A program made the position numbers and the translations under genes. Below the pieces are notes generated by a model. It was not told where the DNA came from. It saw only the letters and a list, made by a program, of their open reading frames with translations, and ran no database searches. A stretch of DNA of 64,000 nucleotides. It comes from Fictibacillus macauensis ZFHKF-1. GTDB taxonomy: Bacteria; Bacillota; Bacilli; Bacillales; Fictibacillaceae. This document shows positions 1 to 64,000 of this stretch, in pieces. Each line of letters opens with the position of its first letter. Position 1 is the first letter of the stretch. Location of the stretch: positions 310,001 to 374,000 of the forward strand of contig NZ_AKKV01000020.1 in assembly GCF_000269865.1 (NCBI RefSeq), written 5' to 3'.

Positions 1-1102
1 CAATACCCGCCAACTGCACGACCATTTGGTGAATGCCTCCGCCATAGATGAGCCCCATCTGTCCCACCCCTACTTTTTCAACAAGACGAGGAGCAGCAAA
101 TACGCCTGTTAAAAGGGTGCCGACAACGCCAGCGATTCCATGAACAGAGCAAGCAAAAATCGGATCATCCAATCCTCGCCGCTCAACAACAATCGCTGTC
201 CAATAAGCGATCGCTGAAGCAACTCCACCAATAATGACAGCTGCCCACGGCTCAACAAAAGCACACGCAGCCGTAATGGCTACGAGTGAAGCAATCACTC
301 CATTTACCATCGTCGGTATGTCAGCTTTTCTACCATGCAATAATGAGAGACCGACAGCAACAACCGCACCTGCACTAGACGCAAGCATCGTAGTAAAGGT
401 GACATAAGCAAAGAAACCATCTTTTACACTTAACGTACTTCCCGCATTAAACCCAATCCAGCCAATCCAAAGGATGAATCCACCAATGACGGTGTACACC
501 TGATTGTGTCCAGGCAGCACATTCACAGTACCGTCCCTATTAAACTTCCCTTTTCGCGGCCCAAGAAGCACGCTCGCCACACAAGCTGCCACTGCTCCTT
601 GCAAATGAACGACTGTGGATCCAGCAAAATCTTGCATTCCCCATGCAGCTAACCAACCACCACCAAAAACCCAATGACCAACAACCGGATAGATCGCGAT
701 CATATAAAACGCCCCGAACAGAAAATAAAGAGATAGCTTTGCTCGTTCCGCAAACCCTCCCCAAACGATGGCTAACGATACCCCCGCAAAAGAAAGTTGA
801 AATAAAAAGGTACTAGCAATCGGTACACCGGCAGTTGACATGCTATCTCCATGCATAAACCACCCTTCTGTTCCTAGCAACGCATTCCCTTTTCCAAAGG
901 CAACTCCAAAGCCAATAGCCCAAAAAGAAAGGGTAGCAATAGCAAAACTTATCATTTGCTTGCCGGCAACATGAGCAGCATTTTTCATTCGTGCTGAACC
1001 CGCTTCTAGTAAGGCAAATCCGATTTGCATCCCCATCACAAGGATCGTAGCAAACATCACCCATAGCAAATTAAGCAGTACTGATTCCTTCATAGACTTC
1101 AT
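1..1102 (-). CDS. amt: Ammonium transporter (Amt family), partial
   Basis: Integral membrane channel for ammonium uptake. Only the N-terminal 367 residues are in the window; the 3' end lies beyond base 1. The reading frame is open from an ATG at 1102 to the window edge and is strongly hydrophobic. It shows family-typical stretches: an early GFALLEAGSAR, GFGVAFGKG, then WIGWIGFNAGS and FACSVHGIAGVVGTLLTGVF. Start chosen because the ATG follows GATGAGGGGTGATGA, a good ribosome site. No glnK/nrgB partner can be seen, because downstream sequence is missing. A GlnR/TnrA-type box lies just upstream. Confidence 0.95.
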   Translation of the reverse strand, partial: MKSMKESVLLNLLWVMFATILVMGMQIGFALLEAGSARMKNAAHVAGKQMISFAIATLSFWAIGFGVAFGKGNALLGTEGWFMHGDSMSTAGVPIASTFLFQLSFAGVSLAIVWGGFAERAKLSLYFLFGAFYMIAIYPVVGHWVFGGGWLAAWGMQDFAGSTVVHLQGAVAACVASVLLGPRKGKFNRDGTVNVLPGHNQVYTVIGGFILWIGWIGFNAGSTLSVKDGFFAYVTFTTMLASSAGAVVAVGLSLLHGRKADIPTMVNGVIASLVAITAACAFVEPWAAVIIGGVASAIAYWTAIVVERRGLDDPIFACSVHGIAGVVGTLLTGVFAAPRLVEKVGVGQMGLIYGGGIHQMVVQLAGI

Positions 1103-1116
1103 CACCCCTCATCATA

Positions 1117-1174
1117 TGTCATATTTCCTTACATCAATAAGTGATATTATATGACGAATAAAAGCTACAAGCAA
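1117..1174 (-). promoter_or_regulatory. amt promoter with GlnR/TnrA-type operator
   Basis: Minus strand: -35 TTGCTT (1169-1174), 17 bp spacer, -10 TATAAT (1146-1151). At 1117-1133 lies TGTAAGGAAATATGACA, which fits the GlnR/TnrA consensus TGTNANAWWWTMTNACA with one mismatch. The box falls just downstream of the predicted start of transcription (about 1139), a position that fits repression better than activation. The promoter and box are read directly; the regulator is inferred from the consensus. Confidence 0.7.
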
Positions 1175-1215
1175 CCTTTTTTTAAGAATGGAGGATGAAT
1201 AAGAGGGTGAAACAA

Positions 1216-1258
1216 CGTAAAGAAACCGGTTCAATAATGAACCGGTTTCTTTACGTTT
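1216..1258. terminator. Strong hairpin between amt and the protease gene
   Basis: Perfect 17 bp stem (1216-1232 with 1239-1255) with a six-base loop, followed by TTTTG on the plus strand and a weaker T-rich tail on the minus strand. It lies just 3' of the protease gene (minus strand), so it most likely terminates that transcript. Confidence 0.85.
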
Positions 1259-1268
1259 TGCACAGTAC

Positions 1269-2927
1269 TTATTTTACTTTGACCGCGTCAAAGGCTGCAT
1301 TGACTGTTTTAACTTCTTGACTATCAGCTCCGTATAAATCAGAAGCGGCTTGAACTACTGCTTGACGAGCTTGGGAAAAGTTAGATGAAGACGTCAAATA
1401 GGATGTATTTGCTTTATAGAAAATGGCACCAAGCTTATCATTGCCTACTCCTTTTACGTCAACGTCATTAAACTTCCCACCAGCTGCAATCAAATAAGCT
1501 GCTTTATTGATGATACTACTATTTTTGTGAACACCACCGTTATCTTCAGAACCTTTATAGCGTTTTGTGTAATCATCTGGGTAGCCATATTTTGCTGGAT
1601 CGGACATAGAGCGCAAAGCATCTCCGTCTTGATCAGGCGTGTATACAGCTTCGCCTACTTCATAATTTGCTGTATCCGGTGATGTTTTAAACTCTACCAA
1701 TGTTCCAAAAATATCAGATAATGATTCATTTAAAGCACCTGATTCACCTTCATACGTAAGATTTGATTCTGTTGAGGTAACCGCATGCGTTAATTCATGA
1801 GCGACAACATCGACTGCCCCTGATAGCGGAATAAACATTTTTCCATCGCCATCACCGTACACCATTTGAGAACCATTCCAAAAGGCATTATTGTAGTCAG
1901 AGCCATAGTGAACACTATTTTTTAACGCAGCTCCTTTGTTATCATAGGAATTTCGTTTAAATGTATCTTTGTAATAGTCAAACGTTTTAGCTGCAAAATT
2001 ATGAGCAGAAACCGCTGCTGCATCTTCTTTACTCGTAAAGTCTTTTTTATCACCTGACCAGAGCGTACCAGGAATGTCTTCTGAATTATTGGCATTATAC
2101 GTAAAGATACCATCTCCTCGCGTATTATCTTGCAAATAAAACTTACCATCAGCAGACGTTAAATCTAGATCAACTTTATCCTTTAATACACCAACACCGG
2201 TTCCTTTTGCATTTTCTCCATCCACTAGATCAATACTATTAAAGTGATGAAGAACGGAACCATTCGTTGCAGAAACGAAATAATCATAATTTCCCGGCTT
2301 AGGTGAAAGGAAATTTAAATTCACTTTATACGCATAGTGTGCTTTTTGATCACTTGTCGTATAAACTACTAACTCGGCACTAGGCTTCTTTTCGTATTTT
2401 GGCACAAAGCCTAACTGTTTTTGAGCGATTTTTACTGCTTTTGATGCAGAAACACCCTTTTTAGATTGCCCTTGTAGCTTTTGTTCTAAATGCGGAATAA
2501 CACTTCCAGAGAAAACGGTCATCGTGCCATCTTTTGCTACGGTAGCTGCTTGTTCTGAGTTCCAAACAGGGACACCATTAACCTTTTGTTGCAGTTTAAC
2601 AACCGTGTTACCTTGAGGATCTTTCACTTGCTTTTTCACAATAAAGGAACGCGCCGCATCTCCTTTTCCATATTGGTAGGTTTTCTTATCTTGCGTTAAA
2701 TAATTAAAAACAACTTGCTTAGGAGACTTGGATGATGCTTTCGTTAGCTTGCCAGATTTAAATTCGACAGCGCCAATGGTTTGATTATACTTTTCAACGC
2801 TTAAGACATTTTTCACTAACGACTTACCCTCGTCTGCTCCCTTAGCAAAAGCTTGTCCTCCTGTTGATAAGCTCGCAGCTAGTAACCCTACCGATAATAC
2901 CGTTCCCACAACTTGTTTTTTACGCAT
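1269..2927 (-). CDS. npr: Secreted M4 neutral metalloprotease (bacillolysin/thermolysin family)
   Basis: Extracellular zinc endopeptidase, 552 aa. Order: signal peptide (1-28, ending GQAFA), FTP and PepSY-type propeptide (about 35-230), then the mature thermolysin-like domain. Zinc ligands are visible as HELTH (H377, H381) and the glutamate of NESLSDIFG (E401); the later [15 protein letters not shown] carries the catalytic histidine. Length suits a full prepro-protease. The start is ATG 2927, preceded by TTGGAGGTATGTAGA, rather than the upstream ATG at 2969 that would add 14 residues before the signal peptide. It is monocistronic with its own terminator. Proteases of this family are normally made at the end of growth; no specific regulator site was identified with confidence. 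Confidence 0.95.
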
Positions 2928-3436
2928 TCTACATACCTCCAATAGTTTAATAGTACATAATACAAACATTCATGCATGCTAGTAATCAATCGTCTCATTT
3001 CCCACTGTTTACTTCGCTATGAATATTCTGAATATTGACTATATCATACACAATTCTTCAATAAGTGCACAAATGGAGATTTTCCTATTTAAAGAAGACC
3101 TATCTTCACTAGTTAATAGACAAATTATGCAAATTTTTCAGTGAAGAAGCCCTAACAACCTTGATTTTTTAACTAAATATTCTGAAAATTATAGGTTGAA
3201 AAGGAAAAAAGACCTTGACACTTTTCTCCTTGCCTCTCTACTTTCAAAAAAAAAAGAAAGAGTTAGTAGAATGTTCATATAAAATTCCCTTTTAAACTAC
3301 GTTTTCCCTGGATTTTTTTCCAAATTACTAAACCTTCTTCTATAAAAAAGGGTTACTGTTTATAGAAATACCGTGTGTTCTAGGAAGCAAGGTAGTAAAA
3401 AGTATCTAGCCCGTTTCTTTCTACAAGGCTAGAAAA
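2928..3436. other. AT-rich intergenic region upstream of npr
   Basis: No coding sequence seen. On the minus strand TTGTGC and TATGAT with an extended TG lie about 100 bp upstream of npr and could be its promoter (weak match). The palindromic motif AATATTCTGAATATT at 3021-3035 recurs as AATATTCTGAAAATT near 3177 and might be an operator. A small CTAGCC/GGCTAG hairpin sits near 3405-3434. Nothing else recognised. Confidence 0.4.
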
Positions 3437-3440
3437 CATA

Positions 3441-3490
3441 AAAAAAGAAACAGAGGAAGCACTCTACGCAGAGCCCTCTCTGTTTCTTTT
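3441..3490 (-). terminator. Terminator of brxA
   Basis: Stem AAAGAAACAGAG paired with CTCTGTTTCTTT, with an interrupted upper stem, and an A-run on the left that reads as T on the minus strand. Directly 3' of the bacilliredoxin gene. Confidence 0.8.
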
Positions 3491-3499
3491 CATAACGCT

Positions 3500-3925
3500 T
3501 TATTTTAAGCGATCATATCCTTGAACAAGATTGCCAACAATCTCTTCTGGGCTATGATTTTCAATATCATGACGGTGAATAAAGTGTACAACTTCTTTGC
3601 CTTTTAAGATGGCCATTGAAGGTGATGATGGTGGTAAGCCTTCAAAGTATTCGCGCATTTTCGCAGTAGCTTCTTTATCTTGACCAGCAAAAACAGTCGC
3701 GATGCGTTGCGGACGTCCTTCATAGTTTAATGAATAGATGGCAGATGGTCTCGCAAGACCTGCTGCACAACCACAAACAGAATTAATCACTACGAGCGAT
3801 GTTTCATCACTTTCCATAAACTGCTCTACTTCTTCAGGTGTTGTTAGCTCTTGAAAACCAGCGTTTGTAAGCTCGTCTCTCATCGGCTGTGCCATTTGTT
3901 TCATATATTCTTCATATGCATTCAT
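3500..3925 (-). CDS. brxA: Bacilliredoxin, BrxA/BrxB (YphP/YqiW) family
   Basis: 141 aa thioredoxin-fold disulfide isomerase. The family removes bacillithiol from S-bacillithiolated proteins in the cytosol. The hallmark CGC active site is at C51-C53 (NSVCGCAAGLARP), followed by TVFAGQDKEATAKMREYF and PPSSPSMAILKGKEVVHF. The N-terminus MNAYEEYMKQ and the overall sequence are closer to YphP (BrxA) than to YqiW (BrxB). The start is ATG 3925 after GGAGGGATTACA; a longer frame to 4066 would run through unrelated sequence. Single-gene transcript with its own terminator. Confidence 0.93.
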   Translation of the reverse strand: MNAYEEYMKQMAQPMRDELTNAGFQELTTPEEVEQFMESDETSLVVINSVCGCAAGLARPSAIYSLNYEGRPQRIATVFAGQDKEATAKMREYFEGLPPSSPSMAILKGKEVVHFIHRHDIENHSPEEIVGNLVQGYDRLK

Positions 3926-4014
3926 TGTAATCCCTCCACTTTCTCTTATTATTATAGCGGATTTTATGTAAGGATAAAACCAGTAAGCGCTTGTTCTTAG
4001 TGAAAAAAAGTTCG

Positions 4015-4656
4015 TTACGAAGATGGATAGAGAATCTTTTTGCCTGTTTCTTTTGATTGGGCCCATCCATACATAGAATAGGCTACTGCACTCGCAGACA
4101 CCGATCGATACTTACTGAGACGACCACTTAAGACGAAAGAGAATGCCTGTAACACTTTTTCACCCACTTTTTCGCCTAACCGCCATTCTTCACGTTCCCC
4201 TGTTAATAAGGACGGACGGAAGATTCCTGTCTTTTCTGGACCATCACTTAACACATCCCGCTCCATTTCTCCTTTTACCCGATTGTAAAAAAATGGCGAG
4301 TTTACTTTAGCGCCAAGAGCAGAAATGACCGCAAAACATGCCCCACCTTCATCGGCCGCTAACTTAGCCATAACCGCCGGGTACGTGCGGTCAACCATAC
4401 GGAATAGGGCCTCTGATTTAGCTTTTTTAATCGTAGTACCGAGACAACAAAAAACATCTGCTCCTTGAAATTCTTGCCGATAATTTTTTAAATGCGCAAA
4501 ATCCAAAATGATTTCGCGAATTTTTTTATGTTGATAACCCGTTTCCCGTCGACTAAAAAGAACCACTTCATCATACTGAGTACTTTCCATTAATAGTTGT
4601 ACTAACTGACGACCCACAAGCCCGGTTGCGCCAGCAAGAACCGCCTTTTTCCCCAT
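4015..4656 (-). CDS. Atypical short-chain dehydrogenase-like NAD(P)-binding protein (HTATIP2/TIP30-like)
   Basis: 213 aa Rossmann-fold protein. The N-terminus VLAGATGLVGRQL is the nucleotide-binding GxxGxxG loop. FCCLGTTIKKAKSEALFRMVD and FFYNRVKGEMERD (YxxxK catalytic pair) are typical of the HTATIP2-like group of extended/atypical SDRs. FRPSLLTGEREEWRLGEKVG near the C-terminus is also family-typical. Start ATG 4656 after AAAAGGAGTGGGGAT. Substrate unknown. It lies between brxA and pncA in the same orientation; no terminator is obvious between it and brxA. Confidence 0.75.
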   Translation of the reverse strand: MGKKAVLAGATGLVGRQLVQLLMESTQYDEVVLFSRRETGYQHKKIREIILDFAHLKNYRQEFQGADVFCCLGTTIKKAKSEALFRMVDRTYPAVMAKLAADEGGACFAVISALGAKVNSPFFYNRVKGEMERDVLSDGPEKTGIFRPSLLTGEREEWRLGEKVGEKVLQAFSFVLSGRLSKYRSVSASAVAYSMYGWAQSKETGKKILYPSS

Positions 4657-4738
4657 ATCCCCACTCCTTTTACTTTCATGAACTCACGTTTACAAATCGT
4701 TCTAGTAACATCTTTTTCTATCTTCTCATAAAGTGCTA

Positions 4739-4770
4739 AAAAAGGCGAACCATAATAAAGGCTCGCCTAT
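4739..4770 (-). terminator. Terminator of pncA
   Basis: Minus strand reads AGGCGAGCC, loop, GGTTCGCCTTTTTT. GC-rich stem followed by a T run, immediately 3' of pncA. Confidence 0.85.
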
Positions 4771-4783
4771 TTAACCGTACAAT

Positions 4784-5338
4784 CTACATTAAGACTGTAG
4801 CTCCTAGTACCGTTTTAAAATACTGTAGCGCAAATCGTTGACCTTCTTGCGTAAAACTTTGTACCGCTTGAGCTGGAACAATCATGTCGTAACAAAGGTT
4901 ATACCCATCAATACCCGTTTGTAGCACACAAATATCGGTTGTGACGCCTGTTAACGTAATAGTTGTAATGCGCCGTTCCCTTAATTTAATATCTAAAGGC
5001 GTACCGGCAAAGGCGCTGTAACGTGTTTTGTCCATATAAGTGACGTAAGGGTAATTATTACGGAGCAGCTCCTCATAGAGAAAGCCAACCTTACCGTATA
5101 AGCTTCTTCCTTTTGTTCCTACAATGTTATGTGGTGGATATAATTTCGATTCAGGATGAAACGGATCAGATAGCTCATGACGATCGACCGCAAATACTAT
5201 ATAGTCACCACGCTCCGCAAATTGCATAATTAATTTGGAAATGGCTTCATCGATGTATTGTCCATGCTTCCCAGTCGTTAACTTCCCATCATCAGCAACG
5301 AAATCATACGTATAATCAATTACAAGCAACGCTCTCAT
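4784..5338 (-). CDS. pncA: Nicotinamidase / isochorismatase-family cysteine hydrolase
   Basis: 184 aa; hydrolyses nicotinamide to nicotinate and ammonia for NAD salvage. The catalytic triad fits D8 (IDYTYDF), K104 (YMDKTRYSAFAGT) and C137 (GVTTDICVLQ). The metal site fits D52, H54 and H61 (VDRHELSDPFH). The sequence closely follows B. subtilis PncA (YueJ) as I recall it, including the LYPPHNIVGTKGRSLYGK segment. Start ATG 5338 after GAGGTGAGGACGTT. It is 14 bp downstream of the MgtC-like gene, so the two probably share a transcript. Confidence 0.93.
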   Translation of the reverse strand: MRALLVIDYTYDFVADDGKLTTGKHGQYIDEAISKLIMQFAERGDYIVFAVDRHELSDPFHPESKLYPPHNIVGTKGRSLYGKVGFLYEELLRNNYPYVTYMDKTRYSAFAGTPLDIKLRERRITTITLTGVTTDICVLQTGIDGYNLCYDMIVPAQAVQSFTQEGQRFALQYFKTVLGATVLM

Positions 5339-5352
5339 AACGTCCTCACCTC

Positions 5353-6030
5353 TTATAACGTCTCAATTTCCACCTTTTGAACACCAGGAATGCTTTTAAT
5401 TTCATAATAAACGTCCGTTGTATAGCGCTTTTCATACACGCCAAGCATGAGTTCCATTTTCGACGAGGCACTTTCTAAATCTTTTACCCGAACATTATAG
5501 ATTTTTACTTCTTTCTCTTTAATGCTTTTCACAATCGCCGTCATGTCTGCATCATCCGCAACATGAAGCCGCACTCTTACTTCTTTTTCGCTTAATGCTT
5601 TAGGTCCTAACCTCTTCATGAGCATTGGAATCAATTCTACAGAAATCAACATCATTAATGCCCCTGCTCCTGCCTCCAAATAAAAGCCTGCGCCAACAGC
5701 AATCCCAAGACCTGAAGCACCCCAAATCATTGCTGCCGTCGTTAGCCCAGAAATGACATCATTACTTCTTCTTAAAATAACACCGGCTCCTAAAAAACCG
5801 ATTCCGCTTACAATTTGAGCGGCTAACCGCATCGGGTCCATTTGTGTTCTGCCACTGATTTCTGAAAAAGCTTGCGCTGATTCAATCGATACAATCGTTA
5901 ACAAACAACTGCTTATAGAAATAACAAGCGACGTTTTTAAGCCAACGGGCTTGCGTTTTAATTCTCGTTCTAACCCAATAATTAAGCCGAGCAAAGCTGA
6001 AATGCCAAGCTTTATGAGTATTACATCCAT
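5353..6030 (-). CDS. MgtC/SapB family membrane protein
   Basis: 225 aa. The N-terminal half holds several membrane segments with the family signature: IKLGISALLGLIIGLERE, KTSLVISISSCLLT, RLAAQIVSGIGFLGAGVI and GLTTAAMIWGASGLGIAVG. The C-terminal third (about 145-225) is soluble and alternates beta and alpha, like the ACT-type domain of long family members. MgtC proteins are tied to magnesium starvation and F1Fo-ATPase modulation in some bacteria; the role in Bacillaceae is not established. Start ATG 6030 after GGCGGTGAGGGA. Probably co-transcribed with pncA. Confidence 0.88.
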   Translation of the reverse strand: MDVILIKLGISALLGLIIGLERELKRKPVGLKTSLVISISSCLLTIVSIESAQAFSEISGRTQMDPMRLAAQIVSGIGFLGAGVILRRSNDVISGLTTAAMIWGASGLGIAVGAGFYLEAGAGALMMLISVELIPMLMKRLGPKALSEKEVRVRLHVADDADMTAIVKSIKEKEVKIYNVRVKDLESASSKMELMLGVYEKRYTTDVYYEIKSIPGVQKVEIETL

Positions 6031-6153
6031 TCCCTCACCGCCCTCTCTCTTCTATATGTATGGCATTACTCTCAAAAACTTCCGTAACATCTGCAAAAAG
6101 GTAACGTTAGCGTTCCCTCCATCGTCATTCTTCACTCTTTTAGGCACATGTAC

Positions 6154-6194
6154 TAAAAAAAACGATAGTAAAGCGAATCGCCAACTATCGTTCG
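6154..6194 (-). terminator. Terminator of cvfB
   Basis: AACGATAGT (6161-6169) pairs with ACTATCGTT (6184-6192); the A-run at 6154-6160 reads as T on the minus strand. Lies 12 bp beyond the cvfB stop. Confidence 0.8.
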
Positions 6195-6205
6195 TTTGAT
6201 TTCTC

Positions 6206-7066
6206 TTAAATTTTTAAAAAGGTAACGCCTTCTTCTTGCTTAATTTTATTTTCTTTCATAAGCTTTCCGAGCGCTCGTTTGAAGGCTGCCTTTGAAATGT
6301 TAAATTCGGTTTTAATCGCCTCTGGTTCGGAACGATCTGTATAAGGCATTTGTCCTTTATGCTCTTTTAAATACGCATAGATCATCTCAGCATCTTCACT
6401 ATATGCTTGTTCTTTACGCGGCTTCATTGAAAGATTCACACGACCATCTTCACGTACAAAGGAGATTCGTGCTTCTACTTCTTCTCCTAAACGAAGAGGG
6501 CGCGTCATTTCGTCTCGATGTATAAAGCCAATATGATGATCTTTCGTATACAGCAATGCACCCACTTCGTTTAACTTGTACACATGACCTGTTACTTGTT
6601 TGTTAAAGTGTGCTTCTTCCGCACTTTCAGCAATCTCAACAAGTTCTTCTTCTGAAGCTAAATCGGCAAACAAACGTCCTTTCTTATCTAAACGTAACCC
6701 TGCATACAATTGATCACCGATGCGCGGCCACTCTTCTAGCGGACCTGGCAAGTCATCATTTGATAACAGTACGTCTTTTGCAATGCCAATGTCTAAAAAG
6801 ACTCCAAGACGTTTTTGTGAGCCAACGACGGTTAGCCACGCTAAGCTATCTAAACGGACTTTCGGTTCACTCATTGTTGCCGCTAATCGTCCTTCGTGAT
6901 CTTGGTAGACGAATACCGTTACTTCATCTCCGTCTTGCAATGATCGTGAAGCTTCTCTTTTATGCAACATCACTTCTTCTGTTCCGTCGCTTAAAAAATA
7001 ACCAAAATCACTTTGACGATCTACCTTTAAGGTATACATTTCACCGGCTCTAATTGTCGTATCCAT
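6206..7066 (-). CDS. cvfB: S1-domain RNA-binding protein CvfB (YitL family)
   Basis: 286 aa. Tandem S1-like beta-barrels (about 1-65, 68-140, 145-215) are followed by a winged-helix domain (about 225-286: YAYLKEHKGQMPYTDRS... FNISKAAFKRALGKLMKE). This is the layout of CvfB, an RNA-binding regulator described in staphylococci and streptococci; B. subtilis YitL is the counterpart. Start ATG 7066 after AAAAAAGGATGGAACAACA. Monocistronic by spacing and terminator. Target RNAs cannot be inferred from the sequence. Confidence 0.9.
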   Translation of the reverse strand: MDTTIRAGEMYTLKVDRQSDFGYFLSDGTEEVMLHKREASRSLQDGDEVTVFVYQDHEGRLAATMSEPKVRLDSLAWLTVVGSQKRLGVFLDIGIAKDVLLSNDDLPGPLEEWPRIGDQLYAGLRLDKKGRLFADLASEEELVEIAESAEEAHFNKQVTGHVYKLNEVGALLYTKDHHIGFIHRDEMTRPLRLGEEVEARISFVREDGRVNLSMKPRKEQAYSEDAEMIYAYLKEHKGQMPYTDRSEPEAIKTEFNISKAAFKRALGKLMKENKIKQEEGVTFLKI

Positions 7067-7121
7067 TGTTGTTCCATCCTTTTTTTCTTTAAAATACTTT
7101 ATAAAAGTACGTTATGAAAAG

Positions 7122-7280
7122 TTAGTCTTTTTTCGTTTCACTTTCACTGTCTGCTTGCTCTAGCTCCATTAACTTTTTCATTAAAATATGCTGCGGCATA
7201 TGCATTAATTGTTCAAGCGGAACGTTTAGTTTTTTGGCTAACATTACTGCCGTTTCCGCGGAAATTTGTAAAGGTTTCAC
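7122..7280 (-). CDS. YycC-like small protein
   Basis: 52 aa. Central segment PLQISAETAVMLAKKLNVPL followed by EQLMHMPQHILMKKLMELE matches the YycC family of small Bacillus proteins; function unknown. The start is the GTG at 7280, preceded by AGGAGGAGAAATCAA, not the upstream ATG at 7331, which would place the N-terminus inside the fhs gene. Located 25 bp downstream of fhs and probably in the same transcript. The C-terminus is acidic and polar. Confidence 0.75.
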   Translation of the reverse strand: MKPLQISAETAVMLAKKLNVPLEQLMHMPQHILMKKLMELEQADSESETKKD

Positions 7281-7305
7281 TTGATTTCTCCTCCTGATCC
7301 CATCG

Positions 7306-8991
7306 TTAAAATAGGCCTTTTGCTTTTCCATCCTCTGTGACGTCCATTTGTAACGCAGCTGGGTGCTTAGGTAGTCCAGGCATCGTCATGACATTTCCAG
7401 TTAAAGCAACGATAAAGCCCGCACCAACAGATGCCTTTAATTCACGCACTGTTATTGTAAAATCAGTGGGCCGGCCGAGCTTTGTCGGATCATCTGATAA
7501 CGAATATTGACTTTTTGCCATACATACAGGCAATGTTCCCCATCCATTGTGTTCAAATTCTTTTAATTGCACCAACGCTTTTGGTGAGAAATCAACCCGA
7601 GAGGCACCGTACACTTTTTGAGCAATTATCGTTATTTTTTCTTCTAACGATTGATCGAGCGTATATAATGGCGCAAAATGGTTTTCTTCTGATTCAGTGA
7701 TGGCTAAAACCGTTCTTGCTAACGCTTCACCGCCTGCTCCACCTTTTAACCATACTTCCGCTCGTTCCGCTTTCACCCCTTGCTCTTGACACCACGATAG
7801 GATATAGTCAATTTCTTCTTCATGGTCATTCACAAAATGGTTCACCGCAACAACCAGTGGTAAGCCGAACGCTTGAATTGTTTCAATATGCTTTTGCAAG
7901 TTCGCCATGCCTGCTTTTAGGGCAACAAGGTTTTCTGAAGCTAGCTCGTCTTTTTTGGCGCCTCCGTGCATTTTTAATGCGCGCGCCGTTGCTACAATAA
8001 CGACAGCGCTTGGCTTTATTTGTGCGTACCGTGCTTTGATATTTAAGAATTTCTCAGCACCTAAGTCGGCACCAAAGCCTGCTTCTGTGACAACATAATC
8101 ACCGAGCTTTGCCGCTAGTTTAGTGGCAATAATACTATTACAACCGTGTGCAATGTTCGCAAACGGACCACCATGGATAATCGCTGGTGTATTTTCTAGT
8201 GTTTGTACTAAATTGGGCGCTAGCGCATCTTTTAACAATAACGTTAAGGCGCCTTCTACTTTCAAATCGGCAACCGTAACTGGTTCATGATCATACGTAT
8301 AACCAATGACCATGGCTGCTAAACGCCGTTTTAAATCGTTCATGTCGCTTGCTAAGCAGAAAATAGCCATGACTTCTGAAGCGACAGTAATATCAAAACC
8401 ATCCTCTCTTGGAACACCTTGAAGAGGACCACCGAGTCCTACAACGACTTGCCGTAACGCGCGATCATTCATATCCAACACACGCTTCCAAACGATTTTA
8501 CGGGGATCTATTTTTAGTTCGTTGCCTCGATGAATATGATTGTCAATGAACGCTGCTAAAGCGTTGTTAGCGGTCGTAATCGCATGAATATCTCCTGTAA
8601 AGTGAAGATTGATATCTTCCATAGGAATGACTTGTGAGTAGCCACCACCGGCCGCTCCACCTTTTAAGCCCATACTTGGTCCAAGCGATGGCTCTCGCAA
8701 AGCAACAATCGCTTTTTCCCCAATAGCATTGAGCGCTTGTCCAAGGCCAACGGTCACCGTTGATTTTCCTTCACCAGCGGGAGTGGGATTAATTGATGTT
8801 ACGAGAATCACTTTCCCATCTTTTTTCGTACGCAATTTATCAAAAAGGCTCAGTGAGAGCTTCGCTTTATACTTCCCATACGGCTCCCAATCTTCTTCCT
8901 CTAGCTGCAACTGTTCACAAATCGTACTAATTTTTTCAATAGATGCTTCTTGAGCAATCTCAATATCTGATTTATAGGTTACTTTCGTCAA
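7306..8991 (-). CDS. fhs: Formate--tetrahydrofolate ligase
   Basis: 561 aa; ATP-dependent formation of 10-formyl-THF from formate and THF, feeding purine and fMet synthesis. The P-loop is TPAGEGKST (about residues 68-76). Other family blocks are [58 protein letters not shown] and [15 protein letters not shown]. Length equals the usual Fhs length. The start is TTG 8991 after TGAAGGAGGTTTTAGCGCA; an ATG at 9066 lacks a good ribosome site and would add a non-family extension. Confidence 0.96.
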
Positions 8992-9133
8992 TGCGCTAAA
9001 ACCTCCTTCAAACTCACTTAATTCTATTTTACCTAATAACTGCACACAATGGAAAAGAAGTTTCACGAAGAAAGAAGGGTTGTTTCTTCCAGAAGGCGAA
9101 AGTATGTACTATGAAAAAAGGAGTTGATGATCA

Positions 9134-9454
9134 TTGGCAAAAATTAACGTAAAAGGCTATGGAACGTATACCATTGAAAATGGCACAAAACTCGTTAACG
9201 CACTCGAAGATCACGGCGTTGACATTCTACACCGCTGTGGTGGAAAAGCGCGTTGTACAACGTGTCGCGTCGAAGTGCTAGCAGGCGATTTAGGTGCCAT
9301 GAATGAAATGGAACAAGCTCTCATTCAAAGTAAAGGATTACCCGATAACGTTCGCCTCTCCTGTCAAGTAACCGTCCAAGAAGATGCAGACATCGTGCCC
9401 GTCATGACCGTCCAAAAAGATGGACTCGACCCTGGCCCTCGTCCTGCCGAATAG
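9134..9454 (+). CDS. Plant-type 2Fe-2S ferredoxin
   Basis: 106 aa single-domain ferredoxin. Four cysteines in chloroplast-ferredoxin spacing: C35, C41, C44 (RCGGKARCTTCRVEV) and C77 (LSCQV). The start is TTG 9134 after AAAGGAGTTGATGATCA. Small soluble electron carrier; partner unknown. Transcribed divergently from fhs, convergent with ypgQ, sharing a bidirectional terminator with it. Confidence 0.9.
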   Translation: MAKINVKGYGTYTIENGTKLVNALEDHGVDILHRCGGKARCTTCRVEVLAGDLGAMNEMEQALIQSKGLPDNVRLSCQVTVQEDADIVPVMTVQKDGLDPGPRPAE

Positions 9455-9463
9455 CCTACGAAG

Positions 9464-9497
9464 CAACCAATCTTTAATGATTGGTTGTTTTATTTTT
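9464..9497. terminator. Bidirectional terminator, ferredoxin / ypgQ
   Basis: CAACCAATC pairs with GATTGGTTG (9464-9472, 9479-9487), then TTTTATTTTTT on the plus strand. The tail overlaps the end of ypgQ. Confidence 0.85.
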
Positions 9498-10131
9498 TGC
9501 CATCCCATTCTGCATAGAACGTTTTTAAAAAAGTTTCCATGTACGCGTGACGCTCTTCAGCCAGCTTCTTCCCATAATCTGTGTTCATATGTTCTTTTAA
9601 TTTTAGTAGTTTTTCATAAAAATGATTAATCGCGGTTGAACGACCGTTACGATATTCCTCTTTTGTCATCGTTACACGTACAGGTAAATCAGGATCGTAA
9701 ATCAATTGTCCGCGGTTACCTGAATATTGAAACGTTCGCGCGATGCCGACAGCACCAAGAGCATCTAAGCGATCAGCATCTTGAACAATTTTCCCTTCAA
9801 GCGTTGGCATTATTTGACCGCCGCCACCTTTAAAGGACATTCCTTGGATGATACTTAACACATGCTGTGCTTGCTCAGGATCAACAGCATGAAGCGCTAA
9901 CCAGTCTGCTACTTTTTTCATACCGGCTTCTTCTGACTCATTAAGCTTTTCATCCGCTACATCATGAAGCAATGCCGCCAATCGACAAATAAAAAGATCA
10001 GCTCCTTCTTCCGTAGCCAGTGTGATCGCTAACTGTTCCACACGATAAATGTGCCACCAGTCATGACCGCTTCCTTCACCAGCTAATTCTTCTTTTACAT
10101 AAGAAGTTGCCGCTTCAAGTACAGTATTCAT
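9490..10131 (-). CDS. ypgQ: HD-domain phosphohydrolase YpgQ
   Basis: 213 aa all-helical HD protein. Metal ligands: H23-D24 in GSGHDWWHIYRVEQ, then AALLHDVADEK, and IVQDADRLDALGAVGIARTF. These motifs are diagnostic of the YpgQ/YedJ subfamily, described as nucleotide triphosphate (pyro)phosphohydrolases. Start ATG 10131 after AAAAGGGGAAATCCT. The location near rnhA-like genes and ypcP matches the B. subtilis yp region. Confidence 0.9.
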   Translation of the reverse strand: MNTVLEAATSYVKEELAGEGSGHDWWHIYRVEQLAITLATEEGADLFICRLAALLHDVADEKLNESEEAGMKKVADWLALHAVDPEQAQHVLSIIQGMSFKGGGGQIMPTLEGKIVQDADRLDALGAVGIARTFQYSGNRGQLIYDPDLPVRVTMTKEEYRNGRSTAINHFYEKLLKLKEHMNTDYGKKLAEERHAYMETFLKTFYAEWDGKK

Positions 10132-10208
10132 AGGATTTCCCCTTTTCCTTATAAAAATTTAAAAAGCTAACCATACTACGAGTATCTTCTATGGAAAGGG
10201 GAAGCAGT

Positions 10209-10460
10209 ATGTCAGAGCCTTTTAACGATTTAGAACAAGTCCAATTGTTACTTCAGAGCGCGGAGCACATGGTTGGCCAAGCAACGATGAGCATGAATCC
10301 GCAACAGCTGCAAGAGGCAGCAGAAGCTCTTGCCCTCGCAAAAGCGACCTATGAACAAATGGCCTCACAGGAAACGGATCAGAATAGCTTTATGTTGTCA
10401 CAAGCAAAAGAAATAGTAACACGTTGTGAGTCACAAATAAGCGAAGCATTAAAAGCATAA
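10209..10460 (+). CDS. Small helical protein, DUF2564-like
   Basis: 83 aa. Start ATG 10209 after GAAAGGGGAAGCAGT. Predicted entirely alpha-helical and glutamine/alanine-rich, with the segment AEHMVGQATMSMNPQQLQEA, which I associate with the DUF2564 family of Bacillus proteins. No catalytic motif or membrane segment. Divergent from ypgQ and convergent with the next gene, with a shared terminator. Function unknown; the family assignment is from memory. Confidence 0.65.
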   Translation: MSEPFNDLEQVQLLLQSAEHMVGQATMSMNPQQLQEAAEALALAKATYEQMASQETDQNSFMLSQAKEIVTRCESQISEALKA

Positions 10461-10467
10461 AGACGAA

Positions 10468-10498
10468 AACAAGCTCGCCAAATGGCGAGTTTGTTTAC
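10468..10498. terminator. Bidirectional terminator
   Basis: ACAAGCTCGCC, loop AAAT, GGCGAGTTTGT; stem with one G-U pair, T-rich on both sides. Serves the converging genes at 10209-10460 and 10495-10773. Confidence 0.75.
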
Positions 10499-10773
10499 TG
10501 TTGAATCAATTCTTTTTCAACTTGAGCGAGATACGCATACGCCGCTTGTTTAGAAGCAATCCATTGATTCTTAAATGTTTCTAATAAGGCAATATAATAG
10601 CTTCCATCAAACTCTCGTTGAATTTTCAACGTTAGCTCAATGGCGACGGTTACCATCTGCTCACTCATACCCGTATAATGCTGTCCAAATTCAATAAAAG
10701 CTCTGTCCTTTTCTTGTAACACAATGCCCTTCGACGCTAAAAAACGCACATATTCTTCAATAGAAAATGCCAT
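10495..10773 (-). CDS. Uncharacterised small protein (DUF6123-like)
   Basis: 92 aa, mostly helical. Recognisable segments: IEFGQHYTGMSEQMVTVAIE and REFDGSYYIALLETF. These resemble the DUF6123 group of Bacillus hypothetical proteins, recalled without a search. Start ATG 10773 after GTAAGGGAAGGGATGCTTT. No membrane segment, signal or metal motif. It lies 58 bp upstream-side of the ypeP-like RNase H gene in the same orientation and may follow it in one transcript. Confidence 0.65.
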   Translation of the reverse strand: MAFSIEEYVRFLASKGIVLQEKDRAFIEFGQHYTGMSEQMVTVAIELTLKIQREFDGSYYIALLETFKNQWIASKQAAYAYLAQVEKELIQQ

Positions 10774-10831
10774 AAAGCATCCCTTCCCTTACCTAGCAAT
10801 CCACTTTAAATTGTATCAAGAGCGCAATCAT

Positions 10832-11494
10832 TTAAGCAATGATTTCTTTCTTGGCATGGACAATCGATCCCTTCATTGCTTTTGTTGCTAGCTCATCTGC
10901 CTCTTTATTTTCTTTTCGATCAATCAGCTCGTAGTTTACAGATAGTCCCAGCTTGTGAAGCTTTTGTTCAATACGCTCCATCCATCGCTCAAGCCTTTCT
11001 TCATAACAAGGCCATTCCCCACTCATTTGACGAATAACGACCATGGAATCACCACGACATGAAATACGTTGTGACGCGATCTCTAATTTTTCAAGTTCAC
11101 GCACAGCAAGCCACAGTGCTGCATATTCACTTTCATTATTGGACTGTAATTCTCGGTCCTCCTCATTCACACGGACACGAAAATTCGAACCATTCTGCTT
11201 ATAATAGACGACGGCTCCTTGCCCTGCGTGGCGGTCTTGCAGATCAAAACCGCCATCAAAATAGATCGTAACTTCGCTGATCGCCGTTTTTTCTATTTCT
11301 ATTCGTTTTTTTAATTCTTTTTTTGACCAATAGACACCACGTTCATCCACGATAGAAAGTGTCGACAACCGACCACTTTTCTCTAAATCAAGAATTAACA
11401 AAAGTGCTTCCTCTATTGAAAGATCCTCAGAAACCATCGCAATGCCTTCACTGCGCTTTGGAAGCTTATAGCGCCATTCTAAACGAACATTCAT
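10832..11494 (-). CDS. Two-part RNase H-like protein (YpeP-like)
   Basis: 220 aa. The N-terminal 80 residues (MNVRLEWRYKLPKRSEG...) form a separate small domain, followed by an RNase HI fold. All four acidic catalytic positions are present: D of IYFDGGFD, E of NNESEYAAL, D of CRGDSMVV and D of KEADELATKA. Likely cuts the RNA strand of RNA-DNA hybrids, or acts on a related substrate. Start ATG 11494 after AAAAGGAGGGTTCTTA; an ATG at 11611 is rejected because it would run through the divergent promoter. Head to head with a second RNase H-like gene 89 bp away. Confidence 0.85.
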   Translation of the reverse strand: MNVRLEWRYKLPKRSEGIAMVSEDLSIEEALLLILDLEKSGRLSTLSIVDERGVYWSKKELKKRIEIEKTAISEVTIYFDGGFDLQDRHAGQGAVVYYKQNGSNFRVRVNEEDRELQSNNESEYAALWLAVRELEKLEIASQRISCRGDSMVVIRQMSGEWPCYEERLERWMERIEQKLHKLGLSVNYELIDRKENKEADELATKAMKGSIVHAKKEIIA

Positions 11495-11583
11495 TAAGAA
11501 CCCTCCTTTTGTCGTACGATTCTCTATCCTATTGTAACCAACTTTATTATAATAAAGAAAAAAAGATGACAAGGAGATTTCAC

Positions 11584-11976
11584 ATGATTGAAGTTTATAT
11601 TGATGGCGCAAGCGCTGGCGACCCTGGACCGTCTGGTGCTGGCATTTTTATTAAGCGCGGAAATGGTGAAACGGAAAGCTACAGCGTTCCGTTAGGCATT
11701 ATGTCAAACCATGAAGCGGAGTTTCATAGCTTAGTGAATGCTCTTGCACATTGTCTCAAACAAGGCTATCAGATTGTCTCCTTCCGCACAGACTCCCAAG
11801 CTGTTGAACGTGCTGTTGAGAAACGCTTTGCAAAAGACGCCCGCTATGAACCTCTCTTACAAGAAGCGCTTGGGCTCATTGATCAATTACAGCTGTTTTT
11901 TATTAAATGGATCCCAAGCAAACAGAATAAACAAGCCGACAAACTAGCTCGCAAAGCAATTTTGCTCAAGAGATGA
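11584..11976 (+). CDS. RNase HI-like protein (YpdQ-like)
   Basis: 130 aa, a minimal RNase H fold. Catalytic acids visible: D of VYIDGASAGDPGPSGAG, E of NHEAEFHSL, D of FRTDSQAVER and D of KQADKLARKA. It lacks the basic handle region of E. coli RNase HI, as is usual for YpdQ-type proteins. Start ATG 11584 after ACAAGGAGATTTCAC. Its stop codon overlaps the ATG of a decayed transporter gene (ATGA), suggesting the two were once translationally coupled. B. subtilis YpdQ itself is reported to have weak or no RNase H activity, so the activity here is uncertain. Confidence 0.88.
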   Translation: MIEVYIDGASAGDPGPSGAGIFIKRGNGETESYSVPLGIMSNHEAEFHSLVNALAHCLKQGYQIVSFRTDSQAVERAVEKRFAKDARYEPLLQEALGLIDQLQLFFIKWIPSKQNKQADKLARKAILLKR

Positions 11977-12309
11977 TTTCGACACGCTTTGCCTCGACAG
12001 CGCTCGTAACGGGTGCTTTCTTTTTGGGAGCGACGTTTGTCATCGTTCAAGAGGCCACCGTTCAGAATTCTCTCTCTTCAATTTAAAAAAAAGAAGTGAT
12101 TCTTGCTTTAGTGCTTACTTCTTTGTTTGCGACGGCCTTCGCTTTCTATGTACAAACGCGCGTGCAAAACGTGTCGCTATTATTTATGCGTTAAAGCTCG
12201 TTTCTGGGGCCTTAACAGCTGTTACTTATGGTCATGAGAGCCTTCACCGTTTACGGTTTTTCGGTGTATGCTTATTCTTTATGGGATGCTACTTTCCACA
12301 GTACCGCTA
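11973..12309 (+). pseudogene. Decayed EamA/DMT-family transporter
   Basis: An ATG overlapping the previous stop opens a frame with the DMT N-terminal signature VTGAFFLGATFVIVQEA, which stops at 12086. The next frame gives VILALVLTSLFATAFAFYVQ, a late DMT helix. After a shift near 12160 comes AKRVAIIYALKLVSGALTAV, then RFFGVCLFFMGCYFPQYR and a stop. These match the first and last helices of a 10-helix EamA transporter. The middle (roughly 200 residues) is missing, so the gene has an internal deletion and at least two frame breaks. Confidence 0.8.
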
Positions 12310-12324
12310 GCTCGTAAATCATCA

Positions 12325-12391
12325 TGAAAAAACGAACGACTCGGGAACACCTCTATCACGGTAGGGGTCACTCCCAAATCGTTCGTTTTTT
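12325..12391 (-). terminator. Terminator of ypcP
   Basis: AAAAAACGAACGA pairs with TCGTTCGTTTTTT across a 40-base irregular loop containing CGGGA/TCCC. It abuts the ypcP stop and is nearly symmetric, so it may also stop plus-strand transcripts. Confidence 0.75.
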
Positions 12392-13273
12392 TTAGCTTAT
12401 TTTAATGGCAATTTCAAGAGAGGCTAACGCTTGTACGAGCGTATTTCTTTCGATTTGTAAGCAGCAAGCATCCCACGTTTGTTCTTTAATGGTAGGAACA
12501 TCTGTAATAATCGTGCACAATTCTTTACTTAAAAATGCCATTTCTTTTCCTGCTTGCAGTTTGTTAATATAGCGTTTATAGCGGTCATCTAATGTTGGTA
12601 GCTCATCGTAAATTTGTTCAATGCCACCATATTGTTGAACGAGCGGCAAGGCTGCTTTTTCGCCCACTCCTGCTACTCCCGGAATATTATCACTTTTATC
12701 CCCTAGTAATGCCTTTACATCAACCCATTGCGAAGGATCGATGCCATATTCTTGTTGAAAGTGAGCTAATGAATAGTTTAGTTCTCCTTGCTTCGTAGCA
12801 ATCAGCTGTGACGTTTGTGGACATAACAATTGAAGTAAATCACGATCATTGCTATAAATGATACACTTCCCTGTTTTTTCCTCACGCCATTTTTGGGCAA
12901 ACGTCCCTAGAATATCATCTGCCTCATATCTTGGAATTGTATATTGTGCCAGCCCAATTTGTTCAAAAAAAGCAACCGCTGTTTCGTATTGTTGAATGAG
13001 AGGCTCAGGAAGCTCATTTCTTGTTCCTTTATACTCTTGAAATGTTTCTTTTCGAATGGTTTCATTTCGTTTAACATCCCAAGCAATTAATAGATGCGTC
13101 GGTTGGTGAAGACGGTTTAGCTGCAACAGCTTTTGAAATGTTGCTCGCAGGCCATTTATAAATTGTCCTTGCGAATTGCGCGTCAGCTGATGCATCTCTT
13201 TCCCATATGATGTGGCAAAGTAACAACGGCTCAATAAATTAAAGCCGTCAATCATAAGTAATTTTTCCTCCAT
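12392..13273 (-). CDS. ypcP: 5'-3' exonuclease / flap endonuclease (YpcP, ExoIX-like)
   Basis: 293 aa, the size of a stand-alone Pol I-type 5' nuclease. Motifs in order: LLMIDGFNLLSRCYFA (metal Asp), LIAWDVKRNETIRKE, PRYEADDILGTFAQKW, IIYSNDRDLLQLL, DVKALLGDKSDNIPGVAGVG (H3TH region). Acts on flaps and RNA primers, consistent with the neighbouring RNase H-like genes. The start is ATG 13273 after TGGAGGAATGGGTT. The frame continues upstream to 13375, but that part lies in the terminator of a non-coding RNA and is not protein-like. It ends 32 bp from that terminator, so expression may depend on read-through. Confidence 0.9.
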   Translation of the reverse strand: MEEKLLMIDGFNLLSRCYFATSYGKEMHQLTRNSQGQFINGLRATFQKLLQLNRLHQPTHLLIAWDVKRNETIRKETFQEYKGTRNELPEPLIQQYETAVAFFEQIGLAQYTIPRYEADDILGTFAQKWREEKTGKCIIYSNDRDLLQLLCPQTSQLIATKQGELNYSLAHFQQEYGIDPSQWVDVKALLGDKSDNIPGVAGVGEKAALPLVQQYGGIEQIYDELPTLDDRYKRYINKLQAGKEMAFLSKELCTIITDVPTIKEQTWDACCLQIERNTLVQALASLEIAIKIS

Positions 13274-13305
13274 AACCCATTCCTCCATCCAATCAACCTC
13301 ATCAT

Positions 13306-13532
13306 GAAAAAAGCTTATTTTACTATGAAGTAAAATAAGCTTCTCTCTATGTATATCCGCTTTGCCGTAACCCATCCTGTCTTAAAACCCGTTCTCACAG
13401 GTGGGTATCCGCAGCTATCTTTTCACCTTCCACTGTCTAAAAGAGAGAGGCACGGTGTATTCAACAGGCATGTAGGATTCCCGGTTTTTACATATCGGTT
13501 TAAGACAAAATAAGAGCTACTAACATCGCAGA
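13306..13532 (-). ncRNA. Stand-alone structured RNA, possibly 6S-like
   Basis: About 227 nt bounded by a near-consensus promoter and by a perfect 12 bp terminator stem (13311-13322 with 13331-13342) with a T run. No ribosome site plus reading frame is seen inside. The ends can pair: TGTCTTAAACC near the 5' side with GGTTTTAAGACA near the 3' side. Further in, GGGAATCC can pair with GGATACCC. The result is one long interrupted hairpin with internal loops. Size, isolation and shape suit a 6S (ssrS) RNA, but I could not match conserved 6S bases from memory, so the family name is inference. Confidence 0.6.
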
Positions 13533-13538
13533 AAATTT

Positions 13539-13567
13539 ATTATAACGTATAAAACTTTTCATGTAAA
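13539..13567 (-). promoter_or_regulatory. Strong SigA promoter of the structured RNA
   Basis: Minus strand: -35 TTTACA (13562-13567), 17 bp spacer, -10 TATAAT (13539-13544). Predicted start near 13532. This is one of the best promoter matches in the window. Confidence 0.8.
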
Positions 13568-13700
13568 GTTATCAATAAAACATCGTCACTTGCAATGTAT
13601 ATATAGCATAGCTCGTTTTGTTCTAAAAGTCAAAGTAGAAATCTTTTACATACTTTCCCATGAAAAGAAGCATTCTATACGAGAAGGAGGTTGAAAAATA

Positions 13701-13952
13701 ATGTCAAATGCGTATTTATGTCCCAATTGCAAAAGCAATCGCACACGCTTTAACGTCATTGAACAAGTGCCTACGTCTGTTAAGCTAGATCCAGCCACAG
13801 GAGCTGTTGTTACTCACTATGAAAACGATGAGCAACTGGATCCGTTTCACTTACCTTATAACGGTACACAGCGCCTTGTTCAATGCGCAGCTTGTGGAGT
13901 GGTTGCTGACGAAACAACCTTTGTTAAACATGCACAACATAAACCGTTGTAG
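13701..13952 (+). CDS. Small zinc-ribbon protein of unknown function
   Basis: 83 aa. Two CxxC pairs, C7/C10 (YLCPNCKSN) and C62/C65 (VQCAACGVV), about 50 residues apart, suggest a single structural zinc site. The middle part is neutral to acidic. Start ATG 13701 after GAGAAGGAGGTTGAAAAATA, an unusually strong ribosome site. No neighbour suggests a role; not recognised beyond the zinc-ribbon form. Confidence 0.75.
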   Translation: MSNAYLCPNCKSNRTRFNVIEQVPTSVKLDPATGAVVTHYENDEQLDPFHLPYNGTQRLVQCAACGVVADETTFVKHAQHKPL

Positions 13953-13973
13953 AAAAGAAAAACTGTTCACCTG

Positions 13974-14012
13974 AAGCTTGTTGAGAAAAAACTTCTCAGC
14001 AAGCTTTTTATT
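13974..14012 (+). terminator. Terminator of the zinc-ribbon gene
   Basis: AAGCTTGTTGAGAA (13974-13987) pairs with TTCTCAGCAAGCTT (13993-14006) with one mismatch, followed by TTTTTA. Confidence 0.85.
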
Positions 14013-14187
14013 GGATACAGCGATTGTCCGCTATCCTCACATGAGCGCCCCCCTGCAGCTTCTTCAACCATTCGTTTTAGTGTTCGCAACTACGCTTCAG
14101 TAAGCATACCTTATGCTTTTTTTATCCATAGGAAGGGTTTTGTCATTTCATGTCGAAACTAATGGAATAATAAGGAGGCTACAGTCT

Positions 14188-14559
14188 ATGATTGAAAATT
14201 CAACCAACTATTTATTTAAAGCAAATCACTGTTCCATCGCAGATGCTCACTATCAAATTATTTCTCATTTCTATGAACATGAACGGTATTTATATCGAAA
14301 TTTCATCATTTCACAGCAAGGGGCACCTTATATGTTATATGAACTTGGCATAACGTACGATGCTGCGTATCAGCTTAACATTTGTTCTCCTCATTATGTT
14401 TCTTCTTTTCTTTTACCACTAGGGTTAAACTTCGTGTATGACCAACTACAAACTACCCCATCAAACCACCGCTCGTCCTTAATTACAGCACAAGCTCTTA
14501 CTGAGCAACCGTTACATTGGCGTACGTTGCCTACTTTTGAAGAAGTATGTATTCACTAA
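14188..14559 (+). CDS. Hypothetical protein
   Basis: 123 aa, not recognised. Start ATG 14188 after AATAAGGAGGCTACAGTCT; the frame extends upstream to 14113 but that part has no ribosome site. Rich in Tyr, His and Ser with no clear membrane helix, signal peptide or metal motif (IENSTNYLFKANHCSIADAH, then a C-terminal LHWRTLPTFEEVCIH). Preceded at 14150 by TGTCGAA, a possible but unproven Spo0A-type box. Ends against the terminator of the converging yodQ gene. Confidence 0.55.
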   Translation: MIENSTNYLFKANHCSIADAHYQIISHFYEHERYLYRNFIISQQGAPYMLYELGITYDAAYQLNICSPHYVSSFLLPLGLNFVYDQLQTTPSNHRSSLITAQALTEQPLHWRTLPTFEEVCIH

Positions 14560-14563
14560 AACT

Positions 14564-14585
14564 AAAAAAACCCGCCGAAGCAGGC
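14564..14585 (-). terminator. Terminator of yodQ with UUCG tetraloop
   Basis: Minus strand GCCTGC-TTCG-GCGGGT then TTTTTT; six pairs including two G-U, closed by a stable UUCG loop. Immediately 3' of the yodQ stop codon. Confidence 0.8.
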
Positions 14586-14597
14586 TTAATCACTCGT

Positions 14598-15842
14598 TTA
14601 TTCACACCAAGCAATAATCGTTCCAATGATAATTTCTGTTGCCTCAAATACGGCGTCAAGCTCGATATACTCATCTGGATAATGAGCAACCGAAGTAACA
14701 CCGGGACCAAATACAAGACTTGGTGTATGGCCAACAGCTGTTAATAAACCGCCATCTGTTCCCCATGGAGACGCTTCAACCACCGGTTCACTGCCACGAA
14801 CGTGTTTATACGTAGCGGATAAAATGTTCATTAATTCATGATGTGTTGGAATGGCTCCCGGTAACCACTGTGCCCCAAACCATTCTACCGTTGGCGGGTG
14901 TTGACGCAGCCAATCATCTTCAATCTGCTCAATCCATTCCTCGAGCTCTGCGCGAACGTCATCAAGTGACTCAGTTGGTGCGACACCAATTCTCCCTTCG
15001 ATGATAACATGATCCGGTACCGAAGAAGGCCACTCTCCTCCTTGAATTTTCCCAAGATTAATCGGTAATGGAATCGGAATTTTTTCATACAGGGGATCCG
15101 TTATCGCATCATTCCGTTTTTTCTCTAAGTTTTGTAGCGCTGTTATAACGGTTGTTGCTTTTTCAAGAGCGCTCACACCTTCATATCGTGTACCGCCATG
15201 AGCAGCACGACCATAAACATGAATCCGAAACCACATCGATCCTTGCTGACTCGGAAAAATTTTCAGATTGGTCGGTTCAGGAATTAAAGCCGCATCTCCC
15301 GTGTAGCCACGTAAAATAGCAGCGAGGGTTCCTGCACCGCCGCTTTCCTCTTCCATTACGCTATGAAAAATCACATCGCCTTTAAGGGGAACTTGTAATT
15401 CTTTTAAACATTTTAATGCTAGCAATAAACATAAATTGCCACCCTTCATATCTGTAGCGCCTCGACCGTACAATTTCCCGTCGCGAATGTCTCCGCTATA
15501 TGGGTGATCACTCCATTGCTTTACATCACCAGGTGGCACAACGTCCACATGACCATTTAAGACAATTGAACGTCCACCACCTGTCCCTTTTAGGACCGTC
15601 GCAACGTTTGGGCTTTTCGAGAAATCTGTTCTTGTCGCACAAAAATAAGGATGTTCAAGAAATTCCTTCTCATCTGGATACCATACATCCACGTCCATGC
15701 CCCACTCTTTTAACTTATTGGCAACGAGCAATTGGACACGCTCTTCATGACCTTGTTCACTTTCAAGCTGCACCATTTTTTGTAGCAATTGAATGCCTTC
15801 TTGCTTTTCATTAGCGATCCAAGCAGATATTTGATCTTTCAC
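14598..15842 (-). CDS. yodQ: M20-family amidohydrolase YodQ (putative deacetylase of lysine catabolism)
   Basis: 414 aa ArgE/DapE-type metallohydrolase. Metal and catalytic motifs: NGHVDVVPPGD, GRGATDMKGG, VMEEESGGAG, IPEPTN and the late SVAHYPDEYIE histidine, with a lid/dimerisation domain between. The start is GTG 15842 after GAGGAGGAGAACGC. It is the last gene of yodT-yodS-yodR-yodQ, as in the B. subtilis kamA operon. In a pathway through N-acetyl-beta-lysine it is the natural candidate for removing the acetyl group late in the route; this role is inferred. Confidence 0.88.
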   Translation of the reverse strand: MKDQISAWIANEKQEGIQLLQKMVQLESEQGHEERVQLLVANKLKEWGMDVDVWYPDEKEFLEHPYFCATRTDFSKSPNVATVLKGTGGGRSIVLNGHVDVVPPGDVKQWSDHPYSGDIRDGKLYGRGATDMKGGNLCLLLALKCLKELQVPLKGDVIFHSVMEEESGGAGTLAAILRGYTGDAALIPEPTNLKIFPSQQGSMWFRIHVYGRAAHGGTRYEGVSALEKATTVITALQNLEKKRNDAITDPLYEKIPIPLPINLGKIQGGEWPSSVPDHVIIEGRIGVAPTESLDDVRAELEEWIEQIEDDWLRQHPPTVEWFGAQWLPGAIPTHHELMNILSATYKHVRGSEPVVEASPWGTDGGLLTAVGHTPSLVFGPGVTSVAHYPDEYIELDAVFEATEIIIGTIIAWCE

Positions 15843-15865
15843 GCGTTCTCCTCCTCTATGTAGCA

Positions 15866-16528
15866 TTAGCGAAAGACAGCTACTTTTTCTGGAAGCGATA
15901 ATGGAGCCCCGGTCGTTTCTAGCACTTCCTTCACCGTATAGGGGTGCATAACTTCACGCAATACTAATTTTTTCTCGGTAACGTCAATGACTGCTTTTTC
16001 CGTAATAATCATATGTGCACCTTCTTGCACCGTAAGTGGTAAGCTGCATTCTTTTACAATTTTAGGCGCACCTGTTTTATCCGTATGATTCATCAGAACA
16101 ATTACTTTTTTAGCTTTTTGCGCAAGATCAATAGCCCCACCCATACCAGGAACCCGTTTTCCCGGAACAATCCAGTTAGCAATATCGCCTTTTTCACTCA
16201 CTTCTAATGCGCCTAATACCGTTACATCTAACAAGCCTCGACGAATCATACCAAAGGCCGTTGCACTATCGAAATACGAAGCACCGGCTAAGATGGTAAC
16301 GGGATACCCACCGGCATTGGCTAAATTACCATCTTCCATGCCTGTTTCAGGAGAGCCACCCATGCCTAATATCCCGTTTTCTGTATGCAAAAGAACGCCA
16401 TGGTCATTGGGAATATAATCTGCTACAAGTGTTGGAATGCCAATGCCTAAGTTTACAATCATATTGGGCCTGATTTCTAATGCTGCGCGGCGGGCAATTA
16501 AGTGCCTTGTTTCAATTCCCAAACCCAT
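15866..16528 (-). CDS. yodR: CoA-transferase subunit B (YodR)
   Basis: 220 aa beta subunit of a 3-oxoacid CoA-transferase. The catalytic glutamate lies in LLHTENGILGMG, and GKRVPGMGGAIDLAQKAKKV is the conserved CoA-site block. ATG 16528 is preferred over the TTG at 16534; both follow AAAGGGGTGGA. The gene overlaps the 3' end of yodS by about 30 bp, so the two subunits are translationally coupled. Likely partner YodS; the substrate is probably a keto acid from beta-lysine. Confidence 0.9.
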   Translation of the reverse strand: MGLGIETRHLIARRAALEIRPNMIVNLGIGIPTLVADYIPNDHGVLLHTENGILGMGGSPETGMEDGNLANAGGYPVTILAGASYFDSATAFGMIRRGLLDVTVLGALEVSEKGDIANWIVPGKRVPGMGGAIDLAQKAKKVIVLMNHTDKTGAPKIVKECSLPLTVQEGAHMIITEKAVIDVTEKKLVLREVMHPYTVKEVLETTGAPLSLPEKVAVFR

Positions 16529-17226
16529 TTCCAATCCACCCCTTTGCTTTGAACGATATAATCAACGAACACGCCAGACGTAACAATACACTCTGGATCT
16601 AATGTGCCTACAGGTACAATTTCATCGACTTCAGCAATCGTAATCGTTCCTGCCATGGCTACTAGTGGATTTGTATTGCGCGCGCTCTTATCAAACATTA
16701 AATTTCCATACGTATCTGCTTTACACGCATAAACGATGGAAACGTCAGCCGTTAATGCCGGAGCAATCATATATTCTTTTTCTTTTAGCCTAACTTTTTC
16801 TTTGCCCGTTTCAACGACCGTTCCTAGACCAACATCAACAAGAACGCCACCTAATCCCATGCCGCCCGCACGAATTTGTTCAGCAAGTGTTCCTTGTGGG
16901 ACGAATTCTACTGCAAGTGTTCCTTCGTGCATTTGCTTTCCTGCCTCAGGATTTGATCCAATGTGTGATGCAATGAGTGACGTGACGCGCTTTTCAGTAA
17001 TGAGCTTGCCTGGACCAATCCATGGAAACCCAGTATCGTTACTAATCATGGTAATGTCCTTTATTTCCTGATCCAGGATAAGCTGTACGAGGCCTGGAGG
17101 CGCCCCGACACCTCCAAAGCCTCCTACCATGAGTGACATTCCATCGGAAAAATAACGAGCCGCTTCATCCATTGTAATTTGTTTCGTTTTTAGTGGATGT
17201 GCTTCTGTATGTGAAAGCATCCTCAT
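16498..17226 (-). CDS. yodS: CoA-transferase subunit A (YodS)
   Basis: 242 aa alpha subunit. Family block LMVGGFGGVGAPPGLVQLIL near the N-terminus (CoA-binding GGFG.G), then NDTGFPWIGPGKLI, FVPQGTLAEQIRAGG and DKSARNTNPLVAMAG. Start ATG 17226 after AGAAGGGAAG. It begins 15 bp after yodT ends and overlaps yodR. The heteromeric enzyme would transfer CoA to the keto acid made by YodT; this is inferred from the operon. Confidence 0.9.
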   Translation of the reverse strand: MRMLSHTEAHPLKTKQITMDEAARYFSDGMSLMVGGFGGVGAPPGLVQLILDQEIKDITMISNDTGFPWIGPGKLITEKRVTSLIASHIGSNPEAGKQMHEGTLAVEFVPQGTLAEQIRAGGMGLGGVLVDVGLGTVVETGKEKVRLKEKEYMIAPALTADVSIVYACKADTYGNLMFDKSARNTNPLVAMAGTITIAEVDEIVPVGTLDPECIVTSGVFVDYIVQSKGVDWKWVWELKQGT

Positions 17227-17241
17227 CTTCCCTTCTGCCTT

Positions 17242-18609
17242 TTAGCTACTCGCCTTATGTTCATATCTTCCAGAGGCGATTAATCGTGTCATCAGTTCAC
17301 TTAAGCTTTCATCCATAATGTTTAAGATTTCTTTTACTTGTGCACTTGTTACAACAAGCGGAGGTGCAATCATAATGGAATCGCCTTCATAACCACGAAC
17401 ACCGCCAAATGCCGGATAAACGATTAATCCTTTTTCAAAACAAATAGAAAGAAATTGTTCTCCTACTTTTGCTTCTGCTGGAAACGGACGATGCGTCATT
17501 AAATCGGACACAAATTCAACCCCGACCATTAATCCTTTCCCACGAACATCACCAATAATGGCATATTTCATCATGAGTTCTTTTAAACCTGTAATCATTT
17601 CTTCCCCACGTGCTTCACTGTTGTGGACAAGATGATGACTTTCCACATAGTCTAATACAGCGCAACAAGCAGCGGCGGATAGAGGATTGGCACTAAACGT
17701 ATGACCGCTCATTACACTTTTTGTTCCTTGTTTAATCACAGAAATAATTCGATCTGAAACGATGGTTGCAGCCATTGGCGTATACCCTGCACTGAGCCCT
17801 TTACCGAGCGTCATAATATCTGGCGTCATGTTCCAGTGGTTAACGCCAAATAGTTTTCCTGTTCGACCCATTCCTGTCATGACTTCATCTGCAATGGTTA
17901 CGATATTATATTTATGACAAATTTCTTGAATTTTCTCATAATAACCTGGAGGTGGAGCAATTGCACCACCAGCCGCGCCAATAATCGGCTCGAAAATAAA
18001 GGCAGCAATATTCTCTGCACCAATTTCTAAAATGGCACGTTCTAAATCTTCGCCACATTGTAGTCCACAACCAGGATACGTACTATGAAACGGACATCGA
18101 TAACAATACGGTGCGGAAACGGCTGGGAAATCTTCTAACAAATCGGTAAAGCGCGCCCGTCTCATTAAATGACCAGACATTGATAAGGCTCCGAGCGTAA
18201 TGCCATGATATGAGGTCCATCGTGATAAAATTTTTGTTTTTGACGTAATGCCTTGTTCTTGAAAATATTGAATTGCTATTTTCAGAGCGGTTTCGGTTGC
18301 TTCTGAACCACTGTTTACAAAAAACGTCCAATTCAAATCGCCAGGTGCTAAATCTGCCAGTTTATTCGCTAATCGTTCTGCCGCTTGACTTGTAAAATGA
18401 GAACGATACACAAAAGCTACCTTTGAAGCTTGTTCTGCCATTGCCATCGCAATTTCATCTACCCCGTGCCCAATATTTACAGTAACAGCTCCAGAGGATC
18501 CATCAATATACTGCTTCCCTTGATCATCATATAGATAAATCCCTTTTCCATGGCTGATCATTGGATAATGAGTGCCAAGCATCGGTTTAATGACACCTCG
18601 ATTTTCCAT
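17242..18609 (-). CDS. yodT: Class-III PLP aminotransferase (YodT)
   Basis: 455 aa. PLP-binding segments: NSGSEATETALKIA, WTSYHGITLGALSMSGH, DEVMTGMGRTGKLFG, and the Schiff-base lysine in IMTLGKGLSAGYTPMAA. A cysteine-rich insert, YCYRCPFHSTYPGCGLQC, is a feature of the YodT-like subgroup. Length normal. Start ATG 18609 after GAGAGGAGTGCTTTTCA. It probably removes an amino group from (acetyl-)beta-lysine. It heads the second half of the cluster, separated from yokU-kamA by a terminator. Confidence 0.88.
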   Translation of the reverse strand: MENRGVIKPMLGTHYPMISHGKGIYLYDDQGKQYIDGSSGAVTVNIGHGVDEIAMAMAEQASKVAFVYRSHFTSQAAERLANKLADLAPGDLNWTFFVNSGSEATETALKIAIQYFQEQGITSKTKILSRWTSYHGITLGALSMSGHLMRRARFTDLLEDFPAVSAPYCYRCPFHSTYPGCGLQCGEDLERAILEIGAENIAAFIFEPIIGAAGGAIAPPPGYYEKIQEICHKYNIVTIADEVMTGMGRTGKLFGVNHWNMTPDIMTLGKGLSAGYTPMAATIVSDRIISVIKQGTKSVMSGHTFSANPLSAAACCAVLDYVESHHLVHNSEARGEEMITGLKELMMKYAIIGDVRGKGLMVGVEFVSDLMTHRPFPAEAKVGEQFLSICFEKGLIVYPAFGGVRGYEGDSIMIAPPLVVTSAQVKEILNIMDESLSELMTRLIASGRYEHKASS

Positions 18610-18643
18610 TGAAAAGCACTCCTCTCTCTCTAATATGGAGGAA

Positions 18644-18676
18644 AAAGCAACGGGAAAGGCCCGCTGCTTTCCTTTT
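18644..18676 (-). terminator. Terminator between yokU-like gene and yodT
   Basis: Minus strand AAAGCAGCGGG, loop, CCCGTTGCTTTTT. Eleven-pair stem plus T run. It splits the lysine cluster into kamA-yokU and yodTSRQ; the second half must use read-through or a promoter I did not identify. Confidence 0.8.
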
Positions 18677-18683
18677 TTTCTAG

Positions 18684-18962
18684 CTACGACATTTTAAAGT
18701 AATTGCGTTTTAAAAACCGTTCGTGACCCATGAGTTCTTCATGTGTCATGCTATTCGAAAGCTTCTTCGTGTCAATGAGCATGAGTTGATCTTCAATTTC
18801 TTCCACCACTTCGTCTTCATGATATTCCATGCCACATGCCATACACGTCATACTTGGAATCTCTTTAATTTCAATCGCACGCGTGCCATCATGTAGCTCC
18901 CAGTAGCCCGTTTTCACGCTTGCTACTGCAGCTTGTTCATTGCACCAATGACATTTCTTCAT
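18684..18962 (-). CDS. yokU: YokU-like zinc-finger protein
   Basis: 92 aa. Two CxxC pairs, C4/C7 (KKCHWCNEQ) and C40/C43 (SMTCMACGMEY), form a YgiT/MqsA-type zinc ribbon; the C-terminal half is helical. This protein habitually accompanies kamA in Bacillaceae. Starts 11 bp after kamA and is translationally close to it. It has no separate helix-turn-helix domain, so a regulatory role is not supported by the sequence. Role in lysine use unknown. Confidence 0.8.
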   Translation of the reverse strand: MKKCHWCNEQAAVASVKTGYWELHDGTRAIEIKEIPSMTCMACGMEYHEDEVVEEIEDQLMLIDTKKLSNSMTHEELMGHERFLKRNYFKMS

Positions 18963-18973
18963 ATAAGCACCTC

Positions 18974-20392
18974 CTACGCTTGCACCGGGCTTTCATCCGC
19001 CACTTCGTTTTTTTTCTGTTCATGCTTATACTTGCGTTCTTTCATTTCATCTCGCTTATCACGCTTATCTTTGATCGTTGCGTGATCTGGATTCACTTCA
19101 TAATTTTTGCGGCGATCGAATCGGCGTAGCCCTTCTGGCACAAGGTTAAATTTCTCATCCTTCATAAGCGCTGTAATACCAATCGCCGGTTCGTGCTCGG
19201 TAATGCCCATCATGTTGTTATAGTAATCATCCGCCGTTCCCGGTTCATAATTCTTAGGTTCTGGATACGATGTAATAACTCCTTCAAAGTTTCGTAAAAC
19301 AACTTTATCTGGAGATTGAGAAATTAAATAGTTTGGCTGCAGTGATATTTTCCCACCACCACCAGGCGCATCTACAACAAAGGTTGGAACTGCATACCCT
19401 GACGTATGGCCGCGCAGCGCTTCCATAATTTCTAGCCCTTTTGAAACTGGCGCCCGGAAATGGCCAATTCCTTCCGACAAATCACACTGATAAATGTAAT
19501 AAGGGCGAACACGAATTTTTACAAGATCGTGCATTAACTTCTTCATAATATGGGTACTATCATTAATACCTTTTAAAATGACAGCTTGGTTGCCGACAGG
19601 AACTCCTGCATTGGCTAACATCTCACATGCTTTTTTCGATTCTGCTGTCATTTCAATTGACGTATTAAAATGGGTATTGAGCCAAACCGGATGATATTTC
19701 TTTAAAATATTACATAAATTCTCTGTAATACGTTGTGGGAATACGACAGGTGCGCGCGTTCCAATCCGGATAATTTCTAGGTGTGGAATTTCACGTAAGC
19801 GCTTTAAAATATATTCTAAAATATTATCATTAATGAGTAAGCCATCCCCACCAGAAATGAGACAGTCACGCACTTCAGGTGTCGCTGCAATATAATCGAT
19901 GGCCGCATCAAGTTGTTTCTTCGGTACCCCCATTCCTACTTGACCGGAGAAGCGTCGGCGTGTGCAGTAACGGCAGTACATTGAACATTGATTCGTAACA
20001 AGGAATAAGACACGATCAGGATATCGATGTGTTAAACCTGGTACTGGTGAATCTTCATCTTCATGTAAAGGATCTTCCAAATCATATTTCGTTTTCAAAA
20101 TTTCATTTCCAACGGGAACAGATTGCATGCGAATCGGACAACGTGCATCGTCTTGATCCATTAACCATGCATAATAAGGTGTAATATTTAAGGGAATTGT
20201 CATCGTCGAAATTTTAACACCTTCAATTTCATCAGGTGTTAAATTTACAACTTTTTGTAAATCGTCTAAATTGCGTACCGTATGCGTTAATTGCCATAAC
20301 CAATCATTCCATTGTTCTTCTGTTACGTCTTTCCATAGTTCATATTCGCTCCAATGTTTCTTCGGTTGATACAGTCCATTTACGATTGGCAT
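18974..20392 (-). CDS. kamA: Lysine 2,3-aminomutase
   Basis: 472 aa radical-SAM/PLP enzyme converting L-lysine to L-beta-lysine. The [4Fe-4S] cysteines are C136, C140 and C143 (NQCSMYCRYCTRR). The PLP lysine fits K348 in DAPGGGGKISLQ, and D304 in YQCDLSEGIGHFR suits the substrate amino-group contact. The start is ATG 20392 after AAAGGAGGAATTAGA; an upstream ATG at 20443 lies inside the sigma-54 promoter and is rejected. First gene after that promoter, followed by yokU. Full length, no defects. Confidence 0.96.
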   Translation of the reverse strand: MPIVNGLYQPKKHWSEYELWKDVTEEQWNDWLWQLTHTVRNLDDLQKVVNLTPDEIEGVKISTMTIPLNITPYYAWLMDQDDARCPIRMQSVPVGNEILKTKYDLEDPLHEDEDSPVPGLTHRYPDRVLFLVTNQCSMYCRYCTRRRFSGQVGMGVPKKQLDAAIDYIAATPEVRDCLISGGDGLLINDNILEYILKRLREIPHLEIIRIGTRAPVVFPQRITENLCNILKKYHPVWLNTHFNTSIEMTAESKKACEMLANAGVPVGNQAVILKGINDSTHIMKKLMHDLVKIRVRPYYIYQCDLSEGIGHFRAPVSKGLEIMEALRGHTSGYAVPTFVVDAPGGGGKISLQPNYLISQSPDKVVLRNFEGVITSYPEPKNYEPGTADDYYNNMMGITEHEPAIGITALMKDEKFNLVPEGLRRFDRRKNYEVNPDHATIKDKRDKRDEMKERKYKHEQKKNEVADESPVQA

Positions 20393-20431
20393 TCTAATTC
20401 CTCCTTTATACTTGCCTCGCTTTTTTATAGA

Positions 20432-20447
20432 TGCAATTTCCATGCCA
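20432..20447 (-). promoter_or_regulatory. Sigma-54 (SigL) promoter of kamA
   Basis: Minus strand TGGCATGGAAATTGCA. It has the -24 GG and -12 GC with exactly 10 bp between them, matching TGGCAC-N5-TTGCA closely. Predicted start near 20421, 29 bp before the kamA ATG. The gene for a sigma-54 activator lies directly upstream. Confidence 0.82.
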
Positions 20448-20525
20448 AAGTTTCATTATTAAAAATAATGGAACGATTCATTATCATCTGCCTATTCTTA
20501 CTATATGCAGAACTCTCATAAATGG

Positions 20526-20537
20526 GCATTCCAATGC
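20526..20537. promoter_or_regulatory. Candidate activator site (inverted repeat)
   Basis: GCATTCCAATGC, a 12 bp perfect palindrome about 80 bp upstream of the sigma-54 promoter. This is the usual distance for an upstream activating sequence bound by the Fis-type HTH of the activator. Function inferred from position only. Confidence 0.45.
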
Positions 20538-20611
20538 GTGTTCCGCCCCTCTTTCGTTCGTGATGGTTCAACAGCATTCGCCCTTTACCCTTTTTTACCG
20601 CTTTCCATCTC

Positions 20612-20648
20612 ATAAAGAAAGAACTGCCAATTTTTCGGCAGTTCTTTC
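20612..20648 (-). terminator. Terminator of the sigma-54 activator gene
   Basis: GAAAGAACTGCC (20617-20628) pairs with GGCAGTTCTTTC (20637-20648), 12 perfect pairs; it overlaps the stop codon of the activator gene. The minus-strand tail is TTTATG, so the T run is short. Confidence 0.75.
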
Positions 20649-22032
20649 AAGCATGACTTTTTAATTTATATTGCAGCGTTTGCCGTGGAATGTTTAACAA
20701 TAGCGCGGCTTGTTGAACATTTCCGTCTGTTTCTAGTAGTGCTTGCGTAATCAGCTCTTGCTCTTTTCTTTTTAATGCTTCACGCAACGGTTCAATGGGT
20801 GAAGACTCTGCAATAGGCTCCCTATCCACCCACAAATGCTGTGGTAAATCATCACACGTAATGACCGTAGCGTCAGCAATGTTCATCGCATATTCAATGA
20901 CATGCTTTAACTCCCGCACATTGCCTGGCCACGGATAGTGCTGAAAAAGGTGTAACGCCTCTTTTTTAATTCCCGTTATATTTTTTTGGAATTTTTCATT
21001 ATACATGCTAATAAAATGGTGACTTAACAGTTCAAAATCAAACGGACGTAGGCGTAAAGGTGGCAATTCAAAATAGATGACATTTAAGCGATAATACAAA
21101 TCTTCCCGCAGTTTTTTTTGCTCCACACATAGAAGAGGATGTTCGTTTAACGCCGCCATAATCCGAACGTTGACCGTCTTTCCTTTCGTAGCACCGATTC
21201 TGCGGACGACACCATCTTGAAGAACGCGTAATAATTTCGCCTGTACGTCCAGTGGCATTGAATTAATTTCATCCAAAAAGAGCGTCCCACCATCCGCTAA
21301 TTCAAATAATCCTGGTCGATCGACGGCCCCCGTAAAACTTCCTTTTACCGTTCCAAATAAAATGCTCTCTAACAATTGAGAGGGAATGGCTGCACAGTTT
21401 TGCGCAATAAATGGCTCATTTTTTCGTGGTGATTCATTATGAATGCCTTGAATGAGCACTTCTTTGCCTGTTCCTGTTTCGCCATATACAAGGACCGGAG
21501 AAGAGGTCTGGGCTATTTTTTTTGATAGCGCTTTTAATTGGTGAATCTTCGGATCATGAGATAAAAAATCGTCAAGTTCAAAGGTAGCTATATGCCCCGT
21601 TGCCACTTGTTTAGGGCTTTTGTGCATACGCGCTTGCAAGTCTACTAACTGCTCAGATAATTCTTTAATGCGCGTTAAATCTTTAGCAATTTCAATCGCA
21701 CCAATTAACTCCCCTTGCACGATGAGAGGGAGCGTTGTATTGACTGTATCTACGCGCTTACCATTTAAATTCGTGTAAGATTGCGGCTCGTTTAAAATCG
21801 GTTGACCACTTTTAACGACGTTTAAAAGGGTGCTCGTTTGATGATCAAGCGAGGGAAAAGAGTCTAGCACATGCTGATGAAGGACTTCAGGTATTTTCAT
21901 TCCATCTAAGCGCGCAGCGACTTCATTATAAAAAATCGTCATTCCATTGGCATCGACCACATGAATGCCTTCATCAATCGTTTTTAAAATGGCTTTTAAC
22001 ATTTCAATCGTCTCAATGGTTTCTTTAAACAT
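20647..22032 (-). CDS. PAS-domain sigma-54-dependent activator of the lysine cluster
   Basis: 461 aa, RocR/BkdR-like layout. PAS sensor domain about 8-120. AAA+ domain about 155-385 with Walker A GETGTGKE (184-191) and Walker B LFLDEI (251-256). The sigma-54 contact loop reads GSFTGA (231-236) instead of the usual GAFTGA. A Fis-type HTH is at the C-terminus (NVQQAALLLNIPRQTLQYKL). Start ATG 22032 after CAAAGGAGGCCGTG. Encoded between ablB and the kamA promoter, so it most likely senses lysine, beta-lysine or a product through the PAS domain and switches on kamA. Confidence 0.88.
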   Translation of the reverse strand: MFKETIETIEMLKAILKTIDEGIHVVDANGMTIFYNEVAARLDGMKIPEVLHQHVLDSFPSLDHQTSTLLNVVKSGQPILNEPQSYTNLNGKRVDTVNTTLPLIVQGELIGAIEIAKDLTRIKELSEQLVDLQARMHKSPKQVATGHIATFELDDFLSHDPKIHQLKALSKKIAQTSSPVLVYGETGTGKEVLIQGIHNESPRKNEPFIAQNCAAIPSQLLESILFGTVKGSFTGAVDRPGLFELADGGTLFLDEINSMPLDVQAKLLRVLQDGVVRRIGATKGKTVNVRIMAALNEHPLLCVEQKKLREDLYYRLNVIYFELPPLRLRPFDFELLSHHFISMYNEKFQKNITGIKKEALHLFQHYPWPGNVRELKHVIEYAMNIADATVITCDDLPQHLWVDREPIAESSPIEPLREALKRKEQELITQALLETDGNVQQAALLLNIPRQTLQYKLKSHA

Positions 22033-22100
22033 CACGGCCTCCTTTGGTGCTCTCGCTGCAAATGCCCATTTTTCGTCATAGGCGCCAAAAATTAGGCGTT

Positions 22101-22958
22101 TTATTGAGACAAATCTTTCACCCATAAGTTCATATCTTCAAATTTATCAAAAATCCGACAATTTTTTACCATTCTTCCGTAGTAACGATAGTTTCGCTGA
22201 CAAAAAACAGCATTCATCCCAAACGAAAGCGCACGTGCAATGGAATAAGCACAAAAAATACGGCGATTCTTTAGTTCTTCTTCTAACTGCTGAACTAACA
22301 CTTTCATCAGTCCATATTTACGATGTTCTACTAACGTCGCACAATCGGTAATTTCCGCATTATGATACGTTGCATTAATTTCGGCGCTCGCCGCGCTAAC
22401 AAGAACACCTTGATGTTCTACGACATAATAAATAGTGCCGCTATCCATCGTTGATACAATATAATTCGGATCATCCATCGGTGTTGGATATACTTCAAAC
22501 ACAGCATCATACAATTTGGCTAGTTTAAGACAATCTTCCTTGGACGCAAGACGCATGGAATAATTAGGAGGAAGAACAGCTTGCTCCATTTTTGGTGGCA
22601 GCGCGATCACTTGATCCATAATGTCATCTTCCTGCAACCAATGATCACTTCGCTTGCGCTCATCTGTATAATAGCGACACATCATAATCGCATTGCCGCC
22701 ATTGAAATAAGAATGGAATAAACTTTCTGGCTGATAACCTAACGTGAGCCACGCACTCATATGCTCTTCTCTTGCTTTTATTATGACTTTCGTAAAATCA
22801 TTTTGTTCAGCATACGTAATCACTTCATGTGCTAAATCGTTAATATTGCCCCGATAATCATCAACGCGTAACCGCTCGTTAAAGTAATCTAGGCAAAGTT
22901 CTGCCGTAAATGTTTCCTTTTGAAGTTGTACCGTCTTATAAAATTTTTCTGTCTGCAT
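22101..22958 (-). CDS. ablB: Beta-lysine N-acetyltransferase (AblB/YodP)
   Basis: 285 aa. GNAT fold in the C-terminal half (about 130-270: SMRLASKEDCLKLAKLYD, AEITDCATLVEHRKYGLM), with a smaller related domain at the N-terminus. The family acetylates beta-lysine; in methanogens the product is an osmolyte, while in Bacillus the gene sits with catabolic genes. Start ATG 22958 after GCAGGAGGGATTACA. The first gene of the cluster, 68 bp ahead of the activator gene. It lacks an obvious sigma-54 promoter of its own. Confidence 0.88.
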   Translation of the reverse strand: MQTEKFYKTVQLQKETFTAELCLDYFNERLRVDDYRGNINDLAHEVITYAEQNDFTKVIIKAREEHMSAWLTLGYQPESLFHSYFNGGNAIMMCRYYTDERKRSDHWLQEDDIMDQVIALPPKMEQAVLPPNYSMRLASKEDCLKLAKLYDAVFEVYPTPMDDPNYIVSTMDSGTIYYVVEHQGVLVSAASAEINATYHNAEITDCATLVEHRKYGLMKVLVQQLEEELKNRRIFCAYSIARALSFGMNAVFCQRNYRYYGRMVKNCRIFDKFEDMNLWVKDLSQ

Positions 22959-23030
22959 TGTAATCCCTCCTGCTATATACTGTAATTCAACAAAAATTGC
23001 AGGACTCCTTTACTCATTTTCATTCCATAT

Positions 23031-23075
23031 AAAAAGGCACAACGAGGAGGCCTCTCCTGCTCGTCGTGCCTTTTG
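23031..23075 (-). terminator. Terminator of the sulfurtransferase gene
   Basis: AAAAGGCACAACGAG pairs with CTCGTCGTGCCTTTT (one mismatch). The A-run on the left gives T on the minus strand. Directly 3' of the rhodanese gene. Confidence 0.85.
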
Positions 23076-23076
23076 C

Positions 23077-23916
23077 TTATTCTTTTTCTGTCGCGATAGG
23101 ATTTTCATCATAGCTCGACCAATCACTCCAGCTACCACTATACAGCTTCACGTTGGTCACGCCTGCTTCCTGCATTGCTACGATATTGGCACATGCGGTC
23201 ACTCCTGATCCACAATAGACGATAACTTCTTTTTTTCCCTTTATGGATTGATGAATCCTGCGCAGTTCATCAGCAGATTTCCATTTGCCATTCTCTAAAT
23301 TTTTCATCCACGGCATATTCATGGCGGTTGGGATATGCCCCGCCTTTTTGTCAACGGGTTCTTCTTCTCCTGTGTAGCGCTTCTCATCACGTGAATCAAC
23401 TAAGGCGGTGAGAGAATCGTTTGCATTCATAAGCTTGTGGACATCTTCCATCGTTACGAGCTCCACTTTTGGTTTTTGAGCAACGTACGTAACGGGCGTT
23501 AAGACCGTTGCCTCATGAGCCACGGGGTAACCTTTTACTTTCCATGCGGCATAGCCTTCATCTAAAATAAACACATTTTCATGCCCGAGATATTTTAGCA
23601 TCCACCAAAGCCGAGCAGCCATGGCTCCTCCTTGATCATCATAAGCAACAACGGTACTACTTTCTTTGATCCCTAACCTTCCCATTGTGTCCTGCATACG
23701 GTTGATCGCTGGGAGCGGATGTCTGCCACCATGCTTGCTTTTTTCTTGCGATAAATCACGCTCTAAATCTACATAAATCGCACCTTCAATATGATCTTGC
23801 TCATATTGTTTTTGCCCTTCTAAAGGCTGTCCTAACAAAAAGCGACAATCACAAATGATGAGTTGTGAGCGTGAGAAATGAGAATATAACCACTCTTGTG
23901 TTACAATGTTTTTCAT
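23077..23916 (-). CDS. Two-domain rhodanese-type sulfurtransferase
   Basis: 279 aa: an inactive N-terminal rhodanese domain (about 1-130, no active cysteine) and an active C-terminal one with the loop CGSGVTA. This loop form resembles 3-mercaptopyruvate sulfurtransferases (SseA type) more than thiosulfate-specific rhodaneses. The linker carries DSRDEKRYTGEEEPVDKKAG. Start ATG 23916 after a GGAGTCGCCTT ribosome site. Divergent from zwf. Physiological donor not deducible. Confidence 0.9.
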   Translation of the reverse strand: MKNIVTQEWLYSHFSRSQLIICDCRFLLGQPLEGQKQYEQDHIEGAIYVDLERDLSQEKSKHGGRHPLPAINRMQDTMGRLGIKESSTVVAYDDQGGAMAARLWWMLKYLGHENVFILDEGYAAWKVKGYPVAHEATVLTPVTYVAQKPKVELVTMEDVHKLMNANDSLTALVDSRDEKRYTGEEEPVDKKAGHIPTAMNMPWMKNLENGKWKSADELRRIHQSIKGKKEVIVYCGSGVTACANIVAMQEAGVTNVKLYSGSWSDWSSYDENPIATEKE

Positions 23917-24023
23917 AAGGCGACTCCTTTCGACAAGAAAAATATTTTATCGTTATTTTTTAATGCCATGGGGGAAACTAAAATAATAAGCATTACAAAG
24001 CAAAGTGAGGACTGATTTTTATT

Positions 24024-25514
24024 ATGATGAACCAAGTTCCGGAAGCATGTATCGTCTTGTTTGGAGCAACAGGCGACCTAGCTCACCGCAAACTCTACCC
24101 TGCTCTCTTCCAATTGTACCAAAAGGATAAGCTAAACGAAAAGTTTGCTGTCATTGGTACGGGCCGAAAAGAGCTAACAAGTGAACAATTTCAGGAAGAG
24201 GTACGCCAGTCTGTAGACCCTAACGGTAAATATGCACAAGAGACAGTCGATACATTTAGCTCTCATTTTTACTTCATCCCAATGGATGTTTCTGATTCAC
24301 AAAGTTATCGCGAGCTAAAAGAACTAGCTGACGAACTAGACAGCAAGTATGACCTCGGTGGTAACCGTATGTACTACTTATCAATGGCACCACGCTTTTT
24401 CGGAACGATTCCAACGTTCTTAAAGCAAGAAGGCCTAACAGAAACAGATGGTTGGCAACGTCTTGTTATCGAAAAACCTTTCGGACATGACCTTCAATCA
24501 GCAACTGAACTAAATGAACAGTTGTTACAAAGCTTCCCTGAAGAAAGCATTTACCGTATTGACCACTATCTTGGAAAAGAAATGGTACAAAACATTCAAG
24601 TGATTCGTTTCGGTAATGCAATCTTTGAATCCATCTGGAATAACAAGTACATTTCTTCTGTACAAATTACCGCTAGTGAAACACTCGGTGTAGAAGATCG
24701 TGCGTCTTACTACGAGAAATCTGGAGCCATTTTAGATATGCTTCAAAACCACATGCTTCAAATGGCAATGATGGTAGCGATGGAACCACCAGGAGGACTT
24801 GATCCTAAACTAATTCGCGATGAAAAAGTAAAAGTATTACGTTCTCTTCGCTTCTATAATGAAGATGAAGTAGCGAAAAACATTATTCGCGGCCAATATA
24901 AAGAAGGTACGATGAATGGCAAAGAAGTACCTGCTTACGTAAATGAAGACAACGTTGATCCACAATCAAAAACAGATACATTTGTCGCAGCACGTGTCTT
25001 TATTGATAACTTCCGCTGGGCAGGCGTACCATTCTACTTGCGTACGGGTAAACGACTAGCGACAAAAGCAACAGAGATTGTTGTTCAATTTAAAAAAGGA
25101 CCAATGGCTCTTTATCATGAAAACAGTGATAACGATCAACCGAATTTGTTACGCATTCACGTTCAACCAGATGAAGGCTTAAGCTTATCACTCAACGCGA
25201 AGCCACAAGGAGATTACCCAACACTCCTTCCAATCGATATGAGCTACTGCAATAACTGTGAAAACGAAATGAATACACCAGAAGCGTATGAAAAATTAAT
25301 GTACGACTGCCTCGTTGGTGATTCTACGTACTTTACACGTTGGGATGAAGTAGCACTATCATGGGAATTCATTGATGGTATTACAAACGCATGGAAAAAC
25401 AAAGACATTCCACTGTACAAATATACATCTGGAACAATGGGACCACTCGAAGCAGAAGAACTTCTTAATGAAGATGGCTACACATGGTGGAACCCAACTA
25501 CAGTAAAACGCTAA
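24024..25514 (+). CDS. zwf: Glucose-6-phosphate 1-dehydrogenase
   Basis: 496 aa; first step of the oxidative pentose phosphate route, making NADPH. Nucleotide loop VLFGATGDLAHRKL (residues 11-24), substrate block RIDHYLGKEMVQN, and RWAGVPFYLRTGKRL. Start ATG 24024 follows GTGAGGACTGATTTTTATT, a rather distant ribosome site; the second codon is also ATG and could be used. Followed by its own terminator and then by the accessory membrane-protein region. It works with tkt, found later in the window, in the pentose phosphate pathway. Confidence 0.96.
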   Translation: MMNQVPEACIVLFGATGDLAHRKLYPALFQLYQKDKLNEKFAVIGTGRKELTSEQFQEEVRQSVDPNGKYAQETVDTFSSHFYFIPMDVSDSQSYRELKELADELDSKYDLGGNRMYYLSMAPRFFGTIPTFLKQEGLTETDGWQRLVIEKPFGHDLQSATELNEQLLQSFPEESIYRIDHYLGKEMVQNIQVIRFGNAIFESIWNNKYISSVQITASETLGVEDRASYYEKSGAILDMLQNHMLQMAMMVAMEPPGGLDPKLIRDEKVKVLRSLRFYNEDEVAKNIIRGQYKEGTMNGKEVPAYVNEDNVDPQSKTDTFVAARVFIDNFRWAGVPFYLRTGKRLATKATEIVVQFKKGPMALYHENSDNDQPNLLRIHVQPDEGLSLSLNAKPQGDYPTLLPIDMSYCNNCENEMNTPEAYEKLMYDCLVGDSTYFTRWDEVALSWEFIDGITNAWKNKDIPLYKYTSGTMGPLEAEELLNEDGYTWWNPTTVKR

Positions 25515-25536
25515 GACGTTGATGAAGTAGATAGAG

Positions 25537-25580
25537 AAAAGGCGCCAAATCCTTACGGAGGACTGGCGCCTTTTTATTTT
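25537..25580. terminator. Terminator of zwf
   Basis: AAAGGCGCCA pairs with TGGCGCCTTT, then a T run. Its right arm and tail reappear at 28334-28352 next to another copy of the following gene, marking one edge of a duplication. Confidence 0.9.
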
Positions 25581-25597
25581 TTTAAAGTTGTATACTT

Positions 25598-25936
25598 TCA
25601 TGACCAGCCAAATGTTCTTCCAAGAAATTTTACGAAAGAATATAATACGAAATAAATAATGGTTGCAATAATGGAATATACACTTAGATAGCCTACTAAA
25701 TACACACGTTTCATGAACCAATTTCGTTTTTTCACTCTAAGACCTGACCAATAAGCAACTCCTATAAATGACGCCGTTACAATATTAACTGTTTTCTCAA
25801 AAATATTCTCTGGATCCGGAAACGTACTCCATTCATACCAGTCCATCATAGAATCGTAGACGAGCAACATCGCCAAAAAGTAGGATACTTGTGTTCCTAA
25901 AACCACCATAATACCAATTCTGATTAACTCTACCAT
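25598..25936 (-). CDS. Three-helix membrane protein, paralogue A
   Basis: 112 aa, not recognised. Three hydrophobic helices (about 5-27, 50-68, 80-103). Between helices 1 and 2 lies the strictly conserved MMDWYEWSTFPDPENIFEKTVN-type segment, and before helix 3 a basic RVKKRNWFMKR. It is very similar to paralogue D at 28357-28695, including the C-terminus SFVKFLGRTFGWS. Start ATG 25936 after AAAGGAGTCACT. No signal peptide or known domain. A membrane role is certain from composition; anything further is speculation. Confidence 0.75.
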   Translation of the reverse strand: MVELIRIGIMVVLGTQVSYFLAMLLVYDSMMDWYEWSTFPDPENIFEKTVNIVTASFIGVAYWSGLRVKKRNWFMKRVYLVGYLSVYSIIATIIYFVLYSFVKFLGRTFGWS

Positions 25937-25951
25937 AGTGACTCCTTTAGC

Positions 25952-26002
25952 TTTCTTTTGCTAGTTCTTTAATCAAATTTGAAGAAAATAATCGAACCCC
26001 AT
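25952..26002 (-). pseudogene. 3' stump of a second copy of the 272-aa gene
   Basis: About 50 bp nearly identical to the 3' end of the gene at 28706-29524 (encoding the end LFSSNLIKELAKE). It lies in the same place relative to paralogue A as the full gene does to paralogue D. The homology ends abruptly at 26002. It is a relic of a tandem duplication. Confidence 0.75.
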
Positions 26003-26204
26003 CCGTGTTTTTTATTATCTTATTAGACAAATATAATAGATTTGTCTCATAATTTTATAGTTAATAGTTGCAACAACAATATACCTACCCTATTAGATAC
26101 ATCCACTTCTTCCATCTCAAACCCACCCAGTCCGCGATTCCAAAATAATAACGGTAAAAAATTTATAGTTTTGTCGTATATGTTTATGTAGGAAAAAATA
26201 GGTA

Positions 26205-26355
26205 GCTTGTAAACCTGCCCGATATACTATTCCAATAATAAAGAGGTTAAGAACTTAACCGATTTTCAAAAAATACTGCATCAGGAGATGTGCCCCTGTA
26301 TCCCCATTCATAATGAGATTGTATGAATAGTGGCAAAAAACAAGCAGCTTGGCAG
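26205..26355 (-). pseudogene. Decayed fifth copy of the three-helix membrane protein gene
   Basis: Aligns by eye with the middle of paralogue B: TAAACCTGCCCGATATACTA here against TAAACCTGCCCAATATGCTA in B. The conserved DWYEW-FPDP region follows, in altered form (CATCAGGAGATGTGCCCCTG, CCCCATTCATAA). Frameshifts and point changes remove any open frame. No ribosome site or start is left. Confidence 0.7.
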
Positions 26356-26378
26356 TAAAATCTTTAAAATAATTCAAC

Positions 26379-26711
26379 TCAGATGATGTTCCATTCAATA
26401 TACTTAAGCACAGCATTTAGTAATTTATAAATGATCACAGCAAGAATTGTGTACATTGCTAAATACCCAATTAAATAAAACGGTCTCAAATACCATTTAC
26501 GTTTTTTCACTTTTAAACCTGCCCAATATGCTATTCCGAAAATAAGAGCAGTTAAGAAATTCACCGTTTTCTCAAAAAAATTCCTTGGATCAGGAAAAGT
26601 GCCCCATTCATACCAATCCATCATTATATTGTATATTAAAATAAGCAAAATAAAATATGAAGCTTGTGAACCTAATATGGTTAGTATACCGATTCTGATT
26701 AACTCTGTCAT
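26379..26711 (-). CDS. Three-helix membrane protein, paralogue B
   Basis: 110 aa. Same plan as paralogue A: helix 1 about 5-27, core MMDWYEWGTFPDPRNFFEKT, helix 2 about 50-66, basic KVKKRKWYLRP, helix 3 to the C-terminus AVLKYIEWNII. The start is ATG 26711 after AAAAGGAGAAATT; the frame runs on to 26936, but that part is the remnant of an IS3-type element. Diverged most from A and D, closest to C in its C-terminus (LKYIE). Function unknown. Confidence 0.72.
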   Translation of the reverse strand: MTELIRIGILTILGSQASYFILLILIYNIMMDWYEWGTFPDPRNFFEKTVNFLTALIFGIAYWAGLKVKKRKWYLRPFYLIGYLAMYTILAVIIYKLLNAVLKYIEWNII

Positions 26712-26741
26712 AATTTCTCCTTTTATTTTGCTAATAGGGTA

Positions 26742-26944
26742 TGTCAACACCAAATTAAACAACAATTTTAAGAGCTGCGTTTCGATAACTGACAGGACTT
26801 TGATACCCAAGGGCACTACGTAGACAGATGTTATTATACCAATTGAGATCATTAAAAACTTTAAGCTCCTGGTGGTTAAGGGAAAGGAAGCGATGTTTGA
26901 AAGCCACTCATATGTAAAAAGATGGTTTATTTCCAATGACTAAG
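26742..26944 (-). mobile_element. Internally deleted IS3-family element
   Basis: Minus-strand frame encodes the end of an IS3/IS150-type transposase: FKHRFLSLNHQELKVFNDL, then NWYNNICLRSALGYQSPVSY and a stop at 26755. The end TGTCAACACCAAATTAAAC resembles an IS3 terminal repeat, and the other end carries a similar GTCA..GGAAATAAAC. Both flanks read TAGGGTA (26735-26741 and 26945-26951), possibly including a target duplication. About 200 bp remain of an element normally near 1.2-1.5 kb. Confidence 0.65.
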
Positions 26945-26960
26945 TAGGGTAATTTTAAAT

Positions 26961-26975
26961 TGATAATTATTATCA
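26961..26975. promoter_or_regulatory. Perfect Fur-type box, orphan
   Basis: TGATAATTATTATCA matches the Bacillus 7-1-7 Fur consensus TGATAATNATTATCA exactly. No intact iron gene lies beside it; the nearest frames are IS debris. It may be what is left of a lost iron-regulated gene. Confidence 0.55.
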
Positions 26976-27439
26976 ACACTAGAACAGCTTATTCACTTTT
27001 AAACGTTCTTCGATTTACGAGCTATTACATGCCATTACTAATAATTAACTTTTTATCCATCTACATGTTATTATAAAAAGAAATCCTTGTAATGTTCTCC
27101 CTAACGGCATCATCCAGCTCATTCAGAGTATGTCTCGAAAAGGAAATGGTTATGTCAACGCCATCAAGGTATAAATGCTACTTTAAAAATGAAGACTCCT
27201 ACTTGAATAAAAATGTACAAAAACTGATTTAGAGGTGATTGATGTGTATCTAGAAATGATGGCAGCACTGAATATGAATCAAAAAGTTGAGAAGACTTAC
27301 CAAAAGGCAAACAAATAATGGAGCATTAAAAAATGTAGATCAAGAAAAGTAAAATAGTAGGAAATGTGGATCGCCGAAAACTGGATACATATTTAAATGC
27401 ATTTATTCCAAAGAGAACAAGAGAAAAAACTTCTATATA
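26976..27439. other. Gene-free degenerate stretch
   Basis: AT-rich sequence with many stops in all frames. Short protein-like pieces such as VYLEMMAALNMNQKVEKTY near 27243 hint at further decayed genes but cannot be named. No promoter or terminator of note. Confidence 0.4.
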
Positions 27440-27680
27440 CGTTTCGTTTTATAGAACGCGTCAAGAACATCTCAGGCTTCAGTGGAGTTGGAAAAACGCA
27501 CCTTGTCACATCCATTCGTATTGTCGCAGAGAAAAAAGCGGACAAGCGCCTATTTCATTAAGGTCACGATACAGAATTTGAAGAAGTCATGCTTAGATAG
27601 TCGGATTAAGCATTTTACAAACTACAAACTGTTGATTACAATCAAGGAAGTTTTCTTTACAATCTAAAAATTGGAAGTTT
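27440..27680 (+). pseudogene. Remnant of an IS21-type IstB ATPase gene
   Basis: Plus strand encodes SGFSGVGKTHLVTSIRIVAE, a Walker A in the IstB style (GxxGxGKTHLA). After a frame shift it continues as DSRIKHFTNYKLLITI, recalling the KYKLLIIDEIGY segment that follows in IstB. No start, no full domain. It is a fragment of an IS21-family helper gene. Confidence 0.6.
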
Positions 27681-27824
27681 TTTGTCTTGACATTTTTGAG
27701 AGTAGACAAGAACTAGCCAACGTACGGAATTACTATGACACCAAACTTTAATCATCCCCTAACAGTGACCTAATGAAATCACCTTGTCGACCTTCAATTT
27801 ATATATTTTTATCCTATGTGCATC

Positions 27825-28151
27825 TTATAATTGCTCGATATACTTAAGAACAATATTTATTAATTTATAAGTAATTGTCGCAAGAATAATAAATAAGATG
27901 AAATATCCTACTAAATATACACGCTTCATAAACCAATTACGCTTCTTTACTCTAAGTCCTGCCCAATAAGACAATCCAAATATTAGAGCAGTTAATATAT
28001 TGACCGTTTTTTCAAAGATATTCCTCGGATCAGGAAATGTACCCCATTCATACCAATCCATCATCAAATCATACAGTAGAATAATGACTATGAAATAAGC
28101 TGCTTGGGCACTTATAATCATATATAAGCCAAGTCTAATTAACTCTATCAC
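27825..28151 (-). CDS. Three-helix membrane protein, paralogue C
   Basis: 108 aa if started at GTG 28151 after AAGGAGTGGTT; a second GTG at 28157 is possible. Core MMDWYEWGTFPDPRNIFEKT, basic RVKKRNWFMKRVYLVGY identical to A and D, C-terminus IVLKYIEQL like B. It thus mixes features of both subgroups, as if the family recombines or C is intermediate. Three predicted helices. Function unknown. Confidence 0.72.
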   Translation of the reverse strand: MIELIRLGLYMIISAQAAYFIVIILLYDLMMDWYEWGTFPDPRNIFEKTVNILTALIFGLSYWAGLRVKKRNWFMKRVYLVGYFILFIILATITYKLINIVLKYIEQL

Positions 28152-28356
28152 AACCACTCCTTAAGTTAAATTGTTCATTATTTTCAAATTTAAAAACTCA
28201 CATCCCTATCCCAGACGTGTAGTTTATTACTAATTAAAAGAAACGCCATCAAACAATCTTTTATGCATACATCAATCCCGAATCGGTGCTTTTTATAAGT
28301 ATCCAAAAATTAAGGCTACAGTTCATAAAGGAGGATTGGCGCCTTTTTATTACTTC
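28152..28356. other. Spacer with half of the zwf terminator
   Basis: No gene. Bases 28327-28352 (AAAGGAGGATTGGCGCCTTT then a T run) repeat the loop, right arm and tail of the zwf terminator at about 25556-25580. The left arm is absent, so it cannot fold. This is the duplication edge. Confidence 0.65.
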
Positions 28357-28695
28357 TCATGACCAGCCAAATGTTCTTCCAAGAAATTTAACGAAAGAAT
28401 ATAAAATGTTATATACAATGGTTGCAAAAATAGTATACACACTTAAATAGCCCACTAAATACACACGTTTCATAAACCAGTTTCTCTTTTTCACTCTAAG
28501 TCCTGCCCAATAAGCAACGCCTATAAATGACGCCGTTACAACATTAACTGTTTTCTCAAAAATATTCTCTGGATCAGGAAATGTACTCCATTCATACCAG
28601 TCCATCATAGACTCGTAGACGAGAATCATTGCAGCAAAATAGGATGCTTGTGTTGTTAAAACAACGGTAATACCAATTCTGATTAACTCTACCAT
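28357..28695 (-). CDS. Three-helix membrane protein, paralogue D
   Basis: 112 aa, very close to paralogue A (same core MMDWYEWSTFPDPENIFEKT and same end FVKFLGRTFGWS); changes cluster in helix 1. Start ATG 28695 after AAAGGAGACGGT. It begins 10 bp after the 272-aa gene ends, so the two form an operon, and this is probably the ancestral arrangement. Predicted three membrane helices. Unrecognised family. Confidence 0.75.
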   Translation of the reverse strand: MVELIRIGITVVLTTQASYFAAMILVYESMMDWYEWSTFPDPENIFEKTVNVVTASFIGVAYWAGLRVKKRNWFMKRVYLVGYLSVYTIFATIVYNILYSFVKFLGRTFGWS

Positions 28696-28705
28696 ACCGT
28701 CTCCT

Positions 28706-29524
28706 TTATAATTCTTTAGCTAATTCTTTTATCAAATTCGATGAAAATAATCGAACCCCATACAAAATCTCATCCCATGTTTCCTCATGAGCTAAATGTA
28801 TTTTCACAGGTACTTCTTTTTCGTGTTCATATTCCGTTAACCAGACGCCGTTCGGGGCATAAAAGAAATAAGCGCCATTCAGAAGTTGCAATTGTCCCCC
28901 TTCATCGTATGAAAGAACACATATACTTTCTCTTGCATGATAATTGGTATGTAAGTCAACCATGAATTTTTCAAATGACATTTTTTCTAAGGATGTGCCA
29001 GTAAAACTTTTCTCTACTTTTTTTTGTTTTTTAGGGTTACAAATAAGGTCGAATTCCTTGTCACTTAAATAAAATATAGCATCATACTCATTTTCGATAA
29101 AAGAATAGGCGTAAAACTCTTTTAGAACCTCAGGAATCTCTACTTCTGATATATAAGCAAAATTATGTATAATTTCATCGTCAATATACTGGTATAACCA
29201 TGTATCTTCTTTTACATAGCGTAGCACCAATGTCGCTTTTTTCCATTCATTCGTTGCGCGGATCATGTAACGATAATTGCTATACACTTTTAAAAAAGTC
29301 ATGATTTCTTCACTGATCGGATTTAACTCCTTTTTATGCTTCTCTTCATCCCAAATTCCCTTCATTCGGAGCTGATTGACGGTAGAATTAAAAATGGCTA
29401 CAAGCTCTCTTTCACCTTTAGGTTTAATGAAGTCATGAATCATAATACGTGATTCGTCATCAAATTCGGCTGTGCTTAATAAAACGCCTAATTCTTCACT
29501 TGTCATTGAAATAATAGTGTCCAT
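28706..29524 (-). CDS. Uncharacterised 272-aa soluble protein
   Basis: Not recognised with confidence. The N-terminus MDTIISMTSEELGVLLSTAEF is helical, followed by alternating strands and helices. The C-terminus ends in a helix (ILYGVRLFSSNLIKELAKEL). No signal peptide, membrane helix or catalytic motif. The general layout (N-terminal helix LSxEEL, mixed sheet, C-terminal helical end) recalls EspG-like chaperones of type VII secretion, but this is a weak resemblance. Start ATG 29524 after AAAAGGAGAAGGAT. Co-transcribed with the membrane paralogue D. A 50 bp stump of a second copy persists near 25.97 kb. Confidence 0.6.
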   Translation of the reverse strand: MDTIISMTSEELGVLLSTAEFDDESRIMIHDFIKPKGERELVAIFNSTVNQLRMKGIWDEEKHKKELNPISEEIMTFLKVYSNYRYMIRATNEWKKATLVLRYVKEDTWLYQYIDDEIIHNFAYISEVEIPEVLKEFYAYSFIENEYDAIFYLSDKEFDLICNPKKQKKVEKSFTGTSLEKMSFEKFMVDLHTNYHARESICVLSYDEGGQLQLLNGAYFFYAPNGVWLTEYEHEKEVPVKIHLAHEETWDEILYGVRLFSSNLIKELAKEL

Positions 29525-29832
29525 ATCCTTCTCCTTTTCAAACTAGATTTACTTCCACTAAAAGACCACATTCTTACCTCAACCACTATTCGAAGATTTC
29601 ACACGATTTCTTTAAAGTGAGAGTTAATTTCCTCACCTTTCATTACTAGCACTCATCAAACAGGGTTTGCATAGCTCTTCTCATATGTTAAAAAACTCAT
29701 TATTGTATGAGAAAATAAAATCCCATGTAAAACTTTACCTCTGTTTTATAGTATCATTTTCGAAAATCTTTCATGAATAGTGCTATGTATCCATCTTTCA
29801 ACGAATTTAGTGCTCTTTTTCTTTTCAATCCA
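29525..29832. other. Intergenic region upstream of the 272-aa gene
   Basis: AT-rich, no open frame of note. It should hold the promoter of the 272-aa gene on the minus strand; no convincing -35/-10 pair was picked out. Confidence 0.35.
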
Positions 29833-29879
29833 CAAAAAAAAAGGCTGTTGAGTTATTCTTTAACTCAACACCCTTTTCC
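29833..29879 (-). terminator. Terminator of the MFS gene
   Basis: TGTTGAGTTA pairs with TAACTCAACA; the nine-base A run to its left gives T on the minus strand. Ends 3 bp from the MFS stop codon. Confidence 0.85.
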
Positions 29880-29881
29880 AA

Positions 29882-31123
29882 CTAATGAACAGCGGGTTTA
29901 AATGCTTTTTTCGTCGTATCTGATTTCTCACTTTTTTCAGGCTTAATGGCAAAAAACGCTAAACATGCCGCTACGATACTAATTCCTGATGAAGTGTAAA
30001 AGACCATGGCGTGATCACCTTTCATAATGATGGCATAGATCGGTGGTCCAAGAGCAACACCAACAAAACGCATGGAACTATATAATGAGGTAATGGTGCC
30101 TCGTTCTTCTTTTTCAATGCCTTCTGTTATTAAAGCATCTAAGCACGGTAGGGCGGCACCGAGCCCCACTCCACTTATAAATAAAATCCCTAGTAAAAAA
30201 TACAACCCTTCCGTAAACGTAACCGAAACGAGCGAAATAGCTAGCAATAAAATACCGCTAAAAATGAGCCATTTCATGACTTGCTTATTTTGACCTATTT
30301 TCTTTCCGGCAATATAAGAAGAGAGCGATAATGCCACTAACGGAACAGCTAACACAAGCCCTTTCTTAATGCCATTAATGTGATAGCGCTCTTCCAGTGT
30401 TGTAGATAAATAAAATAACACACCAAAAAGCACAAACATGACAATACCACCGATAAAAAAGATGGCGAGTAACCAGCGCGTATTATTTTTAAAGGTCTTT
30501 TTAAAGTTACTAATAAACGTTTTAAACGGCGGCGGTTCTTTACTCTCTTTTTGTGGTGATTTTACTAAAAAGCCGACAAGAACGATAGAAATGGCACAAA
30601 AAATCGGAATAAACCAAAACGGTAAATGCCAAATCCACGTTGCCAATGCGGCCCCTATAATGGGACTCATCACTTTTCCAAACGTATTACTCGTTTCAAT
30701 TAAGCCGAGACCCGCACTCACTTCTTTTTCGTCTTTAAACATATCCCCTACTAATGGCATAACGACAGGGGCCGCTCCAGCTGAGCCAATTCCTTGCAGA
30801 AGACGGCCGACTAAAATAATGTAATAAGGATGCGCTAATTGCCAAGAAGCCCACCCCGTCACAAGGCCACCGATGCCGGCGATCACTAAACTTGGAATAA
30901 TGACTTTTTTTCGCCCGATGCGATCGGATAAATACCCTGCAATCGGAATTAATAAAATGGCAACGACTGAATAGACCGTAATAATCATCGATACGCGAAA
31001 CGCAGAAATATGCAATTCTTTTTCAATGGAAGGTAGCACGGGAATTAACATCGAATTCCCTAGCGTCATAACAAGAGGAATGGATGCAAGTGCAACCAAG
31101 TCCCATTTCTTTTTCGATTCCAT
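29882..31123 (-). CDS. MFS transporter, drug-efflux type
   Basis: 413 aa, 12 predicted membrane helices. Loop 2-3 signature GYLSDRIGRKKVIIPS, and the antiporter-type motif region GRLLQGIGSAGAAPVVMPLV in helix 5, typical of proton-coupled drug exporters of the DHA families. Central loop basic (KSPQKESKEPPPFKTF). The start is ATG 31123 after TTTGGAGGAGATT, not the upstream 31180. Divergent from patA. Similar to B. subtilis YqjV-like exporters by memory; substrate not deducible. Confidence 0.85.
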   Translation of the reverse strand: MESKKKWDLVALASIPLVMTLGNSMLIPVLPSIEKELHISAFRVSMIITVYSVVAILLIPIAGYLSDRIGRKKVIIPSLVIAGIGGLVTGWASWQLAHPYYIILVGRLLQGIGSAGAAPVVMPLVGDMFKDEKEVSAGLGLIETSNTFGKVMSPIIGAALATWIWHLPFWFIPIFCAISIVLVGFLVKSPQKESKEPPPFKTFISNFKKTFKNNTRWLLAIFFIGGIVMFVLFGVLFYLSTTLEERYHINGIKKGLVLAVPLVALSLSSYIAGKKIGQNKQVMKWLIFSGILLLAISLVSVTFTEGLYFLLGILFISGVGLGAALPCLDALITEGIEKEERGTITSLYSSMRFVGVALGPPIYAIIMKGDHAMVFYTSSGISIVAACLAFFAIKPEKSEKSDTTKKAFKPAVH

Positions 31124-31259
31124 AATCTCCTCCAAAAACGACAGTCTTTCTTTTAGTATGGAGATTACAGCGCAAGTCATACACGTAATTCACACTATTG
31201 ACTGTCATTCACAATAAAGCTACACTGAAACAACGTTTATAAAGAAAGGACGTAGCACT

Positions 31260-32426
31260 ATGGAACACTTAATCAATCCATTCGTAAAAAATATTCAAAT
31301 CTCAGGCATTCGAACCTTTTATAACTTAGTCAGTCAGTACCCAAATGCTATTTCTTTTACACTCGGTTTACCGGATTTCCCAACACCGAAGGGTATTAAA
31401 GACGCTGCCAAAAAAGCCATTGATGAAGATTATACTACCTATTCTCATAATGCTGGGTACTTGCCTTTGCGAGAAGCTGCTGCACAGTTTGTAGAGCGTA
31501 AATACCAATTAACGTATGACCCAGCGTCTGAAGTGATTGTCACCGTTGGCGCGAGTGAGGCAATCGATATTTCATTGCGCACTATTTTAGAAAGTGGTTG
31601 TGAAGTCATTCTTCCTGCCCCAGTTTATCCTGGATATGCACCGGTCATTGAGATGTGTGGCGCAACACCTGTGTATGTCGATACGACGCAGCATGAGTTT
31701 AAATTAACTGCTTCGCTCATTGAACAGCATCTTACGGAGAATACACGCGCTGTCATCTTACCCTACCCTTCCAATCCAACAGGGTGTGTGCTTACTGAGG
31801 AAGAGCTAGGAGCTATTGCGCAATTGCTTTCTTCCAAAGAAATCTTTGTCGTATCGGATGAAATTTACAGTGAATTAACCTATGAACAGCCTCATCGCTC
31901 CATCGCTTCTTTTCCTGGCATGCGTGATCGAACCATCGTTATAAATGGGTTATCGAAATCACATGCCATGACAGGCTGGCGTATTGGGTTATTATTTGCA
32001 CCTGCTGCCATTGCCCAACATCTTCTAAAGGTTCATCAATATAATGTCTCCTGCACTTCTACTGTTTCACAAATGGCCGCACTTGAAGCATTAACAACGG
32101 GCATTGATGATGCGCTTGTTATGCGCCACGAGTATCATCAACGACGCGATTATGTTGTGGGTCGTCTAAAAGATATGGGGCTACATGTTGAAAATCCTGG
32201 AGGCGCATTTTATGTCTTTGTGTCAATTGCTGACTATAACCTAACATCCCTTCAATTTGCTACCACGTTATTACAAGAACAAGAAGTAGCCGTTATTCCT
32301 GGCTCTGCGTTCTCTTCTTATGGCGAAGGCTTTATCCGCCTTTCTTATGCGGCTTCCTTTGAGCAATTACGCGAGGGGCTAGATCGCCTTCAGCAGTTTT
32401 TATCTCAACACAAAAAGAATAAATAA
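31260..32426 (+). CDS. patA: N-acetyl-L,L-diaminopimelate aminotransferase
   Basis: 388 aa class-I PLP aminotransferase. N-terminus MEHLINPFVKNIQISGIRTF and most of the length follow B. subtilis PatA. Active-site lysine in INGLSKSHAMTGWRIG; other blocks PYPSNPTGCVLTEEEL and VSDEIYSELTYE. In the acetylase branch of lysine/meso-DAP synthesis it converts N-acetyl-2-amino-6-oxopimelate. Start ATG 31260 after AAAGGACGTAGCACT. It thus makes lysine precursors while the 14-23 kb cluster degrades lysine. Confidence 0.9.
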   Translation: MEHLINPFVKNIQISGIRTFYNLVSQYPNAISFTLGLPDFPTPKGIKDAAKKAIDEDYTTYSHNAGYLPLREAAAQFVERKYQLTYDPASEVIVTVGASEAIDISLRTILESGCEVILPAPVYPGYAPVIEMCGATPVYVDTTQHEFKLTASLIEQHLTENTRAVILPYPSNPTGCVLTEEELGAIAQLLSSKEIFVVSDEIYSELTYEQPHRSIASFPGMRDRTIVINGLSKSHAMTGWRIGLLFAPAAIAQHLLKVHQYNVSCTSTVSQMAALEALTTGIDDALVMRHEYHQRRDYVVGRLKDMGLHVENPGGAFYVFVSIADYNLTSLQFATTLLQEQEVAVIPGSAFSSYGEGFIRLSYAASFEQLREGLDRLQQFLSQHKKNK

Positions 32427-32452
32427 AAAAAGGCCGAGGGGCCTTTTTTTTG
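32427..32452 (+). terminator. Terminator of patA
   Basis: AAAAAAAGGCC, short loop, GGCCTTTTTTTT. Confidence 0.85.
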
Positions 32453-32456
32453 CACT

Positions 32457-32492
32457 AAAAAAGACCCATTGTATGGCAATGCGTCCTTTTCC
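32457..32492 (-). terminator. Terminator of ypbS
   Basis: Minus strand GGACGCATTG, loop, CAATGGGTC then TTTTTT; one mismatch in the stem. 32 bp beyond the ypbS stop. Confidence 0.7.
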
Positions 32493-32523
32493 TACACCTT
32501 TTCTACTACATTTTTTAAATTTT

Positions 32524-32790
32524 TTATTTTTTTGAATTTACTTTATTAGCATAATCTTTAACCATCTCTACCGTTACATATTGGCGAGCTGGCACAATTC
32601 CTTTTTGCGCAAGAGCATTCATTTCTTTCGTAATCTTGTTAATATCCTCTACAGAAAAAAATTGTTCATTTTGACAAAGATGAAGCGCTTCTGCAATGGC
32701 TCGTTCGCGTTCTTGTTCCAATCCTACAAATTGGGAAACGATCTGATGTTGATTTTTTGAATGTTCACTAATCGCTTGATGGACACTCAC
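32524..32790 (-). CDS. ypbS: YpbS-like protein (DUF2533)
   Basis: 88 aa helical protein. VSVHQAISEHSKNQHQIVSQ and KGIVPARQYVTVEMVKDYAN resemble B. subtilis YpbS, which also neighbours dynA. The start is uncertain: GTG 32790 gives the family N-terminus (SVHQAISEHS) and follows AAAGGGTGAGGATT; GTG 32799 is 3 codons longer. Function unknown. Confidence 0.75.
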   Translation of the reverse strand: MSVHQAISEHSKNQHQIVSQFVGLEQERERAIAEALHLCQNEQFFSVEDINKITKEMNALAQKGIVPARQYVTVEMVKDYANKVNSKK

Positions 32791-32964
32791 AATCCTCACC
32801 CTTTCTTCTTTTTCTTCTATATTTCCAGTATAGCATCTTTTTGTAACTTTCTATTATTACAAATTTTTCAGAATTATTAATATATTTACAAATATAGGGC
32901 ATTTAGTTTACACTAAGATTTGACAGGATTTAAAAGAGATACAGTTAAAAAGGGGATGAAATCA

Positions 32965-33471
32965 TTGAAAAAACGAATGATGGGTTTAGCAGCTGTAGCA
33001 TTGCTTGCATTTAGTGTTGGTTGCCAAGACAAAGATAGCAAGTCAAGCGGCGATGAGAAAAAAGGCAGTGAAAAAGACGCAGTAGTTTCCTTTACAGCAG
33101 AGTTAGGAACAGCGATGAAAAAAAATCAAGAACCAATTAGCAATTACATAGGCGCAAAAAATCCTGAATTAAAAACACCAAAAGCTGACCTAGAAAAGCT
33201 GAAAAAAGAAGCTAAAGATGGTGCTGATCAAGCAGCTAAAGAAATTCCAGAAATGAAAATTCCTGGTGACGTGTCAAAAGAAAACAGCGACAAGCTAAAA
33301 GAAGCACTTGCTGATCTCGGTAAATTCTTTAAAACAGAAGGCGAGAACTTAGATGCTAAAGACGTTCAAGCTTCTGGCGATGCTTCATTCAAATCATTTA
33401 ACAGTAAAGTTGATGAAGTGAACAAGAAGCTAGGCTTAGCTACTGGCGATCTTCATGCTAACTTAAAATAA
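32965..33471 (+). CDS. Lysine-rich putative lipoprotein
   Basis: 168 aa. The start is TTG 32965 after AAAAGGGGATGAAATCA. Signal LKKRMMGLAAVALLAFSVGC gives a lipidation cysteine at 20; serine at -3 is unusual, since most lipoboxes have Leu there. The mature part is charged, very lysine/glutamate rich and helical, and starts with a flexible KDSKSSGDEKKGSEKD linker. No catalytic motif. Not recognised as a named family. Converges with dynA onto one terminator. Confidence 0.7.
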   Translation: MKKRMMGLAAVALLAFSVGCQDKDSKSSGDEKKGSEKDAVVSFTAELGTAMKKNQEPISNYIGAKNPELKTPKADLEKLKKEAKDGADQAAKEIPEMKIPGDVSKENSDKLKEALADLGKFFKTEGENLDAKDVQASGDASFKSFNSKVDEVNKKLGLATGDLHANLK

Positions 33472-33481
33472 CAGGAACGAA

Positions 33482-33525
33482 AAAAGAACGCTTTAGGAGT
33501 CATACTTTCCTAAAGCGTTCTTTGT
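33482..33525. terminator. Bidirectional terminator, lipoprotein / dynA
   Basis: AAAGAACGCTTTAGGA (33483-33498) pairs with TCCTAAAGCGTTCTTT (33508-33523): 16 perfect pairs with A and T runs on the two sides. Confidence 0.92.
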
Positions 33526-33527
33526 TT

Positions 33528-36500
33528 TTATAGCGCTTGTAAGCTTGATAGTGCTAGCTTCATTTTTTCTTTTTGTTCCGGTGAATCCATCGCCTCAATA
33601 CTATTTTGAATGTAACGAACATACTCTTTCTCGCGCTCTTGCTTTTGAGATTCAATTACATTTTCAAAAATAGCTTGATAATAATGCTCAAACACAGGAA
33701 TGCTTTGCTCTACAAATACTGCCACTTCTTGATCAAGCTGTTCATATAATCGTTCCATCATGTCTTTTTTACCATTTTGTTCAAAGAAATGGTTCGCATT
33801 TTTAAAGTCTTTAACAATATGTGGCGCCTGAGCTGGGAACGACAATGAAACCGTTGATTGCAGAGTGTCGATAGACAGTTGTTCAACTTGACTGATAAAG
33901 GCTGGTGCAACATAGCCTTGTAATACTTCGTCAAGCTCCTCATTAAAAGCCGTTACTAGCGATAACAGTTGCTTTTCTACACGCAAAGCCGTCGCTCGTG
34001 ATTCTTGTTGCAAATCAAATTCAATCATTTGATGTAATTCCTGTAAGCAGGAAGCTAAAGCTGCTTTTTGCTCACGTACTCCTCCTGTTATAACAGAAGA
34101 GTTAAACGCTTCATTAAAAAATTCCGTGAAGCGCAACATCACACGCTGTCGAACATAAAACAATAGTTCGCTTATTTCTTTGGTAAGAAGCTCACTTTGC
34201 TTCTCTTCTGAATACGCATGCAGACAACGGATTCCTTCTTGTAGCGCTCCTTGAAGTCTTGCTTTTTCTTGTTCTCGCTCTTCTTCACTTTTTTCCGCCT
34301 GCGCAATAAATTGACCTAACGTTGATTTTGCTTGTGTTAGTTGTTTATGAGCAGATGCTAACAACACTTGAGCAAGATCATGCCGCAAAAAGTGGGTAAA
34401 GGAATCATAAAATGATGGAAAGCCTGTTTTTTGCAAATACGTTGCTTCATTCTCTTCTTCGCCATAGAGTGCTGTTAATTTCCGGTGTGCTTCTTCATTG
34501 TTTTGTTGTGCAAGTAACGCATAATAGCTGGAAAGAGGAAATAACTTCGGATTTCGTATGCCAAATTGCTGCAAATTCGAAGCAACATGAGACGTAACCT
34601 CTTCTAACTCCGCTTCGTCTTGAGCTAAATCAGCGGCATTAATCATAAAGAACATCTTATCTAGCTCAAACGTATCTTTAACACGTCCTAACTGAATTAA
34701 AAATTCTCGATCTGCTGCGGAAAAAGCATGGTTATAATACGTGACATATAAAATGGCATCACTGTTTTTAATGAACTCAAAAGCAACGTTCGTATGACGC
34801 GCATTAATGGAGTCCGCTCCCGGCGTATCGACGAGTGTCACACCCATCCTCGTTAACGCACAGTCATAATACACAGCGATGCTTTCTGTAAAGCACGCCT
34901 TCTCTTCTTGTGCAACAAACGCTTGAAAGTCAGCAACAGATACAACCATTGTCGTTCCAAGTTTTTCTTTGTTTTCCGTATAACCAGCAACAACCGCTGA
35001 TAAAAATTGCAAATGCGGACGAAGAGCATCGGTTACTTTTTCTTTTTTTTGTTGAGCGGCTCGTATAGCCTCATCTAGTGTTTCTCCTTTTAGTCCAAAA
35101 GGAGCTAACGATTGATTTAATTCAATTAAGAGCGCCTGTTCTTCCTTAAATGTAATAAGCGCTGTTCCATGTTGATGCTCTGCTGTTGGCGGAAGAATAC
35201 GATTAATCGTCGCCGTTGTTGGATTTGGTGATACAGGAAGTAACTTTTCACCAATAAGGGCATTTGCAAAGGAAGACTTCCCAGCTGAAAAGGCTCCGAA
35301 CAATGACACCGTAAACGAACGCTGTGTAATCCGCGAAGAAGCTTGTTGCAAGGCTTCTGCAATGGTCGGTAATAACTGCGCATCAGCAAGAACGCTAGAC
35401 GCTTTCTGTAACGTCGTTGCTTCTTGCTCTACATCTTGTTTCTCTGTAAGTGGTTGTTCTTCTACCACCCCTTCAACTGCCTCAGGAGAAGCACTTGCGG
35501 TCATTTGTGAGAGGTCTTCTAAGGTCGCTACATTCGTTTCAATCGCAAATAATGCCTCATTAGCATGCTGTAGAGCCTGTTCATTAACGTGACGCTCATA
35601 TAAGGTGACAAGCCATTCTTCTTGTATGGCGTTCCAACGATCTCTAATGCTACGCACACGTTGTAATGCATCAAGTGCCTGTTCTTCTTTTAAAATCATC
35701 TCTTTTAAAGCTGTTATCTCGTTTTCATTTTCTGCTTTTACTACCTGTTGAATGGCTTGAATTTCATTTCGATAATGAGCGGTATACATTTTTTGAATAG
35801 CAGCGGTAACATCATTACAATATTGAAGCACATAGTTGCCAGATAAGGACGCCCCACTCTGAACGAGCGAACGCAAGTGATCTGGTGTCAATTCCGGCTC
35901 ACTCTGCACTGTTTGTTGATAAGCATGAAAATAATCTTTCAAGTGCCAACTAATTTGTGTTTTAATATTTTCCAGTACACTTTCATAAAATACTTGTAAA
36001 CGTTCGTTTCGTGCCTGTTCTGTTTTCTTTTGAGAAAATAAAAAGCCTACTTTAAAGCCCGCTTGCAAGCTTTCGATATAGTGCGTTGCTGCTTCACGCG
36101 TTTGAAAAGGCATTAAAATTGCCGTATCAAGAATTTCTTTAAACGTTTTAGCTGCCTCTTTACTTTTTTCTTCACTTTCACTGGTAAGCTTCGTAAGTTG
36201 CTTCTGATTGGCTTCGAAATTCTGTTGTAATTCAGCCGCATCATACGATTCAGCGATCACAAATGCCTCAGCATGCGTCTCTTCTTCATGAGCTAAGCTT
36301 GCTTGCACTGTTTTTTGAATCATCAGTTCTGTTTCTTTTAAAGCGTTTTCTTTAATCCATTCGTCTTTTTCTAAATAAAACTTCTGAAACAATGTTTTGA
36401 TGTCGGCTAACTGATTGCCCTTATGAGTTGGCTCTTTAATCGTCGTAAAGAAAATCTCTTCTGGTTCGATGTCCCACGATCGAAAGCCCGCTATCACGTT

Positions 36501-37172
36501 TTCTTGAAATTGTGCAAACGATATCTCTTCTTCATTATGCTTATCAATTTGATTAACGATTAAATATAATTTCTTTCCTTGTTCTTTTAATAAGCGTACG
36601 AATGAGAAATTCAGTTGTGATAATACATGATTATAGTCCATCACATAAAAAACGACATCAGCCATATGTAAGGCGGACTCAGTCGCCACTTTATGGGCAT
36701 CATCAGTAGAGTCAATTCCAGGCGTATCGAACACAGCCACGTTTGGAGGTAAGAGCCCTTCACCGACTCCGATTTCAATACTTTCTACATCATCTCCATT
36801 TTTGGCCCATTTTTTCACATCATCTAAATTAACGGGTGGCGCAAGTCGGACATGACCTTTATCTTTAATTTTTACAGAAATGAATGATTCTCCACTTCGC
36901 AATTTGACAACGTTTGCACTTGTCGGAATCGGACTAGATGGCAAAATATTTTCACCCATAATTTCATTAATCATTGTAGATTTTCCAGCTGAAAAATGCC
37001 CACAAAAAGCAATCGCAAACTCTTGCTGTACTAGTTTCTCATAAAGCTCTAGCACAGCAGGCGCTTCCGTAGGATAGGATTGTTCTTCTAATTTTGTATA
37101 CACAGAAGCAACAGCAGAGGCTACTTCTTTATAGTGAGGATCTTGTATGACTGTATCTTTTGCGTTTTTCAT
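33528..37172 (-). CDS. dynA: Tandem bacterial dynamin DynA
   Basis: 1214 aa: two dynamin-like proteins fused in one chain. First GTPase: P-loop GHFSAGKS (58-65), switch PTSANVVKL, DTPGIDSTDD, NQID. Second GTPase, from about residue 620: GAFSAGKSSF, PTTATINRI, DTPGADSINA. Each is followed by long helical stalk regions; the C-terminal tail is charged. B. subtilis DynA (YpbR) has the same double layout and acts in membrane fusion and membrane-stress or phage protection. Start ATG 37172 after TGAGATTGGGAGAGTTTC, a modest ribosome site. Monocistronic. Confidence 0.94.
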   Translation of the reverse strand: MKNAKDTVIQDPHYKEVASAVASVYTKLEEQSYPTEAPAVLELYEKLVQQEFAIAFCGHFSAGKSTMINEIMGENILPSSPIPTSANVVKLRSGESFISVKIKDKGHVRLAPPVNLDDVKKWAKNGDDVESIEIGVGEGLLPPNVAVFDTPGIDSTDDAHKVATESALHMADVVFYVMDYNHVLSQLNFSFVRLLKEQGKKLYLIVNQIDKHNEEEISFAQFQENVIAGFRSWDIEPEEIFFTTIKEPTHKGNQLADIKTLFQKFYLEKDEWIKENALKETELMIQKTVQASLAHEEETHAEAFVIAESYDAAELQQNFEANQKQLTKLTSESEEKSKEAAKTFKEILDTAILMPFQTREAATHYIESLQAGFKVGFLFSQKKTEQARNERLQVFYESVLENIKTQISWHLKDYFHAYQQTVQSEPELTPDHLRSLVQSGASLSGNYVLQYCNDVTAAIQKMYTAHYRNEIQAIQQVVKAENENEITALKEMILKEEQALDALQRVRSIRDRWNAIQEEWLVTLYERHVNEQALQHANEALFAIETNVATLEDLSQMTASASPEAVEGVVEEQPLTEKQDVEQEATTLQKASSVLADAQLLPTIAEALQQASSRITQRSFTVSLFGAFSAGKSSFANALIGEKLLPVSPNPTTATINRILPPTAEHQHGTALITFKEEQALLIELNQSLAPFGLKGETLDEAIRAAQQKKEKVTDALRPHLQFLSAVVAGYTENKEKLGTTMVVSVADFQAFVAQEEKACFTESIAVYYDCALTRMGVTLVDTPGADSINARHTNVAFEFIKNSDAILYVTYYNHAFSAADREFLIQLGRVKDTFELDKMFFMINAADLAQDEAELEEVTSHVASNLQQFGIRNPKLFPLSSYYALLAQQNNEEAHRKLTALYGEEENEATYLQKTGFPSFYDSFTHFLRHDLAQVLLASAHKQLTQAKSTLGQFIAQAEKSEEEREQEKARLQGALQEGIRCLHAYSEEKQSELLTKEISELLFYVRQRVMLRFTEFFNEAFNSSVITGGVREQKAALASCLQELHQMIEFDLQQESRATALRVEKQLLSLVTAFNEELDEVLQGYVAPAFISQVEQLSIDTLQSTVSLSFPAQAPHIVKDFKNANHFFEQNGKKDMMERLYEQLDQEVAVFVEQSIPVFEHYYQAIFENVIESQKQEREKEYVRYIQNSIEAMDSPEQKEKMKLALSSLQAL

Positions 37173-37439
37173 GAAACTCTCCCAATCTCATCAGTTATTG
37201 TCCTATTCACTTTACCATATATATGTATTAATCTCTATGAAATAAAATGGAATTCGTGCATATCATAGCGAATCTTTGCCGCACTCATTTCACTCATTTT
37301 AGAAATAATCAATCCTATCCATTGTATACAAAAAGCCTCTTTTTCAACCCATTGCGAGTTTTTGTACATCTGGACACGTATAATTTTTTTATTTGTCTCC
37401 CTCTTTAGGAAGGAACTTTTCTTGTCATTTCAGCTATAA
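37173..37439. other. Intergenic region between cshA and dynA
   Basis: AT-rich with stops in all frames. It should hold the dynA promoter on the minus strand; no convincing hexamer pair was chosen. No repeats or RNA-like hairpins noted. Confidence 0.35.
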
Positions 37440-37486
37440 ACCAAAAAAGACTGAAATTCTCTGTGAAGAGAACTCCAGTCTTTCCG
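37440..37486 (-). terminator. Terminator of cshA
   Basis: Minus strand AAAGACTGGAGTTCTCT, loop TCAC, AGAGAATTTCAGTCTTT then T run; one or two mismatches in a 17-base stem. Confidence 0.85.
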
Positions 37487-37490
37487 ATTG

Positions 37491-39035
37491 TTATCTAGCT
37501 TTTTTGTCTTCACGAACGCGTTTAGACGCACGGTAAGACATGTCACCCGTACTGCGTGTTTTTGATCCTTGTGCTCCACCGCTACGTGATTTGTCGCCAG
37601 GACGACCACCAGAACGACGACGATCGCCACCGCCACGGTATTCACCACCACCACGGTTATAGTTACCGCGACGACGATCACCGCCACCACGTTGCTCGCC
37701 ACGACGTTTTTTCACAGCCAATGGTGGCTCAAAAGTAAGCTCGATCGGTGTTTCATCAGGTTCTTTCGTAAGCACTTTAAGCGCCGCAGAAAGAAGGGAT
37801 ACAGAATCATGCTCTTCAAGCAATTCCATTGCTGTTTGCTTGTAGGCTTGCATGTCGCCTTCTTCCATCACATTTAACAATTTCTCAATGGTCATTTTTT
37901 GTTGACCTTCAATCGCCTCATGTAAAGAAGGAACAGAACGCTTATTAATTTTACGCTTTGTAATTTTTTCGATCGTATAAAGATGATCAATTTCACGAGG
38001 CGTAATGAATGTAATAGCATAACCTGTTTTTCCTGCACGACCAGTACGTCCAATACGGTGAACATAGCTTTCAGGATCTTGAGGAATATCAAAGTTGTAC
38101 ACGTGAGATACACCACTAATATCTAGACCACGGGCAGCAACGTCTGTTGCAACTAATACTTCAATTGTATTGTTTTTAAACGCACGCAAGACCATGTCAC
38201 GTTTGTTTTGTGGAAGATCACCATGGATTCCCTCAGCAGAATAGCCACGTTTATTTAACGCTTCTGTTAGCTCATCTACACGACGCTTTGTACGTCCGAA
38301 AATGATCGCAAGCTCTGGAGAATGAATGTCAAGCAAACGAGTTAGCGCGTCAAACTTTTGCTTTTCTTTCACTTCAACATATTCTTGTTCAATGCTTTTA
38401 ACTGTCATTTCACTTGCTTTTACACGAATGATAAGCACATCTTTCATGAAACGTTCAGCAAGCTTTTGAATTTGTTTTGGCATTGTTGCTGAGAAGAGCA
38501 TTGTATGACGCTCTGTTGGCACATTCTCAAGGATTGTTTCAATATCCTCGATAAAGCCCATGTTTAACATTTCGTCTGCTTCATCAAGAACAACAGTATG
38601 AACATCTTCAAGCTTTAACGTTTTACGGTTAATATGGTCAATGACACGACCTGGTGTTCCAACGATGATATGTGGTCCACCTTTTAATGCTTTAATTTGG
38701 CGAACGATTGATTGACCACCATAGATAGGAAGTGTTTTAATTCCTTTGTATTGGCCAATTTTGTTTAATTCTTCTCCTACTTGCACTGCAAGCTCACGAG
38801 TTGGAGCAAGAACGATACCTTGAATCTTACGTGATTTAACATCGATTTTCTCGATCAACGGAATCCCAAAAGCGGCTGTTTTTCCTGTACCTGTTTGTGC
38901 TTGACCGATTAGATCTGTTCCTTGAAGTGCTGTTGGAATTGTATCACGTTGAATTGGTGTCGCTTCCTCAAACCCCATGTTATTAATCGATTTTAGCAAT
39001 TCGGGACTTAATCCTAATTCACTGAATGTTGTCAA
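37491..39035 (-). CDS. cshA: DEAD-box RNA helicase CshA
   Basis: 514 aa. Q motif [13 protein letters not shown], motif I AQTGTGKT (46-53), PTRELA, TPGRV, DEAD ([13 protein letters not shown]), SAT, and motif [12 protein letters not shown]. The C-terminal tail (about 440-514) is rich in RGG and basic residues, the RNA-binding tail of CshA. The start is TTG 39035 after AAAGGAGACAGTTACACA; the frame upstream to 39164 is not protein-like. Acts in ribosome assembly and with the RNA degradosome. A long leader precedes it. Confidence 0.95.
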
Positions 39036-39493
39036 TGTGTAACTGTCTCCTTTTTTCGTCAAAACCATTTCGTAATACTTCAAAATACATATCCTAAAAA
39101 AAACGTCTACAATCTTAAAAAACCGAAAATCCAGCTCGGTGTCTCTTCCATCAAAAAAGATCATTGTCTTAGAAAACCCGCAATGGTTGCGAGCCCTTAG
39201 GCGTACTAGAGGCGTGGTTGCTCTTATACTTCATTCTTCAAATGGACGCTTACTATCCATTTAGACGTACTGATCGTATAAAATAGGCCTTAAAAAAAGG
39301 CACATATATATTTTAATATGCCCCTATACAGAAGTATATATAAACAGTTTTGCCGTACATTTATTATCGAACATAACCTTACCATGCGACGTGAATTTTT
39401 GCAACCTTTACGTATATGGAAAAAAGTATAATTCCCCTCATCGCCAACCATTCTAAGGAAAGAGTTAACTTTCTTAAAGTATGGAGGCAACGT
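39036..39493 (-). promoter_or_regulatory. Long leader region of cshA
   Basis: About 450 bp separates cshA from the divergent antiporter gene. On the minus strand an interrupted hairpin GGGGCATATT...ATATGTGCC at about 39297-39325 is followed by TTTTTTT, like an attenuator or terminator. Further down come GAGCAACCACGCC...GGGCTC and the hairpin CGCAACCATTGCG followed by GGTTTT (about 39175-39225). No reading frame with a ribosome site is seen between these and cshA. It may be a structured 5' leader that controls cshA; this is inference. Confidence 0.4.
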
Positions 39494-40906
39494 ATGGAAC
39501 ATCATTGGGTTTCTCTTTTACCGTTCCTTATTGTGATTCCTGTAGCTATGATTACACGTCAAGTATTGCCTGGTTTATTTGCCGGTCTTCTAACCGGTTG
39601 TTACTTACTTAAACCTTCTCTTTTTGGGGGAATAAAAGAGCTTGTAATCCTTGTTATGGACGGTTTAAAAGATGGTACGAATTTAAAAATAGTTCTTTTT
39701 CTTTATAGTTTTTCTGGATTAATAGGTATTATTAAACAATCTGGTGGCATTCGTGGCTTTGTAGAAGAAGCATCCACCCGAATCAAAACTAAAAAAGGAG
39801 CGCTTGCCCTTACGTACTTATCCGCGATTGGTACGTTTACAGCGCCAAGCTTTCGTTTTGTAACGATTGCTCCGATTATGCGAGCCTTGCTCAAAAAAAT
39901 AAAGATGTCCACTCAAGAGTTAGGCTTTGTCATCGAAACAACGGCGACACCCTTAATTGTGCTTATACCAGTAGCAACCGCTTTTGTTGGGTATATGACG
40001 AGCATTGTAGATATGTCATTAGAGAACGAACATCTTTCAGCTAACGCGTATCGTTTATTTATTTCAAGCATTCCGTTTAACTTCTTTTCGTTCGTTATGA
40101 TTCTTCTCGGTCTATACTTAAGTTTTTTCCATCGCTCCTCTTCACAGCCTATGAGTGAGAAAGAAGACGTTCAAAGCGAAGAAAAAGAAGAGGATTGGCA
40201 TACGTGTGACCCTGCTGTTCATCAAGATTTGCCAAGTAAGCCTTGGAATTTACTTTTCCCACTGATTGTACTTCTGTTTTTTATTTTCTTGTTAACATGG
40301 TGGGATGGTCATTCACACGCGACAAGCTTTATCGGAGCTTTTGTGAAGGCAGATGTATTACGCGTGATGGTTATGGCCCTGATTGTAACGCTAATTGTGT
40401 CGATTGTTTTTTATCGCCTACAGGGCATGAAGATCGCTTCATTAATGGAAGGGTTTATACAAGGTGGCAATGAGCTAATGTCGGTCATCGTCTTACTTGC
40501 GGTCGTTTGGGGGTTATCTGCGACGACAGATCATCTAGGGTTTTCCGGCTTTATAACCGCTCATACAGGCTGGATCCCACACGCTTTCGTGCCCGCTGCC
40601 CTTTTTGTATTTGGTTCTGCTGTTTCCTATTTTATCGGCTCAAGTTGGGGAACATGGGGCATTTTAATGCCGCTTGGAATTTCCCTCTCGCAAGCGACTG
40701 GCGTTTCAATGCCACTCGTCATTGGCGCTGTCTTTGCGAGCGGTACGTTTGGGGCATTTGCCTCCCCGTTAAGCGATGATACAAATACCATTGCTCGCAT
40801 CTTAAACTTACCCGTGCTTGAGTACGCACGGTATAAGCTAAAGCCCGCGCTTATTGCTGCAGGCATTAGCACCGTCCTTTATGGCCTTACGTTTTTAATG
40901 ACGTAA
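39494..40906 (+). CDS. NhaC-family Na+/H+ antiporter-like transporter
   Basis: 470 aa, about 11 membrane helices with a polar central loop (SSSQPMSEKEDVQSEEKEED) between the two halves. Signature near the C-terminus: YFIGSSWGTWGILMPLGISL and ASGTFGAFASPLSDDTNTIA, as in the NhaC/NhaD superfamily. The start is ATG 39494 after GTATGGAGGCAACGT; 39416 is rejected. The NhaC family includes Na+/H+, malate/lactate and amino-acid/H+ exchangers, so the substrate is open. The 3' end overlaps the convergent next gene by 20 bp. Confidence 0.85.
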   Translation: MEHHWVSLLPFLIVIPVAMITRQVLPGLFAGLLTGCYLLKPSLFGGIKELVILVMDGLKDGTNLKIVLFLYSFSGLIGIIKQSGGIRGFVEEASTRIKTKKGALALTYLSAIGTFTAPSFRFVTIAPIMRALLKKIKMSTQELGFVIETTATPLIVLIPVATAFVGYMTSIVDMSLENEHLSANAYRLFISSIPFNFFSFVMILLGLYLSFFHRSSSQPMSEKEDVQSEEKEEDWHTCDPAVHQDLPSKPWNLLFPLIVLLFFIFLLTWWDGHSHATSFIGAFVKADVLRVMVMALIVTLIVSIVFYRLQGMKIASLMEGFIQGGNELMSVIVLLAVVWGLSATTDHLGFSGFITAHTGWIPHAFVPAALFVFGSAVSYFIGSSWGTWGILMPLGISLSQATGVSMPLVIGAVFASGTFGAFASPLSDDTNTIARILNLPVLEYARYKLKPALIAAGISTVLYGLTFLMT

Positions 40907-41525
40907 AAGCTTCTTTTACTTTTTGAATGTTAGGCGCATAGCGGTCCTTACTCCACGCATTATATGATGGGTGTGGAACGTCCCAAATAATTCTCCATTG
41001 CTCACTTGTAATCCCACTTAACAGAAGATGCTTTTGGGCAAACTTGCCACAAGGCACGAGAATGAGCGGTTGCTTTTGCAGCCGCTTTAATCGTTGCTGA
41101 AAATGGCGTTGCATCACGTGTTGAAAGGTGTTCCATTCTTCGTTTTTATAGTGAGTACGCTCATTTGCTGTCCGCACCTTATTGGCTATGGTAAAAAAAG
41201 AGGCATGAGAAGATGTAAATTGAACATCTTGAATCGCCGCTTGTTGCAAAGGAAACGAGCATACGTTCATAATGCCAATACGGCGATAAAGGTCGTGATC
41301 TTTTTCTTGAGCTAACAGACGACCAAAAGGTAACGTTTCAGCTTGATCGGTTAAAATTTTTGTTACAGACCGACCTGAACTACCTGCTAAAGGAGCATTG
41401 AATGTAAGCTCGTCGACATGCGGAGATTCTAAAAGAAATACTAGAGATACGCCCTCTCGGATCACATCATGAACAGAAAAACGCTCTTGTGCTTCTTGAA
41501 AGAGAGCTTCTATAGGATATTCCAT
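40887..41525 (-). CDS. Uracil-DNA-glycosylase-fold protein
   Basis: 212 aa. LVFLLESPHVDELTFNAPLA plus GSSGRSVTKIL stands where UDG families have the motif-1 loop and the following P-(F/L)-x-G-x-S/AG. GIMNVCSFPLQ corresponds to the strand bearing the Asn. LVPCGKFAQKHL and HPSYNAW correspond to motif 2. The usual catalytic Asp of motif 1 is replaced (ESPH), so it may not be a standard uracil glycosylase. Start ATG 41525 after AGGAGTGAAGGCA. Convergent with the antiporter gene. Confidence 0.65.
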   Translation of the reverse strand: MEYPIEALFQEAQERFSVHDVIREGVSLVFLLESPHVDELTFNAPLAGSSGRSVTKILTDQAETLPFGRLLAQEKDHDLYRRIGIMNVCSFPLQQAAIQDVQFTSSHASFFTIANKVRTANERTHYKNEEWNTFQHVMQRHFQQRLKRLQKQPLILVPCGKFAQKHLLLSGITSEQWRIIWDVPHPSYNAWSKDRYAPNIQKVKEAFTSLKT

Positions 41526-41545
41526 TGCCTTCACTCCTGTTCATC

Positions 41546-42370
41546 TTAGGTTGTTATCGTGCCGATTGCTTCTCCCATTTTAACTATTGAACCCGGCTTT
41601 AACGTATGATTGAGCGTCATTTTTCCTTCTTCAAATAATAAAATAACCGTGGAACCAAATTCAAATAAGCCGAGCTCTTGACCTTTTTCCACGTGCGTAG
41701 CTTCATGAGTTGTTTTCACAACATCACGGCCACCTTGTTTGAATGCCTCATTATAACCGACTTTCACACTACCAACGATAAACGCTCCTACTTTGACGAT
41801 AGCAACCTCTCCTGCCGTCGTATTAGCATAGGTGATGAGTCGTTCATTTTTTGTAAACAACCCTTGTACATGATTCACACCAATTTCATTAACAGGAAAT
41901 AGCCGTCCAGGAATATACGTACTGGACGTAATATAGCCAGCAAGCGGCATATGAATGCGATGATAATCACGTGGACTTAAATAAATCGTAATAAATGAAC
42001 CGTTTTGGAAATGGGCTACACGATCGCCAAGCAACGCTTCGACTGAATAATCAATGCCTTTCGCTTGAATCATTGCTCCTTCAGTAATAAAGCCAAGCTG
42101 TGCAACTGTACCGTCTACTGGCGAAACAATCGTTTTTTCTCCATTTGCAATCGGACGCGCTCCAGCTTGTAATTTTCTCGTAAAAAACTCCGTTAAGTGC
42201 TTATAGTGGTGCACTGGTTTTTCAATTTGTGATAGATCAATGTCATAAAGCTTCGCATACGGCTTAATTGCTAAGCGACTCATTTTTGAACGTCCTAACG
42301 CCCCTGCCGCTTTTGAAATCGCATTTTGTGGAAGCATAGAGATTACTTGTTTTGCCATTCGCTGTTTCAT
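41546..42370 (-). CDS. psd: Phosphatidylserine decarboxylase proenzyme
   Basis: 274 aa. Makes phosphatidylethanolamine. Self-cleavage at the Gly-Ser of FEFGSTVILLF near the C-terminus generates the pyruvoyl group. Other family blocks: IVSPVDGTVAQLG, SPRDYHRIHMPLAGYI, YIPGRLFPVNEIGV. The start is ATG 42370 after GAGGGGACGATGT. No pssA lies alongside; the UDG-fold gene follows 20 bp downstream and may be co-transcribed. Confidence 0.93.
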   Translation of the reverse strand: MKQRMAKQVISMLPQNAISKAAGALGRSKMSRLAIKPYAKLYDIDLSQIEKPVHHYKHLTEFFTRKLQAGARPIANGEKTIVSPVDGTVAQLGFITEGAMIQAKGIDYSVEALLGDRVAHFQNGSFITIYLSPRDYHRIHMPLAGYITSSTYIPGRLFPVNEIGVNHVQGLFTKNERLITYANTTAGEVAIVKVGAFIVGSVKVGYNEAFKQGGRDVVKTTHEATHVEKGQELGLFEFGSTVILLFEEGKMTLNHTLKPGSIVKMGEAIGTITT

Positions 42371-42535
42371 ACATCGTCCCCTCAATATCCATTCATTTCT
42401 ACTAGCTTGTCTACTAATTTTATATTATAACATGGACAAAAAAACACAACATTCTTTATTTGTAATGCTTCTTTCGGTATAGTAGCATTGATACAATAGA
42501 ATGTTACTGGTGCACTAAAGAAAAGGGGTTTTACA

Positions 42536-42817
42536 ATGAATTTAACAATTACTGCGCAAGCACTCTCATGGTTTCAACAAGAAATGGATGCAACGGAAGG
42601 GGATGCTTTTCGCTTTTTCGTGCGCCTCGGTGGATGCAGTACGGCACAAAGCGGTTTTTCACTTGGGGTAACAAAAGAAGCAGCAAAAGAAGCAGGTCTT
42701 GCTGTAGACGAAAAGGGCTATCACTTTTTCATTGAGCAAGAAGATCTTTGGTATCTAGATGGTCATGATTTAACGGTCGATACTGAAAATGGCGCCTTAA
42801 CCTATCTTTTCTCTTAA
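42536..42817 (+). CDS. yneR: HesB/YneR-type iron-sulfur-related protein
   Basis: 93 aa beta-rich HesB-like fold: WFQQEMDATEGDAFRFFVRL, GGCSTAQSGFSLGV, FFIEQEDLWYLDGHDLTVD. The C-terminal CxC of A-type Fe-S carriers is missing (the protein ends GALTYLFS), which is typical of the YneR subgroup, so Fe-S cluster carriage is doubtful. Start ATG 42536 after AAAAGGGGTTTTACA. Divergent from psd and convergent with yneQ, as in the B. subtilis yneQ-yneR arrangement. Confidence 0.8.
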   Translation: MNLTITAQALSWFQQEMDATEGDAFRFFVRLGGCSTAQSGFSLGVTKEAAKEAGLAVDEKGYHFFIEQEDLWYLDGHDLTVDTENGALTYLFS

Positions 42818-42819
42818 CG

Positions 42820-42864
42820 AAAAAAAGGTCGGCTTTCTATTTAAGAGAGCCGGCCTTTTTTCGT
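42820..42864. terminator. Bidirectional terminator, yneR / yneQ
   Basis: AAAAAAAGGTCGGCT and AGCCGGCCTTTTTT form a long stem around TTCTATTTAAGAG; A/T runs on both sides; overlaps the yneQ stop. Confidence 0.88.
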
Positions 42865-43160
42865 TGTATTAATTTTCGCAACTGCTCATACTCATTTTCT
42901 TGTTGAAGAATAGCGACTTGACGCTCTCCTAACAAATCAAAATGGGGCAATCCAGGATGATCATCGATCCATTCCGGTTTCAGTCCGTATTGCGCTCCCC
43001 ATTTCAGTAATTTCTCCTTATTATTACAGCCGACTTTCGTTACGGTATAACATTCTGGAAAGCGGTCATCTTGCCAGTAGTGAGTTAAAAACGCTACTTT
43101 TCCGGAGGCTACTTCATTTTTCCATACTTGCAATTCATGTCGCGTAATACCAAACGCCAT
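42837..43160 (-). CDS. yneQ: YneQ-like protein
   Basis: 107 aa. MAFGITRHELQVWKNEVASG, then FLTHYWQDDRFPECYTVTKV and NKEKLLKWGAQYGL correspond to B. subtilis YneQ. Function unknown. Start ATG 43160 after CAGGAGTGTTAAGG. It overlaps or abuts yneP (4 bp gap), so the pair is an operon. Confidence 0.82.
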   Translation of the reverse strand: MAFGITRHELQVWKNEVASGKVAFLTHYWQDDRFPECYTVTKVGCNNKEKLLKWGAQYGLKPEWIDDHPGLPHFDLLGERQVAILQQENEYEQLRKLIQRKKAGSLK

Positions 43161-43162
43161 CC

Positions 43163-43588
43163 TTAACACTCCTGCTTCTTATGTTGTTCATACGCCGCAT
43201 GCCACTGTGGAAAATGTTTTTTCAAAGAAAGCGGGCGAAACGTATCCTTGTCAACACATACATGAACTGTAGAGCCTGTTAAGCAAAGCTCGCCTTTTTC
43301 ATTGTGAATTTCATAATGATAGTGTACTTTCACACCATTATAAGCAGCTACCCACGTTGAAATCGTTGCACGATCTGGATAACGAAGTGGCTTTTTATAG
43401 TGTACATGAGCTTCTGTTACCGGTGAGAGCACACCATCTTGTTCCATTTGTGCATATTGAAAGCCTAAGTCTTCAATATATACCGTACGTCCGATTTCAA
43501 ACCAAACTAAATAATTCGCATGATAAACTACGCCCATTTGATCGGTTTCAGCGTAGCGAACGTCGACGGTTGTTTTTGAAAGTAACAT
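43163..43588 (-). CDS. yneP: Acyl-CoA thioesterase, 4HBT hot-dog family (YneP)
   Basis: 141 aa hot-dog fold. The catalytic aspartate lies in RYAETDQMGVVYHANYLVWF, the classic 4-hydroxybenzoyl-CoA thioesterase motif (Y-x-DTDxxGxVYHxNY). Start ATG 43588 after TTAGGTGTAAAGGT. Upstream partner of yneQ. Substrate chain length unknown. Confidence 0.9.
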   Translation of the reverse strand: MLLSKTTVDVRYAETDQMGVVYHANYLVWFEIGRTVYIEDLGFQYAQMEQDGVLSPVTEAHVHYKKPLRYPDRATISTWVAAYNGVKVHYHYEIHNEKGELCLTGSTVHVCVDKDTFRPLSLKKHFPQWHAAYEQHKKQEC

Positions 43589-43704
43589 ACCTTTACACCT
43601 AACTTTTCACTTATTCGTATCATCGTTTAGTGTACCATAGCACCATTATTAGCAAAACTAGAACGACTTACACATTCTCCCACAAAACAACGGCTTCACG
43701 AGGT

Positions 43705-44205
43705 TTAAGCAAAAACAATAGGTGAGCAAGTGGCAATGCTTTGTTGACATAATTCTTGGTAGGTTTGCCAAGCGGCCTTTGCTTTTTCATCTTGAGATTC
43801 TTGTATCGTTAACTTGAGCCAATTCAACTCTTCTTGTAAACGAATGGAAGAACCAATCCATATTTTTTTACGGTTTACTTCTATGTAAAATGGTGAATCA
43901 AAACGAAATGGTAAATAAAATCCTTCTGTATTAGGATGCAAAATAATGTGCTGATATACCGTCCCTTTTAGTAATTTAGCGTATAACAACAGTACTCCGT
44001 CACTTTTAGCAGCTGTCTTTCGCAACTTCTGTAGTGCTTCTTTTTCAATTTCAACGGCATGAAGCGAATGCTCCCAGTTAAGCTGTTCGCGAAACGAAAC
44101 AAGATGTCCTAATTGTTGCATTTTTAATTCTAATTTTCGATACATGAGATCTTGGTCTTCTTTTTTTCTTGAAACCGGTAATGGTTTCACTTCCGCAATA
44201 ATCAA
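43705..44205 (-). CDS. Hypothetical protein
   Basis: 166 aa, unrecognised. The start is TTG 44205 after AGGAGGGGTATGG. Long helices at both ends (KLELKMQQLGHLVSFREQL, and LNWLKLTIQESQDEKAKAAW) flank a beta-strand core (GTVYQHIILHPNTEGFYLPF, IWIGSSIRL). No signal, membrane or metal motif. Lies between yneP and sspN with its own promoter region; no terminator is evident. Confidence 0.6.
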   Translation of the reverse strand: MIIAEVKPLPVSRKKEDQDLMYRKLELKMQQLGHLVSFREQLNWEHSLHAVEIEKEALQKLRKTAAKSDGVLLLYAKLLKGTVYQHIILHPNTEGFYLPFRFDSPFYIEVNRKKIWIGSSIRLQEELNWLKLTIQESQDEKAKAAWQTYQELCQQSIATCSPIVFA

Positions 44206-44292
44206 CCATACCCCTCCTATTTCTTCACTACTACAATGTTCGAGCTATGAAATCAGTTATGGTGGTCGAAAAGTTTGTAATAAAAACCAAAT

Positions 44293-44330
44293 AAAAAAAA
44301 CTGCGCTCCTGATGGTGAAGCACAGTTTTT
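44293..44330 (-). terminator. Terminator of sspN
   Basis: Minus strand AAAACTGTGC...GCGCAGTTTTTTTT; outer stem AAAACTG/CAGTTTT plus inner pairs, then T run. Confidence 0.8.
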
Positions 44331-44336
44331 AATTCC

Positions 44337-44477
44337 TTATCCTTTTGGTGGCACATAATCAGGTTGTTCGTTACTTTTTTGCGCCATTTGCTTGCCTTTA
44401 TTACCTTTTCCTTCACGAGGTTGTGTTCCCATATGACTCGGTACGAACGGTTGCGGAAATTTTTTTGGATTGCTCAT
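44337..44477 (-). CDS. sspN: Acid-soluble spore protein SspN
   Basis: 46 aa: MSNPKKFPQPFVPSHMGTQP then REGKGNKGKQMAQKSNEQ. The PxFVPSHxGTxP and NKGxxM positions match B. subtilis SspN. Start ATG 44477 after GGGAGGTGGAAAGC. A minor small spore protein expressed in the forespore (SigG in B. subtilis). Placed next to acnA as in B. subtilis. Has its own terminator. Confidence 0.88.
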   Translation of the reverse strand: MSNPKKFPQPFVPSHMGTQPREGKGNKGKQMAQKSNEQPDYVPPKG

Positions 44478-44514
44478 GCTTTCCACCTCCCTCACTAGTA
44501 GTATGACCTCACAC

Positions 44515-44547
44515 AAAAAAAAGAAACAGCTTTGACTGTCTCTTTTT
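44515..44547 (-). terminator. Terminator of the FbpB-like gene
   Basis: Minus strand AAAGAGACAG, loop TCAAAG, CTGTTTCTTT then T run; overlaps the stop codon. Confidence 0.82.
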
Positions 44548-44674
44548 ACGCTTGTTTGCTATGTTTTTCTTCCCATTTTTGTTCTAATCGTTCCATCGCC
44601 TCACGATCTTGAAGCAATTCACGTTTGTTTTCATTTACGAGTTCTTTAAAGCTTTTATGGCGTTGTTTACGCAT
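44546..44674 (-). CDS. FbpB-like small basic protein
   Basis: 42 aa: MRKQRHKSFKELVNENKREL, then LQDREAMERLEQKWEEKHSK. Matches the FbpB family of small basic proteins (K-SFEELV-ENK-ELL--); the founder is a Fur-regulated helper of the sRNA FsrA in B. subtilis. No Fur box is seen here, so this copy may serve something else. The position corresponds to tlp in B. subtilis, but the sequence is not Tlp. Start ATG 44674 after AAAGAGGTGCCCATT. Confidence 0.75.
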   Translation of the reverse strand: MRKQRHKSFKELVNENKRELLQDREAMERLEQKWEEKHSKQA

Positions 44675-44735
44675 AATGGGCACCTCTTTATTTTTACAAG
44701 CAGTATCGACGAATAGCTGCGTCTTTATGCATGCA

Positions 44736-44783
44736 ACGAAAAAAAGAAGGATGACATCGAGTATACGTCGATGTCATCCTTTA
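44736..44783 (-). terminator. Terminator of acnA
   Basis: AAGGATGACATCGA pairs with TCGATGTCATCCTT around GTATACG; A run to the left. Fourteen perfect pairs. Confidence 0.92.
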
Positions 44784-44791
44784 TGAACTGC

Positions 44792-47515
44792 TTACGCTTT
44801 TGCCGCAGCAATTTTATTACGAAGTACCATTGGAAGAATTCCACCGTGACGGTAGTAGTCGATTTCAACTTCACTATCGAAACGAGCGAGTACGTCGAAT
44901 TCCTTCGTTGTACCATCTTCAGCAACAGCTGTTACTTTTACAAAATCACGTGGTTTTACCGTTTCATCTACAGCTACAGTAAAGGATTCTTTACCTGTTA
45001 AGCCGTGTGTTTCAGCGCTTTCGCCTTCTTTAAATTGAAGAGGAAGAACACCCATCAACACAAGGTTACTGCGGTGAATACGCTCAAAGCTTTCAGCAAG
45101 AACCGTTTGGATGCCGAGAAGGTTAGTTCCTTTCGCTGCCCAGTCACGTGAGCTTCCCATTCCGTAATCTTTACCTGCAATGACCATAAGACCTGTGCCT
45201 TGCTCTTTGTATTTCATCGCTGCATCATAGATGCTCATAGCTTTATCTTCAGGCCAGTATGTTGTCCAGCCGCCTTCAGTTCCTGGTGCGATTTGGTTAC
45301 GAATACGGATATTTGCAAACGTACCACGCATCATAACTTCATGGTTACCACGACGAGAGCCGTAAGAATTAAACTCACGAGGTTCTACACCGTTGTCCAT
45401 TAAGTACTTACCTGCTGGCGAATCTTTAGCAATTGCTCCCGCTGGTGAAATGTGGTCTGTTGTTACAGAATCACCAAACTTCGCAACAAGACGAAGATCT
45501 TTAAGCGGTGCAATTTCTTTTAACTCAGCAGATAAGTTCTCGAAGAACGGTGGGTTTTGAATGTACGTAGAATCATCATCAAAACCGTAAAGTTTGTCAG
45601 CGCTTGTTTTAAGAGCATTCCAACGAGCGTTCTCATCAAATACACTTTCATACTCTTTCTTGAACAATTCTGGCGTAACTGCTAGACGCATTGCTTCTTT
45701 AATTTCGTCAGATGAAGGCCAAATATCGCTAAAGAATACATCTTTTCCATCTTGGTCTTTACCAAGAGATTCTTTTTGAAGATCAATATTCACATTTCCA
45801 GCAAGTGCATAAGCCACTACAAGCGGTGGAGATGCTAGGTAGTTCGCTTTAACTAGCGGGTGAATACGTCCTTCAAAGTTACGGTTACCAGAAAGAACAG
45901 AAGTTACCGTTAAATCATTGTTTGCAATGCCTTCTTCTACTTCTGGAGCAAGTGGTCCTGAGTTACCAATACATGTCGTACAGCCATAACCAACAAGGTT
46001 AAAACCTAATTGATCAAGATATGGTGTAAGACCCGCTTTATCAAGGTACCCTGTAACAACTTTTGATCCTGGAGCAAGCGATGTTTTTACGTAAGCAGGA
46101 ACGTTTAAGCCTTTTTCAACCGCTTTTTTCGCTACAAGACCCGCGCCAAGCATTACGTATGGATTTGATGTATTTGTACAGCTTGTGATCGCCGCAATTG
46201 CAACCGCACCTGTTTTAACAAGAGAAGTTTCGCCATTCGCATGCTTCACTTCTGCTTCTTTGTTGATTTCTTTATCTGTTAAACCGAAACCAGCATTTCC
46301 TTGTGGAGAAACAAGCGCTGTATTGAATGCTTCTTTCATTTTTGAAAGAGGAATCAAGTCTTGCGGACGTTTCGGACCAGAAAGGTTGGATTCAATGTCA
46401 TTTAATTTAATTTCTACAACGTCTGTGAAAATTGGGTCTTCTGAAGCTGGCGTGTAGAACATGCCATTTGCTTTGCAGTATTCTTCAACCACTTTCACTT
46501 GCTCTTCTGAGCGGCCTGTAAGACGTAAGTAGTTCAATGCTTCTTCGTCTACTGGGAAGAAACCACATGTAGCGCCGTATTCTGGTGCCATGTTAGAAAT
46601 CGTTGCACGGTCAGCAAGCGGCATTTCCGCAAGACCTGGTCCGAAGAATTCTACGAATTTCCCTACTACTTTTTTCTCACGAAGAACTTGTGTTACTTTC
46701 AAAGCAAGATCCGTAGCTGTTGTTCCATCAGGAAGTTCACCTGTTAGTTTTACACCAATAACTTCTGGCACTGGGAAGTAAGAAGGCTGACCAAGCATAC
46801 CTGCTTCAGCTTCAATACCACCAACACCCCAGCCAAGTACACCGATTCCGTTAATCATCGTTGTATGAGAATCCGTACCAACGAGTGAATCTGGGAATGC
46901 TTCGAATTCACCATCTACTTCGTGCGTTTGCACTACAGATGCTAAATACTCAAGGTTTACTTGGTGAACGATACCTGTTGCTGGTGGAACGGCACGATAG
47001 TTATCAAAGGCAGATTGTGCCCAGCTTAATAATTTATAACGCTCTTCATTACGCGCAAACTCAAGATCCATGTTTACGTTTAAGGAATCAGCTGTACCGA
47101 ATTTATCAACTTGTACAGAGTGGTCAACAACAAGATCAACCGGAATATCTGGATTGATTTGTGCTGGATCGCCACCCATGTCTTTCATTGCTTTACGAAG
47201 GGATGCAAGGTCTACAACCGCTGGTACCCCTGTAAAATCTTGTAGAATGACACGTGAAGGTTTAAATGGTACGTCTACGTTTTGTAGCTCATCCGTACCC
47301 CATTTAGCTAAATTTTCAATATGCTCTTTCGTGATTACGCGACCGTCATGTTGACGTAATACAGATTCAAGCAATACCTTTACTGAGTAAGGAAGTTTGG
47401 AAACTTGGCCTACCCCTGCTTCTTCAAGTGCATTTAAATTGTAGTAGTTGTACGTTTTTCCATTGGCGTTAAAAGATGAACGCGCTTTAAAAATATCATG
47501 TTGTTGTTTCGTCAT
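44792..47515 (-). CDS. acnA: Aconitate hydratase A
   Basis: 907 aa monomeric aconitase (citB in B. subtilis), TCA cycle citrate-isocitrate isomerisation. [4Fe-4S] ligands: [12 protein letters not shown] and [14 protein letters not shown]. Other blocks: [34 protein letters not shown], and [20 protein letters not shown] with [12 protein letters not shown] in the swivel domain. Without its cluster the protein may bind mRNA, as in B. subtilis. The start is ATG 47515 after AAGGAGGAGAGTGGAGTT. Its promoter carries a cre-like site. Confidence 0.97.
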
Positions 47516-47614
47516 AACTCCACTCTCCTCCTTAAAAACCATTGGTACATTTACACGGAGTAATTGTCGAAAAAAAATTCTCTCTCTTTCGTTCTGCAAT
47601 TTTCTCCCTTGTTT

Positions 47615-47643
47615 ATCATACGAAAGTGCTTACAGTAAGTAAA
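47615..47643 (-). promoter_or_regulatory. acnA promoter with cre-like site in the spacer
   Basis: Minus strand: -35 TTTACT (47638-47643), 17 bp spacer, -10 TATGAT (47615-47620). The spacer contains TGTAAGCACTTTCG (47621-47634), 12 of 14 matches to the CcpA cre consensus TGWAANCGNTNWCA. CcpA bound there would block RNA polymerase. No ATAA/TTAT CcpC dyad was identified with certainty. Confidence 0.6.
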
Positions 47644-47764
47644 GTACATATATGTTATGGCCAAGTATAAGAAAAACTTATTGAAAATTCTTCTCATCCT
47701 TTTGCTTTTCTTTTCATATGCTAAATTGAAAAACAAAATCTTCGTTGCGAAGGAGGGACAATAC

Positions 47765-47956
47765 ATGGCCATACTGAAACATTTAGCCATGCTGTTAGCT
47801 GTGATTGGTACACTAAATTGGGGCGTTGTAGGTATTTTTGATTACAATGTTGTAAATGAATTGTTTGGCAGCAGCTCCATCACAGCCGAAATTATTTATA
47901 TTCTTGTTGGATTAAGCGGTCTTTATCTACTGGCAAATTGGATCAAAGGCGATTGA
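47765..47956 (+). CDS. DUF378 small membrane protein
   Basis: 63 aa with two membrane helices: HLAMLLAVIGTLNWGVVGIF and AEIIYILVGLSGLYLL. GxLNWGxxG is the DUF378 (YuzA-like) hallmark. Start ATG 47765 after CGAAGGAGGGACAATAC. Divergent from acnA; own terminator. Function unknown. Confidence 0.85.
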   Translation: MAILKHLAMLLAVIGTLNWGVVGIFDYNVVNELFGSSSITAEIIYILVGLSGLYLLANWIKGD

Positions 47957-47966
47957 CTGAATTTTT

Positions 47967-48007
47967 AATGCGTGCACTCTTTTTTTGAGAGTGTACGCAT
48001 TTTTTTA
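47967..48007 (+). terminator. Terminator of the DUF378 gene
   Basis: ATGCGTGCACTCT pairs with AGAGTGTACGCAT (one mismatch), then TTTTTT. Confidence 0.88.
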
Positions 48008-48082
48008 TAAAGCACTCCTTATATTGCCACCATGGTCTCGTTTACTTTCGTACACACTATAAAGGAAAGGCAGGTGACGAAT

Positions 48083-48247
48083 ATGCCAAAAGCAAAACAC
48101 GTCATTTCGGGAATGAACGCTGCTAAATCACAAGGCGGCGGAGCAGGTTATAATACGGAATTTGGTAATGAAGCGTTGTTAGAAAAGAATGAGCCACTAT
48201 CAGAAGAAGCTCGCCAAAATAATAAAAAACGTAAAAAACGACAGTAA
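48083..48247 (+). CDS. sspO: Acid-soluble spore protein SspO
   Basis: 54 aa. [20 protein letters not shown] and the tail [11 protein letters not shown] match B. subtilis SspO (CotK). Start ATG 48083 after GGCAGGTGACGAAT. Followed 21 bp later by sspP, the same operon as in B. subtilis. Forespore product. Confidence 0.92.
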
Positions 48248-48268
48248 TAATGGAAGGATGATTACAAA

Positions 48269-48409
48269 ATGACTGAACATAATACAGCGAAAGATATTCG
48301 CAAAAACGCGCCAAAGGGAGAACATTCTGGACAACCTGAACCATTACAAGGTTCAAAAAAGGTGAAAAATCGTCAACATACGCGTCAAAAGCACGGCGGC
48401 CATCTTTAA
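48269..48409 (+). CDS. sspP: Acid-soluble spore protein SspP
   Basis: 46 aa. [20 protein letters not shown] then [20 protein letters not shown] matches SspP (CotL). Start ATG 48269 after GGAAGGATGATTACAAA. Second gene of the sspO-sspP operon, closed by a terminator. Confidence 0.92.
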
Positions 48410-48413
48410 CGAC

Positions 48414-48441
48414 CAAAGAGAGCTTCACTGCTCTCTTTTTT
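48414..48441 (+). terminator. Terminator of sspOP
   Basis: AAAGAGAGC, loop TTCACT, GCTCTCTTTTTT. Confidence 0.88.
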
Positions 48442-48533
48442 ACTGTGAACGTTTTCTGTCAAAATCCCCCAAGCTGCTTTAGCATCTCATTATTTCCCAA
48501 CCGCCTTCTCACGTTGTATCCACGATTGCATAT

Positions 48534-48641
48534 TTATACAAAGTAGCGTAATTGGATATTAAAGTTATCCACACTTATCCACATCTCTTTCTGTACTACT
48601 TCCTAATGAGCACTGTATGATACCATAAGCTGTTATACATA
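48534..48641 (+). promoter_or_regulatory. Small cluster of DnaA boxes
   Basis: Two perfect DnaA boxes TTATCCACA in tandem, same strand, one base apart (48565-48573, 48575-48583). They are flanked by single-mismatch boxes TTATACAAA (48534-48542) and TTATACATA (48633-48641). The region between sspP and yneK is otherwise gene-free. Two perfect 9-mers in phase by 10 bp are unlikely by chance. Known B. subtilis DnaA-box clusters outside oriC affect initiation timing or transcription. Confidence 0.65.
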
Positions 48642-48664
48642 GAAAAAAAGACTGTACTAACTCG

Positions 48665-48718
48665 CGACAATTGTCGGTTATTGTATAGTTGATTTTCGAC
48701 AGAGTTTCACGCTATAAT
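48665..48718 (+). promoter_or_regulatory. yneK promoter with palindrome and Spo0A-type box
   Basis: -35 TTGATT (48689-48694), 18 bp spacer, -10 TATAAT (48713-48718). The spacer begins with TTCGACA (48695-48701), a perfect reverse 0A box. Just upstream is the perfect 12 bp palindrome CGACAATTGTCG (48665-48676). Spo0A control is plausible given the sporulation genes nearby, but unproven. Confidence 0.5.
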
Positions 48719-48768
48719 TTACTATAAAGACAGAGATTGGAAACTTTTCAAGTATAGAGGTGGGCACG

Positions 48769-49197
48769 ATGTCTACGGGGTTTTTTCTTTTTATTTCGTT
48801 TTGGATGGTTTTTTTATTAGGAATGTTTGCGATCGGAGGCTACTTTATGTTTCGCAAGTTTCTAAAACGTTTACCAAAAGAAGACGGCAAATCCATTCTT
48901 GATTGGCAAGATCATTATATTGAGCAAACGCGCCATTTATGGAGTACCGAGCAAAAAGCGTTTTTAGAGGAACTCGTTTCACCGGTTCCAGAGTTATTTC
49001 GAGACGTCGCTCGCGAAAAAATTGCTGGCGTTATCGGTGAACTAGCACTAAAAGAACGCGCTCCACGCATGACACAAGATTTAATTGTGCGCGGTTATAT
49101 CATCGCCACCCCGAAACGGGATCATCGTTGGCTCGTTAAAAAATTACATGAAAAAAAGGTAGATTTATCACCTTACGAGCAATTGCTCGGTTCTTAA
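48769..49197 (+). CDS. yneK: YneK-like membrane-anchored protein (DUF2621)
   Basis: 142 aa. One N-terminal membrane helix (FFLFISFWMVFLLGMFAIGG), then a charged cytosolic or external domain (KRLPKEDGKSILDWQDHYIE... RGYIIATPKRDHRWLVKKLH). Matches the YneK/DUF2621 family, always found near citB. Start ATG 48769 after TAGAGGTGGGCACG; the upstream GTG at 48760 is part of the ribosome site. Function unknown. Confidence 0.82.
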   Translation: MSTGFFLFISFWMVFLLGMFAIGGYFMFRKFLKRLPKEDGKSILDWQDHYIEQTRHLWSTEQKAFLEELVSPVPELFRDVAREKIAGVIGELALKERAPRMTQDLIVRGYIIATPKRDHRWLVKKLHEKKVDLSPYEQLLGS

Positions 49198-49219
49198 AAA
49201 AATGGCATCGCTTACAAAC

Positions 49220-49261
49220 GAGACCCTAAGTTGGTGTTCTAGGACAACGACTTAGGGTCTC
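49220..49261. terminator. Long hairpin after yneK
   Basis: GAGACCCTAAGT pairs with ACTTAGGGTCTC (12 perfect pairs), with further pairing TGTTC/GGACA inside. The T run is weak (CACTTGTT), so it may be a terminator of modest strength or an mRNA 3' stabiliser. Confidence 0.6.
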
Positions 49262-49263
49262 AC

Positions 49264-49440
49264 TTGTTAACAAGTTAAAAATGGTATAATAAACTTTTGT
49301 TTTTTTTATGTGGACGAACCTTCTTTAGGAACTGATTGATAGCCATTCCTAGGTTGTCCAGACATTATTATTACTTAAACTGTTTCCTATTTAGAAGAGG
49401 GCACTTCTTTTACGATTACGTTTTTTTATAGCCTTTGTTT
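49264..49440 (+). ncRNA. Candidate small structured RNA
   Basis: An extended -10 promoter (TTGTTA, 15 bp, TGGTATAAT; -10 at 49285-49290) is followed by no reading frame but by a clear hairpin. GGACGAACC (49312-49320) pairs with GGTTGTCC, and inside it TAGGAA pairs with TTCCTA (49326-49331, 49346-49351). Downstream lies a small AGAAG/CTTCT hairpin followed by TTTT at about 49395-49415. About 100-130 nt if transcribed. The spacer is short, so promoter strength is uncertain. Confidence 0.4.
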
Positions 49441-49578
49441 TATCTATTATCTTTTATTATGAATTGACCGATCGTTAGATTCTCAGAAAGTAGCTTTGTT
49501 TAAGGAGAGCTAACTGTAATCACATAGCAGCTCAAGAAAGCAGCTTCCATACCAACGAATGAACAACGAGTCGATGCG

Positions 49579-50478
49579 CTACACAGTGCGCGAAAATTCT
49601 TTCTGTATTTCTTTTAAAAATACTTCAGCTGCCGTTGAAAAAAGTTGATGCTTTTTCCAAACCAATTGTAGTCCAGATTCCAAACGAGGTTGCAACGGGC
49701 GAAAACAAAGGAAGCGATCGTCCGATGTATTTACAATTTTATCAAGGGTAATCGCATAACCAATCCCCTCCTCCACCATTAAAGAAGCATTAAAGGCAAG
49801 GTTATAGGTCGTAACAATAGTTAGCTTATGAAAATCTTCGCCAAACCAAGCAGCAAAATCATTTTTTGAATATGTCTGCTGTACTGCTTGTCGTGAACAG
49901 ATGAGTGGAAGTTCGAGCAGTTGACTCGCGTTAATTGTTTCATACTTAGCAAGAAAACTGTCTTTTCTCATGACTACTCCCCATACGTCTTTTGCCGGCA
50001 CATCTAAGTAATTATATTTTGAGAGATCTGCTGGTTGAATGAGAATACCAAAATCAAGCAATCCTTTATCAAGTCGCTCCGTTATATCTTCTTCATTACC
50101 ACTATACAAATGATAGCGAATGTTTGGATAACGACTCTGCACATCTTTTGCTACTTTGGCAATTAGCTTCATCGCTTCCGTTTCCCCTCCACCTATGTAT
50201 ACATCGCCACTCATCATCTCTTCCATCGCTGTGAATTCATTTTCTAATTTATCAACCATCTTCAAAATTTCTTCTGCTCTCTTACGCAGAATCACTCCTT
50301 CCTCTGTCAAAGTAACACTATGACTGCTACGAATCAAAAGTTTTTTCCCTAATTCAAGTTCTAAGTCTTTTAACTGTCTCGATAAGGTGGGCTGTGTTAT
50401 ATGCAAAAAATCAGCTGCTTTCGTTATAGTCCCTTCTCTAGCAACTGTTAAAAAATAGCGCAACACTCTCAGTTCCAT
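49579..50478 (-). CDS. LysR-type transcriptional regulator
   Basis: 299 aa. N-terminal winged HTH (MELRVLRYFLTVAREGTITK, AADFLHITQPTLSRQLKDLE), linker helix, then the two-lobed effector domain (about 92-295). Of the CynR/YbhD-like group by overall look. Start ATG 50478 at the divergent promoter region shared with an MFS gene, the normal arrangement for a LysR regulator and its target. Ligand unknown. Confidence 0.9.
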   Translation of the reverse strand: MELRVLRYFLTVAREGTITKAADFLHITQPTLSRQLKDLELELGKKLLIRSSHSVTLTEEGVILRKRAEEILKMVDKLENEFTAMEEMMSGDVYIGGGETEAMKLIAKVAKDVQSRYPNIRYHLYSGNEEDITERLDKGLLDFGILIQPADLSKYNYLDVPAKDVWGVVMRKDSFLAKYETINASQLLELPLICSRQAVQQTYSKNDFAAWFGEDFHKLTIVTTYNLAFNASLMVEEGIGYAITLDKIVNTSDDRFLCFRPLQPRLESGLQLVWKKHQLFSTAAEVFLKEIQKEFSRTV

Positions 50479-50626
50479 AGTGCCTGTTCCTCCAATCTAT
50501 GTTTTTTAGTATAGTCATTTAAGAAATGCCTATCAAGCATAACAAGGTATAAGATATAAGTATTTTCTATACAAAACAGAAACCTTTAAACTAGAGGCAA
50601 CGTTTCGTAGAAAGAAGGTTATTTAA
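50479..50626. promoter_or_regulatory. Divergent LysR/MFS control region
   Basis: 148 bp between the two starts. AAGGTATAAGATATAAGTAT near 50548-50570 contains the interrupted dyad GTATA-AGATA-TAAGTAT that could serve as a LysR T-N11-A site. No more precise call possible by eye. Confidence 0.35.
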
Positions 50627-51784
50627 ATGAATAGTAACAATAAATTATTTCTTTTCGTATTAACGTTAGGAGCATTTGGGATCATCAACACCGAAATGGG
50701 GGTTATCGGAATCCTCCCTTACATTGCGAATCATTTTCACACGAGCGTAGCAACAGCTGGATTGCTAGTTAGTATCTTCGCTTTAACAGTGGCAATTTCC
50801 GGACCTACCACGCCGTTGTTATTTTCTGGGATTAATCGCAAGAAAATAATGCTAATTGTACTTAGTATTTTCGTTGTAGGTAATCTCATCGCTCTCTTCA
50901 CGACAAATTATAGCATCGCTCTGATCGCTCGCATTATACCAGCTTTAGTTCATCCACTCTATTTTTCATCTGCTTTTACACTGGCTGCGCATTCTGTTCA
51001 AAAAAAGGATGCTCCAAGAGCAGTTTCAAAAGTGTTTATTGGTGTATCAGCAGGTATGGTCCTCGGAGTACCAATTGCAAGTTTTCTCGCAAGTACCTTC
51101 TCGCTTCAAGTATCCATGTCCTTTTTCGCTCTTGTAAACATCATCGTTCTTATATGCACATGGGTGTTTTTTCCTTCCATGCCCGTTACGAAAAAGGCAT
51201 CTTACAGTACACAGTTAAACATATTAAAAAAACCAATTGTTTGGCATTCTATTTTTGCTGTTGTTTTATTTAATGCTGCCATCTTTGGTGTGTATAGCTT
51301 TCTTGCGGAGTACCTTAAAAGTGTTACCCATATTTCTGGACAGTTGATTGGCTTCCTACTTTTTATATTTGGGGGAGCCAATATATTGGGAAACACCATT
51401 GCAGGAAGTATACTTATAAAATCACCCTTGAAAACAGTCATCATGTTTCCCTTTGCGTTAGGCTTCGTTTATATCCTTTTATTTTTAATTGGCTCCTTTA
51501 CGTTGCCAATGGCAATCATCACTTTCATTTGGGGGATAGTCGCTGGAATCGGCACCAATATTAATCAATACTGGATTTCATCTGCAGCGCCTGAAGCTCC
51601 TGATTTCGCTAATGGCTTATTTTTATCAGCAGTAAACTTAGGGACAACACTAGGCACCTTTGTTGGTGGTCTTTTTATTTCATCTCTAGGAACGCCATAC
51701 ATCGTGTTTGTCGGAATTTTATCGTTAGCCGTAAGCACACTTTTTATTACATTTAGAATGAAACACCATCGCTTAGTAACGTGA
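50627..51784 (+). CDS. MFS transporter (DHA1/arabinose-efflux-like)
   Basis: 385 aa, 12 predicted helices. N-terminus FGIINTEMGVIGILPYIANH (the TEFxxxGxLP-type motif of sugar/purine-efflux members such as PbuE/NepI) and helix 11 FANGLFLSAVNLGTTLGTFVG. Loop 2-3 is short (INRKKIMLIV), lacking the full DRxGRR. Start ATG 50627 after AGAAGGTTATTTAA. Divergent from the LysR gene and probably controlled by it. The pair splits the yneK-ccdC order of B. subtilis. Confidence 0.85.
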   Translation: MNSNNKLFLFVLTLGAFGIINTEMGVIGILPYIANHFHTSVATAGLLVSIFALTVAISGPTTPLLFSGINRKKIMLIVLSIFVVGNLIALFTTNYSIALIARIIPALVHPLYFSSAFTLAAHSVQKKDAPRAVSKVFIGVSAGMVLGVPIASFLASTFSLQVSMSFFALVNIIVLICTWVFFPSMPVTKKASYSTQLNILKKPIVWHSIFAVVLFNAAIFGVYSFLAEYLKSVTHISGQLIGFLLFIFGGANILGNTIAGSILIKSPLKTVIMFPFALGFVYILLFLIGSFTLPMAIITFIWGIVAGIGTNINQYWISSAAPEAPDFANGLFLSAVNLGTTLGTFVGGLFISSLGTPYIVFVGILSLAVSTLFITFRMKHHRLVT

Positions 51785-51819
51785 TTTTATATATAGCTTG
51801 AACCCATGCCAGGCACACC

Positions 51820-51857
51820 AAAAAAAGGTGACTTCCACACGAGGAAATCACCTTTTT
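51820..51857. terminator. Bidirectional terminator, MFS / ccdC
   Basis: AAAAAAGGTGACTTCC, loop, GGAAATCACCTTTTT: outer GGTGA/TCACC and inner TTCC/GGAA pairs with A and T runs. Confidence 0.85.
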
Positions 51858-51867
51858 AAACGCTTAT

Positions 51868-52326
51868 TTACGACGTTGCTTTTACTTTTTTAAATTTAAA
51901 ATACATAGCAAAACGCCACGGTAAAATCATGCCAAACGCAACGATAAAAAAGAGACCACTCGTTTCCCCAACGGATATGTAGTGTCCAAAAAACTGCTTC
52001 ATGCCCATTCGAATTAGAAAAAGAGCAATCAGGATGACAACAAAGCCTTTCGAACGTTTTAAGTAAATCGCTTCACCACGCTTTTCAAAATTACTCGTTT
52101 TAATTAAAAAAAGCGAGAAAACACAACCAACGAGAAATGCTTCTGCTGCTTCACTCCACGTCACCCGAAATACCGGAAAAACAAACATTAAAAAGCCCGT
52201 TGCCATAAAAAAAGGCGGTAAAATTACTTTTTTAGCATCTACTGGTTTGCTCGTTGCTTTCAGGCGTACAAAAACGATAAAAACTGCCATTAACACCGCA
52301 AATACACTACTTACGATTAAAAACAA
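51868..52326 (-). CDS. ccdC: CcdC family membrane protein (YneJ)
   Basis: 152 aa, about five membrane helices: FLIVSSVFAVLMAVFIVFV, PPFFMATGFLMFVFPVF, AEAFLVGCVFSLFLI, GFVVILIALFLIRMG, GLFFIVAFGMILPW. Matches B. subtilis CcdC, encoded next to ccdA in a cytochrome-c maturation locus, though CcdC was found dispensable there. The start is TTG 52326 after AAGAAGGATGTTCCA. The yneI response-regulator gene that lies between ccdA and ccdC in B. subtilis is absent. Confidence 0.88.
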   Translation of the reverse strand: MFLIVSSVFAVLMAVFIVFVRLKATSKPVDAKKVILPPFFMATGFLMFVFPVFRVTWSEAAEAFLVGCVFSLFLIKTSNFEKRGEAIYLKRSKGFVVILIALFLIRMGMKQFFGHYISVGETSGLFFIVAFGMILPWRFAMYFKFKKVKATS

Positions 52327-52354
52327 TGGAACATCCTTCTTTCTTCACCATCAA

Positions 52355-53062
52355 TTAGAATCCTTGAAACCCACCAAAAACACGATTGACGAGATACGAG
52401 GTTACTTTTGTCATCCAATCAAAATATAAAATCACACCCATGCTCACCATAAGCACACCACCTGATTTCATAATTTGCACGTTAAATCGCTTAATATAAC
52501 TTAGTTTATCTAAAAAGAAGCTTAAACATAGAAAAGGTACCGCAAATCCAAGTACATAAAAAAACATATATAACATCCCTGCACCTGGATGAGTCACAGC
52601 TAGTGCGATCACTCCCGCAAGAATGGGACCTGTACAAGGTGTCCAACCGGCGGAAAAACCAATGCCAATTAAAATAGAACCAAGGTATCCAGTAGGCCGG
52701 TTACGAAACGTTAATTTATGATCTTTCATAAGAAATGACGGCTTAAAGACACCTAAAATAATAAGACCAAACACGACGATAATAATCGCGCCGATTTGCC
52801 GTAATCCATCTTTAAATTGTACAAAGAACTGGCCAATAAAGGAAGAAGAAAGCCCTAACACGATAAAGATTATCGAAAATCCTAACAGAAAACATGCGGT
52901 ATGTATCATCGCTTGTCGTTTTAACATGCCTTTTTCCTCTTTTAAGTCACGTACTGAAATGCCAGTAATATACGACAAAAACGCAGGATATAGCGGTAAA
53001 CAACAAGGCGATATAAAAGAAAGTAAACCTGCAGCAAATGCTAACCATATGTTTAAATCCAT
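52355..53062 (-). CDS. ccdA: Cytochrome c biogenesis protein CcdA
   Basis: 235 aa DsbD-like membrane protein with six helices. Moves electrons from thioredoxin across the membrane for haem attachment and spore synthesis. The redox cysteines lie in LSFISPCCLPLYPAFLSYI (helix 1) and GWTPCTGPILAGVI (helix 4). Start ATG 53062 after AAAAGGGGTGACTTCG; an in-frame start at 53125 would be inside the ABC gene's end. Followed by ccdC after a 28 bp gap. Confidence 0.93.
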   Translation of the reverse strand: MDLNIWLAFAAGLLSFISPCCLPLYPAFLSYITGISVRDLKEEKGMLKRQAMIHTACFLLGFSIIFIVLGLSSSFIGQFFVQFKDGLRQIGAIIIVVFGLIILGVFKPSFLMKDHKLTFRNRPTGYLGSILIGIGFSAGWTPCTGPILAGVIALAVTHPGAGMLYMFFYVLGFAVPFLCLSFFLDKLSYIKRFNVQIMKSGGVLMVSMGVILYFDWMTKVTSYLVNRVFGGFQGF

Positions 53063-53121
53063 CGAAGTCACCCCTTTTTTTCTACTTCTTCCTTTAAGTG
53101 TAATGAATTTCACGCAAGGTT

Positions 53122-54909
53122 TCAATCGCTATTCAATTGGATTTTTTCCATTATTCCTTGCTGTAGAGAAAACATGCGGTAATATTGTCCCCCTAACGCC
53201 AACAATTCTTCATGTGTACCGCGTTCAATAATGACTCCTTGATGCAACACTAAAATGAGATCAGCCGCTTGAATCGTTGATAAGCGATGGGCAATTGCTA
53301 GTGTCGTTCGTCCTTGTCTCATTACTTGAAGCGCACGCTGTAGCGCTTCCTCCGTTTGTGTATCAATGGTCGCTGTTGCTTCATCAAGAATTAAAATACG
53401 CGGCTCGCGAATCATCGTTCGAGCAAAGGATAACAGCTGACGTTCACCACTTGAAAAACGACTTCCTCGTTCGGCTACAGGGTGATGATAGCCTTCAGGT
53501 AACTTTTCAATAAATCGTGACACTTGAACAAACTGACATACTTCCTCTACTCGTGCCATGGAAGCGTTCGAAAAAAAGCGCACATTGTGAGCCACGTCCC
53601 CTGAAAACAAAAAGGAATCTTGCAACACAAGACCTATATTGGAACGAAGCTCTTGCTCGCTAAACTGCTCTAGCAATTCTCCATCTAGGCGAACTTCACC
53701 GCTATGATATGGATAAAAACGCATCAGTACGTTGCTAATAGAGCTTTTCCCACTACCAGTATGACCAACAAGCGCAACCATTTGACCGGCTTTCGCTGTA
53801 AACGAAATGTTTTTTAAAACGTCGCGTTCTCCATCGTATGAAAACGATACGTTATCAAATTGAATTTCACCCGAAGCAATCACTGGGGAGGGATGCGTCG
53901 TACGGTTTTCTACCTCTTCTTCTTTTTCATCAGACAATGCAAATACACGCTCGCCAGCAACAATCGCTTGTTGCACCGTTGCTAATCGGCTCATCATCAT
54001 ATTAACCGGCTCAAAAAAACGATCAATATAGGCAACAAACGCATAGATTACGCCCACTTCAACCGTATTCGTAAACGATTGCGTACCGAAATAAGAAAGA
54101 ATCAACATGATGGAAAATACGTAGACAAGATCAACAGCAGGACGCAATAGCAAGCCATTCCACTTCATGTTCTTCATCCAAGCGGCGTGATGTGCTTCAT
54201 TGATCGTTTGAAACTCTTGGCGCACTCGTTTTTGCTGTCTAAATGCTTGCACGATCATCATACCTTGAATTGATTCGTGCAATTTTGCATTTAATGCGCT
54301 GAGCTTTTCACGCATATGCAAAAATGACTGTGAGCTATACTTTCGATAGTTCATCATAATCAGTCCAATGAGCGGCAAAAGAGACAAGCAAAACAAGCCG
54401 AGCGTCACATTCAATGAAAACATCGCGATGAATATACCCGTTAGGAAAACGATATTTTGGACAAACGTAGATAAAACGGTCATATATAGGTCTTTAATGG
54501 CTTCCGTATCATTTGTAATACGCGAAACGAGCGAACCGACTGGTGTTAGATCATAAAAGCGCAAACTCAGTTTTTGAACTTTCGCAAACAAATCATTGCG
54601 CATCGTTTGAATCACATGCATGGCTGTCGTTTGAAATAATACGAGCTGCACATAGTGAAAAATTGCTGCCACTATTAGGAGACTAACGTAGGCCATTCCT
54701 AACATCATTAACGTGTTGGTCGGGAACCGCTGCTTCGTTACATATTCATCTAGTACATGCTTAATCAAAATCGGACCGGTCAACTCCGCCCCCGATGCTA
54801 AAATTAAACACAAAACCGCGAAGCTTAGTCGCTTTCGTTCTCCTTTTAAATAAGCAAGTAAGCGCTTTAGTGTCATCCACTGCTGCTTGCGTTCTTTTCG
54901 TTGACTCAT
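53122..54909 (-). CDS. ABC exporter half-transporter, catalytic subunit
   Basis: 595 aa: six-helix transmembrane domain (about 1-330) and ATPase domain. Walker A VGHTGSGKSS; Walker B ILILDEATATID with the catalytic Glu present. The signature loop is altered, FSSGERQ instead of LSGGQ. It pairs with the upstream gene, whose Walker B Glu is Asp but whose LSGGQ is intact: one good and one degenerate ATP site, as in BmrC/BmrD (YheI/YheH) and TM287/288. Start ATG 54909 after GGGAGGATCCTC; overlaps the partner's stop by 4 bp. Likely drug or lipid exporter. Confidence 0.9.
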   Translation of the reverse strand: MSQRKERKQQWMTLKRLLAYLKGERKRLSFAVLCLILASGAELTGPILIKHVLDEYVTKQRFPTNTLMMLGMAYVSLLIVAAIFHYVQLVLFQTTAMHVIQTMRNDLFAKVQKLSLRFYDLTPVGSLVSRITNDTEAIKDLYMTVLSTFVQNIVFLTGIFIAMFSLNVTLGLFCLSLLPLIGLIMMNYRKYSSQSFLHMREKLSALNAKLHESIQGMMIVQAFRQQKRVRQEFQTINEAHHAAWMKNMKWNGLLLRPAVDLVYVFSIMLILSYFGTQSFTNTVEVGVIYAFVAYIDRFFEPVNMMMSRLATVQQAIVAGERVFALSDEKEEEVENRTTHPSPVIASGEIQFDNVSFSYDGERDVLKNISFTAKAGQMVALVGHTGSGKSSISNVLMRFYPYHSGEVRLDGELLEQFSEQELRSNIGLVLQDSFLFSGDVAHNVRFFSNASMARVEEVCQFVQVSRFIEKLPEGYHHPVAERGSRFSSGERQLLSFARTMIREPRILILDEATATIDTQTEEALQRALQVMRQGRTTLAIAHRLSTIQAADLILVLHQGVIIERGTHEELLALGGQYYRMFSLQQGIMEKIQLNSD

Positions 54910-56660
54910 GAGGATCCTCCCTTTTCGAGAAGTTGCTCTAACGCTTGACGGCGGTAAGTTTCTTGATACCACCCTTGCGAGGCAATAAGCTCTTCGTGTG
55001 TTCCTTTTTGAACCATCCTGCCTTCATCGAGGACGATTATGCAATCTGCATGCGCCACACTCGATAACCGATGAGCGGTAATGAGTGTCGTTTGCTGCTG
55101 TCGCTCTTTTTTAAGCACGCTTAGAATGGCTTCTTCTGTTTTCGCATCAACCGCAGATAACGCATCATCTAAAAGCAAAATAGTAGATTGCAAGAGCAGC
55201 GCTCGCGCAATGGAAAGCCGTTGTTTTTGACCGCCTGATAGCGTCACACCGCGCTCCCCAACGAGCGTTTGAAACCCATCGCTTAACTGACAAATCTCTT
55301 CATAAATAGCCGCTGCTTGTGCGGCCCGCTTCACTTCTTTAAACGAAGCATCCGGCTTTCCAAAAGCAATATTTTCAAAAATGGATAACGAAAAAAGAAA
55401 GTGATCTTGTGGTACATAACCAATCGCTTGACGAAGTGTATCCACACGATAGTTTCGAATGGAAACATCATCAATGACGATACTCCCTTCCTCACAGTCC
55501 ATTTCACGTAACAGCAGCTTACAAAGCGTTGATTTCCCACTCCCAGTCGGACCGACAATCCCTATTGTCATCCCCTGCTCAATGGTTAGATACACATCAC
55601 GCAACGCAGGACTATTAGCTCCATCATACGTAAAAGTAGACAGCGCAAGCGAAATCTCTCCAAGCGGGACTTTCTCACAAGCATGCGCCTCTTCCTGAAT
55701 GCACGCCTCTTCTTTTAACAAAGCCGTGACCCGCTCATAGGAGGCTTTCCCACGTTCTACGATATTAAATAACCAACCAAAAGCCAGCATAGGCCATATA
55801 AGCAAGCCTAAATACGTTGTAAATGCAATCAATTGCCCGATACTTAATTGCTCCCCGATGACAAGATAAGAGCCGTACGATACGCTAAGTAAATACGAAA
55901 GACCAATAATCAAAGAAATGGTAGGATCAAAAAGCGCATCCACTTTGGCCACTTCAATATTTTGCTTCACCACTTGCTTTGACAGCGCTTGAAAAGCGTC
56001 ACGATCATGTTTTTCCTCACCAAATGCTTTAATGACGCGAACACCAGCTATACTTTCTTGCACTTTATCATTCATCGATGAAAACGCGGCTTGTGCAGAA
56101 GCGAAGCGTTTATGTAGTAGATTGCCGTAGCGACTCGTCGACCACGCCATAAAAGGCAACGGTAACAAACTAACGAGGGTAAGCTTCCAGCTAATGGTCG
56201 TAGTCATTGCAATCATCGTAAAGCTGCCCATCATGATTGAATCAACGAGCGTTAATACCCCATCTCCAGCGGTTTGCTGAATAGCCTGTAAGTCATTTGT
56301 AGCATGCGCCATTAAATCTCCGACACGGCGCTTATGATAAAAAGAGGCCGACATTTTCGTATAATGAGTAAACAAACGATTTCTTAGCAACAAAGCAAGT
56401 GAAATGGACGCACCATAAATCAATACCCGCCAAAAAAAGCGCAACACGTAAACGGTTACAGCGACAATCGCCAAGAGAAGCACGTACAAAAGTAAGTCGC
56501 TCTTCGTTAATGTCCCAGCTTTCATTTGATCAATCGCTCGTCCGACAATATTCGGCGGAAGCAGCAAACATAATGAAACGAGCGCCAACAACACAATGCC
56601 TCCTATGTAGCGCTTTTTTTCTGACTTAAAATACCAAAATAAATCCGCAAACACACTCAC
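54906..56660 (-). CDS. ABC exporter half-transporter, BmrC/YheI-like subunit
   Basis: 584 aa. Transmembrane domain about 1-310, ATPase after 340: Walker A VGPTGSGKST, signature LSGGQKQRLSIARAL, and Walker B ILLLDDALSAVDA with Asp where the catalytic Glu should be. This matches the degenerate-site partner of heterodimeric exporters. The start is GTG 56660 after GGGGGAAAGAGT. B. subtilis has no such pair at this place (between ccdA and yneF), so it is an insertion or retention peculiar to this lineage. Confidence 0.9.
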   Translation of the reverse strand: MSVFADLFWYFKSEKKRYIGGIVLLALVSLCLLLPPNIVGRAIDQMKAGTLTKSDLLLYVLLLAIVAVTVYVLRFFWRVLIYGASISLALLLRNRLFTHYTKMSASFYHKRRVGDLMAHATNDLQAIQQTAGDGVLTLVDSIMMGSFTMIAMTTTISWKLTLVSLLPLPFMAWSTSRYGNLLHKRFASAQAAFSSMNDKVQESIAGVRVIKAFGEEKHDRDAFQALSKQVVKQNIEVAKVDALFDPTISLIIGLSYLLSVSYGSYLVIGEQLSIGQLIAFTTYLGLLIWPMLAFGWLFNIVERGKASYERVTALLKEEACIQEEAHACEKVPLGEISLALSTFTYDGANSPALRDVYLTIEQGMTIGIVGPTGSGKSTLCKLLLREMDCEEGSIVIDDVSIRNYRVDTLRQAIGYVPQDHFLFSLSIFENIAFGKPDASFKEVKRAAQAAAIYEEICQLSDGFQTLVGERGVTLSGGQKQRLSIARALLLQSTILLLDDALSAVDAKTEEAILSVLKKERQQQTTLITAHRLSSVAHADCIIVLDEGRMVQKGTHEELIASQGWYQETYRRQALEQLLEKGGSS

Positions 56661-56759
56661 ACTCTTTCCCCCTTTTTACACCTCTTTTCATTTTACCAAA
56701 AATACCCTAACAAATAATGTGCATTTCTTGCTGTATTCATATCTATGGTTTTAAGCAAG

Positions 56760-56793
56760 TAAAAAAACCACCTTTTTATAAAAGGTGGTTTTT
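56760..56793 (-). terminator. Terminator of the yneF transcript
   Basis: AAAAAACCACCTTTT and AAAAGGTGGTTTTT around TATA; long A/T-rich stem with GGTGG core. Confidence 0.85.
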
Positions 56794-56796
56794 CGC

Positions 56797-56866
56797 AAAC
56801 GCGTTATAGAGACAATGGATGAGCGAGTTACAACGTAACCACCCCTGCCTTGTTTATATAACGCGT
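56797..56866 (-). repeat. Long inverted repeat directly after yneF
   Basis: AACGCGTTATA (56797-56807) is exactly complementary to TATAACGCGTT (56856-56866) across 48 bases. The outer arm contains the palindrome AACGCGTT. Inside lies a second hairpin GTTAC-AAC-GTAAC (56826-56838). It abuts the yneF stop and precedes a normal terminator, so it would form the 3' end of the yneF mRNA or bind a protein as DNA. Not a recognised element. Confidence 0.6.
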
Positions 56867-57078
56867 TATTTCATCTGTTTGTTCATTGCTTGCATCATTT
56901 GATTGATTTTCTTTTGTGATGGCTTTTGGCCCATTTGCATCATCATCACGCGAAGCATATTTTCATTGATTGGCGGGTTCTTTTGTAAGTAACTCATCAT
57001 GTATTTGCGGGCAATGAAAAAGCCAAGTGCGACCCCAGCAAGAAGCGCAATAATACCCACAAGGATATAATAAAACAT
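56866..57078 (-). CDS. yneF: YneF (UPF0154) membrane protein
   Basis: 70 aa. One N-terminal membrane helix ([20 protein letters not shown]), then [20 protein letters not shown] and [20 protein letters not shown], the conserved UPF0154 core. Start ATG 57078 after AAGGAGGAAGTTTTTAT. Function unknown; always near tkt and sirA. Confidence 0.92.
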
Positions 57079-57158
57079 ATAAAAACTTCCTCCTTCATGT
57101 TGTCTAGAACTAGTTTACTATAAAAAGACAAGTATATACAAGGTACCCGCCAAAATAA

Positions 57159-57599
57159 TTATAGCGTTAAACTTCTTCTCGGTTTTAGGGGGTTCAGCCA
57201 GCCATAATTGCCCTCTAGTAAATCCATTGCTAAAAAGCCGCTACCATATTTTCGAAGAAGCTCAAATAAAATACTTTCTGCTTCAAAACTTCCTTCAGAT
57301 TGTAAAAGTAAATAGTGATTCGAAATAATTAAGCGCGCGCTACTATTACAGCATTCTAAAAGAAGTGAATGATCATGAGGGACAAACCCTTCATAGGAAA
57401 GAAGCTTTGCATTTAAAAAGGTCACAATGTCATGTGCATGTAGTTCCTTTGTAATGTATTGAATTTGCCGTCTTAACAGGGTCTTTCGGCTGGCCTGTGA
57501 TCGATATTCATCTAAAAACAGCTGATACAGCTTTTGTTCCTTTCCAAAATAATCTTCTGCAATTCCTTCATGAAGTTGATAGATGTAATATTCTCGCAT
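57159..57599 (-). CDS. sirA: Sporulation inhibitor of replication SirA
   Basis: 146 aa. MREYYIYQLHEGIAEDYFGK, and the C-terminal FLAMDLLEGNYGWLNPLKPR agree with B. subtilis SirA (YneE), which binds DnaA domain I and blocks new replication rounds once Spo0A is active. Start ATG 57599 after AGAGGGGGAGGGCT. Spo0A-type boxes lie upstream. The position between yneF and tkt is conserved. A DnaA-box cluster lies 9 kb away in the same window. Confidence 0.9.
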   Translation of the reverse strand: MREYYIYQLHEGIAEDYFGKEQKLYQLFLDEYRSQASRKTLLRRQIQYITKELHAHDIVTFLNAKLLSYEGFVPHDHSLLLECCNSSARLIISNHYLLLQSEGSFEAESILFELLRKYGSGFLAMDLLEGNYGWLNPLKPRRSLTL

Positions 57600-57683
57600 A
57601 GCCCTCCCCCTCTCTTTCTTTTTATTATACGAAAGAAAGGGTAAAATCCTTGTCTGTTACTGACAGCAACTTGTCCACTATTA

Positions 57684-57712
57684 TTGTCGAAGGTGCATTT
57701 CTTCTGTCAAAA
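57684..57712 (-). promoter_or_regulatory. Spo0A-type boxes upstream of sirA
   Basis: TTGTCGAA (57684-57691) is a perfect 0A box and CTGTCAAA (57705-57712) a single-mismatch copy in the same direction, two helical turns apart, 85-115 bp before the sirA ATG. B. subtilis sirA is directly activated by Spo0A-P, so a functional site is expected here. Confidence 0.6.
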
Positions 57713-57749
57713 AAGAAAAAAGTCTGAAGCATGTTTCGCTTCAGACTTT
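57711..57749 (-). terminator. Terminator of tkt
   Basis: AGTCTGAAGC pairs with GCTTCAGACT, with A-rich left side giving T run on the minus strand. Confidence 0.9.
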
Positions 57750-57762
57750 ATCTTTTATCTAT

Positions 57763-59748
57763 TTATTTCAAAAGACCTTTTACTTTGTTTACTACGTTTT
57801 CTACTGTAAAGCCGTATTCTTGCATGATTTTTTCACCAGGAGCAGAAGCACCAAATTGATCAATCGCAATGGTATCTCCATCAAGACCTACATATTTGTG
57901 AAGACCTTGAGAAGCAGCCATTTCAATACCAAGACGCGCACGTACAGAAGACGGTAGAACACTTTCTTTATACTCTGCAGATTGCTCTTCAAAACGATCC
58001 CAAGAAGGCATAGACACAACAGAAGTTGCAATTCCTTCTTCTTTTAGTTTCGCTTGTGCTTCAATCGCAAGACTTACTTCAGATCCTGAAGCAAGAAGTA
58101 GTGCTTGTGGTGTACCTTCTGCTTCAGAAATAACGTAAGCACCTTTTTTCACGTTTTCGTAGCCATTTTCTTTCGTTCCGTTCAAGATTGGAAGAGCTTG
58201 TCTAGTAAGAACAAGAACCGTTGGCTTGTCTTTGCTTTCTACCGCAAGTTTCCAAGCTGCTACAGACTCATATGCGTCTGCTGGACGAATAACGGAAAGA
58301 CCTGGCATTGCACGAAGTGAAGGAAGTTGTTCGATCGGTTCATGCGTTGGACCATCTTCACCAACAGCTACGCTGTCATGTGTAAATACGAATGTTACAG
58401 GAAGTTTCATTAGCGCCGCAAGACGGATTGCTGGACGTAAGTAGTCAGAGAATACGAAGAATGTCGCTCCGAATACTTTTACCCCACCGTGAAGAGCCAT
58501 TCCGTTTACTGCAGCACCCATTGCAAATTCACGAACACCAAACCAAATGTTACGACCGCTATAGTCGTCACGGCTGAAATTGCTTTCGCCTTCAAGCATT
58601 GTATTGTTAGACCCTGCTAAGTCAGCAGATCCACCAAACATAGCTGGAATGTTTTTCGCAAATGCATTTAGGGCCTTACCAGAAGAAGCACGAGTCGCAA
58701 TAGCTTTCTCGAATTCTGGAAGGTTTGCATCATAATCTTCTGGAAGCTCATTATGCATCGCAAGTTTTAATTGAGCAGCAGCTTCGCTATGCTCTTTTTC
58801 ATACGCTGCAAAAAGATCGTTCCAAGCTTGTTCTTTCTTTTTGTTTTCTTCTTTTATTTCACCGAAGTGAGAGCGTACTTCGTCTGGTACGTAGAAATCT
58901 TCTTCAAATACCCATTTATACGCTTCTTTTGTAAGTTTTGTTTCTTCAGCTCCAAGTGGCGCACCGTGAGAAGCAGATTTACCAGATTTGTTAGGAGAAC
59001 CAAATCCGATGACTGTTTTCACTTCAATTAGCGTTGGACGGCTTGTATCTTTACGCGCCTCTGCAATGGCTGCTTCAATTTCTTTCGTATCCGTTCCGTC
59101 TTCTACACGGATTACTTGCCAACCGTATGCTTCGAAACGATTTTGAACACTTTCAGAGAAAGAAAGGTGTAGATCTCCATCAAGAGAAATATCGTTTGAA
59201 TCATAAAGAACAACGAGTTTACCAAGACCAAGATGTCCAGCTAGAGAAGCTGCTTCAGCAGAAACACCTTCCATTAAGTCGCCGTCTCCACACATTGCAT
59301 ACGTATAGTGGTCAACAACGTCGAAGTTTTCTTTATTATAAGTAGCTGCAAGATGGCGTTCTGCCATTGCCATACCTACTGCCATTGCAATACCTTGTCC
59401 AAGTGGTCCTGTTGTAGCGTCTACCCCAGCAGTATGACCGAACTCTGGATGTCCTGGTGTTTTACTTCCCCATTGACGGAATTGCTTTAGATCTTCAATA
59501 GAAAGATCGTATCCAGAAAGGTGAAGCAAGCTGTAAAGTAGCATAGAACCGTGACCTGCAGATAATACGAAACGATCGCGGTTAAACCACTCTGGGTTTT
59601 CTGGATTGTGGTTCATGAATTTTGTCCAAAGGCTATAAGCCATTGGTGCAGCACCCATCGGCATACCAGGGTGACCTGAGTTGGATTTTTCAATGCTATC
59701 TATCGCTAACGTACGGATAGTGTTGATTGATAATTGTTCAATTGACAT
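57763..59748 (-). CDS. tkt: Transketolase
   Basis: 661 aa thiamine-diphosphate enzyme of the pentose phosphate pathway. N-terminal block [20 protein letters not shown], ThDP/Mg motif [33 protein letters not shown], then the pyrimidine domain [19 protein letters not shown] and [20 protein letters not shown]. The start is ATG 59748 after GAAGGGATGATTAGTATT; a longer frame to 59799 lacks a ribosome site. Works with zwf in this window. Confidence 0.97.
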
Positions 59749-59873
59749 AATACTAATCATCCCTTCATCTACAATATGTAAATGTTTTTTACGTTTCAAT
59801 CATAAACTCATTACATCATGAATACAAGCACAATGCACACAGTTAGCCTTCCAAAAAAAATCAGAATTCATGC

Positions 59874-59918
59874 ACAAAAAAAATCTGTAATATGAACATT
59901 TGTTATATTACAGACAGG
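59874..59918 (-). terminator. Terminator of the second HesB-like gene
   Basis: AATCTGTAATAT pairs with ATATTACAGA around GAACATTTGTT; eight A's to the left read as T run on the minus strand. Confidence 0.85.
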
Positions 59919-59926
59919 AGTACCCT

Positions 59927-60211
59927 CTATAGAACAGCTGGAAACTCAAAAGAAAAGAAATCTTCTTGCTCATCATAATCAAGCATCATATCTTGAACGA
60001 ACCACTGATCATCTGGACGTACGAAAACCGTTAGTCCTTCATACTCTTGAATGTAATCGTTATCAGTCGGATGCCCTTTTTGCACGCCAATAGCATATCC
60101 ACCGTGATCAGGACTGCCCGAATACCGTGCAAACAATTGAAGCGCCTCTCCCTCATCAAAATCAATTTGACGATAAAGGCTGATGACTGACTCACTTAAT
60201 GAAAACGCCAT
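59927..60211 (-). CDS. Second HesB/YneR-like protein
   Basis: 94 aa, HesB-like fold without cluster cysteines: IDFDEGEALQLFARYSGSPD, GGYAIGVQKGHPTDN, LTVFVRPDDQWFVQDMMLDY. No cysteine at all, so it cannot bind Fe-S in the usual way. ATG 60211 or the adjacent ATG 60214, both after CAAGGAGAGGAA. Paralogous to the gene at 42536. Lies between ynzC and tkt, where B. subtilis has no such gene. Confidence 0.75.
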   Translation of the reverse strand: MAFSLSESVISLYRQIDFDEGEALQLFARYSGSPDHGGYAIGVQKGHPTDNDYIQEYEGLTVFVRPDDQWFVQDMMLDYDEQEDFFSFEFPAVL

Positions 60212-60272
60212 CATTTCCTCTCCTTGCTTTTTGTTATACAACAGTATATACAAAATTCTTAATTTTGCAACA

Positions 60273-60305
60273 ACAAAAAACCCGGTTTTTTCAAACCGGG
60301 TTTTG
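60273..60305 (-). terminator. Terminator of ynzC
   Basis: AAAAAACCCGGTTT and AAACCGGGTTTT around TTTCA; strong GC core plus T run. Confidence 0.9.
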
Positions 60306-60309
60306 CTCC

Positions 60310-60549
60310 TTATTGCTTTGGATTTTGTTTGCTTTTTTTACTCTCTTTTAACTTTTTCGGTGTTACATCATTTCCGTTAGGATCCACTACTTTAATGGAA
60401 TGAAGACGATTTTCAAATGAAGCACGAACATTTTTTAAATACTCTTCACGTAGTTTTTTTTGCTCTAACGTTTCTTCTTTACTTAATCCATCTGTTTTTG
60501 CTTTTTTAGCAAGCGCATTGATTCGCGCTAATTTCTCAGGTGTTAACAT
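60310..60549 (-). CDS. ynzC: YnzC (DUF896)
   Basis: 79 aa helical hairpin protein. MLTPEKLARINALAKKAKTD then GLSKEETLEQKKLREEYLKN is the DUF896 core; the C-terminus is lysine-rich. Start ATG 60549 after AAAGGGAGAGTTAGT. In B. subtilis it belongs to the SOS-induced yneA-yneB-ynzC operon; the same order is kept here. Confidence 0.92.
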   Translation of the reverse strand: MLTPEKLARINALAKKAKTDGLSKEETLEQKKLREEYLKNVRASFENRLHSIKVVDPNGNDVTPKKLKESKKSKQNPKQ

Positions 60550-60579
60550 ACTAACTCTCCCTTTATTTAGTTCGTACCG

Positions 60580-61534
<955 letters not shown>

Positions 61535-61584
61535 CTTTCTCCCGCCTTTGCGAATATTTGTTCCCTTTTTTTATGATTATAATA

Positions 61585-61653
61585 CGAACATTCGTTCTTT
61601 TCAACTGTTTTTTCGAACTTATGTTTGTATATAGCGAACGTACATGCTATACT
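61585..61653. promoter_or_regulatory. LexA (SOS) boxes and lexA promoter
   Basis: CGAACATTCGTTCT (61585-61598), CGAACTTATGTTTG (61614-61627) and CGAACGTACATGCT (61635-61648) match CGAAC-N4-GTTCG with one, one and about three mismatches. lexA promoter: TTGTAT (61625-61630), 17 bp, TATACT (61648-61653); the third box fills its spacer. LexA would thus repress itself and the divergent yneA operon. Confidence 0.85.
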
Positions 61654-61689
61654 TTTTTTAAGAGTTTTCAGTAAAAAAGAGGTGTAATT

Positions 61690-62310
61690 ATGACGAAACT
61701 GTCGAGAAGACAACTTGATATTCTAGATTTTATTAAAGAAGAAGTGAACGCCAAAGGATATCCTCCTTCTGTTCGAGAAATTGGGGAGGCAGTTGGACTT
61801 GCTTCAAGTTCAACCGTACATGGACATCTTTCTCGCCTTGAGAAAAAAGGATTAATTCGTCGCGATCCAACAAAACCAAGAGCCATTGAAGTACTCGGTT
61901 TAGATAGTGATAGCGTCATTTCTAAATCTCGTTCTGTAAACGTACCCATTATTGGGAAAGTTACCGCTGGATCACCGATTACAGCGATTGAAAATGTCGA
62001 TGACTACTTTACACTACCTGACCACGTTGTAGGCGATGACAATGTTTTTATGCTCATCGTATCAGGGGAAAGTATGATTGACGCCGGCATATATGACAAA
62101 GACCTCGTCGTCGTAAAGCAGCAGCCTACTGCTGAAAATGGTGATATTATCGTAGCCATGACAGATGAAAATGAAGCAACGGTCAAACGTTTCTACAAAG
62201 AAAAGGATCATATTCGTCTTCAGCCTGAAAACGTTACTTTGTCTCCAATCATTTTAGATAACGTCACCATTCTCGGAAAAGTGATTGGCGTTTATCGCAC
62301 CATCCACTAA
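61690..62310 (+). CDS. lexA: LexA repressor
   Basis: 206 aa. N-terminal winged HTH ([20 protein letters not shown]), self-cleavage site Ala93-Gly94 in [13 protein letters not shown], catalytic Ser128 ([10 protein letters not shown]) and Lys166 (NEATVKRF). Represses SOS genes until RecA filaments trigger autocleavage. Start ATG 61690 after AAGAGGTGTAATT. Confidence 0.97.
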
Positions 62311-62396
62311 CACCCTAGCTTAAGATGGGGATTTACTTAAAGGGTGCAAAACAGAAAAAAGACAATAGATTCGCAAATGAAATACTGTACTTAAAC

Positions 62397-62431
62397 AAAA
62401 GAAGCGTGGCAAATAAGCCACGCTTCTTTTG
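62397..62431 (+). terminator. Terminator of lexA
   Basis: AAAAGAAGCGTGGC, loop AAATAA, GCCACGCTTCTTTT; 14 perfect pairs. Confidence 0.92.
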
Positions 62432-62796
62432 TCTATTATGATGCTTCTCACCGCTACTACACTGCTATTTACTCCAAGCTATGATTTCATTTAGGAATGA
62501 ACTAGTATGACAGTAGATTTCTATGACTCTCTTCGATGTAACAACAATTTTTATCTGGAGTGAAACACATTCCCTCATTTTCGCTTCTATCTATAGCATC
62601 CATGACTTCATCTCTTTTCATAAAAGGGAACCTATAAGGCTTGAGTTGTTCTTTTCTCCTCATCCATTCAAAGAATTTGATTAGAAGTCACCACTATCTT
62701 TTATTAACCCACTAACTAGGGAAATAAAAATTCCAAAATATTTCCATTTGATTTATACTACATTAAAAGGAGGATTCCAGACAAGGAGTAAAAAGC
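62432..62796. other. Intergenic region downstream of lexA
   Basis: No gene or clear regulatory element seen apart from the likely promoter of the next gene close to 62740-62790. Stops in all frames. Confidence 0.4.
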
Positions 62797-63249
62797 ATGT
62801 ATTTTATACTGAGATTATTCATAGATTTACTATTTGTGGGGTTAATTTTTGGATTTGCGCTTATTTGGAGTAAAACGGAGGAACTAATTGACAAACTTAA
62901 ACAGAAAGGAGTAAGCCCAACTTTCATTACTTTTTGTCAAACACTCGTAATCATTTGTAGTGAACTATTCATCGTATGGTATTTTTCTAATCGTTTTCAT
63001 CTATTCTATCTTGATACTCTGTTTTCGTGTTCAATCATCTTTCCCAGCATCATGTGGATTATTACGATTTTCAGCCAATCTTCTACAAACTATATTAATA
63101 TGACAGAAAAGTTTTACATCGGAACGCATTATGAATCTAAACGAGCGTTGAAAGTTAGTGTTAATCCTTTTACACTCGGCACTTTAATTTTTACGTTGAT
63201 TGGTATTGTCACCACGTTCTCTTTTTATTATCACTATTTCATTACATAA
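62797..63249 (+). CDS. Hypothetical membrane protein
   Basis: 150 aa, four predicted helices (about 4-24, 46-66, 72-94, 125-147). Start ATG 62797 after GACAAGGAGTAAAAAGC. A loop with charged residues (KTEELIDKLKQKGVSPTFIT) and a mid-protein polar stretch (NMTEKFYIGTHYESKRALKV). Not recognised. Low-GC codon use fits the accessory end of the window. Confidence 0.6.
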   Translation: MYFILRLFIDLLFVGLIFGFALIWSKTEELIDKLKQKGVSPTFITFCQTLVIICSELFIVWYFSNRFHLFYLDTLFSCSIIFPSIMWIITIFSQSSTNYINMTEKFYIGTHYESKRALKVSVNPFTLGTLIFTLIGIVTTFSFYYHYFIT

Positions 63250-63365
63250 ATGAATGACTCCTTGGCTTTTTTCACCTCAAAAAAAAAGAATAGTAGAGTG
63301 ATTAAGCAATGAGCGACATGTAATGGAATGCATTTTAACAGGTGTAGTAAAATTACAATCCTAGG

Positions 63366-63397
63366 AGAGCACTCTAACAGCTACGGAGTGCTCCATT
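63366..63397. terminator. Hairpin downstream of the membrane protein gene
   Basis: GAGCACTC and GAGTGCTC form a stem around TAACAGCTACG; weak T tail (CATTTCG). About 120 bp beyond the stop, so its link to that gene is uncertain. Confidence 0.45.
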
Positions 63398-63449
63398 TCG
63401 TAGGGATTGAACCTTTAAAGCCACTTCATTCGGTCTTACATCAATAGAA

Positions 63450-63711
63450 GATCATCGTTTTATAGCTACCCACATGGGGACGTACGTTCCTCTACCTCTA
63501 TTTTCGTTTGTGTATTCTTCACCTTGTCCCGTTCCTAGCGTACCAGTACCCCTAATTCCTTAAAAGCTTCTCTTTTAGCTCCCGCTTCTGGTGTTTCACC
63601 ATTCTCAATTCCCCCACCAGGGAACACATAATCAATAGAACCATTCCTACTTCTTTGAATGAGTTAGACTTTCTCATTTTCTATGATGATCACCGAACCT
63701 CTATCTCTCAT
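63450..63711 (-). pseudogene. Broken Nudix hydrolase gene
   Basis: A good ribosome site (AAAAGGAGAGATGATTC) and ATG 63711 open MRDRGSVIIIENEKV, then a TAA. Reading through gives the Nudix box GGGIENGETPEAGAKREAF followed by KELGVLVR and another stop. In a shifted frame comes GTGQGEEYTNENRGRGTYVP with MWVAIKR, a Nudix C-terminal part. Two stops, a shift and a missing middle show the gene is dead. Confidence 0.75.
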
Positions 63712-63779
63712 GAATCATCTCTCCTTTTCCATCTTTGACTGAGAATCGATCATCATCGCGTCTAGCAATTGAAACCAGC

Positions 63780-64000
63780 TCAAAGGGACCATTCTGAATG
63801 TAATAGCGAATATTGATATTCGTCAATCCACTTCCCCTTTGACATATAGTTCTGAAGCAAATGGCCTTCGCGTCGAAAGCCAACACGCTCAAGCAAAGCA
63901 ATAGAATGGTCGTTTCTAACATCTGTAAATGCGATGATCTTGTGTTTTCCTAGCGTCTTAAATACATACGTAAGTAACGCTCTGACGGCTTCACTACCAT
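63780..64000 (-). CDS. GNAT-family N-acetyltransferase, partial (C-terminal part)
   Basis: About 73 codons up to the stop at 63780; the 5' end is beyond the window. GSEAVRALLTYVFKTLGKHK, then IIAFTDVRNDHSIALLERVG and FRREGHLLQNYMSKGKWIDE are the last strands of a RimJ/RimL-type GNAT, including the acetyl-CoA-side N-x-x-S-xxLLExxGF block. Upstream of, and probably once co-transcribed with, the dead Nudix gene. Confidence 0.8.
   Translation of the reverse strand, partial: GSEAVRALLTYVFKTLGKHKIIAFTDVRNDHSIALLERVGFRREGHLLQNYMSKGKWIDEYQYSLLHSEWSL

Follow-up and report, generated by a model that had tools for sequence, protein, structure and literature searches.

What is the role of a block of small membrane proteins at a chromosomal site that is nearly empty in related strains? 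In the window, i.e., the whole 64,000-nucleotide stretch of DNA that was analyzed, the site between the stop codons of zwf and an MFS transporter gene measures 4,367 nt, compared to 28-39 nt in 6/6 other Fictibacillus genomes examined. The 4.4 kb insert is AT-rich (G+C 0.331 vs 0.406 in the remainder of the window). It carries a three-helix membrane protein, hereafter TM3, as four intact paralogues plus one dead copy, together with a 272-aa soluble protein, hereafter P272. We consider it very probable that the locus is a putative orphan immunity island against a membrane-active toxin exported by the T7SSb, and the most likely role of the island is to shield the bacterium from a protein toxin that related bacteria secrete and that damages membranes. 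If this reading is right, the locus would be a clear example of an immunity island occupying an exact chromosomal site that is otherwise empty. Its features are the following:

24024-25514, forward strand: zwf, flanking gene of the insert
25515-29881, no strand assigned: the entire insert, bounded by the stop codons of zwf and the MFS transporter gene
25539-26002, reverse strand: first copy of a duplicated unit (local alignment with 28312-28761; direct repeats D1-D3)
25598-25936, reverse strand: TM3 copy A, sister of D
25953-26003, reverse strand: C-terminal remnant of another P272, immediately upstream of copy A
26206-26375, reverse strand: dead TM3 copy, closest to B
26379-26711, reverse strand: TM3 copy B, grouping with Fictibacillus TM3 copies (support 0.976)
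27397-27561, forward strand: probable IS21-type istB remnant, a match to PF01695 (IstB_IS21)
27825-28151, reverse strand: TM3 copy C, mosaic of A/D and B types
28312-28761, reverse strand: second copy of the duplicated unit (local alignment with 25539-26002)
28357-28695, reverse strand: TM3 copy D, 10 nt downstream of P272 and predicted to be a membrane immunity protein
28706-29524, reverse strand: P272, predicted EspG-fold chaperone or cytoplasmic guard of a glycine-zipper toxin
29882-31180, reverse strand: MFS transporter gene, flanking gene of the insert

An earlier account, the sequence-only reading, had described four intact paralogues and a dead copy with a common core, subgroups A/D and B/C with C mixing both, and a pairing of copy D with the 272-aa gene, and all of this was borne out. 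The reading frames of A, B, C and D are open and each is preceded by an AAGGAG motif. Copy C had been listed as 27825-28157, but a well-spaced Shine-Dalgarno sequence instead favours a GTG start at 28151 (108 aa). The dead copy aligns to B with a score of 136, compared to 53 for the best among 200 shuffles, while a possible extra fragment at about 26012-26195 scores 50-54 against a shuffle maximum of 51 and gives no clear excess. MMDWYEW-TFPDP, FEKTVN and a basic stretch ahead of the last of the three helices are invariant among the copies, protein identity to copy D is 88% for A, 58% for C and 57% for B, and the repeats are detectable in the DNA sequence too. Codons 61-93 of copy C track A/D and most of its other codons track B (maximum chi-square, permutation p 0.007, 63 informative sites). 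P272 stops 10 nt before D begins. Overlooked earlier was the tail of a second P272 (16-17 codons), identical at 16/16 residues to P272 256-271. Its position upstream of copy A indicates that a unit of P272 tail, TM3 and terminator-like repeat was duplicated. The description of the locus as IS-scarred depends on a single IstB_IS21 fragment at 27397-27561, a weak match (E 9e-4, 19.2 bits vs the Pfam curated cut-off of 24.1). In all six TM3 pairs dN/dS is 0.13-0.21, a rough estimate since dS is 1.4-1.7 in five of six, and these low values suggest that the copies evolve as proteins under purifying selection. P272 has a dN/dS of 0.06-0.08 relative to its Fictibacillus relatives, with dS saturated.

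Neither Pfam nor NCBIfam has a named family for TM3. A Pfam-A scan of 22 TM3 proteins gave DUF5360 as the sole match at E <= 0.01 (one member, E 0.0098) and none to DUF443 (TsaI) or DUF5079/DUF5080 (ExiC/ExiD), models that the Pfam copy used may omit. NCBIfam and PADLOC returned nothing relevant for the window proteins, and the PDB held no relative of TM3 by sequence or fold; a place in a known, functionally defined group, which would have spoken against the sequence-only reading, was thus not found in these four resources. Among the 22 proteins, mean K+R is 4.55 in loop 2, 1.91 in loop 1, 1.09 at the N-terminus and 0.91 at the C-terminus, and since loop 2 is the richest, loop 1 is predicted to lie outside. 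TM3 is present in 35/397 sampled genomes of the order, and the only sound match among 398 genomes sampled across the phylum is in the window's genome. P272 is more widespread (64/397 genomes of the order) and occurs in 24/35 TM3 genomes where 5.6 are expected (hypergeometric p 2e-13), or in 18/29 where 4.3 are expected when the six profile-building genomes are left out (p 1e-9). From their coordinates, the two genes lie <=5 kb apart in 22/24 genomes with both, so the co-occurrence on which the earlier reading depended extends to other genomes.

The gene neighborhoods, where LXG/WXG100 toxins had been suggested as a check, contain LXG operons with P272 and TM3 in relatives. In three Fictibacillus genomes the operon reads YwqH-like, DUF5344, LXG toxin, P272 and four TM3 copies; P272 is 70-72% identical to that of the window, and the full operon is found at 3/3 Fictibacillus loci with a close P272. 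YwqH-like, DUF5344, LXG, P272 and TM3 genes also stand together at loci L022, L023, L024 and others, and many operons have a TM3 gene placed between those for the toxin and P272. Neighborhoods were taken from 35 of the 64 P272-bearing genomes and from two further genomes. At 37/40 P272 loci a toxin whose C-terminus is a related glycine zipper (18 LXG, 19 non-LXG) is encoded immediately 5' of P272 and on its strand; toxins were picked with a loose rule (glycine zipper or LXG) and related by single-linkage BLAST on glycine-rich sequence. A C-terminal domain profile built from 18 TM3-associated toxins (12 LXG, 6 non-LXG; five TM3-bearing loci not in the training set) spans both toxin kinds, although 7 of 19 non-training toxins match it only over short stretches. 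P272 and TM3 therefore appear to go with the C-terminal and not the N-terminal domain. In an LXG control chosen regardless of P272, a P272 gene was near 3/5 toxins with this C-terminal domain and 0/22 without it (Fisher p 0.003; 27 LXG loci checked out of 64 matches); another LXG gene near a P272 match (genome G135, contig C5) falls outside the 27 tabulated loci. The association has exceptions, as two glycine-zipper LXG toxins have no detectable P272, TM3 is also near two LXG genes without a glycine-zipper C-terminal domain (L137, L138), and many P272 loci have other membrane proteins instead of TM3, e.g., DUF5381. A DUF5381 gene was also present in the B. subtilis control genome, an observation limited to presence in the genome.

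Three Fictibacillus toxins approach PF01024 (colicin pore-forming) with 23.0, 20.9 and 18.5 bits vs a cut-off of 23.4, and this family was not among the matches of seven other toxins scanned. In two Fictibacillus operons the small partners and toxin residues 1-182 are identical, while the toxins differ at residues 441-461, at the zipper (455-491); the first TM3 genes are 68.8% identical and the fourth 100%. This toxin/TM3 covariation is a single event, and with that limit it may be counted for the immunity reading.

In the window itself, TM3 and P272 show the orphan arrangement: elsewhere they lie beside an LXG toxin and small helical partners, and here the toxin was not found. The insert contains no remnant of a toxin or partner, and the best match to the toxin C-terminal domain in the window's genome has E 0.249, with one LXG gene cut at the end of contig C50 so that its C-terminus is outside the assembly. 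As the domain is absent from this strain's assembly, the TM3 array would serve against the toxin of other strains. The host has a T7SSb locus with WXG100, EssA, YukD, YukC and EssC together; an EsaA-like 1062-aa gene matches only ABC2_membrane_3 in Pfam, below its cut-off. Alternatively, the whole toxin operon was once in the window, toxin and export partners were deleted, and P272 and TM3 are now being lost. Such decay might explain the dead copy, the P272 tail and the IS remnant within the array, as well as a P272 that persists without a client, which a pure-immunity view does not predict: only 3/40 P272 loci, the window among them, are toxin-less, and a chaperone without a client has no obvious use, which weighs against our reading. 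However, P272 and four copies of TM3 remain intact and retain working start signals, the dN/dS values point to constraint even if that selection may predate toxin loss, no remnant was found, and orphan TM3 arrays recur in other genomes. Neither toxin nor P272 is found in 8/35 TM3 regions, four of which are Fictibacillus arrays whose sisters carry the whole operon at the same site. We therefore regard decay as possible but doubtful.

The sequence-only reading had likened P272 to a type VII secretion chaperone, and structure prediction supports this, as a confident EspG fold is predicted over the whole chain with EspG structures as the only strong matches. At the sequence level, identity to EspG is 7-10%, the P272 profile finds no PDB chain under E 0.05, no Pfam or NCBIfam family scores above its cut-off, and profile comparison with the DUF5081 protein of the host detects no relation. 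Our best reading is that P272 is a putative chaperone or cytoplasmic guard of the toxin. P272 might instead be the immunity protein itself, a cytoplasmic antidote which sequesters the glycine zipper (cf. DUF5085 ExiB/EsxX) and is not a targeting chaperone. It follows glycine-zipper toxins irrespective of their N-terminus and remains with immunity genes in the toxin-less window, while EsxX, by contrast, is described as paired with ExiAB (PMC12744356). Nevertheless, the parts of the literature drawn on here assign a targeting-chaperone role to EspG and to EsaE, which is predicted to be EspG-like (PMC10765036; PMC11217815), and P272 is absent in 11/35 TM3 regions, which makes the antidote role rather unlikely. 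More speculative still is the idea that P272 founds an EspG-fold family guarding glycine-zipper toxins in the cell, which would add a third solution to encapsulation and DUF5085 antidotes, and forms with TM3 a two-compartment immunity module that the window strain carries whole without the toxin.

From the relatives' operon, the P272-toxin association, the predicted EspG fold, the insert, the purifying selection and the mosaic copy, all of which were computed, we infer how the putative immunity island may work. In relatives, the YwqH-like and DUF5344 partners and the LXG domain would target the toxin for export, and its C-terminal glycine-zipper domain is expected to enter and depolarize membranes. 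P272 may bind the toxin before export and keep its hydrophobic part soluble and harmless. After the toxin has reached a neighbor cell from outside, TM3 in the cytoplasmic membrane of that neighbor, with the conserved loop DWYEW-TFPDP--FEKTVN outside, would prevent toxin insertion or channel assembly. Diverged TM3 copies might cover several toxin variants, and recombination among them could yield new specificities. The position of TM3 between toxin and P272 would also suit an accessory toxin part, e.g., a pore-formation partner or a membrane anchor for export, but this is improbable given the toxin-less TM3 regions and the number of TM3 beside one toxin (one up to eight), which fits immunity. 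An immunity role for the repeated small membrane proteins, as proposed earlier, is likewise suggested by toxin operons in relatives and orphan arrays elsewhere. Defence against phages, or resistance to small bacteriocins that have no connection with type VII secretion, had been argued from tandem small membrane proteins in an insert, but with no PADLOC match, no P272 in plasmid or phage records and a strong tie to LXG and glycine-zipper toxin operons, it is very improbable.

The suggestion of an undescribed system was not supported: as far as the portions of the reports cited here go, its logic is in print (PMC12744356; PMC7456083; PMC9484751), and only the families are new. The logic is that of EsxX-ExiAB-ExiCD and TspA-TsaI. 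S. aureus EsxX is an LXG toxin that ends in a glycine zipper and has DUF5344 and DUF5082-type partners. Its toxin domain has a soluble partner (ExiAB), and its membrane immunity proteins (ExiCD) are also found as orphans in strains that lack the toxin (PMC12744356). However, its soluble partners are DUF5085 proteins with a GyrI-like fold and not an EspG-fold protein, and ExiCD pairs two six-helix proteins of DUF5079 and DUF5080, whereas TM3 are single three-helix proteins in arrays (PMC12744356). S. aureus TspA, a membrane-depolarizing LXG toxin, is accompanied by ten tandem, non-identical polytopic membrane immunity genes, but the TsaI proteins belong to DUF443 and are predicted to have five helices (PMC7456083). 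Similarly, the LXG toxin TelE of Streptococcus gallolyticus needs its C-terminal glycine zipper for toxicity but is antagonized by a DUF5085 protein, TipE (PMC10434224). In Bacillus subtilis YfjB-YfjC, a predicted pore-forming T7 toxin is followed by a predicted EspG-fold protein, reported not to resemble EspG or EsaE in sequence (PMC10765036), and P272 is likened to it by predicted fold alone. The same fold is that of mycobacterial EspG and is predicted for EsaE (PMC11217815). Tandem esaG and tipC immunity genes are recombining paralogues, as copy C suggests for TM3, but their proteins are unrelated (PMC9484751).

Tandem or orphan membrane immunity against T7SS LXG toxins is thus already published, and the novel part is the TM3 and P272 families. 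If our reading is right, it would give a function to the membrane proteins of the TM3 family, which has no curated name, and to the widespread EspG-fold P272 family. If P272 is indeed a guard, the EspG fold would serve as an antidote in addition to its known role as a targeting chaperone, and in a two-compartment module TM3 would work at the membrane and P272 in the cytoplasm. Collectively, the predicted EspG fold travels with the membrane-active end of the toxin and not the LXG end, which makes the question of chaperone or antidote directly testable.

The interval between zwf and the MFS gene in the window spans 4,367 nt with 33% G+C, against 40.6% in the remainder of the window. This insert encodes P272, a 272-aa soluble protein with a predicted EspG fold (28706-29524, minus strand), followed 10 nt downstream by copy D of the small three-helix membrane protein TM3 (108-112 aa), and then by copies C and B. 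Beyond these come a dead copy, the end of a second P272 gene and, last, copy A. Because zwf and the MFS gene lie only 28-39 nt apart in 6/6 other genomes of the genus, the insert is confined to the window's genome among the seven. The sequence-only reading had reported four intact TM3 genes, and these are real, as all four have open frames with ribosome binding sites and dN/dS values of 0.13-0.21. The sequence of copy C is mosaic (p 0.007), a pattern also described for the tandem esaG and tipC immunity genes (excerpt of PMC9484751).

The guess of an immunity locus with a type VII link also pointed to the right area; in relatives, P272 and TM3 sit in operons of LXG toxins, i.e., type VII toxins. 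A first search of 149 related genomes (E <= 0.01) matched P272 in 13, several of these matches being weak. Three Fictibacillus genomes, among them F. nanhaiensis, carry a P272 70-72% identical to that of the window, and their operon order is YwqH-like, DUF5344, a 530-aa LXG gene, P272 and four TM3 genes. The 530-aa toxin combines an LXG domain (E about 1e-44) with a glycine zipper; a colicin pore-forming match is borderline in one of the three toxins (23.0 bits, cut-off 23.4) and lower in the other two (20.9 and 18.5).

Profile searches of 397 genomes of the order found P272 in 64, TM3 in 35 and both in 24 (expected 5.6; p 2e-13), and the association held without the six genomes that had contributed profile rows (p 1e-9). 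By coordinates, the two lie within 5 kb in 22 of these 24 genomes, with three pairs (G088, G157 and G221) depending on weak or broken matches. In a 398-genome sample across the phylum, TM3 was found in the window's genome and as one 34-residue stretch containing stop codons.

Gene maps were drawn for 51 regions. In 37 of 40 loci with full-length P272, a candidate toxin linked to the others by BLAST of its C-terminal 190 residues lies within 2.5 kb 5' of P272 on the same strand (18 LXG, 19 not LXG), the exceptions being the window, L031 and L153. A C-terminal profile built from 18 TM3-associated toxins (12 LXG, 6 not LXG) gave E <= 7e-6, in a small database, for each of the 19 toxins outside that training set. 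Seven of these 19 matches are short and in or near the zipper; therefore, the TM3-associated toxins are firmly related, and the remaining ones only loosely. The loose zipper rule used in choosing the toxins fires on 15/117 unrelated genes of at least 300 aa. As a control, LXG genes were picked regardless of P272 (64 matches in 20/120 genomes, 27 loci checked), and P272 was near 3/5 loci with the glycine-zipper C-terminal domain and 0/22 without (p 0.003). Judged from sequence, P272 tracks the predicted membrane-active end of the toxin.

In genomes G027 and G025, the operons encode the same YwqH-like, DUF5344 and fourth TM3 proteins, and the toxins are identical over residues 1-182. Further on, the toxins diverge at 235-245 and at scattered positions, with dense changes at 441-461, adjoining the zipper (455-491). 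Identity is 90.4% for P272, 90-91% for the second and third TM3 and 68.8% for the first. This pattern, a single event, would be simply explained by a joint swap of the toxin tip and the neighbouring immunity allele.

Several other arrangements were observed. Eight TM3 matches at one glycine-zipper LXG toxin locus form the largest array seen (L126:8707-12700). DUF5381 membrane proteins, also present in the B. subtilis control genome, replace TM3 beside P272 and non-LXG glycine-zipper toxins at L025:577-4276 and similar loci. Soluble proteins of another family (262-263 aa; L188:5406-6197, L189:11666-12454), accompanied by larger multi-helix membrane proteins, lie 3' of glycine-zipper LXG toxins without P272; no Pfam family passed its cut-off for them, and their profile showed no relation to that of P272.

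Full-length P272 is missing from 11 of 35 TM3 regions, of which eight are also free of toxin genes, two carry an LXG gene lacking the zipper domain and one is degenerate. Four of the eight are in Fictibacillus genomes, with one to four TM3 genes each and one TM3 interrupted in each of two genomes. These orphan arrays occupy the site of the whole operon in sister genomes (flanking genes 88-98% identical). No remnants of toxin, partner or P272 were found at the four sites (E <= 0.01), and the P272 profile had no match in these four genomes, whereas the window retains P272.

The host has an EssC (1831 bits) in a locus with WXG100, EssA, YukD, YukC and DUF5081 genes by Pfam, and an EsaA-sized gene without Pfam confirmation. 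Three LXG genes exceed the cut-off, and P272 adjoins none of them. The first encodes a toxin of the HNH nuclease type and is accompanied by a Syd-type (SUKH-2) gene, likely its immunity gene, and the third is truncated by a contig end. The first two are:

Contig C22, L037:7248-10484: complete nuclease LXG module (YwqH-like, DUF5344, LXG with Tox-HNH-HHH, Syd/SUKH-2)
Contig C4:135-2120 (L036): interrupted LXG gene, its LXG frame stopping at 818 and the pre-toxin segment (PT-TG) following in another frame

A transposase-like gene lies near the interrupted gene. The only full P272 match in the host genome is the window's own. The C-terminal domain of the Fictibacillus operon toxin had no credible match in the host genome (best E 0.249), and no remnant of it was found in the insert. 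Elsewhere in the window, 33528-37172 (minus strand) encodes a protein of 1,214 aa that contains two P-loop stretches of the GKS type and that we take to resemble the double dynamin DynA of Bacillus.

TM3 is most likely a membrane immunity protein that would protect against toxin arriving from outside, with ExiCD and TsaI as proposed analogues. Immunity proteins of the colicin E1 type likewise span the inner membrane with three helices and have about 113 aa. P272, with its predicted EspG fold, would bind the toxin ahead of export as either a targeting chaperone or an antidote. Both roles are proposed by analogy, because of precedents described in excerpts of three sources. The S. aureus LXG toxin EsxX has a glycine zipper and is toxic from either side of the membrane; ExiB (DUF5085) covers its zipper in the cytoplasm, and ExiCD, also found as orphans in antitoxin islands, protect from outside (PMC12744356). 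TspA is accompanied by a tandem array of ten membrane genes of the DUF443 family, and protection has been demonstrated for one of them (PMC7456083). B. subtilis YfjC has a predicted EspG fold and is encoded downstream of the predicted pore-forming YfjB, and the likewise EspG-like EsaE directs EsaD to EssC (reviewed in PMC10765036).

No description of a TM3 or P272-like protein in Fictibacillus was found in the open-access literature searched. Collectively, the logic of the system is already known, and what is new is the putative TM3 immunity family, the predicted EspG-fold toxin partner P272 and a toxin-less island that retains both.
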